A stretch of 47,878 bases of DNA, taken from Patescibacteria group bacterium (GTDB taxonomy: Bacteria > Patescibacteriota > Patescibacteriia > Patescibacteriales > JAQTRU01). Below are positions 1 through 47,878 of the stretch, piece by piece. The DNA lies in NCBI GenBank assembly GCA_028716725.1, contig JAQUPG010000012.1, positions 1 to 47,878 of the forward strand. Reading direction: 5' to 3'. A program made the position numbers and the translations under genes. Each line of letters starts with the position of its first letter. The first letter of the stretch is position 1. The notes below the pieces were generated by a model, which worked only from the letters and a program-made list of their open reading frames with translations, had not been told where the DNA came from and searched no databases.

Positions 1-1307
1 AGTATAGTTATCATACGACGGAAAAATATACGAGAGCAGGCTCTAAAATAGAATCTTTTTTGCCGAATGTTGAGAATAGCGGATATATAAATCGGGATAA
101 AGAAATGCGCATTATTGCTGATCATATTCGGGCCGCTACTTTTATTATTGGCGATGACAAAGGCGTGACGCCTTCCAATACTGACCAGGGCTATATTGTC
201 CGTCGCTTATTAAGGCGGGCCATTAGGTATGGCAAGCAATTAGGCATAAAAGAAGACTTATGGACGAAAGAAATTGCAAAAATCGTTATTCATGATTATT
301 CTGAATCTTATCCGGAACTACGCCGGAATGCGAATTTTATTATTGAGCAGGTTAAGGAAGAGGAAGAAAAATTTTCAAAAGCACTTGAGAGGGGAGAAAA
401 AAAGTTTGCAGAAATAGAAAGCTATATAAAAAATATTAAATTAATTGCAAAAAATCCTTTTGATAAAAATTTATCTCTTATTGAATTTAGAGGAATAATT
501 GAAAATTATTTAATTGTAGAGCCATTTGAAAAGTTATTAAATTATTATGATAAAAATTTAAAAAATAAAATTAGTCCTTTGTTACCCTTAGAAGACAAGA
601 ATTTTGATATTAAAGAAAAAGGAACTAATGAATTCATAAAAAAAGAAGCAGAGAATATATTAAATAATATTATTATTAACGGAAAAACCGTTTTTGATTT
701 ATATCAGACTCATGGTTTTCCAATAGAATTAACGAAAGAAATGGCGCAAGAAAGGGGATATAAGATTGATGAAAAAGGGTTTGAAAAAGAATTAAAAAAA
801 CATCAGGAACTTTCCCGCACCGCTTCAGCCGGGAAATTTAAAGGCGGATTGGCTGACGCGAGTGAAGAAACGAAAAAGCTACATACCGCCGCCCATCTTT
901 TGTTGGCGGCTTTGCGAAAAGTTTTGGGCGGGCATGTTGTCCAGAAAGGAAGTAATATTACGGCCGAACGTTTGCGCTTTGATTTTTCCCATAAAGAAAA
1001 AATGACGCCGGAGCAGATTAAGGAAACGGAAAAATTAGTTAACGAAGCGATAAAGGCGGACTTGCCGGTTTGCTGCGAGGAAATGCCTTTGCCTGAGGCC
1101 AAGAAAAAAGGCGCGATGGGAGTTTTTGAATCCAAGTATGGGGAGAAAGTGAAAGTTTATAAAGTAGGAGAAGATGATAAGCAATTTTCTTATGAAATTT
1201 GCGGCGGGCCGCACGTTAACCATACGGGCGAGTTGGGGCGCTTTAAAATATTAAAAGAAGAAAGCTCTTCGGCCGGAGTGAGAAGGATAAAAGCGTTGCT
1301 GGAATAA
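1..1307 (+). CDS. alaS: Alanyl-tRNA synthetase, 3' part (5' end outside window)
   Basis: Charges tRNA-Ala with alanine. The frame is open from the first base of the window, so the N-terminal catalytic core lies upstream. Visible: the tRNA-recognition region (RIIADHIRAATF, then NTDQGYIVRRLLRRAIRYG) and the editing domain with the HTAAH pair and CGGPH, the Zn-binding/editing residues. The protein stops right after the editing domain (SSAGVRRIKALLE), so the C-terminal C-Ala/DHHA1 domain of typical bacterial enzymes is absent. Between LERGEKKFAEI and NGKTVFDLYQTHGFP there is an extra stretch of about 80-85 residues (nt about 414-680) that is visibly more A+T-rich than its flanks. It is followed by the infA promoter. 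The family call is very secure. Confidence 0.95.
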   Translation, partial: YSYHTTEKYTRAGSKIESFLPNVENSGYINRDKEMRIIADHIRAATFIIGDDKGVTPSNTDQGYIVRRLLRRAIRYGKQLGIKEDLWTKEIAKIVIHDYSESYPELRRNANFIIEQVKEEEEKFSKALERGEKKFAEIESYIKNIKLIAKNPFDKNLSLIEFRGIIENYLIVEPFEKLLNYYDKNLKNKISPLLPLEDKNFDIKEKGTNEFIKKEAENILNNIIINGKTVFDLYQTHGFPIELTKEMAQERGYKIDEKGFEKELKKHQELSRTASAGKFKGGLADASEETKKLHTAAHLLLAALRKVLGGHVVQKGSNITAERLRFDFSHKEKMTPEQIKETEKLVNEAIKADLPVCCEEMPLPEAKKKGAMGVFESKYGEKVKVYKVGEDDKQFSYEICGGPHVNHTGELGRFKILKEESSSAGVRRIKALLE

Positions 1308-1312
1308 CACTC

Positions 1313-1341
1313 TTGACAAAAAATAAACTTGCCTATATAAT
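1313..1341 (+). promoter_or_regulatory. Sigma70-type promoter of the infA-rpsI cluster
   Basis: TTGACA at 1313-1318 and TATAAT at 1336-1341 with a 17-nt spacer: a perfect consensus. Transcription would begin near 1348, about 97 nt upstream of infA, leaving a structured leader. Confidence 0.9.
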
Positions 1342-1390
1342 TAGCTTACGATATTAATAATGAAAAATATAAGCAAATAAGCTAAAATAT

Positions 1391-1438
1391 TTACCAAGAA
1401 TTTTGGTAAAGTTTTTTATTCCTTTGCCAAAATTTTTT
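1391..1438 (+). terminator. Two overlapping terminator-like hairpins in the infA leader
   Basis: Hairpin A pairs TTACCAA (1391-1397) with TTGGTAA (1403-1409) and is followed by six T (1412-1417). Hairpin B pairs TTTTGGTAAAG (1401-1411) with CTTTGCCAAAA (1422-1432), 11 pairs with one G-U, and is followed by six T (1433-1438). Both use the segment 1403-1409, so they exclude each other. Both lie between the promoter and the infA start at 1445, which suggests transcription attenuation of the operon. That regulatory role is inference. Confidence 0.7.
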
Positions 1439-1444
1439 GTGTTA

Positions 1445-1711
1445 ATGGCTGAAAATAATCTTCAAAATCAAAACGAGGCTGAGGGCAAAAAAACGCTTAA
1501 TTCAAAGGATTTTATAGAATTACAGGGCGAGGTTCTTGAGTTAATGCCGGATACGACCTTTAAGGTTCTTTTGGAGAATGGGCACGAGATTTTCGCCTAT
1601 TTGGCCGGCCGGATGAGAATGAATAAAATCCGCCTTCTCCCGGGGGACAGAGTAAGGGTCCAGATCAGCCCTTATGATTTAACCAAGGGCCGGGTTGTTT
1701 ATAGATTGTAA
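1445..1711 (+). CDS. infA: Translation initiation factor IF-1
   Basis: Binds the ribosomal A site of the 30S subunit during initiation. The 88-residue product has the OB-fold core ([23 protein letters not shown], then [21 protein letters not shown]) plus a polar N-terminal extension of about 17 residues. ATG 1445 is preferred to a TTG at 1403, because that TTG lies inside the terminator hairpins and would add a hydrophobic leader unknown in IF-1. First gene of the alpha-operon-like cluster; in many bacteria infA instead follows map, which here is about 43 kb away. Confidence 0.95.
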
Positions 1712-1817
1712 AAATTCAAATCTACGAAGGCATTCAAATGCTTCAAATATTTTTTAAAAAACAAGAGATGGTATAGTTATTTGAGGCATTTGAATGTTGT
1801 TATATTAATTCGAATTA
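1712..1817. repeat. Palindromic intergenic element, copy 1
   Basis: Spacer between infA and rpmJ. A 19-nt arm at 1731-1749 pairs with 1778-1796 (one mismatch). The whole spacer, including ATTCAAATCTACGAA at the left and GTTATATTAATT at the right, recurs before rpsC at 36639-36747. The loops differ between copies. Confidence 0.75.
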
Positions 1818-1822
1818 TTTTT

Positions 1823-1936
1823 ATGAAAGTCAGAGCGAGCGCAAAAAAAATCTGCAAAGACTGCAAAGTCGTCCGGCGCAAGGGCCGGGTGCGGGTCATA
1901 TGCAAAAATCCGAAACATAAACAAAGACAAGGATAG
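1823..1936 (+). CDS. rpmJ: 50S ribosomal protein L36
   Basis: A 37-residue protein found by direct reading. It starts [20 protein letters not shown] and has the zinc-ribbon ligands C11, C14, C27 and H32, so it is the zinc-binding form. It sits between infA and rpsM as in most bacteria. The coding strand follows the palindromic element with only a few bases between them, and there is no clear Shine-Dalgarno site. Confidence 0.95.
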
Positions 1937-1985
1937 AGTGATGACAAGTTGACAATTAACATTTAACATTTAATTTTTTTAAGGT

Positions 1986-2378
1986 ATGGCGGTAAGAATA
2001 GCCGGAGTAACAATTCCGAACGAAAAAAGGGTGGAGATTTCTTTAACCTATATTTTTGGCGTTGGCTTAGCCGCTTCCAATAAAATTTTAAAAATGACCG
2101 GCATAAGCCCGGACAAAAGAGTAAAGGATTTGACGGAAGAGGAAATAAATAAATTAAGAACCTTGATAGAAAAACAGCATCGGGTAGAAGGGGATTTAAA
2201 AAGAGAAATAGCCGGCAATATCAAACGCTTAAAAGAAATTAGCAGCTATCGGGGGATAAGGCACACTAAGGGCCTGCCGGTAAGGGGGCAAAGAACCAAG
2301 ACTAATAACCGGACCGTTCGGGGCAATGTAAAGAAAACCGCCGGTTCTGGCCGAAAAATGGCGGCGCAAAAAACATAA
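1986..2378 (+). CDS. rpsM: 30S ribosomal protein S13
   Basis: 130 residues, close to the usual length. It shows the S13 start [20 protein letters not shown], the helix-two-turn-helix region and the C-terminal signature [21 protein letters not shown], which contacts 16S rRNA and P-site tRNA. AAGG lies just before ATG 1986, one of the few recognisable ribosome-binding sites here. The spacer before it holds repeated words of the type AATTAACATTTAACATTTAA. Followed 18 nt later by rpsK. Confidence 0.97.
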
Positions 2379-2396
2379 CGCATAACGACTATCATT

Positions 2397-3002
2397 ATGA
2401 GTGAAGATACTAAGAAAGAAAAAAAAGAAGAAAAGAAAGCAGTTGAGAAGGCTGCCGATATTAAGGTTGGGGAAAAAGAGGATAAAAATTTTAAAATGGA
2501 AAGAGAATCACCGCCAGAGCGGGACGAGGAAAAGAATCTGTTGGGCGGCGGCGAGACTGACGAATTGCCGGAAGATGTAAAGAAAAAATTAGCGGAGAAA
2601 AAAGAAGAAAAAGCCAAAAAGAAATTTAAGAGAAAGAAAAAAGCGCCGAAAACCGTAAAATCCGGCCGGGCTTATGTTAAAGCCACTTATAACAATACGA
2701 TTGTAACCTTAACTGATTTAACCGGGAACGTTCTTTCCTGGGCCAGCGCCGGTATGGCCGGCTTTAAGGGGGCGAAAAAATCAACCCCTTACGCCGCCCA
2801 GATTATAACTAAAATCGCGGTCAGCGCCGCCAGGGAAGATTTCGGGCTGGAAGAAGTCATGGTTTTTGTAAAAGGCGTGGGCACGGGCCGGGAATCCGCG
2901 GTCAGAGCTTTAAATGCCAATGGTTTAAATATTACAGCGATAAAAGACATAACGCCGGTTCCGCATAACGGGTGCCGTCCGAAAAAGCCAAGGAGAGTGT
3001 AA
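2397..3002 (+). CDS. rpsK: 30S ribosomal protein S11 with long charged N-terminal extension
   Basis: The S11 body starts near residue 84 ([19 protein letters not shown]) and runs to the typical end [18 protein letters not shown]11 shapes the platform of the small subunit near the mRNA exit. The first 83 residues are a Lys/Glu-rich, low-complexity extension not found in ordinary S11 (about 129 residues). The extension is in frame with an ATG directly after rpsM, and no internal ATG lies near the body start, so it seems to be translated. Confidence 0.95.
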
Positions 3003-3072
3003 AATAACAATTGACTTTTGACAGTTAACAATTAACAAATAATTTGATAGAAAATTATAAATTGAATCAAAT

Positions 3073-3711
3073 ATGGGGAGAAATTTAGACGCAAAATGCA
3101 AACAATGCCGAAGATTGGCGGAGAAATTGTTTTTAAAAGGTGAACGTTGCTATTCGCCTAAATGCGCTATGGTGAAAAGAAATTATCCGCCCGGCTTTCA
3201 CGGGCAGAAAGGCCAAAAAAGAAGGCAGAGCGATTATGGGATGCAGCTGGCCGAAAAGCAAAAAGCTAAAAAGCAGTATAATTTATTGGAAAAGCAATTT
3301 AAATTAACTTTCTTAAGGGCGAAAAGAAAACCGGGCGATGCCAGCGAAAATTTGTTAAAGACATTGGAATTGAGGCTAGATAATGCGATTTACCGGCTAG
3401 GTTTTGCCAGTTCCCGAACCCAAGCGAGGCAGCTGGCCAGCCATGGCCATATTGAGGTTAACGGCCGGAAAGTAAATATACCCTCCTTTGAAGTTAAAGA
3501 GGGGGATATTATAAAGATCAGGGAAAGAAGCAAAAAATATAAATTTTTTAAGGAATTGCCGGAAAGATTGGTCCGCCAGAAAGATAATGTCCCGAGCTGG
3601 CTTAATTTAGATATAAAAGAGCTTGCCGGGAAAATTTTACACGAGCCAAGAACCAGCGACATCAAAGCGAATGTAAACGCCCAAATAATTGTTGAATATT
3701 ATTCAAAATAA
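3073..3711 (+). CDS. rpsD: 30S ribosomal protein S4
   Basis: 212 residues, full length. It nucleates 30S assembly. The N-terminal zinc site is C9, C12, C26 and C31 (KCKQC, then CYSPKC), so this is the zinc form. The S4 RNA-binding domain lies around residues 103-165 (LELRLDNAIYRLGFASSRTQARQLASHGHI, broken here only for description). In many bacteria S4 is the translational repressor of this operon, which is not testable from sequence alone. The start follows a spacer rich in TTAACAATTAAC words. Confidence 0.97.
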   Translation: MGRNLDAKCKQCRRLAEKLFLKGERCYSPKCAMVKRNYPPGFHGQKGQKRRQSDYGMQLAEKQKAKKQYNLLEKQFKLTFLRAKRKPGDASENLLKTLELRLDNAIYRLGFASSRTQARQLASHGHIEVNGRKVNIPSFEVKEGDIIKIRERSKKYKFFKELPERLVRQKDNVPSWLNLDIKELAGKILHEPRTSDIKANVNAQIIVEYYSK

Positions 3712-3764
3712 TTTAAAAATTAATTTTTCTGCCTGGTTAATACAGGCAAGAGATAATTAATAGT

Positions 3765-4568
3765 ATGCAAAACATTGCCTTGCCCCAAAAAATAGATTTC
3801 AAAGACGGAGAAAAGCCTAATCAGGGTTTAGTTATTATAGAACCCTGCTACCCCGGCTACGGCATGACTTTGGGCAATTGCTTAAGGCGGGTTTTGCTTT
3901 CTTCGCTGCCGGGTGCGGCGATTACGGGGGTGAAGATTAAGGGCGCGGATCATGAATTTATGGCTCTGCCGCATATCAAGGAAGATGTTTTGCAGATTAT
4001 TTTAAATTTAAAAAAATTAAGGGTGAAAGTGTTTTCCGAGGAAGAGGTAAAGCTGGAACTGGACGTCCATGGGAAAAAGGAGGTAAAGGCGGGCGATATT
4101 GCCAAGAACGCGCAGGTAGAAATAAAAAATCCTGATTTGGTTTTAGCCCATATTACCGACATGGCCGGCAGCTTAAATATGGAAATTTATGTAAGCCAGG
4201 GGCGGGGGTATAGGCCGGTGGAAAACATAGAGAACGAAAATAAGGAGATTGGTTATATGGAAATGGATTCTGTTTTTTCTCCGGTTTTTTCCGCCAGCGT
4301 AAAGGTGGAAAATACCCGTGTTGGAAAAATGACTAACTGGGATAAGCTGATATTGGATATTATCACCGACGGCACTATTACGCCGCAGGAAGCTTTTGAG
4401 CAGGCCGTGGCCATATTAATAGAGCAATTTAACTCTCTTACCGAGAAAGAAAAGGAAGCGGTCATTAAAGAAGAAAAATTAATTCCGGAGGAAGAAAAAA
4501 GGGGAGAAGACAAGGATGTAACGTCGGAAGAACCAAAAAAGAAGAGAGGAAGACCAAAAAAGATTTAA
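3765..4568 (+). CDS. rpoA: RNA polymerase alpha subunit without alpha-CTD, ending in an AT-hook
   Basis: Alpha dimerises and seeds assembly of RNA polymerase. Residues 1-230 form the alpha-NTD: RxxxLSSLPGAAITGVKIKG, and the later QEAFEQAVAILIEQFNSL helix. E. coli alpha has 329 residues with a helix-hairpin-helix CTD that binds A+T-rich UP elements. Here the protein is only 267 residues and that domain is gone. It is replaced by a charged linker and a terminal KKKRGRPKKI, whose RGRP at residues 261-264 is the core of an AT-hook, a minor-groove A+T binder. The stop codon is clean, followed by a spacer and rplQ, and no separate CTD gene is seen nearby. Confidence 0.95.
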   Translation: MQNIALPQKIDFKDGEKPNQGLVIIEPCYPGYGMTLGNCLRRVLLSSLPGAAITGVKIKGADHEFMALPHIKEDVLQIILNLKKLRVKVFSEEEVKLELDVHGKKEVKAGDIAKNAQVEIKNPDLVLAHITDMAGSLNMEIYVSQGRGYRPVENIENENKEIGYMEMDSVFSPVFSASVKVENTRVGKMTNWDKLILDIITDGTITPQEAFEQAVAILIEQFNSLTEKEKEAVIKEEKLIPEEEKRGEDKDVTSEEPKKKRGRPKKI

Positions 4569-4578
4569 GATTTTACTT

Positions 4579-4596
4579 GCCTGCCGGCAGGCAGGG
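4579..4596. repeat. G+C-rich palindrome
   Basis: GCCTGCCGGCAGGC, a perfect 14-nt palindrome in the rpoA-rplQ spacer. A related hairpin, CCTGCCT/AGGCAGG, lies inside the adhesin gene at 6642-6662, which suggests a small dispersed repeat family. Confidence 0.6.
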
Positions 4597-4605
4597 ATTT
4601 AACGT

Positions 4606-4956
4606 ATGCGACACAGGAAAAAAGGAAAAATTTTAGACAGAAAAAAGGGACCGAGGGAAGCGATGCTTAAAAACTTAGCTTCCAGCGTTTTAATATACGA
4701 GAAGGTAAAAACCACGCAAGCCAAGGCTAAAGCCGTAAAGCCTTTGGTTGAAAAATTGATTTCTGCGGCCAAAATCGGCGATTTAACCGCCAGAAGAAAA
4801 TTAATTGAGGCTTTGCCGCAGCCGATGGCGATTAAAAAAGCTATGGAAGTCTTGGGCGCCAAATATAAAGACAGAAAGGGCGGTTATACGCGGATTGTAA
4901 AAATAGGCAAAAGGCAGGGAGACGGAGCCGATATTGTGCAGATAGAATTAGTTTAA
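4606..4956 (+). CDS. rplQ: 50S ribosomal protein L17
   Basis: 116 residues, matching the bacterial core. Signature MRHRKKGKILDRKKGPREAM followed by the SVLIYEKVKTTQAKAKAVKPLVEKLI helix region (split across the domain) and YTRIVKIGKRQGDGA near the end. L17 lies near the polypeptide exit tunnel. Usual position after rpoA. The spacer to rplM holds AAAAGTTTATAAAGTTTA word repeats. Confidence 0.97.
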   Translation: MRHRKKGKILDRKKGPREAMLKNLASSVLIYEKVKTTQAKAKAVKPLVEKLISAAKIGDLTARRKLIEALPQPMAIKKAMEVLGAKYKDRKGGYTRIVKIGKRQGDGADIVQIELV

Positions 4957-4978
4957 AAGTAAAAAGTTTATAAAGTTT

Positions 4979-5344
4979 ATGACTAAAACTGAAAGAGAAT
5001 TGCATAAAATTGACGCTACTGGCAAAGCGGTCGGGCGGCTGGCCAGCCAGATTGCGGTAATACTGCGGGGGAAAAATAAGCCGGGTTGGGAGCCGCGGCT
5101 GGACAACGGGGATATGGTTGAAGTGGCCAATATTGATAAATTAAAGTTTACCGGTAAAAAATTGGACCAAAAGAATTATTTCAGATACTCCGGCTATCCG
5201 GGAGGCTTAAAGACGGAAAGCATGAAAAAATTAAAAGAATCGCGGCCGGACGGAGCGGCGGAAATTTTAAGGAGAGCAGTCCGAGAAATGCTGCCGCCGG
5301 TTAAATTCCGCGGGGACATGCTTAAGAGATTGATTATTAGATAG
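4979..5344 (+). CDS. rplM: 50S ribosomal protein L13
   Basis: 121 residues, shorter than E. coli L13 (142). Diagnostic parts: KIDATGKAVGRLASQIAVIL, then FRYSGYPGGLKTESM and RRAVREMLPP. L13 is an early-assembly protein of the large subunit. It pairs with rpsI, 17 nt downstream, as in almost all bacteria. The lost residues are at the C-terminus. Confidence 0.96.
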   Translation: MTKTERELHKIDATGKAVGRLASQIAVILRGKNKPGWEPRLDNGDMVEVANIDKLKFTGKKLDQKNYFRYSGYPGGLKTESMKKLKESRPDGAAEILRRAVREMLPPVKFRGDMLKRLIIR

Positions 5345-5361
5345 TTAAAAAGCTAGATACT

Positions 5362-5796
5362 ATGGTAGAGAAAAAAATAACTAAAGAAGACGAGCCGATA
5401 AAGTTCAAGGGTAAATATATAAAAGCAATCGGCCGGAGAAAAACTTCTTCCGCCCAGGCAAGGTTGTATAGAGACGGCCGCGGGCTTATTGTAGTTAACG
5501 GTTTAAAAATAAATCAATATTTCAGCGAAGGCGAAGCCGCGGTTATCCTCCAGCCGCTTAAATTAGTCGGCCGGATAAAAGATTTTGATTTTTCCGTCTT
5601 GGTCAGAGGCGGCGGAAAGAGCGCGCAAGCCGAAGCGGTAAGGCACGCTGTCACCAGGTCTTTAATCGCTTTTGATAAAGAGATGAAGCCGGCTTTAAAA
5701 GTTAAAGGATTCTTAACCAGAGACGCCCGCAAGACAGAGAGAAAGAAACCGGGGTTGAAAAAGGCCAGACGAGCTCCGCAATGGAGCAAACGTTAG
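5362..5796 (+). CDS. rpsI: 30S ribosomal protein S9
   Basis: 144 residues with a short N-terminal extension. KAIGRRKTSSAQARLY and LVRGGGKSAQAEAVRHAV are diagnostic, and the C-terminus ends SKR, the tail that touches P-site tRNA. The same reading frame continues after the TAG (5794-5796) for 42 sense codons to a TAA at 5923-5925 and ends again in DPQWSKR. The S9 tail is therefore present twice in frame. The TAG sits in the loop of a hairpin formed by CCGCAATG and CATTGCGG. The first stop is taken as the gene end. Confidence 0.95.
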   Translation: MVEKKITKEDEPIKFKGKYIKAIGRRKTSSAQARLYRDGRGLIVVNGLKINQYFSEGEAAVILQPLKLVGRIKDFDFSVLVRGGGKSAQAEAVRHAVTRSLIAFDKEMKPALKVKGFLTRDARKTERKKPGLKKARRAPQWSKR

Positions 5797-5925
5797 TTTG
5801 CGACATTGCGGCCGAAGGGTTATAGGGAAAAGGATTTTCCCTATCCGTTTTCGAGGGAAGGAAGATTAAGGAAACCGGGAGGTTTCCTTAAGGAGCGAAG
5901 CGACCCGCAGTGGTCAAAACGATAA
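5797..5925 (+). other. In-frame duplicate S9 tail carried by a hairpin array
   Basis: 42 codons in the rpsI frame without a stop, ending ERSDPQWSKR then TAA; compare ARRAPQWSKR at the true gene end. Two further hairpins lie inside: ATAGGGAAAA/TTTTCCCTAT (about 5820-5842) and AAGGAAACC/GGTTTCCTT (about 5868-5890). The sequence CCGCARTGG repeated at both ends looks like a duplication around an inserted palindromic element. Readthrough is possible but there is no positive evidence for it. Confidence 0.6.
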
Positions 5926-5953
5926 ACTTAAAAATAAAATAATATAAAAAAAG

Positions 5954-5978
5954 CAAGGAAATTTTTCCTTGTTTTTTT
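5954..5978 (+). terminator. Intrinsic terminator after rpsI
   Basis: CAAGGAA/TTCCTTG hairpin (5954-5971) followed by seven T. It closes the infA-rpsI transcription unit. Confidence 0.85.
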
Positions 5979-6370
5979 GCGTTCTAAATTTTTTCAAGAT
6001 GATAAAAGGATAACGGAAGTTTTTTATTGATTGTGGATAACTTTTAACCCGCACTTTCTAAGAATCGCATACTAGAAAGAAAAGGCATTATGGATTGATA
6101 TTTTTAATTCAAATATGGGCCCGAGAACAGAAAATTGTATAATTTATTTTTATCTAAAGTAAGCTAATTTTTTTAGAAAAAACTTGATTTTTGCGCTTTT
6201 ATTAAAGGCAAATAACCGCCAGGCAAATAATCTTTTGAAAAAATTCCTGGTTTATGTTTTAAAATGTTGATAATTTGTGGTATAATTGTTAATAAGAATA
6301 TATGATAATAGACTGATAAGATAAAACTTAAGATTAGTTGCCTGTTTTCAGGTAGACAAAAGCAATCCCC
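5979..6370. other. Gene-free region upstream of the giant adhesin
   Basis: No ORF with coding character was seen on either strand. The region is A+T-rich and contains two TATAAT boxes (6138-6143 and 6281-6286). A small CCTG-TTTT-CAGG palindrome lies about 30 nt before the adhesin start and is a possible operator. No recognisable RNA gene was found. Confidence 0.5.
6278..6286 (+). promoter_or_regulatory. Extended -10 promoter of the adhesin gene
   Basis: TGGTATAAT: a TGn motif directly before a consensus TATAAT at 6281-6286. No good -35 lies at 17 nt, as expected for extended -10 promoters. The predicted leader is about 78 nt. Confidence 0.65.
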
Positions 6371-9300
6371 ATGCTTAATCAAAACAAGGAGGAATATAAG
6401 AAATTAATTCCTCTGCGGCGTTTAGCCAAAGAAGTTCCATATAAGGTTAATTACCTTTCTCTTTTAGTGCAGAGAGGAAGATTAAAGGCGGAAAAAATCG
6501 GCCGGAATTATTTTACGACGCGGGAATGGTTTAATGAGTATTTGGAAATGCATGCCCGGGATGAAAAAATAGAGAAACTGGAGGAAGGACGGGCAGAGCT
6601 GGTAGAGGTAGAGAAAGCGGGAGAACAAATCCCCCCTGCCCCCTGCCTACCGGACAGGCAGGCCTTTATCAAGGGGGAGGAAAAGAGGGGGCAAGAATTG
6701 GATTTGTCCGTTCTGGAAAAAACGGATAAGGAAAATGAAATTTTAAATAATTGGAGCGGGCGGGCGAACGAAGAAAAAGAGAAGATGATAAGCGAGATAA
6801 AGGACGCTTCTTCTTTAGCGGAAAAAAATTTGAAAACTTTTTTTGCTTCAGTAAATAATTTAGTTTCTAAATCTTGGCGAAAAAAATTGGCAGTCATTGG
6901 CTATGCCGGCTTAGTGGCTGCTTTTTGTTTTTCTATTTTAGCGCCAAACGCTTCCGCTTCTTTTGCCCAGATGCTTGATAAAACTTTAGCCGCTCCGGTT
7001 GGGGCGACGCAGGCAATGGTCAGGGCGGCCGGACAAGCCGTTAAAGAAACGAGTCGGATAATAGCTAAAAGCCCGGTTGGCCAGATTGCCCGCGGCCGCG
7101 TTGCCGGCACAAGCGAGAAGGCCGGTGAAAATTCGGTTGTTGATAAAGTTTTAGCTTTGGCTGATAAAACGGCGGAGAAGAGCGGCGAGGCCTGGGAAGC
7201 GGTTAAATCAGGTACGGCGGAAATTTTTTCCGATTTAGCCCAGGCGCAAAAAGATTTGTCAATAAAGCTGAATGACAAAGTGGCTCGTTTAACTATTGCC
7301 GGCGCCGGCCAGGTAAAGGGAGTTTCCGAAGCCGGGGGAATAAAATTGGCGCAATTAGCGGATAAGGTCGGCGAAACTAATCAGAATGTTCAGGATTATG
7401 CCCAGACAAGCAAATATAGTTTTTTAAAAGAGCTTTCCCGGTCAGCCAATGCTTTGTCTAATATTTATACTAAGGTTGTAGATTTTTTAACCCCCGATTC
7501 TTTAAAGAAAAGCTCAGAACCGGAGGAAAAAGTGGTGGAGACACCGGTTAAAGAAGAAAGCCCTTCGGTCCTTCAACAAGGCTCAGGTCAGGGAACCACT
7601 CAGACTTCTTCTCCCGCTTCTAAAGTTACTACCCCGGCCAAGAAGCCAACGACAGGCACAGCTCCTTCAACTTCAAGCACCCAGACCCCGGCGGCTTCTA
7701 CGGCTGCGGCTCCGGCCCAAATCATTGTCCAGCCGCAGGCGACGGTTTTATCATCTTCGGCCGGGGCAACCTCGGTCGGGGGGAGTTTATCAGTTCAGGG
7801 AGCTGCCACCTTTAATAATAATTTAACTGTCAAAGGCACAATTTACGGCGGGAGCCCGGTGAAAATCGCCGGCGGTCTTAACGTCAGCGGTCCGGTCGAA
7901 TTTTCCGACACGGTTTCTATAGCTTCCTCCTTAAGCGCCGGCAGCTTAAACGCTTCCAGCGGCTCAATCAGCGGCAATCTTGATGTTGGCAGCGGTATCA
8001 ATACTAATTTTTTAAATGTGGCCGGATCTTTATCCGCCAAGTATGCCTCAATTACTAATTTAAGCACGAGCGGTTTCCTTACCGGCAATGGCGTTTCCGC
8101 CGGAGAAGGCGGCTTATCCACTTCCGGCGGCTTAAATGTGTCAAAGAGTAAGTCAGGCGATATCGTTAGCGTTACTGACGGCTCAAATCAGGTTTTTGTC
8201 ATAGCGGACGGCGGTAATGTCGCTATTGGCACAAGCACTCCAAGGCATAAATTGGATATTGACGGTAATTTAGGCTTATCTGCCAGCGGATATATAAATT
8301 GGGGCATGACCGACGGTACGACTGGCTATGGCCTTCGGGACTTAAGCGGCACTTTGCAGTTTAAAAATTCAGGCGGAGCCTGGGCAGATATCCCGAGCGC
8401 AACCTGGTCTACTTCCGGCTCTGACGTTTATTATACAACCGGCAATGTCGGCATCGGCACTTCCACGCCTTATTCTAAACTTTCGGTTTGGGGCGCGGGA
8501 GCAGGAACCAACCGCCTTTTTGAGCTCACCAATTCCGCTTCTACAACTTTAGCCAGTTTTCTTGAAGATGGCACTGGATATTTCCTTGGTAACATCGGTA
8601 TTGGATCAACTTCGCCAGCTGCACCGTTAACGGTTAACACATCATTTAATGACGATTATTGGGGTGTTGGAACTTTTGTCAATTCATATGCGGGCGCAGT
8701 AGATACTCTTGGAGTGTATGGAGAAGCGACTCCTGCGGATAATTATGGCTATGGCGGATATTTTGTGGGCGGATATATCGGCGCCGCGGGAGAAGTTACA
8801 GGATCCGGGTCTAATAATTATTATGGCCTTTTTGGAGACGCTATAGGATCCGGAGATGGAAATTATGTGGGCGTTTACGGAGGCGCTACCAATACAAATA
8901 CAGGAAGCAACGTTGGCGGTTATTTTGAAGCCAGTGATGGCGCTGAAAACGCCGGGGTCGCTGCCTATGTTCTTGCCGGGGATAACAATTATTCCCTATA
9001 CGCCTATGGCGGCGCTAAAAGTTATTTTGAAGGAAACGTCGGCATCGGCACAACCACTCCTTACTCCAAGCTTTCTGTTTGGGGAGACGGAACTAATCCG
9101 ATTTTTGAGGCCGTAGATAATGCTTCCTCTACGAAAATGATAATTTTAAATAACGGATATGTGGGGATTGGGACGGCAGTTCCGGCTTCATTATTAGACG
9201 TAAATTCTAAATTTAACATATTAAGCACCGGCAACGTTGGTATTGGCACGACTTCGCCAATGTCTAAACTCTCGGTTACTTCTAATTCCGGGTCGCAATT

Positions 9301-11332
9301 AACTTTGGCTTATGACGAAACTAATTACGCTAATTTTACGGTAGGAAGTGACAGCAGTTTAACGATTGCTCCGGCTAATAATGCGACGACAACAATTGGC
9401 GTCGGGGACGAAGCTTTGCGGGTTGATTCTTCGGGAAATATTGGCATGGGCACAACCACGCCTAAATCAAAGTTATCGGTTTTAGGCGGAGTTGATATTA
9501 ATAGAGGCGTTGTGGTAGCGGTCGGCAGTATTGATATTAGCGGTTCTTATAAAACTAACGGCGCTGATTACGCCGAATATTATTATACTATAAATACGGA
9601 TTTAGAGCCGGGCGAAGCGGTTTGCGTTGACGTAGAAAGGGAAAATGCGGTCAGAAGATGTGAGCGGGCCGCGGACGATAATTTAATGGGCATAGTTTCT
9701 ACCAAGCCGGCGATTGTCGGTAATGGCGGACCGGGCGAAAATGGGATAGAGAAAAGTTTAAATAACCATTACGCGATTATCGGCATGCTTGGGCAGGTTC
9801 CGGCCCGCATTACTGCCGCGAACGGCGAAATCCGCCCGGGCGATTCCTTAACTTCAGCTTCCCGGCCCGGTTACCTTATGCGCGCTTCCGCCGGAGATTC
9901 CACGGTGGGTGTAGCCTTAGAGGGGCTGGCGGGTGATGAAGAATCTATAAATACCGGAGTGGTTAACGTTTTAATTTCCCGCCGGAACAAGAGCTTGACG
10001 GTTGAAGAAGTGGAAGAAAAAGTAACGGAAAGGATTGCTAATATGGAGATAGAGGATGAAGTAAATATTTTAATTGCTAACGCGATTGATAATTTAAACT
10101 TAAATGATGAAATTACCGAAGTGGTTGACCCGAAGATGCTCCTTTTGGAAACAAAATTAACGGTTAAAAGCGATGACCTGAATTCCCGAATTGTTAAAGT
10201 GGAAGAGGATATAAAAACCGTGGCCGAGTCTTTAACCAGCCTAAGGTCGGACATGACGGGCCTGAACGAGATGATTAGCTCTGCCCGGGCTGACATTAAA
10301 TCCCTGCAGGACGATATTTTTCTTTCCGATTCAGCCTCGCCTTTATCCGGCAGTTTAGTGGTTGATGAAAACGGAAATATTAAACTGGGTTCAACAAATC
10401 CCCCCAACCCCCTTTATCAAGGGGGAGAACCGGTGGTAGAAATTGTTACGGCTCCCAATACTAATCAGACCGCTTTTGTGATTAATCAAGTTGGTTCGGG
10501 CGATATCGCTTCCTTCCGCGTTAATGACGTGAGCATTTTAAATATCGGCAATAATGGTAAGGTTTCCATTGTTGGCACTTTAGCCGTGGACGGCAGGATT
10601 ATGGCCTGCTCCGGTTCGTCCTGCGGTATTGCTTTAGAAGCGGCCGTTGACGAAACCGCCGGTGATATTGGGGTAGAAGGAAAAGTCGTGGCGGGCGCGT
10701 TTGAGGGCTATTGCGAAGACGGGTTTGTCTGGGTGCCGGGCAGCGCTAAGTATGGCACTTTGCCCGGATTCTGCGTAGCCCAAGAAAAAGCGCGCAATGA
10801 TCTGGATGAAATTATTACTGATGTTTCCCAGGGCGAAGCGCAATTGGCTTGCCAGGGCTTAGGAGATGGCTACCACCTGATTTCAGAAAATGAATGGTTG
10901 ACTATGACCGAGAATATTATAAAGGTGGGAGCTAATGATACGGACGAGGTTCTTTCGGGCCTGCAGCTGGCAACCGGCCGGGGAGAAGGCGCCAGCAGTA
11001 CGGTCTATACTTTGGCGAACGGCAATATAGTTTATGAATTGGCCGGGGAAACAGGGGAATGGACAAATGAAACTATAACCGGAAAAGGCTGTCCGGAATT
11101 GGCTGGCGACGGCTGGCAGGAATATTATAATGTTTTGGATTATAAGGGATTGGCGATTGCCCCGCCTTATTATTTAAGCAATAGTGATAATAATATCGGC
11201 AGAATTAAAGTTGGCTCGAGCGATGAAACTTTGCGCGGTTTTGTCCGCGGTGAAGGAGGAGTTTATAGCTTAGACTTGTCTAAGGCGCCAACCGTGGCTG
11301 ATGAGACGATCGGTTTCAGATGCGCGCGGTAA
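6371..11332 (+). CDS. Giant surface protein: N-terminal HTH, membrane anchor, tail-fibre-like repeats, lectin-like C-terminus
   Basis: 1653 residues. Residues 13-58 resemble an excisionase/MerR-type helix-turn-helix (LAKEVPYKVNYLSLLVQRGR, then KIGRNYFTTREW). A single membrane segment lies at about 172-194. The exported part has a Ser/Thr/Pro/Ala-rich linker (about 375-455) and then at least seven VGIGT-type motifs (about 614, 690, 740, 889, 929, 954, 1022), as in phage tail-fibre necks. A DYAEYY-started domain (about 1065-1200) resembles the self-cleaving tail-spike chaperone family, a coiled coil spans about 1209-1317, and a terminal domain ends GFRCAR like FGE-sulfatase/C-type-lectin folds. 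Two G+C palindromes interrupt the gene. Probably an adhesin; the HTH role is unknown. Confidence 0.8.
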   Translation: MLNQNKEEYKKLIPLRRLAKEVPYKVNYLSLLVQRGRLKAEKIGRNYFTTREWFNEYLEMHARDEKIEKLEEGRAELVEVEKAGEQIPPAPCLPDRQAFIKGEEKRGQELDLSVLEKTDKENEILNNWSGRANEEKEKMISEIKDASSLAEKNLKTFFASVNNLVSKSWRKKLAVIGYAGLVAAFCFSILAPNASASFAQMLDKTLAAPVGATQAMVRAAGQAVKETSRIIAKSPVGQIARGRVAGTSEKAGENSVVDKVLALADKTAEKSGEAWEAVKSGTAEIFSDLAQAQKDLSIKLNDKVARLTIAGAGQVKGVSEAGGIKLAQLADKVGETNQNVQDYAQTSKYSFLKELSRSANALSNIYTKVVDFLTPDSLKKSSEPEEKVVETPVKEESPSVLQQGSGQGTTQTSSPASKVTTPAKKPTTGTAPSTSSTQTPAASTAAAPAQIIVQPQATVLSSSAGATSVGGSLSVQGAATFNNNLTVKGTIYGGSPVKIAGGLNVSGPVEFSDTVSIASSLSAGSLNASSGSISGNLDVGSGINTNFLNVAGSLSAKYASITNLSTSGFLTGNGVSAGEGGLSTSGGLNVSKSKSGDIVSVTDGSNQVFVIADGGNVAIGTSTPRHKLDIDGNLGLSASGYINWGMTDGTTGYGLRDLSGTLQFKNSGGAWADIPSATWSTSGSDVYYTTGNVGIGTSTPYSKLSVWGAGAGTNRLFELTNSASTTLASFLEDGTGYFLGNIGIGSTSPAAPLTVNTSFNDDYWGVGTFVNSYAGAVDTLGVYGEATPADNYGYGGYFVGGYIGAAGEVTGSGSNNYYGLFGDAIGSGDGNYVGVYGGATNTNTGSNVGGYFEASDGAENAGVAAYVLAGDNNYSLYAYGGAKSYFEGNVGIGTTTPYSKLSVWGDGTNPIFEAVDNASSTKMIILNNGYVGIGTAVPASLLDVNSKFNILSTGNVGIGTTSPMSKLSVTSNSGSQLTLAYDETNYANFTVGSDSSLTIAPANNATTTIGVGDEALRVDSSGNIGMGTTTPKSKLSVLGGVDINRGVVVAVGSIDISGSYKTNGADYAEYYYTINTDLEPGEAVCVDVERENAVRRCERAADDNLMGIVSTKPAIVGNGGPGENGIEKSLNNHYAIIGMLGQVPARITAANGEIRPGDSLTSASRPGYLMRASAGDSTVGVALEGLAGDEESINTGVVNVLISRRNKSLTVEEVEEKVTERIANMEIEDEVNILIANAIDNLNLNDEITEVVDPKMLLLETKLTVKSDDLNSRIVKVEEDIKTVAESLTSLRSDMTGLNEMISSARADIKSLQDDIFLSDSASPLSGSLVVDENGNIKLGSTNPPNPLYQGGEPVVEIVTAPNTNQTAFVINQVGSGDIASFRVNDVSILNIGNNGKVSIVGTLAVDGRIMACSGSSCGIALEAAVDETAGDIGVEGKVVAGAFEGYCEDGFVWVPGSAKYGTLPGFCVAQEKARNDLDEIITDVSQGEAQLACQGLGDGYHLISENEWLTMTENIIKVGANDTDEVLSGLQLATGRGEGASSTVYTLANGNIVYELAGETGEWTNETITGKGCPELAGDGWQEYYNVLDYKGLAIAPPYYLSNSDNNIGRIKVGSSDETLRGFVRGEGGVYSLDLSKAPTVADETIGFRCAR

Positions 11333-11335
11333 ATG

Positions 11336-11520
11336 TTGCCCTCCTTGTAAAGGAGGGGCAGGGGAGGTTAAAATTCCCGAAACTTAACCCCCTTAATCCC
11401 CCTTTCGAAGGGGGGGCAAATTAGAAAATACAAATATTTGTAAATAACCAATAATCAGGCCAAATAACCAATAATTGGACTTTAATAATCAAACAAGATG
11501 ATTATTGGTTGTAAACTTAA
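11336..11520. repeat. Cluster of palindromes after the adhesin gene
   Basis: GCCCTCCTT/AAAGGAGGG hairpin (about 11338-11359), then CCCCCTTTCGAAGGGGG (about 11399-11415), then an A+T-rich pair AACCAATAATCA / TGATTATTGGTT (about 11446-11513). The G+C part may stop transcription on either strand although no T-run follows. Confidence 0.6.
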
Positions 11521-11574
11521 GGCGGAGATTGGTTGTTTTTTTTGGGAACACTTAATTTAATTTTTGTGAAAGTT

Positions 11575-12543
11575 ATGGCTGATATTTTAGGAAAAATAAA
11601 GAAGAAAGGGAAGCTCTTTTTTAAAAAGGTAAAAAAAACAGGGAAAAAGCTAAAAAAAAGAGCGAAAAAATTGTCCCGCAAACAAATTATATTTATTGTA
11701 TTCCTTCTTTTCTTTTTGCTGGCGGCCGGAGACTGGCTTACTAAAGGCGGAGCGGATATTTTTAAAAGCATAAAATTTACCAGGAGCGATAAATTTACCA
11801 GCCGGACTTTTACGATCCATAAGGACCAGAAAGCTTTAGAGCCGGCCAGTTTAGAGGAATTAATTCTGGGTCCGCTCCTGAAGGAAGGGGAAAGGCAGGC
11901 AACGATTGGAGAGAGATTGGGAGTAAGGGGCAAAAGCCATTCGGTTTCCCCGGAAGACGATTTGCAAGCGGTTATAAACGAGTCTGAAGATTATGACGTA
12001 ATCTATTTAAGCAGGGGCACTTATTCGGTCAATTTATTTATCAATAAAAAATTAAGGATAATCGGGCAGGGCGAAGGGACAATTTTAAAGGCGGCTAATG
12101 AAAAAAACGCGGTTATAAAGGTAAGGAATGCCGGGCTGGGGCTGGAGGATATGGTTTTGGCCGATTCTTACGCCGGGGTTGATGCCGGCAGCGCCGAAGT
12201 TTTTGTTAGTAATTCTAGATTTAGAAATATTTCCGCGACCGCTATGTATGTTAAAGACAGCCAGCTGGAATTTAAAAATAATGTCATTGACAGTTGCGGC
12301 GAGGCCATAAAAGCCCTGCGCTCTTCCGGCTCAATAAGGAATTCAGTTATAATTTCTAGCGCTAAATCCGGAATAAGGCTTATAAAAAGCAACCTTATTA
12401 TTGAATATAATAAAATCACCGACAACCAAAGCTATGGAGTTTATGTTGATGAAGATTCGGAGGCCCAAATCCGGTATAATTACATAAAGGATAACGAAGG
12501 GTATAATGTAAGGATCCAGAAGACGAGAGACATATATAAGTAA
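11575..12543 (+). CDS. Membrane-anchored right-handed beta-helix protein
   Basis: 322 residues from ATG 11575; the frame also opens at a TTG at 11533, but that would add a hydrophobic leader before the Lys-rich stretch. The N-terminus is very basic (KKKGKLFFKKVKKTGKKLKK), followed by one membrane segment (IIFIVFLLFFLLAAG). The exported part has repeated coils typical of NosD/pectate-lyase-like parallel beta-helices: DDLQAVINESEDYDVIYLSRG, AMYVKDSQLEFKNNVI, GIRLIKSNLIIEYNKITDN, GVYVDEDSEAQIRYNYIKDN (each read as one coil). No catalytic residues can be assigned. It may bind or modify surface glycans. A repeat-derived insert (LLKEGERQATIGERLGVRG) separates anchor and helix. Confidence 0.7.
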   Translation: MADILGKIKKKGKLFFKKVKKTGKKLKKRAKKLSRKQIIFIVFLLFFLLAAGDWLTKGGADIFKSIKFTRSDKFTSRTFTIHKDQKALEPASLEELILGPLLKEGERQATIGERLGVRGKSHSVSPEDDLQAVINESEDYDVIYLSRGTYSVNLFINKKLRIIGQGEGTILKAANEKNAVIKVRNAGLGLEDMVLADSYAGVDAGSAEVFVSNSRFRNISATAMYVKDSQLEFKNNVIDSCGEAIKALRSSGSIRNSVIISSAKSGIRLIKSNLIIEYNKITDNQSYGVYVDEDSEAQIRYNYIKDNEGYNVRIQKTRDIYK

Positions 12544-12585
12544 AAACTTAAAGCTAAAATGTAAAAGCAAAAAATTGAAGTTTCT

Positions 12586-13431
12586 ATGCTCGAAAGATTT
12601 AGGGAAAATTTAATAAAATATATCATACTGGTTTTGGTTGTTACCTTATCTACAAGCCGGCCGGTTTGGGCTGCGCCGGGCAACTCTTCCGATTATTCCT
12701 GGGGGGAGAAGTTCGGCTATATCCAATGGGCGGACGGCGCTAATTTTGAGGGCGCTTTAGTGGCTGATGATGGCATCACCGGCTATCTCTGGAGCGAAAA
12801 AACCGGTTATATTAGTTTAAGCTGCTCTAATACTTCTTCCTGCGTTACGATTGATTACGGAGTTTCCAATGACGGGGACGGGAATTTAACCGGCTATGCC
12901 TGGAGTGAGAAATTGGGCTGGATTAGTTTTGACGACTCAAGCGTTAATAATTATTATCAAGTAACGATTGATATGGACGGTAATTTTTCCGGCTATGCCT
13001 GGAGCGAAAAGGCCGGTTATATTGACATGGACGATGCGGGCGATTTATACAAAGTAACAACCACCTGGCTGCCGGTTTCCGAGCCGACAGTAATAACCGG
13101 CGGTTTTACCGTTACGGCAACTACTTCAATCACAGCCATTATTGGCATACCTGATACCGGTGGCATTAATCCGACCGTCAGAGGGTTTAAATACGGCCTG
13201 ACAGAGGCTGATACCTGGGACGTTCATGAAACCGGCGATTTTTCCACCGGCACTACGACTTTGGAAATTACGGGACTGACCAAAGGAACGGTTTATTACG
13301 TCCGGGCTTATGCCACCAATACCGAGGGCACGGGCTACGGCGCTTATATCCCGATTAACACTACAATAGAATCTTCGCCGGTCTTAATGAAAGAACAGAT
13401 AATTCTTAAAGAGCAGGTGATATTAAAATAA
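12586..13431 (+). CDS. Secreted protein with GYAWSEK repeats and a fibronectin-III-like domain
   Basis: 281 residues. Signal peptide: hydrophobic YIILVLVVTLSTSRPVWA with likely cleavage after VWA. The mature part starts with at least four copies of a strand motif, (Y/G)YxWSEKxGYI or GYAWSEKLGWISF, spaced about 35-40 residues apart, resembling a small beta-propeller or beta-solenoid. A C-terminal FN3-like domain follows (VRGFKYGLTEADTW, VYYVRAYATNTEG). No enzyme motif is seen. Found beside other surface proteins, so a cell-wall or extracellular role is likely. Function is not known. Confidence 0.65.
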   Translation: MLERFRENLIKYIILVLVVTLSTSRPVWAAPGNSSDYSWGEKFGYIQWADGANFEGALVADDGITGYLWSEKTGYISLSCSNTSSCVTIDYGVSNDGDGNLTGYAWSEKLGWISFDDSSVNNYYQVTIDMDGNFSGYAWSEKAGYIDMDDAGDLYKVTTTWLPVSEPTVITGGFTVTATTSITAIIGIPDTGGINPTVRGFKYGLTEADTWDVHETGDFSTGTTTLEITGLTKGTVYYVRAYATNTEGTGYGAYIPINTTIESSPVLMKEQIILKEQVILK

Positions 13432-13473
13432 GTTATTGCCGAGCCTTGTAAAAAATAAAATGCGTTTTTTATC

Positions 13474-13510
13474 CTGCCCCGCCTGATTTTTATAAATTAC
13501 GACGGGGCAG
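13474..13510. repeat. Inverted repeat between secreted genes
   Basis: CTGCCCCG (13474-13481) pairs with CGGGGCAG (13503-13510), with a 21-nt loop and no T-run after it. The spacer is otherwise featureless. Confidence 0.55.
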
Positions 13511-13532
13511 AGTTATAAAAGGGAAAATTTTA

Positions 13533-13823
13533 ATGGAAAAAAAAGTTTTAGAAAATAAACTAAAATATCAAGCCAAACAGATTGGTTGGCGGATTCTAAC
13601 CGCGATTATCCTGACTTTAACCGCGGTGATTACGGTTTATGTTTATGCCGCTTTTGTTGAGCCTTCGGCCGGGCCGAGTTTTTCTGACCAGGATTTTACC
13701 CAGAATATTTTAGGCGCTAATAATGCGGATAATGATTTTGATTCTTCGGCGGTAACGGTTAATAATGACGGCAGCGTTATTGAAAGGCTGGAGTACATTG
13801 TTGATTATTTGGACAGCCGTTAA
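13533..13823 (+). CDS. Small membrane-anchored protein, paralogue of the gene at 19307
   Basis: 96 residues: short basic N-terminus, one membrane segment (ILTAIILTLTAVITVYVYAAF), then a conserved exported stretch FVEPSAGPSFSDQDFTQNIL and NNADNDFDSS, and a short end. The first 75 residues match those of the 367-residue protein at 19307 almost throughout, and the nucleotide sequence is similar too. It looks like an anchor module without its passenger domain. It could be an intact small partner or the remnant of a longer gene. No known family recognised. Confidence 0.6.
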   Translation: MEKKVLENKLKYQAKQIGWRILTAIILTLTAVITVYVYAAFVEPSAGPSFSDQDFTQNILGANNADNDFDSSAVTVNNDGSVIERLEYIVDYLDSR

Positions 13824-13871
13824 TAAAGCTAAAAGCGAAAATTAAAAATTCGAAATTAAATTCTATTGTTT

Positions 13872-14546
13872 ATGTTTTTGACTGTTCTTATGCCAGCATT
13901 GGATGAGGAGAAATCAATCGGCCAGACAATAAAAAATATCCCTTTAGATAAATTAAGAGAGACGGGCTGCGATATAGAAATTTTAATTGTAGACGGTGGG
14001 AGTACGGATAAAACCGCGGAAATTGCCAAAAATTTGGGGGCAAAAGTGATCCAGTCAGAAAAAGGTTATGGCCGGCAATACCAGTTGGGTTTTAGAGAGG
14101 CCAGGGGAGATATTATTGTTACCGCGGATTCTGATAATAGCTATCCCATGGAAGAAATTCCTAGATTAGTAAAAATTTTAGAAAGCCAAAATTTAGATTT
14201 TATCTCTACTAACCGTTTTGCTAAATTAGATAAGGGCTCAATGCGCCCCTTAAATTATTTAGGAAATATAGTTTTAACTTTTTTTACGGATTTTTTGTTT
14301 GGCTTGAATTTAAAAGATTCGCAGAGCGGAATGTGGGTTTTTAGAAAAAGTATTTTAGATAAGATTAATTTAACCAGCAACGGCATGCCTTTAAGCCAGG
14401 AGATAAAAATTGAAGCGTTTAAAAAACTGCGGGCGCGGGAAGTGGATTCAAGCTATAAAAAGAGAGTGGGAGAAGTAAAATTAAGGATGTTTAAGGACGG
14501 ATGGGAAAATTTAAAGCATCTGTTTAGAAAGAGGATCAGGAGTTGA
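13872..14546 (+). CDS. Family 2 glycosyltransferase
   Basis: 224 residues from ATG 13872 (a TTG two codons earlier is less likely). It has a GT-A fold: VLMPALDEEKSI, ILIVDGGSTDKTAE with D41-D46, and the metal-binding DSD at residues 86-88 (TADSDNSYPMEE). It resembles dolichyl/polyprenyl-phosphate sugar synthases, which load sugars onto a lipid carrier at the membrane; a SQSGMWVFRKSIL motif fits that group. No membrane tail is present. It likely feeds the membrane glycosyltransferase at 16281. The gene ends in TGA, which supports the standard code. Confidence 0.88.
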   Translation: MFLTVLMPALDEEKSIGQTIKNIPLDKLRETGCDIEILIVDGGSTDKTAEIAKNLGAKVIQSEKGYGRQYQLGFREARGDIIVTADSDNSYPMEEIPRLVKILESQNLDFISTNRFAKLDKGSMRPLNYLGNIVLTFFTDFLFGLNLKDSQSGMWVFRKSILDKINLTSNGMPLSQEIKIEAFKKLRAREVDSSYKKRVGEVKLRMFKDGWENLKHLFRKRIRS

Positions 14547-14614
14547 GGCCGATAGAAAATAAAATTAAATATTTTGTAAAGATATTATTTTTATAGATTT
14601 TATAAATTTTCAGG

Positions 14615-14651
14615 GAGTTTGACCTTATTTTTAGAGGTTGAACTCTTTTTT
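14615..14651 (+). terminator. Intrinsic terminator after the GT2 gene
   Basis: GAGTTTGACCT pairs with AGGTTGAACTC (11 pairs, two of them G-U) and is followed by six T. Confidence 0.85.
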
Positions 14652-14667
14652 CGTTTTATGTTATAAT
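14638..14667 (+). promoter_or_regulatory. Promoter of the radical SAM gene
   Basis: TTGAAC (14638-14643), an 18-nt spacer and TATAAT (14662-14667). The -35 overlaps the preceding terminator stem. The leader of about 100 nt holds an 11-codon ORF (14681-14716) and a weak hairpin CTTCCCT/AGGGAAAG followed by six T. Confidence 0.6.
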
Positions 14668-14773
14668 ATGAGCATAATTAATGAAGGCAAACCGATGTCT
14701 TCCCTTCTTTTGTTAGGGAAAGGATTTTTTGCGGTTTCCCAAATTTTTTAGCCAATTCGCCCATGAATAATTT

Positions 14774-16243
14774 ATGAAAATACTAATAATAAATCCTCCG
14801 GCTTTTCGCGGAAATGACTATATCCGCGAAGGGCGGTGCATGCAAACCAAGTCTTCTTGGGCGTCTTTGTGGATGCCTTTGTCTTTGGCTTACATCGCGG
14901 CTTTTTTAAGGAAAGAAGGCAGTGAAATTAAATTAATTGACTGTATTGCCAAGAAAATGAAAGCGGAGAAATTAATAAAAATAGCGAAAGATTTTTCGCC
15001 AGGTTTAATAGTTATAAATACGGCCTTCCCTTCCATAAAAGGAGATATGGAGACGGCGGCTCGCTTTAAAAAAGCCCTGCCATCCGCAAAAATAGCCTCG
15101 ATTGGTCTTTATCCGACTTTGTTTGAAGATAAGTTTTTAGAAGAGTTTTCCACACCTGATTTTGCTGTTATTGGCGAGCCGGAGTGGGTCATAAAAAATT
15201 TAGTAAAAACGTTGGAAATTGGCGAAAATTTAGATAAAGTAGATGGCCTAATCTGGCGGAAGACCCCCACCCCTAACCCCTCCCCCGCTTCCGTCGTCAC
15301 GGGAGAGGGGAGTAAAAGTGATATTGTTGTTAATCAGCCGCAAAAAATAGAGGAAAATGATTTAGACGAATTGCCTTTTCCGGCCCGGGATTTGCTTAAT
15401 AACGAGGCTTACCGCCTGCCGACGGACAGGAAGAAATTTACCCTGCTGTCTGTCGGTCGGGGCTGCCCGTTTAATTGCAGTTATTGTGCGGCCCATACTT
15501 ATTACGGCAAAAAATTCAGGAGAAGAACTGTAAAATCAGTGATTGATGAAATTGAAGAATGTCTAAATAAATACGGCATAAAAAGTTTCCTTTTCTGGGG
15601 TGAATCTTTTACTTTGGACTACCTTTATGGTGAAGCTATTTGCGACGAGATTATGAACAGGGGATTGAAAATAACCTGGTCAGCAGCATCGCGGGCGGAT
15701 ACTTTAAATGAAAAACTTCTTAAAAAAATGAAGCAAGCCGGCTGTATTTTGCTTGGGTTAGGCATTGAATCAGCCAATCAGGAAGTGCTGGATCGCGCTA
15801 AAAAAGGGATAAGTTTAGAAAAAATAAAAAGAGCCATTAAGATGGTAAAAGAAGCTGGAATTAGTTCAATGGGACATTTTGTTTTCGGCTTGCCCGGCGA
15901 CACAAAAGAAAGCGCAAAAGAAACAATGAAATTCGCCTGCGGTTCAGGCGTTAATTATGCCCAATTTTATTGCGCTATCCCTTATCCAAAAACTGAATTA
16001 GGCCGAATTGCCAAGAAAAATGACTGGATTGAGACAAAAAATTATTCCGAATTTGATTTAACTAAGTCGGTGATGAGGAATGAAGCTTTGTCTTCGGCGC
16101 AAATTAAAAAATTCCGCGACAAGGCTTATCGAAAGTTTTATTTCCGGCCGAAAATGATCAAACAAACCATGAAAGAAGTTAGTTCTTTCCGGTCATTTTT
16201 GGAAATTTTGAATTTTATGAAGTGGATAAAGCCCAAAAGCTAA
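14774..16243 (+). CDS. B12-binding-domain radical SAM enzyme
   Basis: 489 residues. The N-terminal 180 residues form a cobalamin-binding-like Rossmann domain (ILIINPPAFRG, then VINTAFPSIKGD, then FAVIGEPEWV). The radical SAM core begins near 220 with the [4Fe-4S] ligands C231, C235 and C238 (GCPFNCSYCAAH), followed by FLFWGESFT, GLGIESANQEVLDRAKKGIS and HFVFGLPGDTKES. Members methylate or rearrange unactivated carbons; the substrate cannot be told. Its place between two glycosyltransferases suggests lipid or glycan modification (inference). A repeat-derived segment (TPTPNPSPASVVTGEGS) lies in the linker between the domains, nt about 15262-15312. Confidence 0.88.
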   Translation: MKILIINPPAFRGNDYIREGRCMQTKSSWASLWMPLSLAYIAAFLRKEGSEIKLIDCIAKKMKAEKLIKIAKDFSPGLIVINTAFPSIKGDMETAARFKKALPSAKIASIGLYPTLFEDKFLEEFSTPDFAVIGEPEWVIKNLVKTLEIGENLDKVDGLIWRKTPTPNPSPASVVTGEGSKSDIVVNQPQKIEENDLDELPFPARDLLNNEAYRLPTDRKKFTLLSVGRGCPFNCSYCAAHTYYGKKFRRRTVKSVIDEIEECLNKYGIKSFLFWGESFTLDYLYGEAICDEIMNRGLKITWSAASRADTLNEKLLKKMKQAGCILLGLGIESANQEVLDRAKKGISLEKIKRAIKMVKEAGISSMGHFVFGLPGDTKESAKETMKFACGSGVNYAQFYCAIPYPKTELGRIAKKNDWIETKNYSEFDLTKSVMRNEALSSAQIKKFRDKAYRKFYFRPKMIKQTMKEVSSFRSFLEILNFMKWIKPKS

Positions 16244-16280
16244 AAACTAAAAGTTAAAATGGAAAAAGATAATAATAAAT

Positions 16281-18890
16281 ATGAAAAACATTTTTAAAAA
16301 AATAAGATTAAACTGGTTTAAAAGAAATTTCAGGAATTTTATAAAGCATAAATGTAAAATCGTGTTGCTTTTAATTATTCTTCTTTTTGCCGCGCAGGTT
16401 TTTACCAAGCTTAATCCGACCCTGCTTTATACTCCGGACGCTTCTACTTACTTAATTTTGGCTAATTCGTTTATGCCCGGGCATGAGGTTTACCACGATT
16501 ACAGCATGATAGGGGACCCGGTCCACATTCTTTATCCGCCCATGTATCCCTTGCTCCTTACGCCAACGGCTTTATTTTTCGGAGAAAGCATTTTCGCGGC
16601 TAAAGCGATAACCGGATTTTGGGCGGTTATAATGCTTATCGGCGTTTATCTTTTATTCAGGAAAATCGGAGGAGAAAAATGGGGCCTCTCTATGGCTGCG
16701 CTTACGGCCGTCAGCCCGACCATAATTATTTTTAGCTCCGAGGTTATGGCGGAAATTGCTTCTTTGATGTTCGCGGTTTATTCTTTGTTTTTCGTAATAA
16801 AATTTAATAATGGCGACGGGAAAAAATATTTAGTATTTTCCGCTTTAGCGGCCGCCGGCGCGTTTTTGTCCCGTTCAATCTGGGTGGCGATTACTCCGGC
16901 CTTGGCTTTATATTTGCTTTTTAATAAAAAATGGAAAAGCGCCATTATAATCTTCGTTTTATCAATCGTTTTGATGGTCCCATGGGTAGTCCGCGATAAT
17001 TTAGCCTCTAAAGCGACCGGCATGGGCGGGGGCAGTTATGTTGAGCAGATAATGAACATGGACCTGACGCCGGAGGGGCCGAACCTTGCGATAAGATTTA
17101 TAAAAAGAACAGGCGTAAATGTAAATTATTATTATGAACATCTTGGCCGAATGACCGACACTTTGCTTGTCCCCAATTCTTTTTCCCCGGCGGCTTTGTC
17201 GATGTTTTTTCCGCCTTTTGGCGCAAAAGGAGAACAGGCCGCCCTGATTCTCTCTTTGTGTTTTATTCTTTTTGGCTTAATTAGATCTCTCTATTTAAAT
17301 AATAAAACAAGGTTAATCGCTTTTGCCGTGCTTTGCCATCTTGGCTTATTGATGATTTTTCCGTATAAAGAAGTCCGTTATTTAGTGCCGCTTATTCCTT
17401 TCTGCCTTTATTTTTTAGCCTTAGGAGCAATGCCCGTTTTGAATTTACTCGCTTGGCTGCTTTCCCTTCTGGTTAATATAAAAAAAATGAAGGAAAAATT
17501 TTTATACATTTTGATTATTGCTTCTTTATTCATATTTTTAATCCCGAACTGGCTGATGAACTGGCAGAGCTCGAGAATGAATTTTTATCAGCTTATCTGG
17601 CCGGGAGCGGTTAAAGAGGCGCTGGCCGGAAATTATAATTATGAATGGGGGAGTGAGCTAATTGGGGTGGGAAAATGGCTGCGGGCTAACACGCCGGAAG
17701 ACAGCGTTATCTTGCAGGACCGGAAAGAATTATATTTTTACGCGCAAAGGAAAATTATCACCAGCGAGCCCGTAACGCAACTGACGGTTGAGGAGTTTAA
17801 CTTAATGGTCTGGGCTAATGATATAAATTACATTATTGAAGAAAATTTTTTGGGCAAGTCGCCTCTGGACACAAAGCGCCTTGGCTCCCAACAATATGAT
17901 GTTATCCCGGAGGTAAGCGTCGGCACCCTTACAATTTTTAAAGTAAAAGAAAAATTATTTCAGGAAGAAAGAGGGGATGAAGATTATAAGCAGGTTTTAG
18001 AGGTTTTGGAAAAAGCCGTGGCGGATAATCCGGGTGATTTTGCCGCCCTTAATAATCTCGGCGTCTTTTATTTAAAAAATGACCAAGCCGAATTAGCTCT
18101 GGAGCAATTTAAGAAAGCGATAGAATTAGACTCGGCTACCGCCCAGATTCATTTTAATTTAGCCACGGCTTATTTGGATAATGAAAAATATAATGAAGCC
18201 GAGGCCGAATATAATATGGCCAAACAGATCCAGTTTGTCCATCGTTTAGTCCCCTTGATTCAGAGCAACCTGCGAATTATTGATATTTTAAAGCGGGCGG
18301 AAAAGACCGGGAATAAAGACGAAAAGGTGGATTTGTATAATCAGGCCGCCATTATCTATTATAGCCGGGGAAAATTCAGCCAGGCGAAAAAATTCCTTGA
18401 AAAGGCCTTGGTTATTAATCCCGACTCCGCCCTTACCAATACTGGTTTGGGCCGGGTTTATGAAGTTTTGGGGAATTATGAAGAAGCTCTGAAATTTTAT
18501 AAAAAAGCGCAGGAGCTTGACCCGAAAGATAAGTCTATTACTCCCTTTAACGACCGGACGGTGGTGGCAAAAATCCTGCGGGATAAAAAGAAAGAAACCA
18601 TAAAACTCGGCGAGGAAGAAAAAGAAATAGATTGGGAGAAAGCGGATAGCTATAATATTTTAGGCGTTCTTTATTGGAGCACGGGCGAGCCGATGCGCTC
18701 GGTGGCATTTTTTAAAAAAGCCATTGAACTGGACGACAGTTTTTACGCCGCTTATGAAAATTTGGGGATAATTTATGAAAGTTTCGGTAAGACCGAGAAG
18801 GCTAAAGAAAATTTTCAAAAAGTGGCTGAGTTAAATCCGAAAAGAAGTTATTCAAAGCAAAGATTGGAAATGCTGGAAGGAGCAAAATAG
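16281..18890 (+). CDS. Membrane glycosyltransferase (GT-C/ArnT-like) fused to TPR repeats
   Basis: 869 residues. The N-terminal half has about ten membrane segments; DASTYLILANSFMPG and the FLSRSIWVAITPALALY region are typical of PMT/ArnT-type transferases that use polyprenyl-phosphate sugars. Then comes a soluble domain (NTPEDSVILQDRKELYFYAQ), and from about 570 onward several TPRs (ALNNLGVFYLKNDQAELALE, AYENLGIIYESFGKTEKAKE). The TPRs probably bind protein substrates or partners outside the membrane. It likely glycosylates surface proteins made in the same island; acceptor and sugar are unknown. Confidence 0.85.
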   Translation: MKNIFKKIRLNWFKRNFRNFIKHKCKIVLLLIILLFAAQVFTKLNPTLLYTPDASTYLILANSFMPGHEVYHDYSMIGDPVHILYPPMYPLLLTPTALFFGESIFAAKAITGFWAVIMLIGVYLLFRKIGGEKWGLSMAALTAVSPTIIIFSSEVMAEIASLMFAVYSLFFVIKFNNGDGKKYLVFSALAAAGAFLSRSIWVAITPALALYLLFNKKWKSAIIIFVLSIVLMVPWVVRDNLASKATGMGGGSYVEQIMNMDLTPEGPNLAIRFIKRTGVNVNYYYEHLGRMTDTLLVPNSFSPAALSMFFPPFGAKGEQAALILSLCFILFGLIRSLYLNNKTRLIAFAVLCHLGLLMIFPYKEVRYLVPLIPFCLYFLALGAMPVLNLLAWLLSLLVNIKKMKEKFLYILIIASLFIFLIPNWLMNWQSSRMNFYQLIWPGAVKEALAGNYNYEWGSELIGVGKWLRANTPEDSVILQDRKELYFYAQRKIITSEPVTQLTVEEFNLMVWANDINYIIEENFLGKSPLDTKRLGSQQYDVIPEVSVGTLTIFKVKEKLFQEERGDEDYKQVLEVLEKAVADNPGDFAALNNLGVFYLKNDQAELALEQFKKAIELDSATAQIHFNLATAYLDNEKYNEAEAEYNMAKQIQFVHRLVPLIQSNLRIIDILKRAEKTGNKDEKVDLYNQAAIIYYSRGKFSQAKKFLEKALVINPDSALTNTGLGRVYEVLGNYEEALKFYKKAQELDPKDKSITPFNDRTVVAKILRDKKKETIKLGEEEKEIDWEKADSYNILGVLYWSTGEPMRSVAFFKKAIELDDSFYAAYENLGIIYESFGKTEKAKENFQKVAELNPKRSYSKQRLEMLEGAK

Positions 18891-18897
18891 TTTTTGC

Positions 18898-19298
18898 CTT
18901 TGTCATTGCGAGCCCCGAAGCCTCGGGGCGAAGCAATCTCTGGTTAAATAGAAAAACATGTTAAACGAACGATACTATTTTGTTTATATCAATACTAATA
19001 AAACCCACAACGTTTTTTATACCGGCGTAACCAATAATTTACTAAAAAGGAATTATCAGCATAAAACCCAAGAAAACGAATTAAGTTTTACCGCTAAGTA
19101 TAAGGTAAATAAATTAGTCTATTGTGAAACATTTTCTGATATCCGTGATGCCATTGCCAGAGAAAAATAGATAAAAGGCGGTTCAAGAAAAGATAAAATT
19201 AACCTTATAATTAAATTAAATCCGGAGTGGAAAGATTTAAGCTTGGAGATGCAAAACCAGAGATTGCTTCGTCGCTTGAGCTCCTCGCAATGACAAAG
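18898..19298 (+). mobile_element. GIY-YIG element with inverted ends
   Basis: Left end 18898-18943 and right end 19257-19298 are inverted copies of one another: TTTGTCATTGCGAG at the outside and GAAGCAATCTCTGG at the inside match exactly. The core of the left end is changed by a GCCCCGA/TCGGGGC hairpin (18912-18929). The enclosed gene encodes a GIY-YIG endonuclease and its last codons lie in the right end. The arrangement implies the nuclease moves or maintains the repeat. It sits directly before the gene at 19307. Confidence 0.75.
18958..19293 (+). pseudogene. GIY-YIG nuclease with a premature TAG
   Basis: The first 70 residues carry the URI/GIY-YIG core: YYFVYINTNKTHNVFYTGVT (a YVYI-type strand and YTG in place of GIY-YIG), later KLVYCETFSDIRDAIAREK. 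A TAG at 19168-19170 then stops the frame exactly where the family has Gln in REKQIKG. Beyond it the same frame runs on without further stops, IKGGSRKDKINLIIKLNPEW and so on, to TGA 19291-19293 inside the right repeat. This is a single C-to-T change (CAG to TAG). The product would lack the C-terminal third. UAG recoding is not supported by any other gene here. Confidence 0.8.
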
Positions 19299-19306
19299 AA
19301 GTGAAA

Positions 19307-20410
19307 ATGAAAAAGCAAAATATAAAAAATTTATCTTGGCGCGTTCTCACCACGGTTATCCTAACTTTAACCGCGGTTCTTACCGTTTGGGTTTACGCGG
19401 CTTTCGTTGAACCCACGGCTGGGCCGAATGATTCTGATCAGGATTTTGCCCAGAATATTTTGGGCGCCAATAATGCGGATAATGATTTTGACTCGTCTTT
19501 GGTAACGGCCAATAATGATGGCAGTGTTGTTGAGAGATTGACTTATTTGGTTGAAAATTTATATACGGACGAATGCGGTGAATCCACAATTTCCACTCAA
19601 GTTCAATGCTATGTTGACGACACGGCTCGTTATTTAACCACTGACCTTTGTAATGAAACTAAGGAAAATCAATGTTTTGTGCCGACTGATAATAGTTATT
19701 ACGCTTTTGGTTCTGAATGTTCTGACTCTACTACTACAACGACAACCAATTGTTATATTGATGATACGGCGAAATATGTGGACAGTAATGCTTGCTCAGC
19801 TTCAGCTAATACTGGTTATTGTTATGTCAACACATCTACTTTTACCGCTTTAGACTCAGATTTGGTCGCCAGCAATATAAAAGATGGTGTGATTATTTTC
19901 GGAGTGACTGGCACAATAGCCTTTAAGGCGGTTTTTGTTACAGCGGCAACTTATACTGGAGATTTGGGCGGATTATCCGGAGCAGATGCTAAATGCCAGA
20001 GTCAGGCCACAACCTATGGAATACCCGGTACTTTCAAAGCCTGGATATCAGATCATGGCACAACAGTCGCATCCCGTTTTTATCATTCCTCCCTTCCTTA
20101 TAAATATTGGAATGGCTCAAGCTGGATTCAGATTGCCGATAATTGGAGTGATTTAACCGACGGTACGCTTGATAATTCTATAGATACAACCGTTACCGGA
20201 GGGGCGACTACTGGGAATATGTATACGGGTACGGGCACAGACGGCGGTTTTGGTTGGGGGGGAGCCTATACTTGCTATGACTGGGGATACGGAGGAGCTA
20301 CGCCTGATGGTTATGGTGGGGTTTTTGGAAGGACGGACGCTTGGTGGACAGCTTATAGCACAGGATATGTTTGCAGCAATTCTTTTAATATTATGTGTTT
20401 TGAACAGTAA
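19307..20410 (+). CDS. Membrane-anchored protein with DUF1554-like C-terminal domain
   Basis: 367 residues from ATG 19307 (GTG 19301 is possible). The N-terminal anchor and NILGANNADNDFDSS stretch match the 96-residue protein at 13533. A Cys/Thr-rich middle follows with paired short repeats (QCYVDDTARYLTTDLC, NCYIDDTAKYVDSNAC), then DLVASNIKDGVIIFGVTGT, common in tail-fibre-like proteins. The last 160 residues (FVTAATYTGDLGGLSGADAK, then GTFKAWISD, WSDLTDGTLDNSI, CYDWG, FGRTDAWW, CFEQ) fit the DUF1554 fold found in secreted lectin-like proteins. Probably displayed on the cell surface. The mobile element lies just upstream, so its promoter may have been altered. Confidence 0.75.
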   Translation: MKKQNIKNLSWRVLTTVILTLTAVLTVWVYAAFVEPTAGPNDSDQDFAQNILGANNADNDFDSSLVTANNDGSVVERLTYLVENLYTDECGESTISTQVQCYVDDTARYLTTDLCNETKENQCFVPTDNSYYAFGSECSDSTTTTTTNCYIDDTAKYVDSNACSASANTGYCYVNTSTFTALDSDLVASNIKDGVIIFGVTGTIAFKAVFVTAATYTGDLGGLSGADAKCQSQATTYGIPGTFKAWISDHGTTVASRFYHSSLPYKYWNGSSWIQIADNWSDLTDGTLDNSIDTTVTGGATTGNMYTGTGTDGGFGWGGAYTCYDWGYGGATPDGYGGVFGRTDAWWTAYSTGYVCSNSFNIMCFEQ

Positions 20411-20499
20411 TAAATAAATTAAAAATTAAAATCTAAAATCGAGAATTTATTAAAGAAATTTAGGAGGTTTTTGTGTGGCTTTATATTTTTATTTTTTTA

Positions 20500-20508
20500 T
20501 GGTATAAT
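20500..20508 (+). promoter_or_regulatory. Extended -10 promoter before the Cys-rich secreted gene
   Basis: TGGTATAAT (TATAAT at 20503-20508), the same nine bases as the adhesin promoter at 6278. Start codon 27 nt downstream. An A+T-rich -35 region is present but not consensus. Confidence 0.65.
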
Positions 20509-20535
20509 TATAACAATGTTAGTAGTTGATAATTT

Positions 20536-22044
20536 ATGCTTTCCCGTAAATTCTCTCTAATTTTAATATTTTCCATTATTTTGACCCTGGGCTTGTCCAT
20601 CTCCCTAGGCTCTATTTTAGCTGCCTGGACGGCTCCGGCTTCTGCTCCTCCGGAAGGTAATATTGCCGCTCCGATTAATACCAGCGCTACTGGCCAAGCC
20701 AAGCAAGGCGGATTAATAATAAATACCGGCGACAGCGCTAACGGCCTGATTGTCCAATACGGCAATGTCGGAATCGGCACAACCAATCCACAGGCGGAAT
20801 TAGATGTGGTTGGCAATATAAACGCTACGGGAAATATTATTGCCGCGCCCCCGACTGCCAGCGACCAGTTGGCAACCAAGGGGTATGTAGACGCGGCCAG
20901 CGGAGAAGGAAGCGGTTGTTATTGGGATTACAGCAACACTTGCGTGAGCGGGCATGTTTCTGTAAAAACAGCTACCTATGGATATTGCGACTATGGCGGA
21001 CAGAGATATTATCGGCCGCCTGGTGGAACCTGTATTGACACGTCAGGTGGCGGAGGCACAGCCGCTTTGTGTTGCTTAGCCGAAGCAAAGACAGCTGGAG
21101 AAACTTGCACTTACGGTTCAGACTGCGGTTCTGGCTATTGCGTAGATAGTTATTGTTGCAATAGTTCTTGCGCCGGCACCTGCCAAGCCTGTAATGTTGC
21201 CGGCAGCGCCGGCACTTGTACTAATATTCCGGCCGGCACGGATCCGGCCAGTGAATGCTCTTCCACGACTTGTACTAATTATATTTATGGCTGGAACAAC
21301 AATAGCTGTTTAAAATATGCGAGCAATACAGCTAATAATGGAATGTGCAATGGTTCAGGCGTTTGTTCATCAGTGACGGAATCATGCACGGGGGCTGGAA
21401 CTTCTGCTGCCAGTTGCGGTAGTGCCGGATGTAAAAAAGTTTGTGTAACCGGAGGATTGGCAACTAGTTATGATACGGTGGCCGAAATTTGCTATATATC
21501 TAATGAAACGGCAGCTTGTACTTCTCCGGCTACCTGCAATATTAATGGTTATTGCGTGGCTTGTGGCAATGGAATTGTGGAAGCGGGTGAATTATGCGAT
21601 GACGGCAATACTTCCTGGACAGTCGGCACTTGCGCGGCTAATTGCTTAGGAACCAATTATTATACTTTCCCTTCTAATTTTTGGAGCGGCTTAAATCCTT
21701 ATGCTGGCAATGACTATTGTATTAATAAGGGCTGGGGTCGGCAGACCAGCAATAATCAATTTTATTCATTTTCTTCGTGGACTACAGCAGGTGGCGAAAA
21801 ATGGATTTGGTACCAGTATAGTCCGTCTATATATCCGGCCTCTCTCACCACGACTATTTGGCAGACTTATTATAGTTATTATAGTTATCCTGAGATTATC
21901 ACAACTTTTTATATTTATGCCGGTGTCCCGGGTGTGAGATCTTATCTCTTATCCAATTATATAAGGTCTTTCAATTATCTAATTAGCACTAATATTAATT
22001 ACCAGTATCTTTATTCTATAACCCAGCTTTGGTGCGCTGATTAA
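20536..22044 (+). CDS. Secreted Cys-rich protein with one tail-fibre-type motif
   Basis: 502 residues. N-terminal signal/anchor (LILIFSIILTLGLSISLGSI), then a stretch of WTAPASAPPEGNIAAPINTS type, a single VGIGTTNPQAELDVVGNI motif like those in the adhesin, and LATKGYVDAAS. The middle 200 residues are very rich in Cys and include CGNGIVEAGELCDDGN, the signature of the Myxococcus-type Cys-rich repeat (DUF4215-like). The last 130 residues are rich in Tyr, Ser and Asn with no known fold. Probably an extracellular adhesion protein, stabilised by disulfides. It shares style and promoter type with the gene at 6371. Confidence 0.7.
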   Translation: MLSRKFSLILIFSIILTLGLSISLGSILAAWTAPASAPPEGNIAAPINTSATGQAKQGGLIINTGDSANGLIVQYGNVGIGTTNPQAELDVVGNINATGNIIAAPPTASDQLATKGYVDAASGEGSGCYWDYSNTCVSGHVSVKTATYGYCDYGGQRYYRPPGGTCIDTSGGGGTAALCCLAEAKTAGETCTYGSDCGSGYCVDSYCCNSSCAGTCQACNVAGSAGTCTNIPAGTDPASECSSTTCTNYIYGWNNNSCLKYASNTANNGMCNGSGVCSSVTESCTGAGTSAASCGSAGCKKVCVTGGLATSYDTVAEICYISNETAACTSPATCNINGYCVACGNGIVEAGELCDDGNTSWTVGTCAANCLGTNYYTFPSNFWSGLNPYAGNDYCINKGWGRQTSNNQFYSFSSWTTAGGEKWIWYQYSPSIYPASLTTTIWQTYYSYYSYPEIITTFYIYAGVPGVRSYLLSNYIRSFNYLISTNINYQYLYSITQLWCAD

Positions 22045-22052
22045 AGAACTGA

Positions 22053-23150
22053 ATGGAAAATTTATTAAAAAAAATAGAAGAATTGCGAGAACGCCTCCTC
22101 AAGACCTGGAGGCTTCTTGATATTGACGGAAAAAAGTCGGAAGTAAGAGATAAGAAGCTAGAGATGAGTAAGCCGGATTTTTGGAAAAATAGGGAAAGAG
22201 CGGTAGAAATAAGCCAAAAAGCGGAAGAACTGGGGAAAGAGATCGGGGGATGGGAAGAACTTTTGAAAGAAACAACAGAATTAGAGGAGTTGGTGGCTGT
22301 TGGCAATAAAGAAGAGGATTTTTCTTTAGCTGAAGAAGTGGAAAGCAGGTACGAGGAATTATTAAAAAAATTCGAGGGAATGGAATTTCAGGTTATGTTT
22401 TCCGGAAAATACGATGAGAACAATGCTATTCTTTCCGTTCATGCCGGCACTGGGGGGGTGGAAGCGCAGGATTGGGCGGAAATGCTGGAGAGAATGTTTT
22501 TGCGGTTTGCGGAAAAGAGAGGCTGGAAAGCGGAAATTCTAGACCGGACAGTCGGCAATGAAGCCGGCATAAAAAGCATGAGCATGCGGATTGCCGGGCG
22601 CTGGGCTTATGGATATTTAAAAAGCGAATCAGGCGTGCATCGCTTAGTAAGGATTTCCCCATTTGACGCGGAGCAGATGCGGCATACGTCTTTTGCTTTA
22701 GTGGAAGTTATTCCGGAACTGCCGGAAGCGGAAAATATAGAAATAAAAAATGAGGATTTGCGCATAGACGTTTATCGCTCTTCGGGCCCGGGCGGGCAAA
22801 GCGTAAATACGACTGACTCGGCGGTGCGCATAGTCCATAAGCCGACTAATATAACTGTCACCTGCCAGACCCAGCGTTCCCAGCACCAAAATAAAATCAC
22901 GGCTTTAAAGATTTTAAAGTCAAAGTTATATAAATTACAAGAAGAAGAAAAAGAAAATACCGAGAAAAAACTGCGGGGAGAAGCGCAAAAGGCGGAGTGG
23001 GGGAAGCAAATCCGTTCTTATGTAATGCAGCCCTATAAAATGGTGAAAGATCATCGGACGGATTACGAAACTTCAGACGTTAATGCGGTTTTGAACGGGG
23101 AGTTGGAGCCCTTTATGGAAAGTTATCTGAGGGAAACGCATAATGGGTAA
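22053..23150 (+). CDS. prfB: Peptide chain release factor 2
   Basis: 365 residues. Terminates translation at UGA and UAA. The codon-reading motif SPF is at 202-204 and the catalytic GGQ at 247-249 (SSGPGGQSVNTTDSAVRI). It is a single open frame, so the programmed +1 frameshift that controls RF2 in many bacteria is absent. The N-terminal coiled coil contains KSEVRDKKLEM in place of the usual linker, encoded by spacer-like short word repeats. Its presence shows UGA is a stop in this organism. Eight nt separate it from the previous gene. Confidence 0.96.
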   Translation: MENLLKKIEELRERLLKTWRLLDIDGKKSEVRDKKLEMSKPDFWKNRERAVEISQKAEELGKEIGGWEELLKETTELEELVAVGNKEEDFSLAEEVESRYEELLKKFEGMEFQVMFSGKYDENNAILSVHAGTGGVEAQDWAEMLERMFLRFAEKRGWKAEILDRTVGNEAGIKSMSMRIAGRWAYGYLKSESGVHRLVRISPFDAEQMRHTSFALVEVIPELPEAENIEIKNEDLRIDVYRSSGPGGQSVNTTDSAVRIVHKPTNITVTCQTQRSQHQNKITALKILKSKLYKLQEEEKENTEKKLRGEAQKAEWGKQIRSYVMQPYKMVKDHRTDYETSDVNAVLNGELEPFMESYLRETHNG

Positions 23151-23153
23151 CAA

Positions 23154-23280
23154 TTTTCAATTTTTAATTTTAAATTTTCAAACAATTTTTAATTTTTTAA
23201 TTTCTAATTTTTTATATTGCTAAGTTTAGAAATTGTAGAATTAGGTCATTGGAAATTGTTTAGAAATTAAAAATTGAAAA
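23154..23280. repeat. Spacer palindrome before comEC
   Basis: TTTTCAATTTTTAATTT (23154-23170) pairs perfectly with 23264-23280. Both arms are continued by imperfect direct repeats of the same words. No T-tract terminator shape. Confidence 0.75.
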
Positions 23281-23296
23281 CTAGAAATTAATATAT

Positions 23297-24838
23297 ATGT
23301 TTAACAATTTGCTTTCGGCGGGAAAAGCAAAATTGTTCTTATTTTCCTGCTTATTTTTTATTTTTGGTGTTGCTATTGCTTCTTTTTTATCTTTACCTTT
23401 ATTGGCGTATGACCTATGGTGGTTTACGGCAATGGTATTGTGCGCAGTAATCTTAAGCTTGGTTTTTAAGAACAAAAAAATTCGTTTCCCGGCCCTCCTG
23501 GGTCTTTTTTTATTTTTAGGAATCTGGCGCTATAGTTTCGGCCTGCCAATTAACACCCCTGATAAAATTTGGTTTTATAACGGTCAGCCAACGGAAATAA
23601 CCGGTGTAGTTTGTAACGAGCCGGATGTCAGAGATAATAATGCTAAATACGAAATTTGTGTAGGGCACCTCACCCTCAACCCCTCTCCTAGTCAGGAGAG
23701 GGGGGATAAGGTGGATGGAAAAATTTTAGTCACGACAAATTTATATCCGCACTATAATTATGGCGATGAATTAAAAATAAAATGCGATTTGCAGGCGCCG
23801 GGAAAATTTAATGATTTTTCTTACGATCGTTATCTGGCCCGTTACAATATTTATTCCGTTTGCTATTACCCTGAAATTAAATTGGTCGGAGAAAATAAAG
23901 GCAGCCGGTTTTATAGCTTAACTTTTAAATTAAAGAATAAATTGCGGGAAATTATGCAGACCGGGGTGTCAGAGCCGGAGGCTGGTTTGGCCGGGGCCAT
24001 AACGCTCGGTTATAAAAAGGGCATTAGCGATTTTTGGCAGGATAAATTTTCTAAAAGCGGTATAAGTCACATTATTGCCATTTCCGGTCTGCACATCAGT
24101 ATTTTGGCCGCGTTAGTTATGGGTTTTGCCTTGGGTATTGGTTTGCCGCGGCGAAAAGCTTTTTGGTTTGGCAGCTTATTTTTGCTTACTTATATTTTTT
24201 TGATCGGCCTGCCGGCTTCGGCTATGCGGGCCGGCTTGATGGGTTTTTTAGTTCTTTGGGCCATGAATTTGGGCCGGCTTAATAAGTTAACTAATTCTTT
24301 AGTTTTGGTGGCGGCCACATTACTTCTGATAAACCCTAAGCTCCTGCGGGACGATATCGGCTTTCAACTTTCTTTTTTAGCGGTTTTAGGCATCGCTTAT
24401 GTTTTTCCGATTTTTAAAAAATGGACCGGGGAAAGAAACGGAGCGCTCAGAATTATTTTAGACATCACCGGCATTACTCTTTCCGCCCAGGTTTTTACTT
24501 TGCCGATTATCGCTTTAAATTTTAATCAGGTTTCCTTAATCGCGCCTGTAAGCAACTTGTTAATCCTTTGGGTTTTGCCATTTTCATTGTCAGCAATTTT
24601 AGCCGGACTGGTTTTAAGCTTAATTATGCCCGGTTCGAGCTGGCTATTTTTTCTTCCCGCCTTTTTAGTGCTAAAATATATTATGGCAGTAGCAGATTGG
24701 TTAACCAGCCTGCCTTTAGCTTATTTAGAAATCGATTATCTTTGGTGGGGATGGGTTGGAGTGTATTATTTAGGGGTTATTTATTTAATAATTTTTATTC
24801 GTCGCCATAATAAAGGCGCAGAGACTGATTTTAGTTGA
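23297..24838 (+). CDS. comEC: ComEC/Rec2 DNA-uptake channel
   Basis: 513 residues. It moves single-stranded DNA across the inner membrane during natural transformation. Visible: N-terminal membrane segments, a DUF4131-like soluble domain (about 90-215), and the competence domain with SGISHIIAISGLHISIL, LPASAMRAGLMGFLVL and DDIGFQLSFLAVLGI. The C-terminal metallo-beta-lactamase-like nuclease domain of many ComEC proteins is absent. A G+C palindrome insertion (LTLNPSPSQERG, nt about 23666-23710) interrupts the soluble domain in frame. Confidence 0.93.
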   Translation: MFNNLLSAGKAKLFLFSCLFFIFGVAIASFLSLPLLAYDLWWFTAMVLCAVILSLVFKNKKIRFPALLGLFLFLGIWRYSFGLPINTPDKIWFYNGQPTEITGVVCNEPDVRDNNAKYEICVGHLTLNPSPSQERGDKVDGKILVTTNLYPHYNYGDELKIKCDLQAPGKFNDFSYDRYLARYNIYSVCYYPEIKLVGENKGSRFYSLTFKLKNKLREIMQTGVSEPEAGLAGAITLGYKKGISDFWQDKFSKSGISHIIAISGLHISILAALVMGFALGIGLPRRKAFWFGSLFLLTYIFLIGLPASAMRAGLMGFLVLWAMNLGRLNKLTNSLVLVAATLLLINPKLLRDDIGFQLSFLAVLGIAYVFPIFKKWTGERNGALRIILDITGITLSAQVFTLPIIALNFNQVSLIAPVSNLLILWVLPFSLSAILAGLVLSLIMPGSSWLFFLPAFLVLKYIMAVADWLTSLPLAYLEIDYLWWGWVGVYYLGVIYLIIFIRRHNKGAETDFS

Positions 24839-24846
24839 AAGTCCTT

Positions 24847-24921
24847 AAAGTTATAAAGTCTATAAAGTAATTGTTATGGTTTTATTTATTAACTTTCAAC
24901 TTTATGAACTTTATAAACTTT
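24847..24921. repeat. Spacer palindrome before the acylphosphatase gene
   Basis: Words of the type AAAGTTATAAAGT at 24847-24868 face ACTTTATAAACTTT words at 24899-24921, an imperfect inverted repeat with an insertion. Confidence 0.6.
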
Positions 24922-24931
24922 CAACTAAGTT

Positions 24932-25204
24932 ATGAAAAAGCATTTAGATATTAAAATTTACGGCGAGGTGCAAGGAGTTAGTTTCCGTTATTACTCTTTG
25001 GAAAAAGCTAAAGAATTGGAACTGACCGGTTTTACGCGCAATAAGCCTGACGGTAAAGTTTATATTGAAGTTGAGGGCGAAGAAAAAAGTTTAGATAATT
25101 TTTTGGGCTGGTGCCGCCGAGGCCCTTCCTGGGCAAGAGTGGAGAAAATAGAGGTAAAAGAAGGAAGAATAAAGAATTATAAAAATTTTGAAGTTAGATA
25201 TTAA
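24932..25204 (+). CDS. acyP: Acylphosphatase
   Basis: 90 residues, full length. Hydrolyses carboxyl-phosphate bonds such as acetyl phosphate. Family signature GEVQGVSFRYYSLEKAKEL and GFTRNKPDGKVYIEVEG. Predicted catalytic residues are R19 (phosphate binding) and N37 (activates water). It follows comEC but its role has no obvious tie to it. Confidence 0.95.
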   Translation: MKKHLDIKIYGEVQGVSFRYYSLEKAKELELTGFTRNKPDGKVYIEVEGEEKSLDNFLGWCRRGPSWARVEKIEVKEGRIKNYKNFEVRY

Positions 25205-25251
25205 CTAAGAATGCCACGAATTATGGTATCCGAATTAAATAATCTAAATTT

Positions 25252-25329
25252 ATGTATAAAAAAAAGAAAGTAGCTTTGAAGAAACACCGGAAGAGACAGG
25301 GCAAAAAAATAAGGAGTTTATGCTATTAG
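25252..25329 (+). CDS. Tiny basic protein, possibly AURKAIP1/COX24 (mS38)-like
   Basis: 25 codons with no long-ORF support. The product is strongly basic; its KKHRKRQGKK stretch resembles the KKHRK core of small bacterial proteins annotated with the AURKAIP1/COX24 domain, which in mitochondria is a small-subunit ribosomal protein. It ends 16 nt before a terminator, so it could be an expressed gene. It may also be chance; confidence is low. Confidence 0.4.
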   Translation: MYKKKKVALKKHRKRQGKKIRSLCY

Positions 25330-25344
25330 AACCGGCAAACAAAA

Positions 25345-25363
25345 AACTGGATTTTTTCCAGTT
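25345..25363. terminator. Bidirectional terminator between convergent genes
   Basis: AACTGGA pairs with TCCAGTT around a T5 loop. T-rich sequence follows on the plus strand and A-rich sequence precedes it, so it can stop the small plus-strand gene and minus-strand rpmB. Confidence 0.75.
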
Positions 25364-25381
25364 CTTTGTTTATTAATTTAG

Positions 25382-25555
25382 TTATTTGTTTTTTGCCATG
25401 GTTCTTATGCAGGCGGTGCAGATTTTTGTCTTTTTCCCGTTGATTTTCTTGCTTTGCAGGTTTATATGCTGCCTTTTAAGGGTTTTAATATTAGAGTGTG
25501 AACGGCTGGCGCCTTTAGTAGAACCGCGGCCGCAGATATCACATTTTTTAGCCAT
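25382..25555 (-). CDS. rpmB: 50S ribosomal protein L28
   Basis: 57 residues read on the minus strand, starting MAKKCDICGRGSTKGASRSH and ending ICTACIRTMAKNK. Zinc ligands C5, C8, C46 and C49 mark the zinc form. L28 belongs to the large subunit near the E site. The gene is convergent with the acylphosphatase and stands alone, followed by a shared terminator. The antisense ORF on the plus strand in the same place is spurious. Confidence 0.93.
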   Translation of the reverse strand: MAKKCDICGRGSTKGASRSHSNIKTLKRQHINLQSKKINGKKTKICTACIRTMAKNK

Positions 25556-25574
25556 ATCCTTTAGTATTTAGGGG

Positions 25575-25967
25575 CTAGTATTTAGTATCTAGCGCAGATT
25601 TATTATTAAGACTTTTTATTAAACCATTTATTAGTTTGTGGATTAAAACTGTTTTACCAGCTAAAACGGCGAATTTATTTCTAGTTAGATAATTAATATC
25701 TTTGACTATTAATAATTAATTTTGCAGTTCCGTGATTGAGCCCTTGGTGATTGAATAAAAATGTATTTTTTCCAAATCGGAATGGCGGGAAAATCCTTCG
25801 GCGATATTAGAGCTGACAGAAACGGAGCACCTTCTAATTTGTGAAGTTATACCGAACAATTCGTTTTTAGGAAATTCTTCAGTTATCTTGTAAATAGAGA
25901 TAACTAATTTATGCGCTTCTTTCCAAGCCACTAAATCGGTGAATGATTTTATTTTCCCTCCTTCCAT
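25575..25967 (-). pseudogene. Four-helix-bundle protein (23S rRNA intervening-sequence family) broken by TAA
   Basis: Minus strand. The start MEGGKIKSFTDLVAWKEAHK and QIRRCSVSVSSNIAEGFSR are clear signatures of the small four-helix-bundle family. The frame stops after SITELQN with a TAA (25716-25718), where the family reads ELxNQLLIAKDLGYL. In the same frame beyond the stop comes LLIVKDINYL and a final NGLIKSLNN, so only one codon is damaged (CAA to TAA). A shortened product of 83 residues would lack the last helix. A TTGACA (25995-26000) and TATTTT (25973-25978) lie directly upstream, almost without leader. Confidence 0.75.
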
Positions 25968-26040
25968 AATACAAAATACCAAATACTTTATACTTGTCAA
26001 GCTATCACATTTTGGTAAAAATAGCAAGACGTGGTAAACT

Positions 26041-26169
26041 GATAGTCAATAATTAAGAAACAATAATCAAACAAATTTTAATAATTAATAACCAAAATTT
26101 TGATTATTGGAATTTGGTTATTGGTTATTGTTTGCGATTTGGATATTGATTATTGAAATTTAATACTTT
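26041..26169. repeat. Repeated ATTATTGG/CCAATAAT words before the M50 gene
   Basis: The spacer is built of direct and inverted copies of short words such as CAATAATCAAAC, AACCAAAATTTTGATTATTGG and TTGGTTATTGGTTATTG. It shares ACCAATAATC with the spacer near 11450. Confidence 0.6.
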
Positions 26170-26772
26170 ATGGGTATAATTTTTTCTCTTATTGTGATAC
26201 TTCTTTCGGCTGTGATCCACGAATATATGCACGGCTGGATGGCAGACCATTTGGGTGACCCGACGGCTAAGTATGAGGGAAGGCTGACTTTAAACCCGGC
26301 GGCCCACATTGATTTATGGGGTTCCATAATAATGCCGGCTTTAATTTATTTCGCCACTGGCGGCGGGTTGATTTTTGGTTACGCCAAACCGGTTCCTTTT
26401 AATCCCTATAATTTACGGGACCAAAAATATGGGCCGGCTAAAGTGGCAGCGGCCGGGCCGTTGGCGAATTTTATTGTCGCTTTATTTTTCGGCTTGATTT
26501 TAAGATTTTATCAGATGGACAATCTGTCTCTGACCTCACTTTTGGCGATAATTGTCCAGATTAATTTAGTCTTAATGATATTTAACCTTGTCCCCATACC
26601 GCCCCTAGACGGATCAAAAGTGATTTTGCCGTTTTTGCCCTTTAATTGGCAGCTAAAGCTAGCTAACCTGGAACGCTATGGCTTCACTTTAGTTTTAATT
26701 TTCATCTTGTTCGGGTTTCCCTTGATTATTCCGATAATTAATTTTTTGTTTAATCTAATCGTCGGAACTTAA
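26170..26772 (+). CDS. M50 (site-2-type) membrane zinc protease
   Basis: 200 residues with about five membrane segments. The zinc motif HEYMH is at 17-21 in the first membrane helix, and the third ligand region NLVPIPPLDG is at 139-148 (D147). It belongs to the short group without a PDZ domain that is common in bacteria. Such enzymes cut membrane-bound regulators or signal-peptide remnants. No anti-sigma factor or other substrate is seen nearby. It could process the membrane-anchored HTH protein at 6371, but that is speculation. Confidence 0.9.
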   Translation: MGIIFSLIVILLSAVIHEYMHGWMADHLGDPTAKYEGRLTLNPAAHIDLWGSIIMPALIYFATGGGLIFGYAKPVPFNPYNLRDQKYGPAKVAAAGPLANFIVALFFGLILRFYQMDNLSLTSLLAIIVQINLVLMIFNLVPIPPLDGSKVILPFLPFNWQLKLANLERYGFTLVLIFILFGFPLIIPIINFLFNLIVGT

Positions 26773-26811
26773 GCAGTTAATTGTTAAAAGTTAACTGTTA
26801 ATGGTTATTAC

Positions 26812-26840
26812 TTGACTTATTTCAGGCATTTTGCTAAATT
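26812..26840 (+). promoter_or_regulatory. Promoter of the rpsL-rpsG-fusA unit
   Basis: TTGACT (26812-26817), a 17-nt spacer and TAAATT (26835-26840). The leader of about 70 nt holds an ATCCCGA/TCGGGAT hairpin (26867-26884) followed by a T-rich stretch. Confidence 0.7.
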
Positions 26841-26916
26841 AAAAGAGCGATAAAAAAATTATACACATCCCGAGGATTCGGGATTATTTTAGTATTTAGA
26901 GTAATTATTTTTTAAT

Positions 26917-27336
26917 ATGCCGACAGTTAACCAGCTGCTCCGAAAAGGGCGGAAAAAAACAAAAAAAAGAACAAAGACTTTGGCCTTGCACACTAACCTT
27001 GATACTTTGCACCGAAGGAGAAAAGAACTGGCCGCAGGCGCTCCCTTTAAACAGGGGGTATGTTTGAAAGTGACGACGACCACTCCGAAAAAGCCGAACT
27101 CAGCTTTGCGCAAAATTGCCAGGGTAAGACTTTCCAATGGGATGGAAGTAACGGCTTATATTCCCGGCGAAGGCCATAATTTGCAGGAGCATTCCATTGT
27201 TTTAATCAAGGGCGGAAAAACTAAAGATTTGCCGGGCGTCCGGTATAAAATTATCAGGGGTGTTTATGATACTCAGGGAGTCCAGGGCCGGAAGCAGTCA
27301 AGAAGTCTGTACGGAGCTAAGGCGGAAAAGAAATAA
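26917..27336 (+). CDS. rpsL: 30S ribosomal protein S12
   Basis: 139 residues. It sits at the decoding centre. [39 protein letters not shown] (the streptomycin-site Lys region), and [20 protein letters not shown] are diagnostic. About ten residues longer than E. coli S12 near residues 20-45 ([20 protein letters not shown]). The first gene of the str cluster; 35 nt to rpsG. Confidence 0.97.
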
Positions 27337-27371
27337 ACTCCGCTCAATTAATTAATTAACTAATTACCAAC

Positions 27372-27839
27372 ATGCGAGGAAAACCAGCGCCAAAAAGAGA
27401 TATAGAGGGCGATATAAGATATAATGATAAAAATGTTGCCAAACTCATGAATTATATTATGAGGGGCGGCAAAAAAACCGCAGCCGAAAAAATTATTTAC
27501 GGTTGTTTTGACATTATTAAGGACCGGATAAAACAGGATCCGCGTCATGTTTTTAATAAAGCTTTAAAAAGAGTGTCACCGATAGTGGAGATTCGGGGTA
27601 AACGAGTCGGCGGAGCTAACTACCAGGTGCCTTTTCAGGTCCGGGGCGAACGGCGTTTTGCTTTGGGCTGCCGTTGGCTGATTGAAGCGGCTAAGGCGCG
27701 AAAAGGCAAACCAATGGCGGAAAAATTAGCCGACGAGATTTTAGAAGCTTCCGAAGGCGAAGGCGCGGCCGTGAAAAAGAGGGATATGGTCCACAGGATG
27801 GCCGAAGCCAATAAAGCGTTTGCGCACTTTTCTAGATAG
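27372..27839 (+). CDS. rpsG: 30S ribosomal protein S7
   Basis: 155 residues, full length. Nucleates the 30S head. MRGKPAPKRDIEGDIRYNDK, KLMNYIMRGGKKTAAEKI, PIVEIRGKRVGGANYQVPF and KKRDMVHRMAEANKAFAHF are diagnostic. Between rpsL and fusA as in most bacteria. The 46-nt spacer to fusA has AAATCTAAAATCTAAA words. Confidence 0.97.
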   Translation: MRGKPAPKRDIEGDIRYNDKNVAKLMNYIMRGGKKTAAEKIIYGCFDIIKDRIKQDPRHVFNKALKRVSPIVEIRGKRVGGANYQVPFQVRGERRFALGCRWLIEAAKARKGKPMAEKLADEILEASEGEGAAVKKRDMVHRMAEANKAFAHFSR

Positions 27840-27885
27840 TTAAAATTTACAAATTAAATTAATTCTTAAATCTAAAATCTAAACT

Positions 27886-29964
27886 ATGCCCCGCGAATAC
27901 CCTTTGGAAAAAATACGAAATATCGGCATTGCCGCCCATATTGACGCCGGAAAAACCACGTTTACAGAACGCGTTCTTTTTTATACAGGAAAAAAGCATA
28001 AAATCGGGGAGGTGCACGAAGGGGCGGCGGAAATGGACTGGATGGAGCAGGAAAAAGAAAGGGGAATCACTATTACTTCGGCGGCCACGACCTGCTATTG
28101 GAAAGGAAATAAAATAAATATAATTGATACTCCCGGCCACGTTGACTTTACGGTTGAAGTGGAAAGGTCCATGCGGGTTTTGGATGGGGCCATAGCGGTT
28201 TTTGATGGGTCCCAGGGGGTAGAGCCGCAGTCGGAAACAGTCTGGCGCCAGGCGGATAAGTATGAAGTGCCGCGCCTTTGTTTTATTAATAAGATGGATA
28301 AAATCGGGGCGGATTTTTATATGAGCCTTGATTCTATTAAGACCAGGTTAAATCCTAAAGCTGTGGCCATCCAGTTACCTATCGGAGCTGAAGATAAATT
28401 TCAGGGCGTGATTGATTTAGCTGCAGAGAAGGCCTATGAATTTAAGGGAATCCATGGAGAACAGGTTAATGAAATTCCGATTCCGGAAGACATGAAAGAA
28501 AAAGTCAAAAAATACAGGGTTGAAATGGTGGAAAAAATCGCGGAATGCGACGACAAAACGACCGAGAAATATTTAAACGGAGAAGAAATCGGCCTGGAAG
28601 AGTTAAAGAAAGCTTTGCGTAAGGGGGTAATTGCTAATGCTGTTTATCCGGTTTTATGCGGGTCGGCCTTGAAAAATGTCGGTGTCCAGTTAGCTCTTGA
28701 CGCCGTTAATGATTATTTGCCCTCTCCCTTGGATATGCCGGAACTCGAGGGTATGGATACGCGCGATGAAACCAAAAAAATCTTGGTAAAAGCTAATGAT
28801 AATGAGCCCTTTGCCGGTCTGGCCTTTAAAATTGCGACCGATCCCTTTGTCGGAAAATTATGTTTTGTCCGGGTTTATCGCGGAGTTTTGCAGGCTGGTT
28901 CCTATATTTTAAATTCTTCCACCGGTAATAAAGAACGGGTGGGACGCTTAGTGCGGATGCATGCCAATCATCGGGAAGAAATAAAAGAAGTTTATGCCGG
29001 AGATATCGCCGCGGTTATCGGTTTAAAAAATACAACTACCGGCAATACCCTTTGCGATGAAGGCGAGCCTTTGCTCCTTGAATCTATTGTTTTCCCGGAA
29101 CCGGTTATAAAAATCGCGGTTGAGCCGAAAACCAAAGTTGACCAGGAAAAAATGGGTGCGGCTTTAAAAAGGCTGGCGGAAGAAGATCCGACTTTCCGGA
29201 TGGAGACTGATGAAGAAACAAACCAAACCCTGATTTCCGGAATGGGAGAACTGCACTTAGATATTATTGTTGACCGGATGAAAAGAGAATTTGGTGTTGA
29301 AGCCAATGTCGGTGCGCCCCAGGTTTCTTATAGGGAGACGATAAAAGAGACGGCTGAAGCTCAGGGAAAATATATAAAACAGTCTGGCGGACGCGGACAA
29401 TACGGCGATTGCTGGTTGCGTGTTGAACCGCAGCCGGAGGGAATCGGATTTGAATTTGTTGATGAAGTTAAGGGCGGAGTTATACCGAAAGAATTCATTC
29501 CGGCTATAGGCAAGGGCGTGAAAGAGGCGCTTGAGCAGGGAGTTGTGGCCGGTTATCCGATGGTTAATATAAAAGCGGTGGTCTATGACGGCAGCTACCA
29601 CGAAGTTGATTCTTCCGAAGCGGCTTTTAAAATGGCAGGAATTTTTGCTTTTCGGGAAGCCTGCCGGAAAGCCAAGCCGGTGCTGCTTGAACCGATAATG
29701 AAAGTTGAAGTGGTAACGCCGGAGGAATATATGGGAAATATTGTCGGTGACCTTAATTCAAAGCGCGGCCAAATTGACCAGCTGACGAACAGAGGCACGG
29801 CCAAAGTAGTTTTAGCTAAAGTGCCTTTGGCGGAAATGTTCGGTTATGCCACTTCTTTGCGCTCTTTAAGCCAGGGCCGGGCCAGCTATACCATGGAATT
29901 TTTCCGTTACTCTGAAGTGCCGGCCAATATTGTTGAAACCATAGCCAGCCGGAGCCGAAGGTAA
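27886..29964 (+). CDS. fusA: Elongation factor G
   Basis: 692 residues. A GTPase that drives translocation and ribosome recycling. P-loop AHIDAGKTT at 17-25, switch [30 protein letters not shown] and GSALKN are all intact, and the C-terminal domains IV-V are complete ([33 protein letters not shown]). No sign of specialised duplication. A promoter for the next gene starts four nt after its stop codon. Confidence 0.98.
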
Positions 29965-29968
29965 AAGG

Positions 29969-29997
29969 TTGACGATTTCAAAAGTTTAGGATAAAAT
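29969..29997 (+). promoter_or_regulatory. Promoter between fusA and the acidic hypothetical gene
   Basis: TTGACG (29969-29974), a 17-nt spacer and TAAAAT (29992-29997). The leader contains AAGCC-TGCATA-AGGCTT and CGGG-GTGAA-TCCCG hairpins. Confidence 0.75.
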
Positions 29998-30061
29998 AAG
30001 CGTATTAGTAAGCCTGCATAAGGCTTTATAAAAAAATAGCGGGGTGAATCCCGGAAAGACC

Positions 30062-30604
30062 ATGCAGAACCAATTACAAAAAGCCATTAATTTAGCGGAA
30101 ATTACCGGCGATAAAATAATTGTGATTGACAGTTCAAAGCCGAGCAGCGCTTTTGTGGTTATGAAGCTGGATGAATACGAAAAGTTTGTTTTAGGCCATA
30201 ATGAATTAAGGAGCTTGACAGAAGAGGAACTACTTGATAGAATAAATCGTGATATAGCCATTTGGAAAAGCGAGAATGATGAAAAAGTTGAAGGGGATAA
30301 AGAATTTTTAGATAAGAGGAAAGAAGAAATTTCGCCTTTTTCCTATAAGAGTTGGATGGATAAAAAAGACAGGAATGATTTTGAAGAAGATATTTTTTTT
30401 GATGAGGATGAGAAAGATGAAGATATGTATTATTATGAAGATCCTTTCAGTGGAATAGAATTAGACGACGGACCGGAAGAAGATAATTATCAGATTCCTG
30501 CTCATGAGACAGATAATAATAAAAATAAGTTTAGCAATAATTGGGAAATACCTCCGGCCATAAAAGACAGCGCGGAAGAAGTTGTAAAAGACGTTCCATT
30601 CTAA
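30062..30604 (+). CDS. Hypothetical acidic protein between fusA and tuf
   Basis: 180 residues from ATG 30062 (a GTG at 30044 lies in the leader hairpin). The N-terminal 80 residues look folded: LQKAINLAEITGDKIIVIDS, then AFVVMKLDEYEKFVL, which recalls Phd/YefM-type antitoxin strands, then LTEEELLDRINRDIAIWKSE. The rest is strongly acidic and disordered (DEDEKDEDMYYYEDPF). No toxin gene is next to it, so it is not called an antitoxin. Its own promoter and its position in a translation-factor cluster suggest a role tied to growth or translation. Family not recognised. Confidence 0.6.
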   Translation: MQNQLQKAINLAEITGDKIIVIDSSKPSSAFVVMKLDEYEKFVLGHNELRSLTEEELLDRINRDIAIWKSENDEKVEGDKEFLDKRKEEISPFSYKSWMDKKDRNDFEEDIFFDEDEKDEDMYYYEDPFSGIELDDGPEEDNYQIPAHETDNNKNKFSNNWEIPPAIKDSAEEVVKDVPF

Positions 30605-30611
30605 ATAACAA

Positions 30612-30700
30612 AATAACAAAATAATATAAAAATTAAATAGCTTAAACAACAAAGCGCTAAAAATTATTTTATTATTTTATTTTTATATTATTTTATTATT
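30612..30700. repeat. Spacer palindrome before tuf
   Basis: 22-nt arms at 30612-30633 and 30679-30700 pair with one mismatch. Both arms carry short AATAACAAAATAAC-type word repeats. Confidence 0.75.
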
Positions 30701-30721
30701 TAATTAAGTATTAACAAATGA

Positions 30722-30777
30722 CGGCTGGTTCTCCGCTTTGAAGTGGAGAGATAACCCCTCCTAACGGGGGCCGCAAA
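30722..30777 (+). promoter_or_regulatory. Structured leader of tuf
   Basis: Two hairpins: TCTCCGCTT / AAGTGGAGA and CCCC-TCCTAAC-GGGG, ending about 10 nt before the tuf start. A seven-codon ORF (ATG at 30719) ends within the first hairpin. A regulatory leader is possible; no known riboswitch recognised. Confidence 0.5.
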
Positions 30778-30786
30778 CAAAAAACC

Positions 30787-31974
30787 ATGGCAGATAAATT
30801 TGAACGAACAAAACCCCATGTCAATGTGGGCACTATCGGCCACGTTGATCATGGTAAAACCACCTTAACAGCGGCGATGTTAAAAGTTCTTGCCGCCAAA
30901 GGTTTAAGGGCATCGCAGAAGTCAGTTGATCAGATTGACTCGGCCCCGGAAGAAAAGGCGCGCGGCATTACTATTGCTACCGCCCACGTTGAGTATGAAT
31001 CGGAGAAGCGTCATTACGCTCATGTTGACTGTCCGGGACATGCCGATTATGTGAAAAACATGATCACCGGCGCCGCTCAGATGGACGGGGCAATTTTGGT
31101 TGTGGCCGCAACTGACGGGCCGATGCCTCAGACCAGAGAACACATAGTTTTGGCTCGCCAAGTCGGCGTACCTTACATTATTGTCTTTTTAAACAAGTGC
31201 GATATGGTGGAAGACAAAGAGCTGATTGATTTAGTTGAAGAGGAAATTCGCGATTTGCTCAAGAAATACGAATTCCCCGGGGACAAAACTCCGGTTATCC
31301 GCGGATCAGCCCTTAAAGCTTTAGAAAATCCGACCGGTCCTGACGCCCAGCCGATTTTAGATCTTGTTAAAGCTTTGGACGACTATATCCCGGAGCCGGC
31401 CAGAGATGTTGACCATCCATTTTTAATGCCGATTGAAGATATTTTCTCAATTGAAGGCCGCGGTACTGTCGTTACCGGCAGGATTGAGAGAGGGGTTGTG
31501 AAATTAAATGATGAAGTGGAAATTATCGGCTTGGGAGAAACGAAAAAAACCGTTGTTACCGGGATTGAGATGTTCAATAAAATGCTTGACCAGGGCCAGG
31601 CCGGCGATAACGCGGGAGTCCTACTGCGAGGCACGAAGAAAAACGAGGTGGAAAGGGGCCAAGTTTTGGCTAAACCAGGTTCAGTTACTCCGCACACAGA
31701 GTTTGAAGGGGCAATTTATATTCTGACCAAAGAGGAAGGCGGGCGCCATAAACCTTTCTTTAAAGGTTATAAGCCGCAATTTTATATAAGAACGACTGAT
31801 GTAACCGGTGAAGTTGAATTGCCGGAAGGAACAGAAATGGTTATGCCCGGCGATACTGTTAATTTAAAGATTAAATTAATTGCTCCGATTGCCTTGGAAG
31901 AGAAGCAAAGATTCGCTATCCGGGAAGGCGGACGGACCGTCGGCGCTGGCGCGGTAACTAAAATCATAAAGTAA
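30787..31974 (+). CDS. tuf: Elongation factor Tu
   Basis: 395 residues, full length. A GTPase that delivers aminoacyl-tRNA. GHVDHGKTT at 18-26, [35 protein letters not shown], and the C-terminal [15 protein letters not shown] are all canonical. A strong terminator follows, so tuf ends the str transcription unit. Only one tuf copy is in the window. Confidence 0.98.
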
Positions 31975-31982
31975 TCACTTAG

Positions 31983-32022
31983 CCCCGCTCTTTCTAAAGA
32001 GCGGGGTTGTAGTGTTTATTTT
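31983..32022 (+). terminator. Terminator after tuf
   Basis: CCCCGCTCTT pairs perfectly with AAGAGCGGGG (31983-32006), followed by a T-rich stretch. Confidence 0.8.
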
Positions 32023-32101
32023 AACATTTATAAAAGAGGGGAAAAAAGAAATTTATTTTTTTAGAGCAAAAATTACCTTTTTTCCTGCCAGACAAAATTG
32101 A

Positions 32102-32473
32102 ATGTCAGAAAAAGAAAGAACGGAAAATAAAAAATCCGACGACAAAGGCGAAGGCAATAATGATTTTAAGCAGAAAATTCGCATTAAAATTAAAGCTTTT
32201 GACCACAAAATAATCGACCAGTCTACCAAGACTATTATTGATACGGCCAAGAGAAGCGATGCGCAGATTTTCGGCCCCATTCCTTTGCCGACGGAAAAAA
32301 GAAAATATACGGTTAACCGGTCAACTTTTGTTCATAAGGACGCCCGAGACCAATACGAGATGAGAATCCACAAAAGAATGATTGATATTGTTGACCCGAC
32401 GGCTAAAACTATTGAAGATTTGACGAATTTAAGTTTGCCGGCCGGGGTTGATGTGGAGATAAAAATGCAATAA
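32102..32473 (+). CDS. rpsJ: 30S ribosomal protein S10 with N-terminal extension
   Basis: 123 residues; the S10 core begins near residue 22 ([20 protein letters not shown]) and includes [29 protein letters not shown] (read as consecutive motifs) and the end [21 protein letters not shown]. The first 21 residues are a charged extension. It lies between the tuf terminator and the promoter of rplC, so it may be transcribed apart from the rest of the S10 cluster, unlike in E. coli where it leads the operon. Confidence 0.96.
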
Positions 32474-32574
32474 TTACAAATTACAAATCCTACACAAATA
32501 TTACAAATTGGAACTACATCTTAATTAAGACAATAATTATTTGTAAAATTTGTAATTAATTTGTAATTTGTAAT
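32473..32574. repeat. Spacer palindrome after rpsJ
   Basis: ATTACAAATTACAAAT (32473-32488) pairs perfectly with 32559-32574. The left arm overlaps the last base of the rpsJ stop codon. Confidence 0.75.
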
Positions 32575-32580
32575 ACAGAC

Positions 32581-32609
32581 TTGACAGAAATTGTTTAAAG
32601 TTATAATAT
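32581..32609 (+). promoter_or_regulatory. Promoter of the rplC-secY cluster
   Basis: TTGACA (32581-32586); -10 is TAATAT (32604-32609, 17-nt spacer) or the overlapping TATAAT (32602-32607, 15-nt spacer). It opens a leader of about 190 nt before rplC. Confidence 0.75.
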
Positions 32610-32700
32610 AAGTTAACAATTGGATATATCAAATTTGTGTAAGCAACTCCGTTACTTTAGCGGAAAGTGCTTGGCAGATAGGAAAGAATTTGGAAGATTT

Positions 32701-32774
32701 CAGCATAAAACACTAGAAGGCGTTATAAAAATAACGCGTGTTTGCTGGTTTTTCTAATAAAGGGCCAGTTTTTT
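32701..32774 (+). terminator. Leader hairpin and terminator before rplC
   Basis: A long hairpin pairs AAACAC with GTGTTT and GCGTTAT (32720-32726) with ATAACGC (32731-32737); its base (AGC/GCT) reaches 32746. The next hairpin pairs CTGG (32745-32748, plus TTTT) with CCAG (32765-32768) and is followed by six T. The two share bases 32745-32746, so they compete. This looks like an attenuator 30 nt before the rplC start; the ligand is unknown. Confidence 0.6.
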
Positions 32775-32805
32775 GTATCCTTTAACCGAAGAGGAGAAAA
32801 AAATT

Positions 32806-33561
32806 ATGAAATTTATTATAGGTAAAAAATTAGAGATGACCCAGGTTTGGCAGGGCGAAAAAGTAGTGGCGGTCACGAGAATCCAGGCCGGCCCCTGCCC
32901 GATTGTCCAGGTCAAAGGCCTGGATAAAGACGGATATAGCTCCGTTCAGCTTGGTTTTGGCGAGAAGAAAGAGAAAAACATCAGAAAGCCGCAGAAAGGG
33001 CACTTAAAGAAACTAAAAACTGAAAACGAAAAGCTAAAAGTTAATTTAAGATATTTAAAAGAGTTTAGAAATAATAATATAGATTTGAAAGTTGGAGATG
33101 TGATAGATGTTGATACTTTTGCACCTGGTGATACGATTGACGTGATTGGGGTTTCCAAAGGCCGGGGTTTTCAGGGCGTGGTTAAACGCTATCATTTTCA
33201 TGGCCACAATAAGACCCATGGTACCAAAGATCAGGTAAGGATGCCCGGCTCTATCGGCGCTACCGGCCCAGCCCATGTTTTTAAAGGGACAAGGATGCCC
33301 GGCCGGATGGGAGGCGAGAGAACGACTATTAAAAATCTGGAAATAATTGAAGTTGATAAAGATAATAATATTTTATTGGTAAAAGGAGCGGTGCCGGGAG
33401 CGAGGAATGGGTTGGTGTTAATTCAAGGGGAAGGGGAGTTGAAACTAAAAGAGAAAATTGAAGAACTAAAAACAGAAGAGAAAGTTGAAGATACTGGTAA
33501 ACAGGAAGAAAAAACAATTACCGCCGAAACTGCCGCGGGAATGGGGCAGGAAAATTTATAA
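32806..33561 (+). CDS. rplC: 50S ribosomal protein L3
   Basis: 251 residues from ATG 32806, preceded by a GAGGAG site; an upstream TTG (32773) lies in the terminator and is rejected. Diagnostic: GKKLEMTQVWQGEKVVAVTR, DVIGVSKGRGFQGVVKRY, HGHNKTHGTKDQVRMPGSIG and RMPGRMGGERTTIKNLE. L3 starts 50S assembly. The last 45 residues are a Lys/Glu-rich tail beyond the usual end. An internal LKKLKTENEKLKVNLR stretch replaces the usual loop and is encoded by spacer-like word repeats. Confidence 0.96.
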   Translation: MKFIIGKKLEMTQVWQGEKVVAVTRIQAGPCPIVQVKGLDKDGYSSVQLGFGEKKEKNIRKPQKGHLKKLKTENEKLKVNLRYLKEFRNNNIDLKVGDVIDVDTFAPGDTIDVIGVSKGRGFQGVVKRYHFHGHNKTHGTKDQVRMPGSIGATGPAHVFKGTRMPGRMGGERTTIKNLEIIEVDKDNNILLVKGAVPGARNGLVLIQGEGELKLKEKIEELKTEEKVEDTGKQEEKTITAETAAGMGQENL

Positions 33562-33572
33562 AATTATAAAGT

Positions 33573-34280
33573 ATGGCAATTAAGATAAATATTTACAATC
33601 AGAAAGCGGAAGTAGCCGGAGAGATGGAATTAGACGGCAAGGTTTTTGGCGTGCCGGCTAATAAAAATTTGGTCCATCAGGCGGTTGTAACGCAAATGGC
33701 TAATCGCCGTCAGGTATTGGCCCACACGAAAGACAGGAGCGAAGTAAGAGGCGGAGGTAAGAAGCCCTGGCGGCAAAAAGGCACAGGCCGAGCCAGGTCC
33801 GGTTCAAGCCGGTCTCCGATCTGGAAAGGCGGCGGAGTTACCTTTGGCCCAAACCGGGACAGGAATTTTTCCAAGAAAATTAATAAAAAAATGAGACAAA
33901 AAGCGATTATTATGGCTTTATCCGATAAAGTCGCCAGCGGCAATTTTTTGGTCATGGAAAAATTAGATATAGACAGCTACAAAACAAAAATTTTTAATAA
34001 AATTATAGAAGGAATGGAAAAAGTTTTAAATAAAAATTTGAAACCGGAGGCCGGTGCTAAGAAAACAGGGGAAAAAGCGGAGAAGTTAAGCAAAAAATTT
34101 AAAAGAAGCGTTTTAATAATTAATGACAAGAAGGATGAAAAAGTTAAATATTCAGGAAGAAATTTGGCCGGGGCGGAAATTATCAATCTGGAAAATATAA
34201 ATATTCTTGATTTGCTTAAATACAGGGATTTAATTCTGACTGTCGACGGCGTTAAAAAATTAGAAGAAAGATATAAATAA
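33573..34280 (+). CDS. rplD: 50S ribosomal protein L4
   Basis: 235 residues (E. coli 201). The extended loop that lines the exit tunnel is intact: RSEVRGGGKKPWRQKGTGRAR, SPIWKGGGVTFGP. The C-terminal half carries an extra charged segment of about 30 residues (LKPEAGAKKTGEKAEKLSKK). In E. coli L4 represses its own operon through the S10 leader; whether it acts on the leader at 32610-32805 is open. Confidence 0.96.
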   Translation: MAIKINIYNQKAEVAGEMELDGKVFGVPANKNLVHQAVVTQMANRRQVLAHTKDRSEVRGGGKKPWRQKGTGRARSGSSRSPIWKGGGVTFGPNRDRNFSKKINKKMRQKAIIMALSDKVASGNFLVMEKLDIDSYKTKIFNKIIEGMEKVLNKNLKPEAGAKKTGEKAEKLSKKFKRSVLIINDKKDEKVKYSGRNLAGAEIINLENINILDLLKYRDLILTVDGVKKLEERYK

Positions 34281-34286
34281 AATTTT

Positions 34287-34763
34287 ATGGGTTTATTCGG
34301 GAAGAAAAAAGATGAGAAAAAAGAAGAGAAAGCGGCGGTTAAAACCGTTGCGCTTAAAGATGAGAAAAAAGAAGAGGGAAAGAAAAGCATGAAAGAGCTT
34401 TATGAAGAAAGTCCGGTTGCCCCGGTTGTTTCTAAAAAGGCCGGAAAGGCCGAAGAAGTCGAAAGAAAAAGTAAATTTTTCCGGGCGTACAGGATATTGT
34501 TAAAGCCTTTAGTGACGGAAAAAGCGACTAATTTGGGCGTTTTAAATAAATATGTTTTTGCGGTTTCCCAGAAAGCCAATAAGATAGAAATAGCGGAAGC
34601 GATTGAAGCGGTTTACGGCGTGAGGCCGGTTAAAGTTAATATAATGAGAGCGGAAGGGAAGACTATCCGCAGCGGCCGGACTTTTGGGAGAAGGAAAGAC
34701 TGGAAGAAAGCGATTGTCGCTTTGCCTGCCGGCAAAACAATAAAAATTTACGAAGGAGTGTAA
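34287..34763 (+). CDS. rplW: 50S ribosomal protein L23 with charged N-terminal extension
   Basis: 158 residues, of which the L23 core is about 92. The core begins near residue 66 (YRILLKPLVTEKATNLGVLN) and ends with VRAEGKTIRSGRTFGRRKDW-like sequence. L23 is the docking site for trigger factor and SRP at the tunnel exit. The first 63 residues are Lys/Glu/Ala-rich and low complexity, starting six nt after rplD. Confidence 0.95.
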   Translation: MGLFGKKKDEKKEEKAAVKTVALKDEKKEEGKKSMKELYEESPVAPVVSKKAGKAEEVERKSKFFRAYRILLKPLVTEKATNLGVLNKYVFAVSQKANKIEIAEAIEAVYGVRPVKVNIMRAEGKTIRSGRTFGRRKDWKKAIVALPAGKTIKIYEGV

Positions 34764-34780
34764 TTGATAATTGATTTAAT

Positions 34781-35620
34781 ATGGGAATTAAGAAAGTAAA
34801 ATCTACAACACCGGGAAGACGTCAAGCCACTTTTGATGACTTTTCTGATATCACCAGAAGCAAACCGGAGAAAAGTTTAATAATAATAAAGAAAAAGACG
34901 GGCGGCCGCAATGCCCAAGGTAAAATTACAATACGGCACAGGGGCGGCGGAGCGAAAAGATATATCCGCCAGATTGATTTTAACAGGGATAAATTTGACA
35001 TACCGGCTAAAGTCGCTTCGATTGAATATGATCCGAACCGGGGGGCGCGGATTGCCCTGCTTAATTATCGGGACGGGGCTAAGAGATATATAGTGGCTCC
35101 GGTTGATTTGGTTGTCGGCGAAGAGGTTTTATCTTCAAAAAATCAGATTGAAATACAAAGAGGAAACGCCATGCCGGTTAAATATATTCCGGCCGGCGTA
35201 GCGGTTTATAATTTAGAACTGGAACCGGGCCAAGGGGGAAGAATTGCCCGCGGCGCCGGAAATTCAGTTTCGGTTATGGGCGTGGAAGGAAAATATGCCC
35301 AGATAAAAATGCCTTCAGGAGAGATTAGGTTGGTAAATAAAGAATGCTTATGCACTATCGGCCAGGTAAGCAATCCGGATAAGCGCCATATTAAATTAGG
35401 CAGCGCCGGCCGCAGCCGACATTTGGGCATAAGGCCGACTGTCCGCGGCAAAGCCATGAACCCGGTTGATCATCCCCATGGCGGCGGTGAGGGCAACCAG
35501 CCGATTGGCTTAAAGCATCCGAAAACTCCCTGGGGCAAGCCGGCTTTAGGCGTTAAGACGAGAAAAAATAGATATTCAAATAAGTTTATTATAAAAAGAA
35601 GAGGAAAGGGAAGGAGCTAA
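34781..35620 (+). CDS. rplB: 50S ribosomal protein L2
   Basis: 279 residues, full length. Near the peptidyl transferase centre. [47 protein letters not shown]-type [20 protein letters not shown] and [20 protein letters not shown] are diagnostic, including the conserved His region. Normal position after rplW. Confidence 0.97.
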
Positions 35621-35634
35621 TAATCATTAATATT

Positions 35635-35958
35635 ATGTCAAGAAGTTTAAAAAAGGGTCCATACGTAAATCCGAGAATACTAAACAAGATAAAGGCCTTG
35701 AGGCAGGGTGATAAAACCGTGATAAAGGTTTGGGACAGGGCTTGTGTTATAACTCCGGAGATGGTAGGATTTACCATCGGCGTTCATAATGGCAAGCAGC
35801 ATATTCCGGTTTTTATTGTAGAAAACATGGTCGGCCACAGGCTGGGAGAATTTTCCCCCACTAAAAGATTTGTAGGGCACGGCGGCAAGATGGCCAAAGG
35901 CCAGGCCAAAGATGAAGCCGAAGCAGAGACGGTAAAAAAAGAAAGCAAACCCAGTTAG
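35635..35958 (+). CDS. rpsS: 30S ribosomal protein S19
   Basis: 107 residues; core 1-90 with [40 protein letters not shown], and [19 protein letters not shown]. Member of the 30S head. The last 17 residues form a charged tail. The stop codon lies in the stem of a GTTAGAAAA/TTTTCTAAC hairpin. Confidence 0.96.
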
Positions 35959-36015
35959 AAAAGGCGGATTTTTCTAACCCCGTTAGAAATAAATTTCTAA
36001 GCGGGGCTAACGGGG
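35954..36015. repeat. Double hairpin between rpsS and rplV
   Basis: GTTAGAAAA (from 35954) pairs with TTTTCTAAC (to 35978). CCCCGTTAG (35978-35986) pairs with CTAACGGGG (36007-36015), with an inner AGAAAT/ATTTCT pair. It contains the 12-mer CCCCGTTAGAAA that recurs in this gene cluster. Confidence 0.75.
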
Positions 36016-36050
36016 CAAATAAATCCCTTTTAATTTGAAACAATAAAAAT

Positions 36051-36638
36051 ATGGAAGTAAGAGCTAAAGCAAAATATATAAAAATGTCGCCCAGAAAACT
36101 TCGCCTGATAGCCGATGTTGTTAGGGGAGCGGTCGTGGGCAAAGCTTTAGAACAGCTGAAATTTATAAATAAAAAAGCCGCTTTGCCGATAGGTAAGCTA
36201 TTAAATTCGGGAATAGCCAACGCCGTTAATAATTACGAGCTGGATAAAGATAATTTATATATAAAAGAAATACGGGTTGATGAAGGGCCGGTTTTAAAGC
36301 GCTGGGCGCCGAAGGCCCACGGGCGCGCCACCCCTATCAGGAAGAGGATGAGCCATATAGATTTGGTTTTGGGGGAAATAAAGGTAAGCGGCAAGAAAAA
36401 GGCAAAAAAAGAAAAACTTGAAGCTCCTGTCAGGTTAGATGCGGCCGCCAAAAAAGATGAGGGGTTGAAAATAGAAGAAAAAAAGAAAAAGAAAGAGAAT
36501 CTTCCTCCTGAGTTAAAAGGAGAAAAGGGGAAAGAGATAATGGATTTAAGATCAGAAGGAAGCGGCAAACACACTAAAATTGAAGGCGGAGGGAGCCATG
36601 GTTTTATGAAAAAAGTTTTTAGGAGAAAGAGCGGTTAA
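36051..36638 (+). CDS. rplV: 50S ribosomal protein L22 with long C-terminal tail
   Basis: 195 residues, of which about the first 110 are L22 (AKAKYIKMSPRKLRLIADVV, then LYIKEIRVDEGPVLKRWAPK and GRATPIRKRMSHI with the tunnel hairpin). The remaining 80 residues are a charged, low-complexity tail rich in Lys and Glu that ends in KKVFRRKSG. L22 spans the tunnel wall, so such a tail would reach the ribosome surface. Confidence 0.95.
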   Translation: MEVRAKAKYIKMSPRKLRLIADVVRGAVVGKALEQLKFINKKAALPIGKLLNSGIANAVNNYELDKDNLYIKEIRVDEGPVLKRWAPKAHGRATPIRKRMSHIDLVLGEIKVSGKKKAKKEKLEAPVRLDAAAKKDEGLKIEEKKKKKENLPPELKGEKGKEIMDLRSEGSGKHTKIEGGGSHGFMKKVFRRKSG

Positions 36639-36747
36639 AAAATTCAAATCTACGAATTTATTCGAATGCTTCAAATGTCTGTATAGTAAACGGTATGTAA
36701 TACAGTTATTTGAAGCATTTGAATGCCGTTATATTAATTTGAATTAT
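36639..36747. repeat. Palindromic intergenic element, copy 2
   Basis: Same layout as 1712-1817: ATTCAAATCTACGAA at the left, arms 36660-36676 and 36708-36724 (one mismatch), and GTTATATTAATTTGAATTA at the right. The start of rpsC is a few bases further on. Loop sequence is not conserved. Confidence 0.75.
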
Positions 36748-36752
36748 GTTAT

Positions 36753-37463
36753 ATGGGGAAAAAGGTTAATCCAAAAATATTCAGGATGGGGATAACAAAG
36801 ACTTGGCCGTCGACTTGGTTTGGCAGTGGTGATGGTTATATAAAAAATATTCAGCAGGATGTCAGAGTAAGAAAATTTTTGCTGAGGGAATTAAGGGAAG
36901 CGGGGGTAGACAGGGTAGAAATTGAACGGAGCGCCAATAAGATTAATATAAATATCCATACCGCCAAACCCGGGATAATTATCGGCCGGGGCGGAAGCGG
37001 CGCCGAAGATCTTAAGAAAAAGATTCACGATAAGTTTTTGTCCCGTCCGGCCGGAATCCGCTTGGGGGACATTAATCTTAATATTTCCGAAGTGGACAGG
37101 CCGAATTTAAGCGCCCAAATCGTTTTGCAGTCAATGATTTTAGATATAGAAAAAAGAATGCCTTTCCGCCGGGTTATGAAGCAGGCGATAAGCCGGGTTG
37201 AACGGGCCGGGGCTTTGGGAGTTAAGGTTGTAGTCAGCGGCCGCTTGAACGGGGCGGAGATTGCCCGAACCGAAAAATTGGTTTCCGGAAAAGTTCCTTT
37301 GCACACCCTGCGGGCTGACATAGATTATGCCCGGGGAACGGCCCATACCACTTATGGAAGCATCGGCGTGAAATTCTGGATTTATAAGGGGGAAGTTTTT
37401 GAGAAAGACCGGGAGTTAAACAAAGGTGAAGTAATAGGCAAAAAAGAGCCGAAAACGAAATAA
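36753..37463 (+). CDS. rpsC: 30S ribosomal protein S3
   Basis: 236 residues, full length. mRNA entry site and helicase component. MGKKVNPKIFRMGITKTWPS, the KH domain with GIIIGRGGSGAEDLKKKI, and the C-terminal RTEKLVSGKVPLHTLRADID and GVKFWIYKGEVF are diagnostic. Preceded by the palindromic element copy 2; 24 nt to rplP. Confidence 0.97.
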   Translation: MGKKVNPKIFRMGITKTWPSTWFGSGDGYIKNIQQDVRVRKFLLRELREAGVDRVEIERSANKININIHTAKPGIIIGRGGSGAEDLKKKIHDKFLSRPAGIRLGDINLNISEVDRPNLSAQIVLQSMILDIEKRMPFRRVMKQAISRVERAGALGVKVVVSGRLNGAEIARTEKLVSGKVPLHTLRADIDYARGTAHTTYGSIGVKFWIYKGEVFEKDRELNKGEVIGKKEPKTK

Positions 37464-37487
37464 TAAAAATAAGGTAATATATATAGT

Positions 37488-37898
37488 ATGTTAATGCCGA
37501 AGAAAACCAAATATAGAAAAAGCCACAAGAGAAGGCGCGGCGGCAAAGCCAGCCAGATGACTTATGTTAGTTTTGGCAGCTTTGGCTTAAAAGCGGCAGA
37601 AGCCCATTGGATTACTTCCCGCCAGATTGAATCGGCCAGAAAGGTTTTGACCAGATATATAAAAAAGGGCGGAAAAATGTGGATAAGAGTTTTTCCTGAT
37701 AAATCAGTTACGCAAAAAGGCGGAGAAATTCCGATGGGTAAGGGCAAGGGCTCGGTAGACCATTACGTAGCGGTGGTAAAGCCGGGCATGGTTATGTTCG
37801 AAATAGAGGGGGTAGGCGAAAAGGAAGCGAGAGAAGCTATGACTTTTGCCTCCCACAAATTGCCGATAAAATGCCGGTTTGCTAAGAAACATGAATAA
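37488..37898 (+). CDS. rplP: 50S ribosomal protein L16
   Basis: 136 residues. MLMPKKTKYRKSHKRRRGGK is a typical start. WITSRQIESARKVLTRYIKK, WIRVFPDKSVTQKGGEIPMG and KGKGSVDHYVAVVKPG are diagnostic. Helps position tRNA near the A site. The first ATG is used, in keeping with the family. Confidence 0.97.
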   Translation: MLMPKKTKYRKSHKRRRGGKASQMTYVSFGSFGLKAAEAHWITSRQIESARKVLTRYIKKGGKMWIRVFPDKSVTQKGGEIPMGKGKGSVDHYVAVVKPGMVMFEIEGVGEKEAREAMTFASHKLPIKCRFAKKHE

Positions 37899-37900
37899 AT

Positions 37901-37947
37901 CCCGCACCTTTTTAGCGGGAGAAAAACCCCACCGAAAAAGGTGCGGG
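37901..37947. repeat. 13-bp inverted repeat between rplP and rpmC
   Basis: CCCGCACCTTTTT (37901-37913) pairs perfectly with AAAAAGGTGCGGG (37935-37947). No T-run follows, so it is not a standard terminator. Confidence 0.8.
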
Positions 37948-37969
37948 ATAAAAAATAAAAGAAAAGAAT

Positions 37970-38173
37970 ATGGAATTCAAAGAATTAAAAAATAAGGAAG
38001 AAAAAGATTTGCAGAAAATTTTAGCCCAGTCACGGGATAAATTAAGGGATTTGCGTTTTAAAGACGCCAATAAGCAACTAAAGAATGTCCGGGAAATAAG
38101 GAAGGAGAAAGAGATAATTGCCCGCGTTCTGACTTTATTAAATGGGTTAAGAGCCGGAAAAAAGGTGAAATAA
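37970..38173 (+). CDS. rpmC: 50S ribosomal protein L29
   Basis: 67 residues of two helices: MEFKELKNKEEKDLQKILAQ, then LRDLRFKDANKQLKNVREIR and KEKEIIARVLTLLN. L29 lies near the tunnel exit beside L23. Normal position between rplP and rpsQ. Confidence 0.95.
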   Translation: MEFKELKNKEEKDLQKILAQSRDKLRDLRFKDANKQLKNVREIRKEKEIIARVLTLLNGLRAGKKVK

Positions 38174-38184
38174 AACGAATTAAA

Positions 38185-38248
38185 CCTATTATTAAAATAT
38201 GAACCCCGTTAGAAATCTAACAGGGAAAAATATCTAAATTTTAATAGG
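38185..38248. repeat. Nested inverted repeats between rpmC and rpsQ
   Basis: An outer imperfect pair (CCTATTATTAAAAT with ATTTTAATAGG) encloses a CCCCGTTAGA/TCTAACAGGG hairpin, which carries the 12-mer CCCCGTTAGAAA at 38204-38215. Confidence 0.65.
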
Positions 38249-38280
38249 GTAAAAATATTTAAAAGATAAATTGTATCGTT

Positions 38281-38607
38281 ATGGAGAAAGAAACTCAAAA
38301 AATTTCTAACGGGGTGAAAGACGATAAAAAAAATCAAAACACAGGTAACGCAGGCGATTTAAGCCCGGAGAAGGCTGTTGTCGGAAGAAAATTCAGCGGC
38401 ATAGTTGTTAGTGACAAAATGGACAAGACAATTGTCGTAAGAATAGACCGGGCCAAAAAGAACCAAAAGTATGGGAAAAGATATATTGCCAGCAAGAAAT
38501 ATAAGGTTCATGATGAAAAAAATCATTATAAAGAAGGCGATAAAGTGGTGTTTGTCGAGTGCCGGCCGGTTAGCAAAGATAAAAGGTGGCGGGTGATATA
38601 TAATTAG
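38281..38607 (+). CDS. rpsQ: 30S ribosomal protein S17 with N-terminal extension
   Basis: 108 residues; the S17 core starts near residue 37 (FSGIVVSDKMDKTIVVRIDR) and ends VVFVECRPVSKDKRWRVI. The first 36 residues are polar. Codons 8-12 (ISNGV) derive from a TTTCTAACGGGG copy of the cluster's repeated 12-mer, so the repeat has entered the coding region. Confidence 0.95.
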   Translation: MEKETQKISNGVKDDKKNQNTGNAGDLSPEKAVVGRKFSGIVVSDKMDKTIVVRIDRAKKNQKYGKRYIASKKYKVHDEKNHYKEGDKVVFVECRPVSKDKRWRVIYN

Positions 38608-38653
38608 GATTTTTGGGATCATTAAGATTATTATGATTTTTGGGAATTAAAAT

Positions 38654-39025
38654 ATGATACAAGTTCAAACACAATTGAAAGTAGCCGATAATTCCGGAGC
38701 CAGAAAAGTTATGTGCATTAAGGTTTTAGGCGGTTATAAAAAACGTTATGCCGGAGTGGGTGAAATTATAACAGTTGCCGTTAAAGAAGCTACTCCGCAT
38801 TCCGCCGTAAAGAAGGGGGATGTGGCCAGCGCCGTTATTATCCGGACAAAAAAGGAAATCAGGAGAAAGGATGGGACTTACCTGCGTTTTGACGATAATG
38901 CTTGCGTTATTATTGACAAGGATAAGAAGGAGCCAAAAGGGACAAGAATTTTCGGCCCGATAGCCAGGGAAGTAAGGCGGGCGGGATTTTTCAGGATTGC
39001 TTCACTCGCCCCGGAAGTGCTGTAA
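38654..39025 (+). CDS. rplN: 50S ribosomal protein L14
   Basis: 123 residues, full length. [40 protein letters not shown], and [14 protein letters not shown] are diagnostic. L14 forms an intersubunit bridge and is the target of RsfS. No oddities. Confidence 0.97.
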
Positions 39026-39068
39026 TAACAATTAACTGTTAACAATTGACATTTAACTTTTTAGGAAT

Positions 39069-39401
39069 ATGAAAATCAAGAAAGGCGACAAAGTGAAAAT
39101 TTTATCCGGAAAAGATAAAGGCAAAACCGGAAAGGTATTGCAGATTTTTTCTGCTTACGGGAAAGTCAGCGTGGAGGGTTTGAATTTATTAATAAAGCAT
39201 ATGCGGCCGAGAAGGCAGGGGGAAAAAGGCCAGAGGATTGAGTTCCCGGCGCCGCTGCCGCTTTCTAAAGTCGCTTTGGTCTGCCCGAAATGCGGAAAAG
39301 AAAACAGAGTTGGCTTTAAATATTTAGAATTAACTGTCGGCGGAGAAAAGAAAAGGAAAAAAATCAGAATTTGCAAGAAATGCCAACAGGAAATAGATTA
39401 A
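39069..39401 (+). CDS. rplX: 50S ribosomal protein L24 with zinc-ribbon C-terminus
   Basis: 110 residues. KOW motif at the start (MKIKKGDKVKILSGKDKGKT) and NLLIKHMRPR. The C-terminal part has C72, C75, C102 and C105 (CPKC and CKKC), a likely zinc ribbon. L24 initiates 50S assembly. Follows rplN and directly precedes rplE (6 nt). Confidence 0.96.
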   Translation: MKIKKGDKVKILSGKDKGKTGKVLQIFSAYGKVSVEGLNLLIKHMRPRRQGEKGQRIEFPAPLPLSKVALVCPKCGKENRVGFKYLELTVGGEKKRKKIRICKKCQQEID

Positions 39402-39407
39402 AAATTT

Positions 39408-39947
39408 ATGAGGTTAAAAGAAAGATACACAAAAGAAATAGTGCCGAAGATGCAGGAAAAATTCGGCTATAAAAATATTTTTATGGTGCCGAAGCTGGAA
39501 AAGGTGGTGGTTAATGTTGGTTTTGGCCGCTTTAGCAAAGACAGCGCCTATATTGATAATGTTAAGAAAAATTTAGCCAGCATTACCGGCCAGAGACCAG
39601 TTTTGACTAAAGCCAAGAAAGCGATTTCCGCCTTTAAAATCAGAGAGGGCATGATTATCGGAGCTAAAGTAACTTTACGGGGAGAGCGGATGTATGATTT
39701 CGTGGAAAAATTGATAAACGTAACTTTGCCCCGGGTAAGGGATTTCCGCGGTTTGACGGAAAAATCAATTGATAAAACCGGCAATTTAACCATTGGTTTT
39801 AAAGAATATATAGCTTTTCCGGAGATTTCGGCTGATTCAATTGAGAATATTCATGGTCTGGAGGTTATTGTCGCCACTACGGCCAAGAGCAAAGAAGAGA
39901 GTTTGGGCTTATTGAAGTTTATCGGGTTTCCCTTAAAAATTAATTAA
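39408..39947 (+). CDS. rplE: 50S ribosomal protein L5
   Basis: 179 residues, full length. MVPKLEKVVVNVGFGRFSKD, the ITGQRPVLTKAKKAISAFKI region and RVRDFRGLTEKSIDKTGN are diagnostic. Binds 5S rRNA in the central protuberance. Ten nt to rpsN. Confidence 0.97.
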   Translation: MRLKERYTKEIVPKMQEKFGYKNIFMVPKLEKVVVNVGFGRFSKDSAYIDNVKKNLASITGQRPVLTKAKKAISAFKIREGMIIGAKVTLRGERMYDFVEKLINVTLPRVRDFRGLTEKSIDKTGNLTIGFKEYIAFPEISADSIENIHGLEVIVATTAKSKEESLGLLKFIGFPLKIN

Positions 39948-39956
39948 TTTATAAAT

Positions 39957-40142
39957 ATGGCAAGAAAAGCGTTAATAGCAAAAGCAAAAAGGAAGCCTAA
40001 GTTTTCTACCCGAATAGTAAGGCGTTGCTGGCGTTGCGGCCGCAACCACGGTTTTATGCGCGATTTTGGTTTATGCCGAATTTGTTTCCGGGAGTTAGCT
40101 GATAACGGTGATTTGCCGGGAATAAAAAAATCATCCTGGTAA
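39957..40142 (+). CDS. rpsN: 30S ribosomal protein S14, zinc-binding type
   Basis: 61 residues, the short type Z form. Zinc ligands C24, C27, C40 and C43 (RCWRCGR, LCRICFR). [20 protein letters not shown] precedes them. Binds 16S rRNA in the head. Confidence 0.96.
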
Positions 40143-40219
40143 TCTTTCGTTCCGGTCTTTCGGGACCGCGGACTATAAATAGTTTGGTTAAACATTTAAG
40201 ATATAAATAAATTAAAAAT

Positions 40220-40642
40220 ATGGCGGATTCAATCGCTGACATGATAACAAGAATAAGAAATGCTTCAGCTGTCGGGAAGAATGAAGTGGTTTTGCCTATG
40301 AGCAAAGTAAAATTCGAGGTGGCTAAAATTTTGGAAAAAGAAGGCTGGGTGGGGAAAGCAGAAGTTGTAAAAGGGGATTTTTCCAAAAGCGAAAAAAACA
40401 AGGGTTATATCTTTGATCAATTAAAGATTGTTTTGAAATATAAAAAAAGCGGCCGGCCGGCTATCAGTTCCCTTAAAAGGGTGAGCAAGCCCGGCTTGCG
40501 GGTTTATGCCAAAAAAGACCGGTTGCCAAAAGTTTTAAATAATTTAGGAATAGCTGTAATTTCCACGCCGCAGGGGATAATGACCAATAAAGAAGCCCGG
40601 AAAAAGGGCATTGGCGGAGAAATCCTCTGCGAAATATACTAA
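40220..40642 (+). CDS. rpsH: 30S ribosomal protein S8
   Basis: 140 residues. ADSIADMITRIRNASAVGKN and the C-terminal GIAVISTPQGIMTNKEARKK are diagnostic. A charged insert lies near residues 45-70. In E. coli S8 represses the spc operon. Followed by a terminator-like hairpin. Confidence 0.97.
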   Translation: MADSIADMITRIRNASAVGKNEVVLPMSKVKFEVAKILEKEGWVGKAEVVKGDFSKSEKNKGYIFDQLKIVLKYKKSGRPAISSLKRVSKPGLRVYAKKDRLPKVLNNLGIAVISTPQGIMTNKEARKKGIGGEILCEIY

Positions 40643-40646
40643 CTTT

Positions 40647-40673
40647 AAAAACTTTTTTTAGAAAAAGTTTTTT
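40647..40673 (+). terminator. Terminator-like hairpin after rpsH
   Basis: AAAAACTTTTT pairs with AAAAAGTTTTT (40647-40672), ending in T. It sits inside the spc cluster, so it probably only reduces readthrough. Confidence 0.65.
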
Positions 40674-40712
40674 CCCGCAAGGGGATGATAAATATTTTCA
40701 AAAAATATAATG

Positions 40713-40771
40713 TATCAAGTTAAAATTTAATAGCGAGTAGAACTCTACGGCCATTAAATTTTAACTTGATA
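40713..40771. repeat. 19-bp perfect palindrome before rplF
   Basis: Arms 40713-40731 and 40753-40771 are perfect inverted copies. The loop holds a small GTAGA/TCTAC hairpin. The right arm ends 10 nt before the rplF start, so it could block ribosome access. Confidence 0.8.
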
Positions 40772-40781
40772 ATAATAAGGT

Positions 40782-41324
40782 ATGTCCAGATTGGGAAAAT
40801 TACCAATTAAATTACCGGTTGGCACTCAAGCCAGAATTGAGGGTAGTTTTATTATTGTTAAGGGGCCAAAAGGGGAAATAAGGGAGAAACTTAATAATCT
40901 GGTTAAGGTTGAGATTGGGGAAAAAGAGATAAATATAAGAGTAGGAAACGCGGGAGAAAAGAAAGAGAAATCCTTATGGGGATTATACAGGAGTTTGATT
41001 AATAATTTAGTAATCGGCGTGAACGAAGGTTTTGAAAAAAAATTAGAAATAAGCGGTGTTGGTTATCGCGCGGCCATGAGCGGAAATAAGCTGGTTCTTA
41101 ACCTGGGTTTTTCCCATCCGATTGAATACAATCTGCCCGAAGGGATAACCGGGAGCGTGGAAGAAAACGTTATTACCTTGAAAGGCCTAGAAAAAAAATT
41201 AGTAGGGGAAACAGCCGCGAAAATAAAAAGATTCAGGGTTCCCGACCCCTATAAAGCCAAAGGCGTTAAGTATAGCGGTGAGATAATAAGAAGGAAAGCC
41301 GGAAAAGCGGCGGCTAAAGAATAA
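40782..41324 (+). CDS. rplF: 50S ribosomal protein L6
   Basis: 180 residues, full length. [40 protein letters not shown] and [20 protein letters not shown] are diagnostic. L6 is near the factor-binding site. The start is occluded by the palindrome just upstream. Confidence 0.97.
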
Positions 41325-41328
41325 ATTT

Positions 41329-41709
41329 ATGAGCAAAAATAAAAGAAAAAATATCGGGCGCACAATAAGGCGCAAGAGAGTTCGGGCGAAAGTAAGGGGG
41401 ACAAAAAAATGTCCGCGTTTGAGTATTTTTAGGTCAAATCGCGGCATGTATGCCCAGCTGATAGACGATGAGGCGGGGATAACTTTAGCCAGCGCTTTTA
41501 GTAAAGAGATAAAGGCGGGAGAGGCAAAGCCGGATAAAGCCGGCAGTTCCCGAAAAAAGGATATTAGCTTTCAGTTGGGGGGTTTGCTCGCGAAAAAAGC
41601 GGCGCTTAAAAAAATAAAACAGGTTGTTTTTGACCGGGGCGGATATAAATATCATGGCCGGGTAAAAGCGTTAGCCGAAGGCGCCAGAGAAGGCGGCCTT
41701 AAATTTTAG
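41329..41709 (+). CDS. rplR: 50S ribosomal protein L18
   Basis: 126 residues. [40 protein letters not shown]-like sequence ([20 protein letters not shown]), and [20 protein letters not shown] are diagnostic. Binds 5S rRNA. Four nt separate it from rplF. Confidence 0.97.
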
Positions 41710-41764
41710 TTTTAAAAATTAATAATAATATAATAAAATAATAATATAATAATAAGATATAGAC

Positions 41765-42454
41765 ATGCCAGAGGAAAAAAATAAAACAGAAGAAACAAAG
41801 GAAGAAAAACCGGCAGAAATGAAACCGGCCGATCTTAAGATTGGATCCGGGGGAAAGGCGGAAGAGCCCATGGGTAATAATTCTTTTCCGGGAGGGAAGT
41901 TTTCGGGAAAGAGAATGGGGGATAATCAGGGAAGAAAGACGAAGAACAAAAGGCGGGGCAGGGACAGGGATGAGAAAAGAGATGAATTTGAACAAAGAGT
42001 TTTGGATGTAGCCAGAGTTACCCGTGTTATGGCCGGAGGCAAGAGAATGAGTTTCCGCGTTTGCGTGGCTATCGGCGACAGAAGAAATAAAGTCGGGCTT
42101 GGTTTAGGCAAGGGCGCGGACGTGACTATGGCCGTAAATAAAGCCGTAAATAAAGCCAAGAAAAATCTGGTTGAGGTTCCGACCGTTAATGAAACTATAC
42201 CCCACGAGATTTACTCTAAAGCCGGCGCCGCTAAGATTTTATTTAAACCGGCCCGCCGGGGTCGGGGGATAATTGCCGGAGGAGTCGTGAGAACTATTTT
42301 AGAGTTGTCCGGAGTCCGCAATATTTCCGCTAAAATTTTAGGGACTAATAATAAAATTAATAATGCCAGATGCACGATTGAAGCTTTAAAGAAAATAAAA
42401 AAAGTTGAATTAAAGAACAAAGATGAGAAGAGCGCCAAGGAAGATAAAAAATAA
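41765..42454 (+). CDS. rpsE: 30S ribosomal protein S5 with N-terminal extension
   Basis: 229 residues; the S5 core begins near residue 74 (RVLDVARVTRVMAGGKRMSF) and includes GLGLGKGADVTMAVNKAVNK and GIIAGGVVRTILELSGVRNI. S5 acts in decoding fidelity. The first 72 residues are charged and low complexity. An A+T-rich spacer of AATAATATAATAA words precedes it. Only 11 nt separate it from rplO, so rpmD (L30) is missing. Confidence 0.96.
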   Translation: MPEEKNKTEETKEEKPAEMKPADLKIGSGGKAEEPMGNNSFPGGKFSGKRMGDNQGRKTKNKRRGRDRDEKRDEFEQRVLDVARVTRVMAGGKRMSFRVCVAIGDRRNKVGLGLGKGADVTMAVNKAVNKAKKNLVEVPTVNETIPHEIYSKAGAAKILFKPARRGRGIIAGGVVRTILELSGVRNISAKILGTNNKINNARCTIEALKKIKKVELKNKDEKSAKEDKK

Positions 42455-42465
42455 ATAATAAAATT

Positions 42466-42894
42466 ATGCCATTATCACTACATACTATCAGCCCGAACAG
42501 GGGAGCTAAAAAAAGAAGAAAAAGAGTCGGTCGGGGGAATGCTTCCGGCCACGGCACTTATAGCACTCGCGGTCAGAAAGGGCAGAAGTCGCGCGCGGGC
42601 GTGAGCGGTTTGAAGCGCCTGGGCATGAAAAAACAATTACTCCAGACTCCTAAAGTAAGGGGCTTTAAATCTAAAAAGCCAAAAAGCCAGGTGATAAGCC
42701 TGCGGGAGATAAACGACAATTTCAAGGATGGAGCCGTTATTACTCCGAAATCATTGCTAGCCAAGAGATTAATTGGTACAATAAAGCTGCCGGTTAAGAT
42801 TTTGGGCGGCGGCGAATTAAAAATAAAGAATGTGAAATTTGAGGGGATTAAGGTCAGCGGGAGCGTGGAGGAACAGCTTAAGGCAGGCAAGTAA
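42466..42894 (+). CDS. rplO: 50S ribosomal protein L15
   Basis: 142 residues. HTISPNRGAKKRRKRVGRGN, GTYSTRGQKGQKSRAGVSGL and the C-terminal FEGIKVSGSVEEQLK are diagnostic. L15 bridges the tunnel region and the central protuberance. Directly follows rpsE, without rpmD. Confidence 0.97.
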   Translation: MPLSLHTISPNRGAKKRRKRVGRGNASGHGTYSTRGQKGQKSRAGVSGLKRLGMKKQLLQTPKVRGFKSKKPKSQVISLREINDNFKDGAVITPKSLLAKRLIGTIKLPVKILGGGELKIKNVKFEGIKVSGSVEEQLKAGK

Positions 42895-42927
42895 TCCGCC
42901 CCTTTTAAATTTACGGTGGACAAGTAA

Positions 42928-43068
42928 ACCCCGTTAGAAAGGATGGGGCTTTAAATTCCACACTTTCTGAAAATAAGGAGGTGGGATTATATCCACCCGT
43001 TAAATAGTTGCAAAGCAAATTTAACGGGGCTTGTCCCCGCTCTAAGGGGTGAGGCTTTCTAACGGGGT
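42928..43068. repeat. Nested hairpins before secY
   Basis: Outer arms ACCCCGTTAGAAAG (42928-42941) and CTTTCTAACGGGGT (43055-43068) pair perfectly. An inner pair CCCGTTAAAT (42996-43005) and ATTTAACGGG (43019-43028) lies within. The element fills most of the 185-nt rplO-secY gap and could be an RNA switch or processing site. Confidence 0.75.
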
Positions 43069-43079
43069 AAAATAATCAA

Positions 43080-44351
43080 ATGTTTGAAAAATTCATACAA
43101 ATTTGGAAAATAAGGGACCTGCGGGTAAAAATACTTTTTGTTTTGGCCATGCTGGTGATTTTTAGGTTGGCCGCCCATATTCCGATCCCGGGAGTAAATG
43201 TCGAGGCCTTAAAAGACGTTTTCGCCAGCAACCAAATTTTGGGCTTAATGAATATATTTTCCGGGGGCGGCATGCAGAATTTTTCTATCGTCATGATGGG
43301 CGTAGCTCCTTATATTACTTCCTCAATTATTTTTCAGCTTTTGGCCATGATTGTTCCGGCCCTGGAAGAAATGCAGAAAGAAGAATCCGGCCGGCAGAAA
43401 ATAAATATGTGGACGCGTTGGCTGACTATACCTTTAGCTATCGCCCAGTCTTATGGCATGATTACGATTTTGCGCCGGTCTTCTTATAGTATTTTAGGCG
43501 ATGTTAGCGCCTTTGACCTTTCCGCCATGATAATTACCATCACGGCCGGAACGATATTTTTAATGTGGATAGGTGAATTGATAACGGAAAAAAATATCGG
43601 CAACGGCATCTCTCTCCTTATATTTGCCGGCATTGTAGCTGATCTGCCCCGGATACTCCAGCAAACAATTGTTACTTTTGACCCTTCCCAGATGTTTATT
43701 CTTATCGGATTTGCCGTAATCGCTTTGGTTACCGTTATCGGCGTGGTTATAATCAATGAAGGCCAGAGGAATATCCCGGTCCAATATGCCCGCCAGGTAA
43801 GAGGAAATAGGATGTACGGGGGAACGAGCACCCATCTTCCGCTTCGGGTCAATATGGCCGGCGTTATCCCGATAATTTTTGCCATTTCTTTGGTTTTATT
43901 TCCATCGATGGTTGCCCAGTTCTTTATTCATGCCCGGACGGCCTGGATTGCCAGTTCGGCTGAATGGATTATCGGCGCTTTTCAAAATCAATTATTTTAC
44001 GGCGTTCTGTATTTTATTTTGGTTTTTGGCTTTACTTATTTTTATACGGAAGTTATTTTCCATCCCACCCAGATTGCGGAAAATCTGCAGAAACAAGGCG
44101 GCTTTATCCCTGGCATCAGGCCGGGCAGCCACACCAGCCAATATTTAGCCAATACCACGCATAAAATTATTTTTGTCGGGGCTTTGTTTTTAGGAATTAT
44201 CGCCATTCTGCCTTTAATTATGCGGTATTTTACCGGCATGCAGTCTTTGGCTATCGGCGGCACCAGCCTTTTGATTGTGGTTGCAGTTGTAATTGAAACC
44301 GTTAAGCAGATTGAAGCCCAGATGACAATGAGGGAATATGAAGGAATGTAG
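43080..44351 (+). CDS. secY: Protein translocase subunit SecY
   Basis: 423 residues with about ten membrane segments. IPIPGVNVEALKDVF, GGGMQNFSIVMMGVAPYITS, and the cytoplasmic loop GQRNIPVQYARQVRGNRMYG are diagnostic, as is PGIRPGSHTSQYLANT in TM8-9. It forms the SecYEG channel that exports the surface proteins of the island at 6371-22044. It ends the spc cluster. Confidence 0.97.
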   Translation: MFEKFIQIWKIRDLRVKILFVLAMLVIFRLAAHIPIPGVNVEALKDVFASNQILGLMNIFSGGGMQNFSIVMMGVAPYITSSIIFQLLAMIVPALEEMQKEESGRQKINMWTRWLTIPLAIAQSYGMITILRRSSYSILGDVSAFDLSAMIITITAGTIFLMWIGELITEKNIGNGISLLIFAGIVADLPRILQQTIVTFDPSQMFILIGFAVIALVTVIGVVIINEGQRNIPVQYARQVRGNRMYGGTSTHLPLRVNMAGVIPIIFAISLVLFPSMVAQFFIHARTAWIASSAEWIIGAFQNQLFYGVLYFILVFGFTYFYTEVIFHPTQIAENLQKQGGFIPGIRPGSHTSQYLANTTHKIIFVGALFLGIIAILPLIMRYFTGMQSLAIGGTSLLIVVAVVIETVKQIEAQMTMREYEGM

Positions 44352-44391
44352 ACAAAATCTAAAAACCAAAAAGGAAAAATTAAAAACATAG

Positions 44392-44409
44392 CCCCGCAAA
44401 GGGGTTTTT
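44392..44409 (+). terminator. Terminator after secY
   Basis: CCCC-GCAAA-GGGG followed by T5 and further T-rich sequence. Short stem, moderate strength. Confidence 0.6.
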
Positions 44410-44426
44410 GGTTTTATTGAGGTTTA

Positions 44427-44435
44427 TGATATAAT
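44427..44435 (+). promoter_or_regulatory. Extended -10 promoter before the orphan gene
   Basis: TGATATAAT: TGn followed by TATAAT (44430-44435). Start codon 28 nt downstream. Confidence 0.6.
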
Positions 44436-44462
44436 AAAACAGTAAATATTTATTATAAAAAT

Positions 44463-45002
44463 ATGGGTAATTTTTTAGGGGAAGGTTCAATAAGAAAAGC
44501 TAGCAAAAGTATCTTTGGCTTTGGGAAAAGGGGAGCAGAAAACGGAGAAAAATTAGCTGACTTAGCCGGAAGCCATAGCAGCCGTAGAGTTAGTCTTGGG
44601 GAGGCAGATCGATTTTTACGGGAGAATAAAATTCAGCGGAGCAAAAGAACGGGGATAATAGGAGAACTTTCGGGCAAAAACAAAGAGAAAGGGCTTACGA
44701 AGGAGCAGATAGAGAAAAATATCCGAATCTCAAAGCGGATTACGGAATTGGGAGACGGAAAGACCGGATATGCTTCCGGCAAGGTTAGTTTTGGCAGCCG
44801 GGATATCGAAACCAGATCAAGAGTGGCTTTAGGCCAGGCTGGCGGAGGGGAAAAAGGAACAGCTGTCCGCCGGTTTGGTTTAGGAAGCAATTCTTCTGGT
44901 TTTGCCAGCCAAAAATCTAATAACCCTTCCGCGCCTTCTTCCCCGCCTCCTTCATCGCCCCGCCCAGGAATAGGCGGCGGAGGAATAAGGCCCGGGTTTT
45001 AA
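44463..45002 (+). CDS. Orphan hypothetical protein between secY and map
   Basis: 179 residues, no membrane segment. The N-terminal 95 residues are basic with short helices (LGEADRFLRENKIQRSKRTG, KGLTKEQIEKNIRISKRITE). Gly/Ser-rich loops follow (KVSFGSRDIETRSRVALGQA), and the end is a disordered Pro/Ser/Gly tail (PSSPPPSSPRPGIGGGGIRP). No known family or catalytic motif recognised. It has its own promoter. In most bacteria adk (adenylate kinase) occupies this place; here it is absent. This protein has none of the P-loop of Adk, so it is no replacement. Confidence 0.6.
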   Translation: MGNFLGEGSIRKASKSIFGFGKRGAENGEKLADLAGSHSSRRVSLGEADRFLRENKIQRSKRTGIIGELSGKNKEKGLTKEQIEKNIRISKRITELGDGKTGYASGKVSFGSRDIETRSRVALGQAGGGEKGTAVRRFGLGSNSSGFASQKSNNPSAPSSPPPSSPRPGIGGGGIRPGF

Positions 45003-45038
45003 TAGAATTTTAGAGCCGTTTAATTATTGGCAGAGATT

Positions 45039-45833
45039 ATGATTACAATAAAAAGTAAGCAAGAAATTAGGATATTGCGGGAAGGTGGGAAAATTTTAGC
45101 TGAAATTTTAGCTAAAATAGCCAGACAGGCGAAACCGGGAATTACAACGGCTGATTTGGAAAAGATGGCCTGCGATTTAATCGGGGCGGCCGGCGGCCGG
45201 CCTTCTTTTAAGGGCTACCAATCTCTTTTGGACGACAAGCCATTTCCGACCGCTTTATGCGCTTCTATTAACGATGAAGTTGTCCATGCCCCGGCAATCC
45301 CGGCCAGAACTCTGGAAGACGGGGATATTATCGGGCTTGATTTAGGCATGGAATATCCATATAAAAAAAATAAGAATGGTTATTATACGGATATGGCGGT
45401 TACTTTGGGTGTGGGCAAAATAGATAAAGAAGCGGCCGAGCTGATTGCCGTGACCCGCGAATCTTTGGAGTTGGCCATAAAAAAAATAAAGCCGGGCAAC
45501 ACTATAAATGATATTGGCCGAACGGTTCAGCAATTTGCCGAAAGCAAAGGGTTTGCCGTGGTGCGGGAACTGGTCGGGCACGGAGTCGGTTATGATGTCC
45601 ATGAAGAGCCGCGGGTGCCTAATTATGAAGTTCCGGAAAAAAGCCCGGAAAACGCTGTTTTAAAGCCCGGAATGGTGATTGCGGTTGAACCCATGGTTAA
45701 TCGGGGCGGTTGGAAAGTAAAAACCGGCCCTGACGATTTTACAATTCTGACCGCGGACGGCAGCCTTTCTGCCCATTTTGAACATACGATCGCGGTAACG
45801 GAGGATGAATATTTGGTACTGACGGAGTTATAA
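45039..45833 (+). CDS. map: Methionine aminopeptidase type I
   Basis: 264 residues from ATG 45039 (a TTG four codons earlier is less likely). Removes N-terminal Met. The five metal ligands of the pita-bread fold are present: GLDLGM, YTDMAVTLG, GHGVGYDVHEEPR, VIAVEPMV and HFEHTIAVTEDE. No zinc-finger N-terminal extension. It follows the orphan gene by 36 nt and probably shares its transcript. Confidence 0.95.
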   Translation: MITIKSKQEIRILREGGKILAEILAKIARQAKPGITTADLEKMACDLIGAAGGRPSFKGYQSLLDDKPFPTALCASINDEVVHAPAIPARTLEDGDIIGLDLGMEYPYKKNKNGYYTDMAVTLGVGKIDKEAAELIAVTRESLELAIKKIKPGNTINDIGRTVQQFAESKGFAVVRELVGHGVGYDVHEEPRVPNYEVPEKSPENAVLKPGMVIAVEPMVNRGGWKVKTGPDDFTILTADGSLSAHFEHTIAVTEDEYLVLTEL

Positions 45834-45865
45834 AACTGAGAATTACGATTTAAGATTTAAGAATT

Positions 45866-46264
45866 ATGGTAAGAGTTGAGAAAAAATATTTGGGCGTTGA
45901 TTGGGGAGAGAAAAGAATTGGGTTAGCCTTGGGGGACAATGAAACGAAGCTGGCCACTCCCTATAAAACCGTTAAGGGTATAGATGAAATATTAAAAGTT
46001 GTGAAAGAGGAAAAGATTGATGTAGTTGTGGTCGGGAAACCCCTGAAGATGTCGAATATCGAATATCGTATATCGGATGAATTTTCAGATTTTTTAAGCT
46101 TGCTAAAGAAAGAATTAAAGATTCCGGTAGAAACGGCTGATGAAAGGTTATCTTCTAAAGCGGCTGACGCTTTGCCCGGGAATAAGAAGGAGAAATCAGG
46201 GCGGGATGAGATAGCGGCCATGGTGATTTTACAAAGTTATTTGGACAGGCATAACAGATACTAA
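45866..46264 (+). CDS. ruvX: Putative pre-16S rRNA nuclease / Holliday junction resolvase-like protein
   Basis: 132 residues (YqgF family). RNase H-like fold with the first acidic residue in YLGVDWGEKRIGLALGD, a VVVVGKPLKM strand and the later ETADERLSS and SGRDEIAAMVILQ motifs. The family processes 16S rRNA 5' ends. A variable loop reads MSNIEYRISDEF, coded by a TCGAATA-type tandem word like those in spacers. Sits between map and recO. Confidence 0.92.
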   Translation: MVRVEKKYLGVDWGEKRIGLALGDNETKLATPYKTVKGIDEILKVVKEEKIDVVVVGKPLKMSNIEYRISDEFSDFLSLLKKELKIPVETADERLSSKAADALPGNKKEKSGRDEIAAMVILQSYLDRHNRY

Positions 46265-46275
46265 TATACGAATGG

Positions 46276-46336
46276 ATACTAATGATACGAATAAATACGA
46301 ATTTTTAATATTAGTATTTATTCGTATCATTAGTAT
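46276..46336. repeat. 23-bp perfect palindrome between ruvX and recO
   Basis: Arms 46276-46298 and 46314-46336 are perfect inverted copies (words such as ATACTAATGATACG). The 15-nt loop is A+T-rich. No T-run follows. Confidence 0.85.
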
Positions 46337-46422
46337 TATTCCGAAAATGTTTAAAAATCACCAAAAGTATTCGTATCGATGGTTCACTAAAGGGTTTAAA
46401 AATAGATAAATGTTTTGAACTT

Positions 46423-47139
46423 ATGGAAGAGACATATTGCACGAAAACTATAATTTTAAACAGAACGGATTTTCGGGAATATGACAGTCGGACAACCGTT
46501 TATAGTTTGGACAAAGGGAAATTGGAGTTAGTTGCCCGGGGTGTAAAAAAAATAAAATCAAAGTTAGCGGCCCATCTTGAGCCGTTTAATTTAGCGGAAA
46601 TTATGGTGGTGCGCGGCCGGAAATTCGATTATATCGGCGCCGCGGCCAGCCGGAAATGCTTTCCAAACATAAAAGGGGATTTAGAAAAGTTAGCGGCGGC
46701 CGGGAAAGCGGTTAATGTATTTAATAAATTAGTGAAGGCGGAGGAAGCGGATAAAGGAACTTTTTCTCTGTTGGAAGAATTTTTGGGGTCCTTGGACAGC
46801 CGGGAATTGAAAATCGGCCATGATTTATGGGCCGGCTTTTTTACTTTAAAGCTGATGGCGCAATTGGGCTATAAGCCGGAATTATATAATTGTGTTGCCT
46901 GCAATAAGAAAATTACGTCCGGAGAAAATTTATTTGATTTAAGCCGGGGCGGTTTGATGGGTGGGGAATGCTTAAATAAGAAAGGCAATGGGGCTTTGGT
47001 AATTTCCGACAATGGAGTTAAATTATTAAGGGCGATAATTGATAATAATTTTACAAAGTTGAAGAATTTTAAAATAAGCGTTAAACTGGAAGAAGAGGTA
47101 AAAACAATAATTAGTTCTTTTTGCCAATATCATATTTAA
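46423..47139 (+). CDS. recO: DNA repair protein RecO
   Basis: 238 residues. N-terminal OB fold (TKTIILNRTDFREYDSRTTV, YSLDKGKLELVARGVKKIKS) and a helical C-terminal domain. RecO loads RecA with RecR and anneals single strands. The zinc site is partial: C-x2-C at NCVACNK but only one later Cys (GGECLNK), where many RecO have two. Ends just before a strong Shine-Dalgarno site. Confidence 0.92.
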   Translation: MEETYCTKTIILNRTDFREYDSRTTVYSLDKGKLELVARGVKKIKSKLAAHLEPFNLAEIMVVRGRKFDYIGAAASRKCFPNIKGDLEKLAAAGKAVNVFNKLVKAEEADKGTFSLLEEFLGSLDSRELKIGHDLWAGFFTLKLMAQLGYKPELYNCVACNKKITSGENLFDLSRGGLMGGECLNKKGNGALVISDNGVKLLRAIIDNNFTKLKNFKISVKLEEEVKTIISSFCQYHI

Positions 47140-47154
47140 AAGGAGGTGAGAAGA

Positions 47155-47298
47155 ATGGGTCTGTCAAGTCTAAGGGATTCCAGACATCGTAATTGGCAGA
47201 ATCAGGGCGAGGCAGAACGGAACACGGCAAGGGGCGTCTTGAGGAAAGGCTGCCAAGATCCGAATTCTCTTTTTCTCTCAGAACCCTTCAGGAGATGA
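47155..47298 (+). CDS. Tiny ORF with the strongest Shine-Dalgarno in the window
   Basis: 47 codons from ATG 47155. AGGAGGTGA at 47141-47149 matches the 16S anti-SD almost fully with proper spacing; most genes here have nothing like it. The product (MGLSSLRDSRHRNWQNQGEA and on) is polar and not recognised. Its TGA overlaps the ATG at 47295 of a second ORF in another frame (ATGA), typical of coupled translation. It may be a leader peptide for that ORF or a real small protein. Confidence 0.45.
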   Translation: MGLSSLRDSRHRNWQNQGEAERNTARGVLRKGCQDPNSLFLSEPFRR

Positions 47299-47426
47299 AG
47301 CGCAGAGGGGAAGTAAATGTTGAACCAGCGAAGAAAGGCCGCCTTTCTTTGACATTAAAAGATCTTCACCTTAAGGTGATAACCGACAGAAATATCAGAA
47401 AAATAATCACAGTTTGTAAATTGTAG
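47193..47426 (+). CDS. Small hypothetical ORF overlapping in another frame
   Basis: Up to 77 codons if TTG 47193 starts it, or 43 codons from ATG 47295. A TAA lies immediately before the TTG. The translation (FSFSLRTLQEMKRRGEVNVE, KKGRLSLTLKDLHLKVITDR) looks more like folded protein than the overlapping frame does, and is basic. It could be reached by reinitiation at ATGA from the upstream ORF, or by a -1 frameshift. Terminator follows. No family recognised. Confidence 0.45.
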   Translation: MAESGRGRTEHGKGRLEERLPRSEFSFSLRTLQEMKRRGEVNVEPAKKGRLSLTLKDLHLKVITDRNIRKIITVCKL

Positions 47427-47428
47427 GC

Positions 47429-47463
47429 AGTTGGTTTTATGAATTAATGGGGCCAACTTTTTT
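47429..47463 (+). terminator. Terminator after the tiny ORFs
   Basis: AGTTGG (47429-47434) pairs with CCAACT (47453-47458), extended by T-G wobble pairs (TTTT with GGGG), followed by T6. It insulates the next promoter. Confidence 0.65.
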
Positions 47464-47471
47464 ATTAAAGC

Positions 47472-47500
47472 TTGGCAGAAATCATTATTTCTGCTAGAAT
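47472..47500 (+). promoter_or_regulatory. Promoter of the Asn-leader / tRNA-Asn unit
   Basis: TTGGCA (47472-47477), a 17-nt spacer and TAGAAT (47495-47500). Transcription would start near 47507, about 165 nt before the tRNA, much longer than a simple tRNA leader needs. Confidence 0.7.
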
Positions 47501-47548
47501 GGATATTACTGTGGATAATATGAAATTTAGCTGCAAATATTACGAATT

Positions 47549-47608
47549 ATGGCATTCAAATTAAAACAAGCGAATAATAATAACAATAACAATAATAACT
47601 CGACTTGA
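47549..47608 (+). CDS. Leader peptide with nine consecutive Asn codons
   Basis: 19 residues, MAFKLKQANNNNNNNNNST. Codons 9-17 are all Asn (six AAT, three AAC), so the tract is coding-neutral variation around Asn rather than a perfect triplet repeat. TGA at 47606-47608. It lies between a promoter and a terminator hairpin, and the gene after that is tRNA-Asn. The design matches amino-acid-operon attenuator peptides such as the His-run peptide of his operons. The start lacks a Shine-Dalgarno, as is usual here. A 14-codon ORF at 47520-47564 overlaps its start in another frame. Translation is not shown. Confidence 0.65.
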   Translation: MAFKLKQANNNNNNNNNST

Positions 47609-47609
47609 T

Positions 47610-47651
47610 GGTTGGGGAGGTTAATTATGCGAGAATAGTAATAACCCGACC
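47610..47651 (+). promoter_or_regulatory. Candidate antiterminator stem
   Basis: GGTTGGG (47610-47616), two bases after the leader stop codon, pairs with CCCGACC (47645-47651): seven pairs, one G-U. The right arm takes CCCG from the terminator below. A further alternative pairs GGTTA at 47619-47623 with TAACC at 47642-47646. Confidence 0.6.
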
Positions 47652-47673
47652 AAGAGCCGGGTTTTAAAATTTT
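47643..47673 (+). terminator. Terminator/attenuator before tRNA-Asn
   Basis: AACCCG (47643-47648) pairs with CGGGTT (47658-47663), followed by TT, AAAA and TTTT. Transcripts stopping here would not include the tRNA. CCGGG of the right arm could also pair with the tRNA 5' strand. Confidence 0.6.
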
Positions 47674-47744
47674 CCCGGGTAGTTCAGCGGTAGAACGCCG
47701 CCCTGTTAAGGCGGATGTCGCTGGTTCGAATCCAGCCTCGGGAG
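47673..47744 (+). tRNA. tRNA-Asn (anticodon GTT)
   Basis: 72 nt. Acceptor stem TCCCGGG/CTCGGGA (one G-T pair), D-stem GTTC/GAAC, anticodon stem CCGCC/GGCGG with loop CTGTTAA (anticodon GTT, positions 34-36 of the standard numbering), T-stem GCTGG/CCAGC with loop TTCGAAT. Discriminator G. CCA is not encoded. The cloverleaf is complete. Confidence 0.97.
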
Positions 47745-47764
47745 CATCATTGAACGTTGCAAGG

Positions 47765-47848
47765 AATACTCCGAGCCCTGCTGGGGCTCGGAACGCGCCC
47801 CGCGGGCGCGAAAGGCAGTATTTACAAGGTTTTGCCACGCTGGCAAAA
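47765..47848 (+). ncRNA. Candidate three-way-junction RNA after tRNA-Asn
   Basis: AATACT (47765-47770) pairs with AGTATT (47817-47822) and encloses two strong hairpins, CCGAGCCC/GGGCTCGG and CGCGCCC/GGGCGCG. An 8-bp hairpin TTTTGCCA/TGGCAAAA (47830-47848) follows. It is far more G+C-rich than the surroundings. Its identity is unknown; it may be a leader of a gene beyond the window. Confidence 0.4.
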
Positions 47849-47878
47849 ACTCCAAAATAACTTCACGCCCGCGTATTA

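Follow-up and report, generated by a model that had tools for sequence, protein, structure and literature searches.

Tyrosine integrases are known to target the 3′ ends of rpsI and of tRNA genes and a few 5′ gene ends (PMC4701971). ICEs, IMEs, genomic islands, and prophages with such integrases share these targets (tRNA 3′ ends, the rpsI 3′ end, and rarely 5′ ends) with the small element described here, and they also share with it a restored gene end, a partial native copy at the far end, empty sites, and tandem copies (PMC4701971, PMC9897764). However, they are kilobases long, whereas the element measures about 110-170 bp, is without genes or an integrase, and has a conserved folded core with an inverted piece of the target beside it.

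Two further kinds of small DNA element resemble it in other respects. Integron attC sites are short and folded, keep structure over sequence, and can form arrays, as described for attC (PMC2727003); in contrast to them, the element has target-specific arms and uses many tRNA genes as sites, and no integron platform was seen. By inspection, the attC R′ box GTTRRRY with a complementary R″ is absent (GTTAGTT at the first hairpin fails the comparison, and the right end reads GCGAC), and attC identity was rejected on this ground. MITEs, REP/BIME sequences, and Rickettsia palindromic elements are, like the element, small, non-coding, hairpin-rich, and dispersed. Unlike these, it lacks a short duplication of fixed size; long direct repeats specific to the target flank it at gene ends, and its arms match the target. 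Instead of the terminal inverted repeats and fixed short duplication of a DDE-transposon MITE, we found repeats of 16-66 nt from the target gene, and an IS200/IS605-type origin is at odds with the duplicated target end and with the lack of any link to Y1 transposases among the genomes compared.

The locus lies in the window, that is, the whole 47,878-nucleotide stretch of Patescibacteria DNA analyzed here (contig JAQUPG010000012.1). A small structured element without genes has been inserted at the rpsI 3′ end (5797-5904); it belongs to a family that is spread across Patescibacteria at the ends of tRNA and ribosomal genes.

The doubled S9 tail and the inserted segment

The functional copy of rpsI (ribosomal protein S9), recognized by its open reading frame and a Pfam Ribosomal_S9 match (2.4e-41), occupies 5362..5796 on the plus strand, as do all parts of the element given below; the gene is present in 54 of 60 relatives. 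It now ends in the left tail, CCGCAATGGAGCAAACGTTAG (5776..5796; PQWSKR and stop), which was brought in by the element, and its TAG stop is followed in the same frame by 42 open codons (5797-5922) that close in the right tail, CCGCAGTGGTCAAAACGATAA (5905..5925; again PQWSKR and stop). The Ser codon is AGC in one tail and TCA in the other. A sequence-only reading of the window had described exactly this: an S9 C-terminus present twice in one frame, 42 open codons before the second PQWSKR, and different Ser codons that spoke against a recent exact copy. All three observations held, the tails at 5776-5796 and 5905-5925 exceeding chance in shuffles and the codons differing only synonymously. While about 1 in 100 shuffles equals the tail match of the window itself, the match is 18/18 in the nearest relative as well as in another family of the order, and no shuffle equals it there. 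A recent tandem duplication of the tail was rejected, as the codons differ and do so synonymously only. Further downstream, GCAAGGAAATTTTTCCTTG and a T run (5950..5980) form the probable native transcription terminator, identified from its sequence and from the alignment with a third species of the genus (G002), which has it in common; it lies distal to the displaced tail.

The insert (5797-5904, 108 nt) is folded and without genes, its longest stop-free stretch being 36 codons, and its three spacer hairpins, H1, H2, and H3, have a folding z of -5.5. It begins with an inverted tail piece, T′ (TTTGCGACATTGCGG, 5797..5811), which in the predicted fold pairs with the left tail to give hairpin H1 (5776-5811), with a GTTA loop and tandem G-A mismatches. 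The first stop had been placed in the loop of this hairpin, which is correct for its T and A but not for its G, which is paired. H1 has the same form in the nearest relative (G001), with weaker versions in three other genomes (G032, G209, and G714). The remainder is a conserved, gene-free core (5811..5904) that scores 71.6 bits with an arm-free covariance model of 101 positions (R2, see below) and shows covariation. It contains hairpin H2 (ATAGGGAAAA GGA TTTTCCCTAT, 5822..5844), hairpin H3 (TTAAGGAAACC GGGA GGTTTCCTTAA, 5866..5891), and the conserved right end motif GGAGCGAAGCGAC (5892..5904), directly 5′ of the second tail. The general layout is thus the gene end T, a terminator in some cases, T′, the core (H2, H3, and GGAGCGAAGCGAC), and T again.

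In 77 distinct sequences, H2 and H3 covary, and all of their base pairs (21 of 21) show compensatory changes on both sides. Pairing is kept in 96% of alignment cells versus 71% in shuffles. The former value profits from the fitting of the alignment to the model, but it falls to 59-69% when the partners are shifted by one base. As counted from the alignment, G-U pairs make up ~3% of H2 and H3 pairs versus 5.6% in tRNA stems at the same loci, a weak hint that the folding may be that of DNA rather than RNA.

Several other repeats and palindromes were noted. Dispersed repeats of the form GTCATTGCGAGGAGCGAAGCGACGAAGCAATCT (G000 C10 and C8; L038 1501 and L039 1501) contain the 13-mer GGAGCGAAGCGAC of the element's right end, but they differ from the element in layout and location and are without tail duplication. 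In the window itself, an in-frame palindrome, CCCTGCCTACCGGACAGGCAGGC (PCLPDRQA), lies at 6630-6665 in an open reading frame of 1,653 amino acids and is perhaps another short palindromic insert. AT-rich inverted repeats of the AAAATAAAATAATATAAAAATAAAATAATA type occur between genes throughout the genus, as at 30603-30706 in the window and in intergenic regions of G000-G002.

Occurrence in relatives and targets of the family

The element was found at the rpsI 3′ end in five genomes (G000, G001, G032, G209, and G714), while a second tail is missing from most of the other rpsI loci retrieved. In the nearest relative, of the same genus (G001; JAQTSG010000004.1, L031), two tails likewise enclose the insert, which is 92.6% identical to that of the window, compared with 83.6% for rpsI and 72% for rpsI third codon positions. 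The frame there is interrupted by an in-frame TAA and frame-shifting indels; hence, no protein extension of 42 codons is conserved. In a genome of another family (G032), two tandem units alternate with three tails (tail-E-tail-E′-tail), the frame is broken, and the units are out of frame. The sequence-only reading had allowed that the second tail might be a chance feature with no counterpart in relatives, or a wrong assembly. The former is contradicted by the second tails in these two genomes, and assembly error is excluded because the same arrangement recurs in independently assembled genomes. A comparison of the rpsI 3′ region among relatives, proposed in the same reading as a search for an empty site, yielded one: rpsI of G181 is a clean empty site, and that of G209 is occupied. 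The third species of the genus (G002; L003, about 1940-2200) was rejected as a clean empty site: its AT-rich flank is a repeat found throughout the genus, and its rpsI tail occurs a second time, around another pair of hairpins. The hairpins of this pair, GGCAGAATC..GATTCTGCC and GCAGTC..GACTGC, are dispersed repeats in this genus, and the pair may be a second type of element using this hotspot.

Across the five genomes, all codon differences between the two rpsI tails (11 of 11, e.g., AGC/TCA and CGC/AGA) are synonymous, with a joint chance of ~4e-9 under unconstrained change; for this codon reading, a one-base insertion in the right tail of G032 was set aside. The stops are TAG in four of five left tails and TAA in all right tails. 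These synonymous-only differences mean that both copies were once real S9 ends, the right one being the displaced native end, now out of use, and the left one having arrived with the element. This assignment goes beyond the earlier proposal that a palindromic element had entered at the tail codons and the tail had been restored, a proposal that now finds agreement in the rpsI ends of five genomes, in many tRNA ends, and in empty sites elsewhere.

R1, a covariance model built from the two nearest units, matched G032 and a copy in G039, where the arms copy a tRNA-Ala 3′ end and not rpsI. We then used R2, built without the arms from five units in a hand-made structural alignment (N as filler and a fourth hairpin, H4, of G032 cut out). 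R2 matched 41 of 380 genomes of the class at E ≤ 0.1, with up to eight copies per genome, and across the phylum 24 of 380 genomes at E ≤ 0.01, 16 of them outside the class; these counts, from genomes that are mostly drafts or MAGs, are lower bounds because the large searches used stricter filters, and the E-values are rough, the model having been built from few sequences. Against Rfam at the curated score, only tRNAs reach the threshold, and identity with an Rfam family was rejected as the element matches none. Three core patterns found no match among IMG/VR viral contigs, and we found no description in open-access papers of a tRNA-targeting or palindromic element of this kind in the phylum.

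In 57 of 76 copies, the direct repeat across the core is longer than in any of 50 shuffles. The repeats span 16-66 nt and belong to the target gene. Among the 76 copies examined, the left repeat copy lies inside a same-strand tRNA gene, of many isotypes, in 45. For 50 copies, a same-strand tRNA lies <260 nt upstream, and the distance from tRNA to core is mostly 51-68 nt; if 1% of copies are assumed to fall there by chance, P is about 1e-80. Many repeats cover the tRNA from the T-loop to its last base, some extend into the terminator, and a terminator often stands between gene and core. Other targets are the 3′ end of a gene whose product ends in GGCPAPVCNF and, for reversed copies of the element, the 5′ ends of rplK and lepA. 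A clean empty site was also found at a tRNA: the tRNA-Arg of G309 runs straight into the flank that is found 3′ of the right copy in G359. Tandem arrays occur in the family as well.

The arms follow the target. The right copy fits its own tRNA above every other tRNA in 80% of 50 elements, and T′, which spans the junction, has a median rank of 2% against its own tRNA among other tRNAs. Core identity, on the other hand, is 72.3% within a genome across different tRNAs versus 61.3% at the same tRNA in other genomes, and the nearest core is in the same genome for 18 of 33 copies (shuffle mean, 1.5; maximum, 10). Since cores are most alike within a genome across tRNAs, copies appear to have spread between targets while their arms changed.

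Possible modes of insertion

A conserved gene end that is hit and restored, flanking repeats, and empty sites are all found here as in elements of the tyrosine-integrase type, but no integrase is encoded in the 108-nt insert; therefore, the element would at most be a non-autonomous member of that type. We consider it likely, with mobility taken from the comparison of genomes, that it is a site-specific integrative element, minimal and non-coding, that is probably mobilized in trans. Because 108 nt without genes leave no other source, the recombinase would have to come from outside, from a phage, a plasmid, or the host. Such an enzyme would recombine the gene end carried by the element with the one in the chromosome, which would restore the gene and leave the element flanked by direct repeats; tandem arrays would result from repeated rounds. 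Hairpins and T′ arm together probably form a folded recombination site, in which T′ might, as a guess from the anatomy, give a single-stranded or cruciform (extruded) element a duplex copy of the target sequence. Presence in genomes did not single out a partner enzyme. Tyrosine recombinases (PF00589) number 1.98 per genome with the element and 1.95 without it (P 0.57), with one such gene each in G000 and G001, and Y1 transposases (Y1_Tnp) occur in 24 of 40 genomes with the element and in 23 of 39 without it, none being in G000. Neither enzyme is thus linked to the element in these genomes. What also speaks against this explanation is that T′ and covarying hairpins are foreign to ordinary attachment sites.

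These same features could be attributed to an RNA- or target-guided insertion, with T′ as the guide, as in bridge-RNA insertion or intron retrohoming, and with a reaction that copies the target end so that the arms match the gene hit. The complementarity of T′ to its own target across the junction, the spread of cores across tRNAs within a genome with arms matching each target, and the strong covariation are all in its favor; nevertheless, we regard it as unlikely. The left rpsI tail carries codons other than those of the native tail and was therefore brought along, not copied at insertion; direct repeats of 16-66 nt are not a known feature of bridge-RNA or intron insertion; and the search for guide-dependent enzymes covered Y1 transposases. 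Compensatory changes in 21 of 21 base pairs, a site just 3′ of highly expressed genes, and the terminator often present between gene and core would also suit a structured RNA that functions in processing, termination, or regulation at the 3′ side of tRNA and ribosomal-protein transcripts and was kept by selection and duplicated in place. Such an RNA would hardly account for the patchy spread with clean empty sites in sister species, the targets that differ by genome, the tandem arrays, or the opposite-orientation copies at rplK and lepA starts, and the low G-U share (~3% vs 5.6% in nearby tRNA stems) adds a weak hint of DNA folding; we give this reading only a slight chance.

Still less probable is a fold-back replication error, although the order of tail, inverted tail, and direct tail, in which the inverted piece pairs with the tail, is the pattern of template switching, and strand switching would leave inverted and direct tail copies with filler DNA. 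A common covarying core occurs in dozens of unrelated genomes and targets, and a core family cannot stem from independent local errors, which refutes this as the sole cause; it could nonetheless be the maker of the T′ arm. Readthrough of the stop codon into a longer S9 with the same functional end, which the sequence-only reading had offered as its second option, is scarcely credible by now. The window's 42-codon frame is indeed open and ends in PQWSKR. However, the insert of G001 has the in-frame TAA and indels, the units of G032 are out of frame, the DNA layout is retained in the remaining rpsI cases, and conservation concerns a fold with compensatory changes, not a peptide; a conserved extension frame, as in programmed readthrough, was consequently rejected.

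The site-specific element moved in trans thus remains the reading we prefer. Beyond it, we tentatively raise the possibility, which we would not put at even chances, that these sequences are a new class of Patescibacteria mobile DNA: gene-free folded elements with direct and inverted target copies, re-aimable at tRNA or protein genes, either by an attC-like folded site whose arms rebuild the target duplex or by guide-directed insertion.

Neighboring mobile DNA and meaning for Patescibacteria

Larger DNA lies beside some copies. An integrated inovirus-like element with Zot, ORF2/G2P Rep, a tyrosine integrase, and a 27-nt att repeat is present in G255 (L169, about 1800-9580); it uses the same tRNA-Val end as the mini-element and sits exactly between tRNA-Val and the mini-element. 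In G016 (L162, 9345-18515), ~9 kb separate tRNA-Asn from a core copy, with genes for a C5 methylase, an HNH nuclease, Vsr, a glycosyltransferase, and NUDIX; this may be a cargo-carrying form or a later insertion. A dispersed subfamily, with TTGTATCGGAAT...ATTCCGATACAA flanks in several copies, lies in frame in a 454-aa cysteine desulfurase-like gene (L163, 753-2117; G416) and apparently also inside an lgt-like gene (L153; G402), where its position in a coding gene resembles that of Rickettsia palindromic elements.

Little has been described of the mobile DNA of Patescibacteria, which make up a very large, mostly uncultured share of bacterial diversity. Elements of ~110-170 bp that land at tRNA and ribosomal gene ends without breaking genes would rank among the smallest site-specific integrative elements, and such a family would account for many stray tRNA and gene-end fragments. 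It raises the question of how a gene-free sequence finds and matches its target. The elements also mark attachment sites used by integrated phages of these bacteria: one genome has the inovirus-like element at the tRNA end that the mini-element occupies. In another, the stretch from tRNA to core contains cargo, for example a restriction system.

Follow-up and report, generated by a model that had tools for sequence, protein, structure and literature searches.

Why should a tRNA-Asn gene be preceded by a short reading frame that spells out its own amino acid nine times in a row? This question is raised by the end of a Patescibacteria contig (C12; all 47,878 nucleotides of it were analyzed and are called the window here), which belongs to a 1.08 Mb draft genome that is 92.5% complete (G000). 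The tRNA-Asn locus is located near the 3' limit of the contig, where ruvX and recO are followed in order by a terminator-like hairpin, a promoter, the Asn-rich ORF, a second hairpin, and tRNA-Asn(GTT) (Table 1). An initial annotation had read this arrangement as a classical attenuator, and all of the parts it listed (promoter, ORF, antiterminator arm, terminator, and tRNA) were found to be in place in the sequence. A stretch between recO and the promoter (47146-47400) resembles a degraded short gene, and a 112-aa ORF occupies the same place in the congener G002 (L208:771-1109).

The promoter at 47472-47500 is the top-scoring sigma-70 match on the plus strand of the last 580 nt, with agreement at 10/12 positions, and its counterparts in the two congeners read TTGGCAG..TAGAAT and TTGGCAG..TAAAAT. 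The only other plus-strand match in these 580 nt is a weak one inside the ORF (47549-47578). A separate tRNA promoter beyond the terminator, which had been named as a possible objection, has no room in the window because the terminator tail abuts the tRNA. The leader peptide itself is M-A-F-K-L-K-Q-A-N9-S-T-stop, so the reported 19 codons and nine Asn codons (six AAT, three AAC) are correct. The GGTTGGG arm is also present just after the stop codon, with one base rather than the claimed two separating it from the TGA. Likewise, the terminator described as AACCCG/CGGGTT with a T-rich tail precedes tRNA-Asn(GTT). Its arms occupy 47643-47648 and 47658-47663, the latter being designated segment C, and the hairpin is a weak one (6 bp) with a broken U tract (U4A4U4 tail). 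The locus contains a leader ORF, a predicted terminator, a maskable antiterminator arm, and, as judged by consensus matches, one promoter upstream of the leader that would drive both leader and tRNA. Its tRNA is the only tRNA-Asn among the 46 distinct tRNAs resolved in the genome (at 92.5% completeness), and because it is single, control by such an element would form a direct feedback loop.

Table 1. Features of the leader and tRNA-Asn locus at the 3' end of the window.
Feature	Position	Strand	Basis
Terminator-like hairpin AGTTGG...CCAACT-TTTTTATT, closing the preceding transcription unit	47429..47458	+	sequence scan
Sigma-70-type promoter TTGGCA-17-TAGAAT, extended -10	47472..47500	+	sequence; kept in both congeners
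Overlapping out-of-frame ORF, MKFSCKYYELWHSN-stop	47520..47564	+	sequence; comparison with L005
Leader peptide ORF, MAFKLKQANNNNNNNNNST-stop	47549..47608	+	sequence; counterpart in 59/65 same-type tRNA-Asn loci
Nine consecutive Asn codons (sensor codons)	47573..47599	+	sequence
Segment D (AACTCG), pairing with the terminator 3' arm in the antiterminated fold	47597..47602	+	folding model
Segment A (GGTTGGG), antiterminator 5' arm beside the stop codon, pairing with CCCGACC	47610..47616	+	sequence, folding model
Segment B (CCCGACC), common to antiterminator (A:B) and terminator (B:C)	47645..47651	+	sequence, folding model
Intrinsic terminator AACCCG-9 nt-CGGGTT with tail TTAAAATTTT, abutting the tRNA	47643..47673	+	sequence, folding
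tRNA-Asn(GTT)	47673..47745	+	sequence; Rfam tRNA, 70 bits

For the survey of relatives, tRNA-Asn genes were gathered by tRNA similarity alone and their upstream regions were inspected afterwards, with 111 genomes sampled from the order, 381 from the class, and 380 from the phylum. An upstream ORF was scored as a leader if it opened with ATG, was 8-30 codons long, and had three or more Asn residues in ten. The tRNA-Asn genes were found to be of two kinds that are distinguished by the D arm, TAGTT versus TAGC. An Asn-rich upstream ORF accompanied 59/65 of the TAGTT type, 1/60 of the TAGC type, and 3/174 other tRNAs, and one further leader was found ahead of a tRNA with the D arm TAATT. Altogether, 60 leaders from about 25 families of a single class were identified, and of the 381 genomes sampled from that class at least 57 have one; the count is a lower bound, as only tRNAs similar to two queries were gathered. 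The leaders encode 13-27 amino acids with 3 to 9 Asn codons that vary in position and are often interrupted, and the residue following the last Asn is Arg in 23 loci. The link to tRNA-Asn is exclusive. Upstream of these tRNAs, no other residue shows a pattern like that of Asn, none of the 174 non-Asn tRNAs was preceded by five or more of its own cognate codons in ten, and no cognate leaders were found at the other tRNAs of the window genome and G238. No leader was detected among about 30 tRNA-Asn genes from other classes in the phylum. Within the order that includes the window genome, most families have a TAGC-type gene that lacks the leader. At least 12 of the leader genomes also possess a TAGC-type tRNA-Asn (for example, directly after an rpoD-like gene in G238), such that in them the gene under attenuation would act as a second, inducible copy. 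Placement of a tRNA-Asn without an Asn leader directly after an rpoD-like sigma factor gene was seen at L153 (G238), L092, L133, and L089.

Retention of the Asn run, the loss of which in relatives had been proposed as evidence against attenuation, was also clear at close range. The congener leaders are MKFLTKKL-N9-PT (G002) and MVSEFKKT-N8-LA (G001), each with eight codons ahead of the run and two behind it. Their flanking residues differ and their promoter is shared with the window. Both also have a hairpin of the form CCCGACCAAGA(A)GCCGGG. The frame and the run are intact in G002 despite about 150 nt of extra sequence between terminator and tRNA, and in G001 despite a hairpin-rich insertion ahead of the ORF. 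In both congeners the tRNA gene is itself followed by a hairpin terminator and is therefore probably monocistronic.

Runs of a single codon next to hairpins could also arise as a repeat or mobile-element artefact, in which case the hairpin would be a processing signal or an old terminator and the tRNA would be expressed constitutively. In the window, the ORF indeed opens with codons that are a copy of a dispersed repeat (see below), and hairpin insertions are found near the tRNA in several relatives. Nevertheless, a run of seven Asn codons occurs at a single site in G000, in each congener, and in the relative G238 (overlapping matches being counted as one site), so its presence in the window is not due to chance; the one other site in any genome searched is in G110. 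Moreover, about 25 families whose DNA differs have kept the run in frame, and the A/B/C complementarity exceeds that of shuffled sequences. The initial annotation had itself raised the concern of a triplet-repeat artefact. The 60 leaders contain 264 AAT and 98 AAC codons in total, and since 52/60 mix the two, the run is not a pure triplet repeat. We therefore regard an artefact as very improbable. A second short Asn-run ORF (GTG-AAA-N7-S-A-stop) is located at G110:C40:36411-36431 on the minus strand (L298), with a Shine-Dalgarno sequence and promoter ahead and a GC-rich hairpin behind; no tRNA, tmRNA, or Rfam match was found at this locus.

Whether the position of a ribosome on the leader could determine the choice of hairpin was addressed with folding models. 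Using a fixed automatic rule, a hairpin with a T tail was found for 55 of the 60 leaders and these were modelled; the other five had none under this rule. The ribosome was assumed to mask the RNA as far as 13 nt downstream of where the A-site codon begins, and controls were made by shuffling the stretch between the stall and the terminator with dinucleotides kept. Placing the ribosome at the stop codon gave a mean terminator probability of 0.95, a value that is partly by construction because the terminator choice favours stable hairpins. Stalling at the first Asn codon in the dense run lowered the mean to 0.25 (median 0.02), compared with 0.87 when the stall-terminator stretch was shuffled. 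This contrast is not by construction (paired Wilcoxon p = 9e-11), and 47/55 loci fell within the lowest 5% of their own shuffles. About 8/55 loci showed little predicted switching, and in models lacking a ribosome the predicted state was variable (mean 0.51). Stalling at the very last Asn codon gave a mean of 0.65, such that termination would be only partly blocked in many relatives and the first and middle codons would be the effective sensors.

For the window leader, the modelled terminator probability was 0.00 with any Asn codon in the A site, 0.11 at Ser18, 0.66 at Thr19, and 0.87 at the stop codon, so the fold flips just past the last Asn codon. The direction of this change was the same whichever footprint between 9 and 17 nt was assumed, with a stop value of only 0.32 at 9 nt. 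The antiterminator arm is positioned at a median of -2 to +6 nt from the stop codon in the leaders, and the last Asn codon together with the next one (AACCGN in 19 loci) commonly pairs with the terminator 3' arm to give an outer helix. The models thus predict that the antiterminator and terminator folds, which the initial annotation had described as competing for CCCG, are mutually exclusive and are positioned by the stop codon.

Taken with the conservation data, these folds make it highly likely that the element is a ribosome-mediated transcription attenuator through which charged tRNA-Asn limits the synthesis of its own tRNA. RNA polymerase would start at the 47472-47500 promoter with a ribosome trailing over the Asn-rich ORF. 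When Asn-tRNA-Asn is plentiful, the ribosome would proceed to the stop codon and cover segment A, leaving B free to pair with C and causing transcription to end before the tRNA. When Asn-tRNA-Asn is scarce, whether from a shortage of the tRNA or from a lack of charging, the ribosome would instead stall on the Asn codons. Segments A and B (and D and C) would then pair, no terminator would form, and tRNA-Asn would be transcribed. Termination in the charged state and relief of it upon starvation would be the expected behavior. Overall, this interpretation, which is that of the initial annotation, was supported wherever the objections listed there could be put to the sequences.

The folding results fix only the position of the ribosome and not the cause of its stalling. 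The leader could thus be translated and the RNA switch unchanged, with the pause reflecting nascent-chain arrest on poly-Asn, general translation stress, or the queuosine modification of tRNA-Asn, for which tRNA-Asn(GUU) is normally a substrate. We consider this improbable, since the variable position and number of the Asn codons are ill-suited to an arrest motif, and Asn codons always accompany tRNA-Asn and never another tRNA.

A different concern is what the attenuator controls. Its main product could be asparaginyl-tRNA synthetase, with the element governing a tRNA-Asn and asnS operon and the tRNA-only loci representing reduced versions. Four genomes do have asnS downstream of the leader and tRNA in the same orientation: 43 nt away in G238, roughly 70-80 nt in G364 and G331, and about 0.9 kb in G290, where a second tRNA-Asn-like copy intervenes. 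In four other genomes (G369, G223, G408, and G280), asnS lies just upstream of the leader. These eight genomes tie the cassette to asparagine charging, and in some relatives the transcript probably takes in asnS as well. However, asnS adjoins only about 8/60 leader loci, and in both congeners a terminator follows the tRNA and asnS is found elsewhere on another contig. Furthermore, asnS genes distant from the tRNA lacked an Asn-rich leader in the genomes sampled, and the tRNA-asnS interval of G238 contains a promoter-like TATAAT. The synthetase gene of the window genome is on contig C4 without an Asn leader, leaving asnS behind such a leader in the four relatives and not here. Of 26 genomes tested, asnS scored above the cut-off in 22 and gatB in 23, and the window genome has both. 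We therefore think it rather unlikely that asnS is the principal target, and favor the tRNA gene itself as the object of control.

Translation of most leaders would begin very close to the predicted 5' end of the transcript. In 42/51 loci the -35 box starts 34-41 nt ahead of the ATG (median 38; where several -35-like matches occurred at one locus, the one nearest 40 nt was chosen), a spacing that implies that the transcript should begin at the ATG or a few bases before it. The window differs in that 77 nt separate the -35 box from the start of its Asn ORF, and in that this ORF is overlapped by an out-of-frame one that opens upstream of it and that the initial annotation did not include. The ATG at 47520 of this first ORF corresponds to the leader start in G002, and the ORF ends 16 nt into the Asn ORF. 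The Asn ORF of the window may therefore be translated by internal initiation or by reinitiation after the first ORF. Its own start codon is supplied by a copy (47540-47563) of a dispersed AT-rich repeat (ACGAATTATGGYATYCRAATTA), which is also found at 25216-25237 and at G000:C13:12351-12391. The translation start is thus the weakest point for the window itself, although not for the family.

Ribosome-mediated attenuation is well known from amino acid operons with trp, his, leu, thr, ilv, and pheA leaders. Like the trp/his-type elements, the Asn leader has a short ORF of cognate codons, an arm that is covered by a ribosome at the stop codon, and mutually exclusive antiterminator and terminator folds, and readthrough is predicted when the cognate aminoacyl-tRNA is scarce. 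It differs from them in that it would control the tRNA itself, uses codons for Asn, and has an extra outer helix (D:C) in the antiterminated fold. Aminoacyl-tRNA synthetase genes are attenuated by leader peptides as well, as for pheST. In Streptomyces lividans, synthetase-gene attenuators have been described for the leuS, trpS, alaS, and thrS leaders, and several of the leader peptides in this organism are described as leaderless (PMC8079986). The Asn leaders resemble this group in using cognate codons to control the charging machinery, and a leaderless state is likewise predicted for most of them; here, however, the controlled gene would be that of a tRNA, followed within the unit by asnS in only a few relatives. 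T-box riboswitches, on the other hand, bind uncharged tRNA directly without a leader ORF and often act by antitermination. The Asn leader would similarly sense tRNA charging and control charging or amino acid supply genes, but would do so via a leader ORF. A T-box was rejected as a candidate, with no Rfam T-box match at gathering or relaxed thresholds, and no Rfam family covers the Asn leader.

The general view is that bacterial tRNA genes respond to promoter strength, growth rate, and processing rather than to cognate-codon attenuation, and we know of no tRNA gene controlled in the latter way. A report of a tRNA-gene attenuator was not found in the open-licence literature, an absence that is weak evidence. 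The novelty therefore lies in the target and the autogenous logic: very probably, the locus represents a known mechanism acting on a new kind of target. That it is the first known tRNA gene under ribosome-mediated attenuation, in a form that is autogenous, nearly leaderless, asparagine-specific, and spread over some 25 families of one Patescibacteria class, seems likely to us. In such a circuit, a tRNA would gauge its own charged level via translation and adjust its own transcription, making charged-tRNA homeostasis testable in a simple setting. Concrete examples of regulation are rare in the Patescibacteria, which are tiny and mainly uncultured, with small genomes and a short list of known regulators; the circuit would add one such example and would imply that transcription and translation are closely coupled in these organisms. 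The restriction of the element to tRNA-Asn raises a pointed question about asparagine in such cells.

Several other oddities of tRNA-Asn genes were noted during the survey. In G181 (L070, around 1466-1640), a tRNA-Asn appears to be nested within another: when a 99-nt D-loop insert (stem CCCCGCA.../...TGCGGGG around a tRNA-Asn) is removed, ARAGORN detects a second complete tRNA-Asn(GTT). The outer copy has decayed, or the enclosing stem alone is left, at L259 (G325), L079 (G299), L071 (G279), L132 (G294), and L008 (G110). The second copy in G290 (L206 / L082) is a tandem tRNA-Asn about 50-150 nt past the first and before asnS, with a palindromic hairpin in its D loop. Finally, other-type tRNA-Asn genes in the window's order are often preceded by a promoter and then a small hairpin, CTGCC..GGGCAG-TTTTATTTGA (L010, L015, L016, L029, L031, and L032), which is possibly a second kind of leader.
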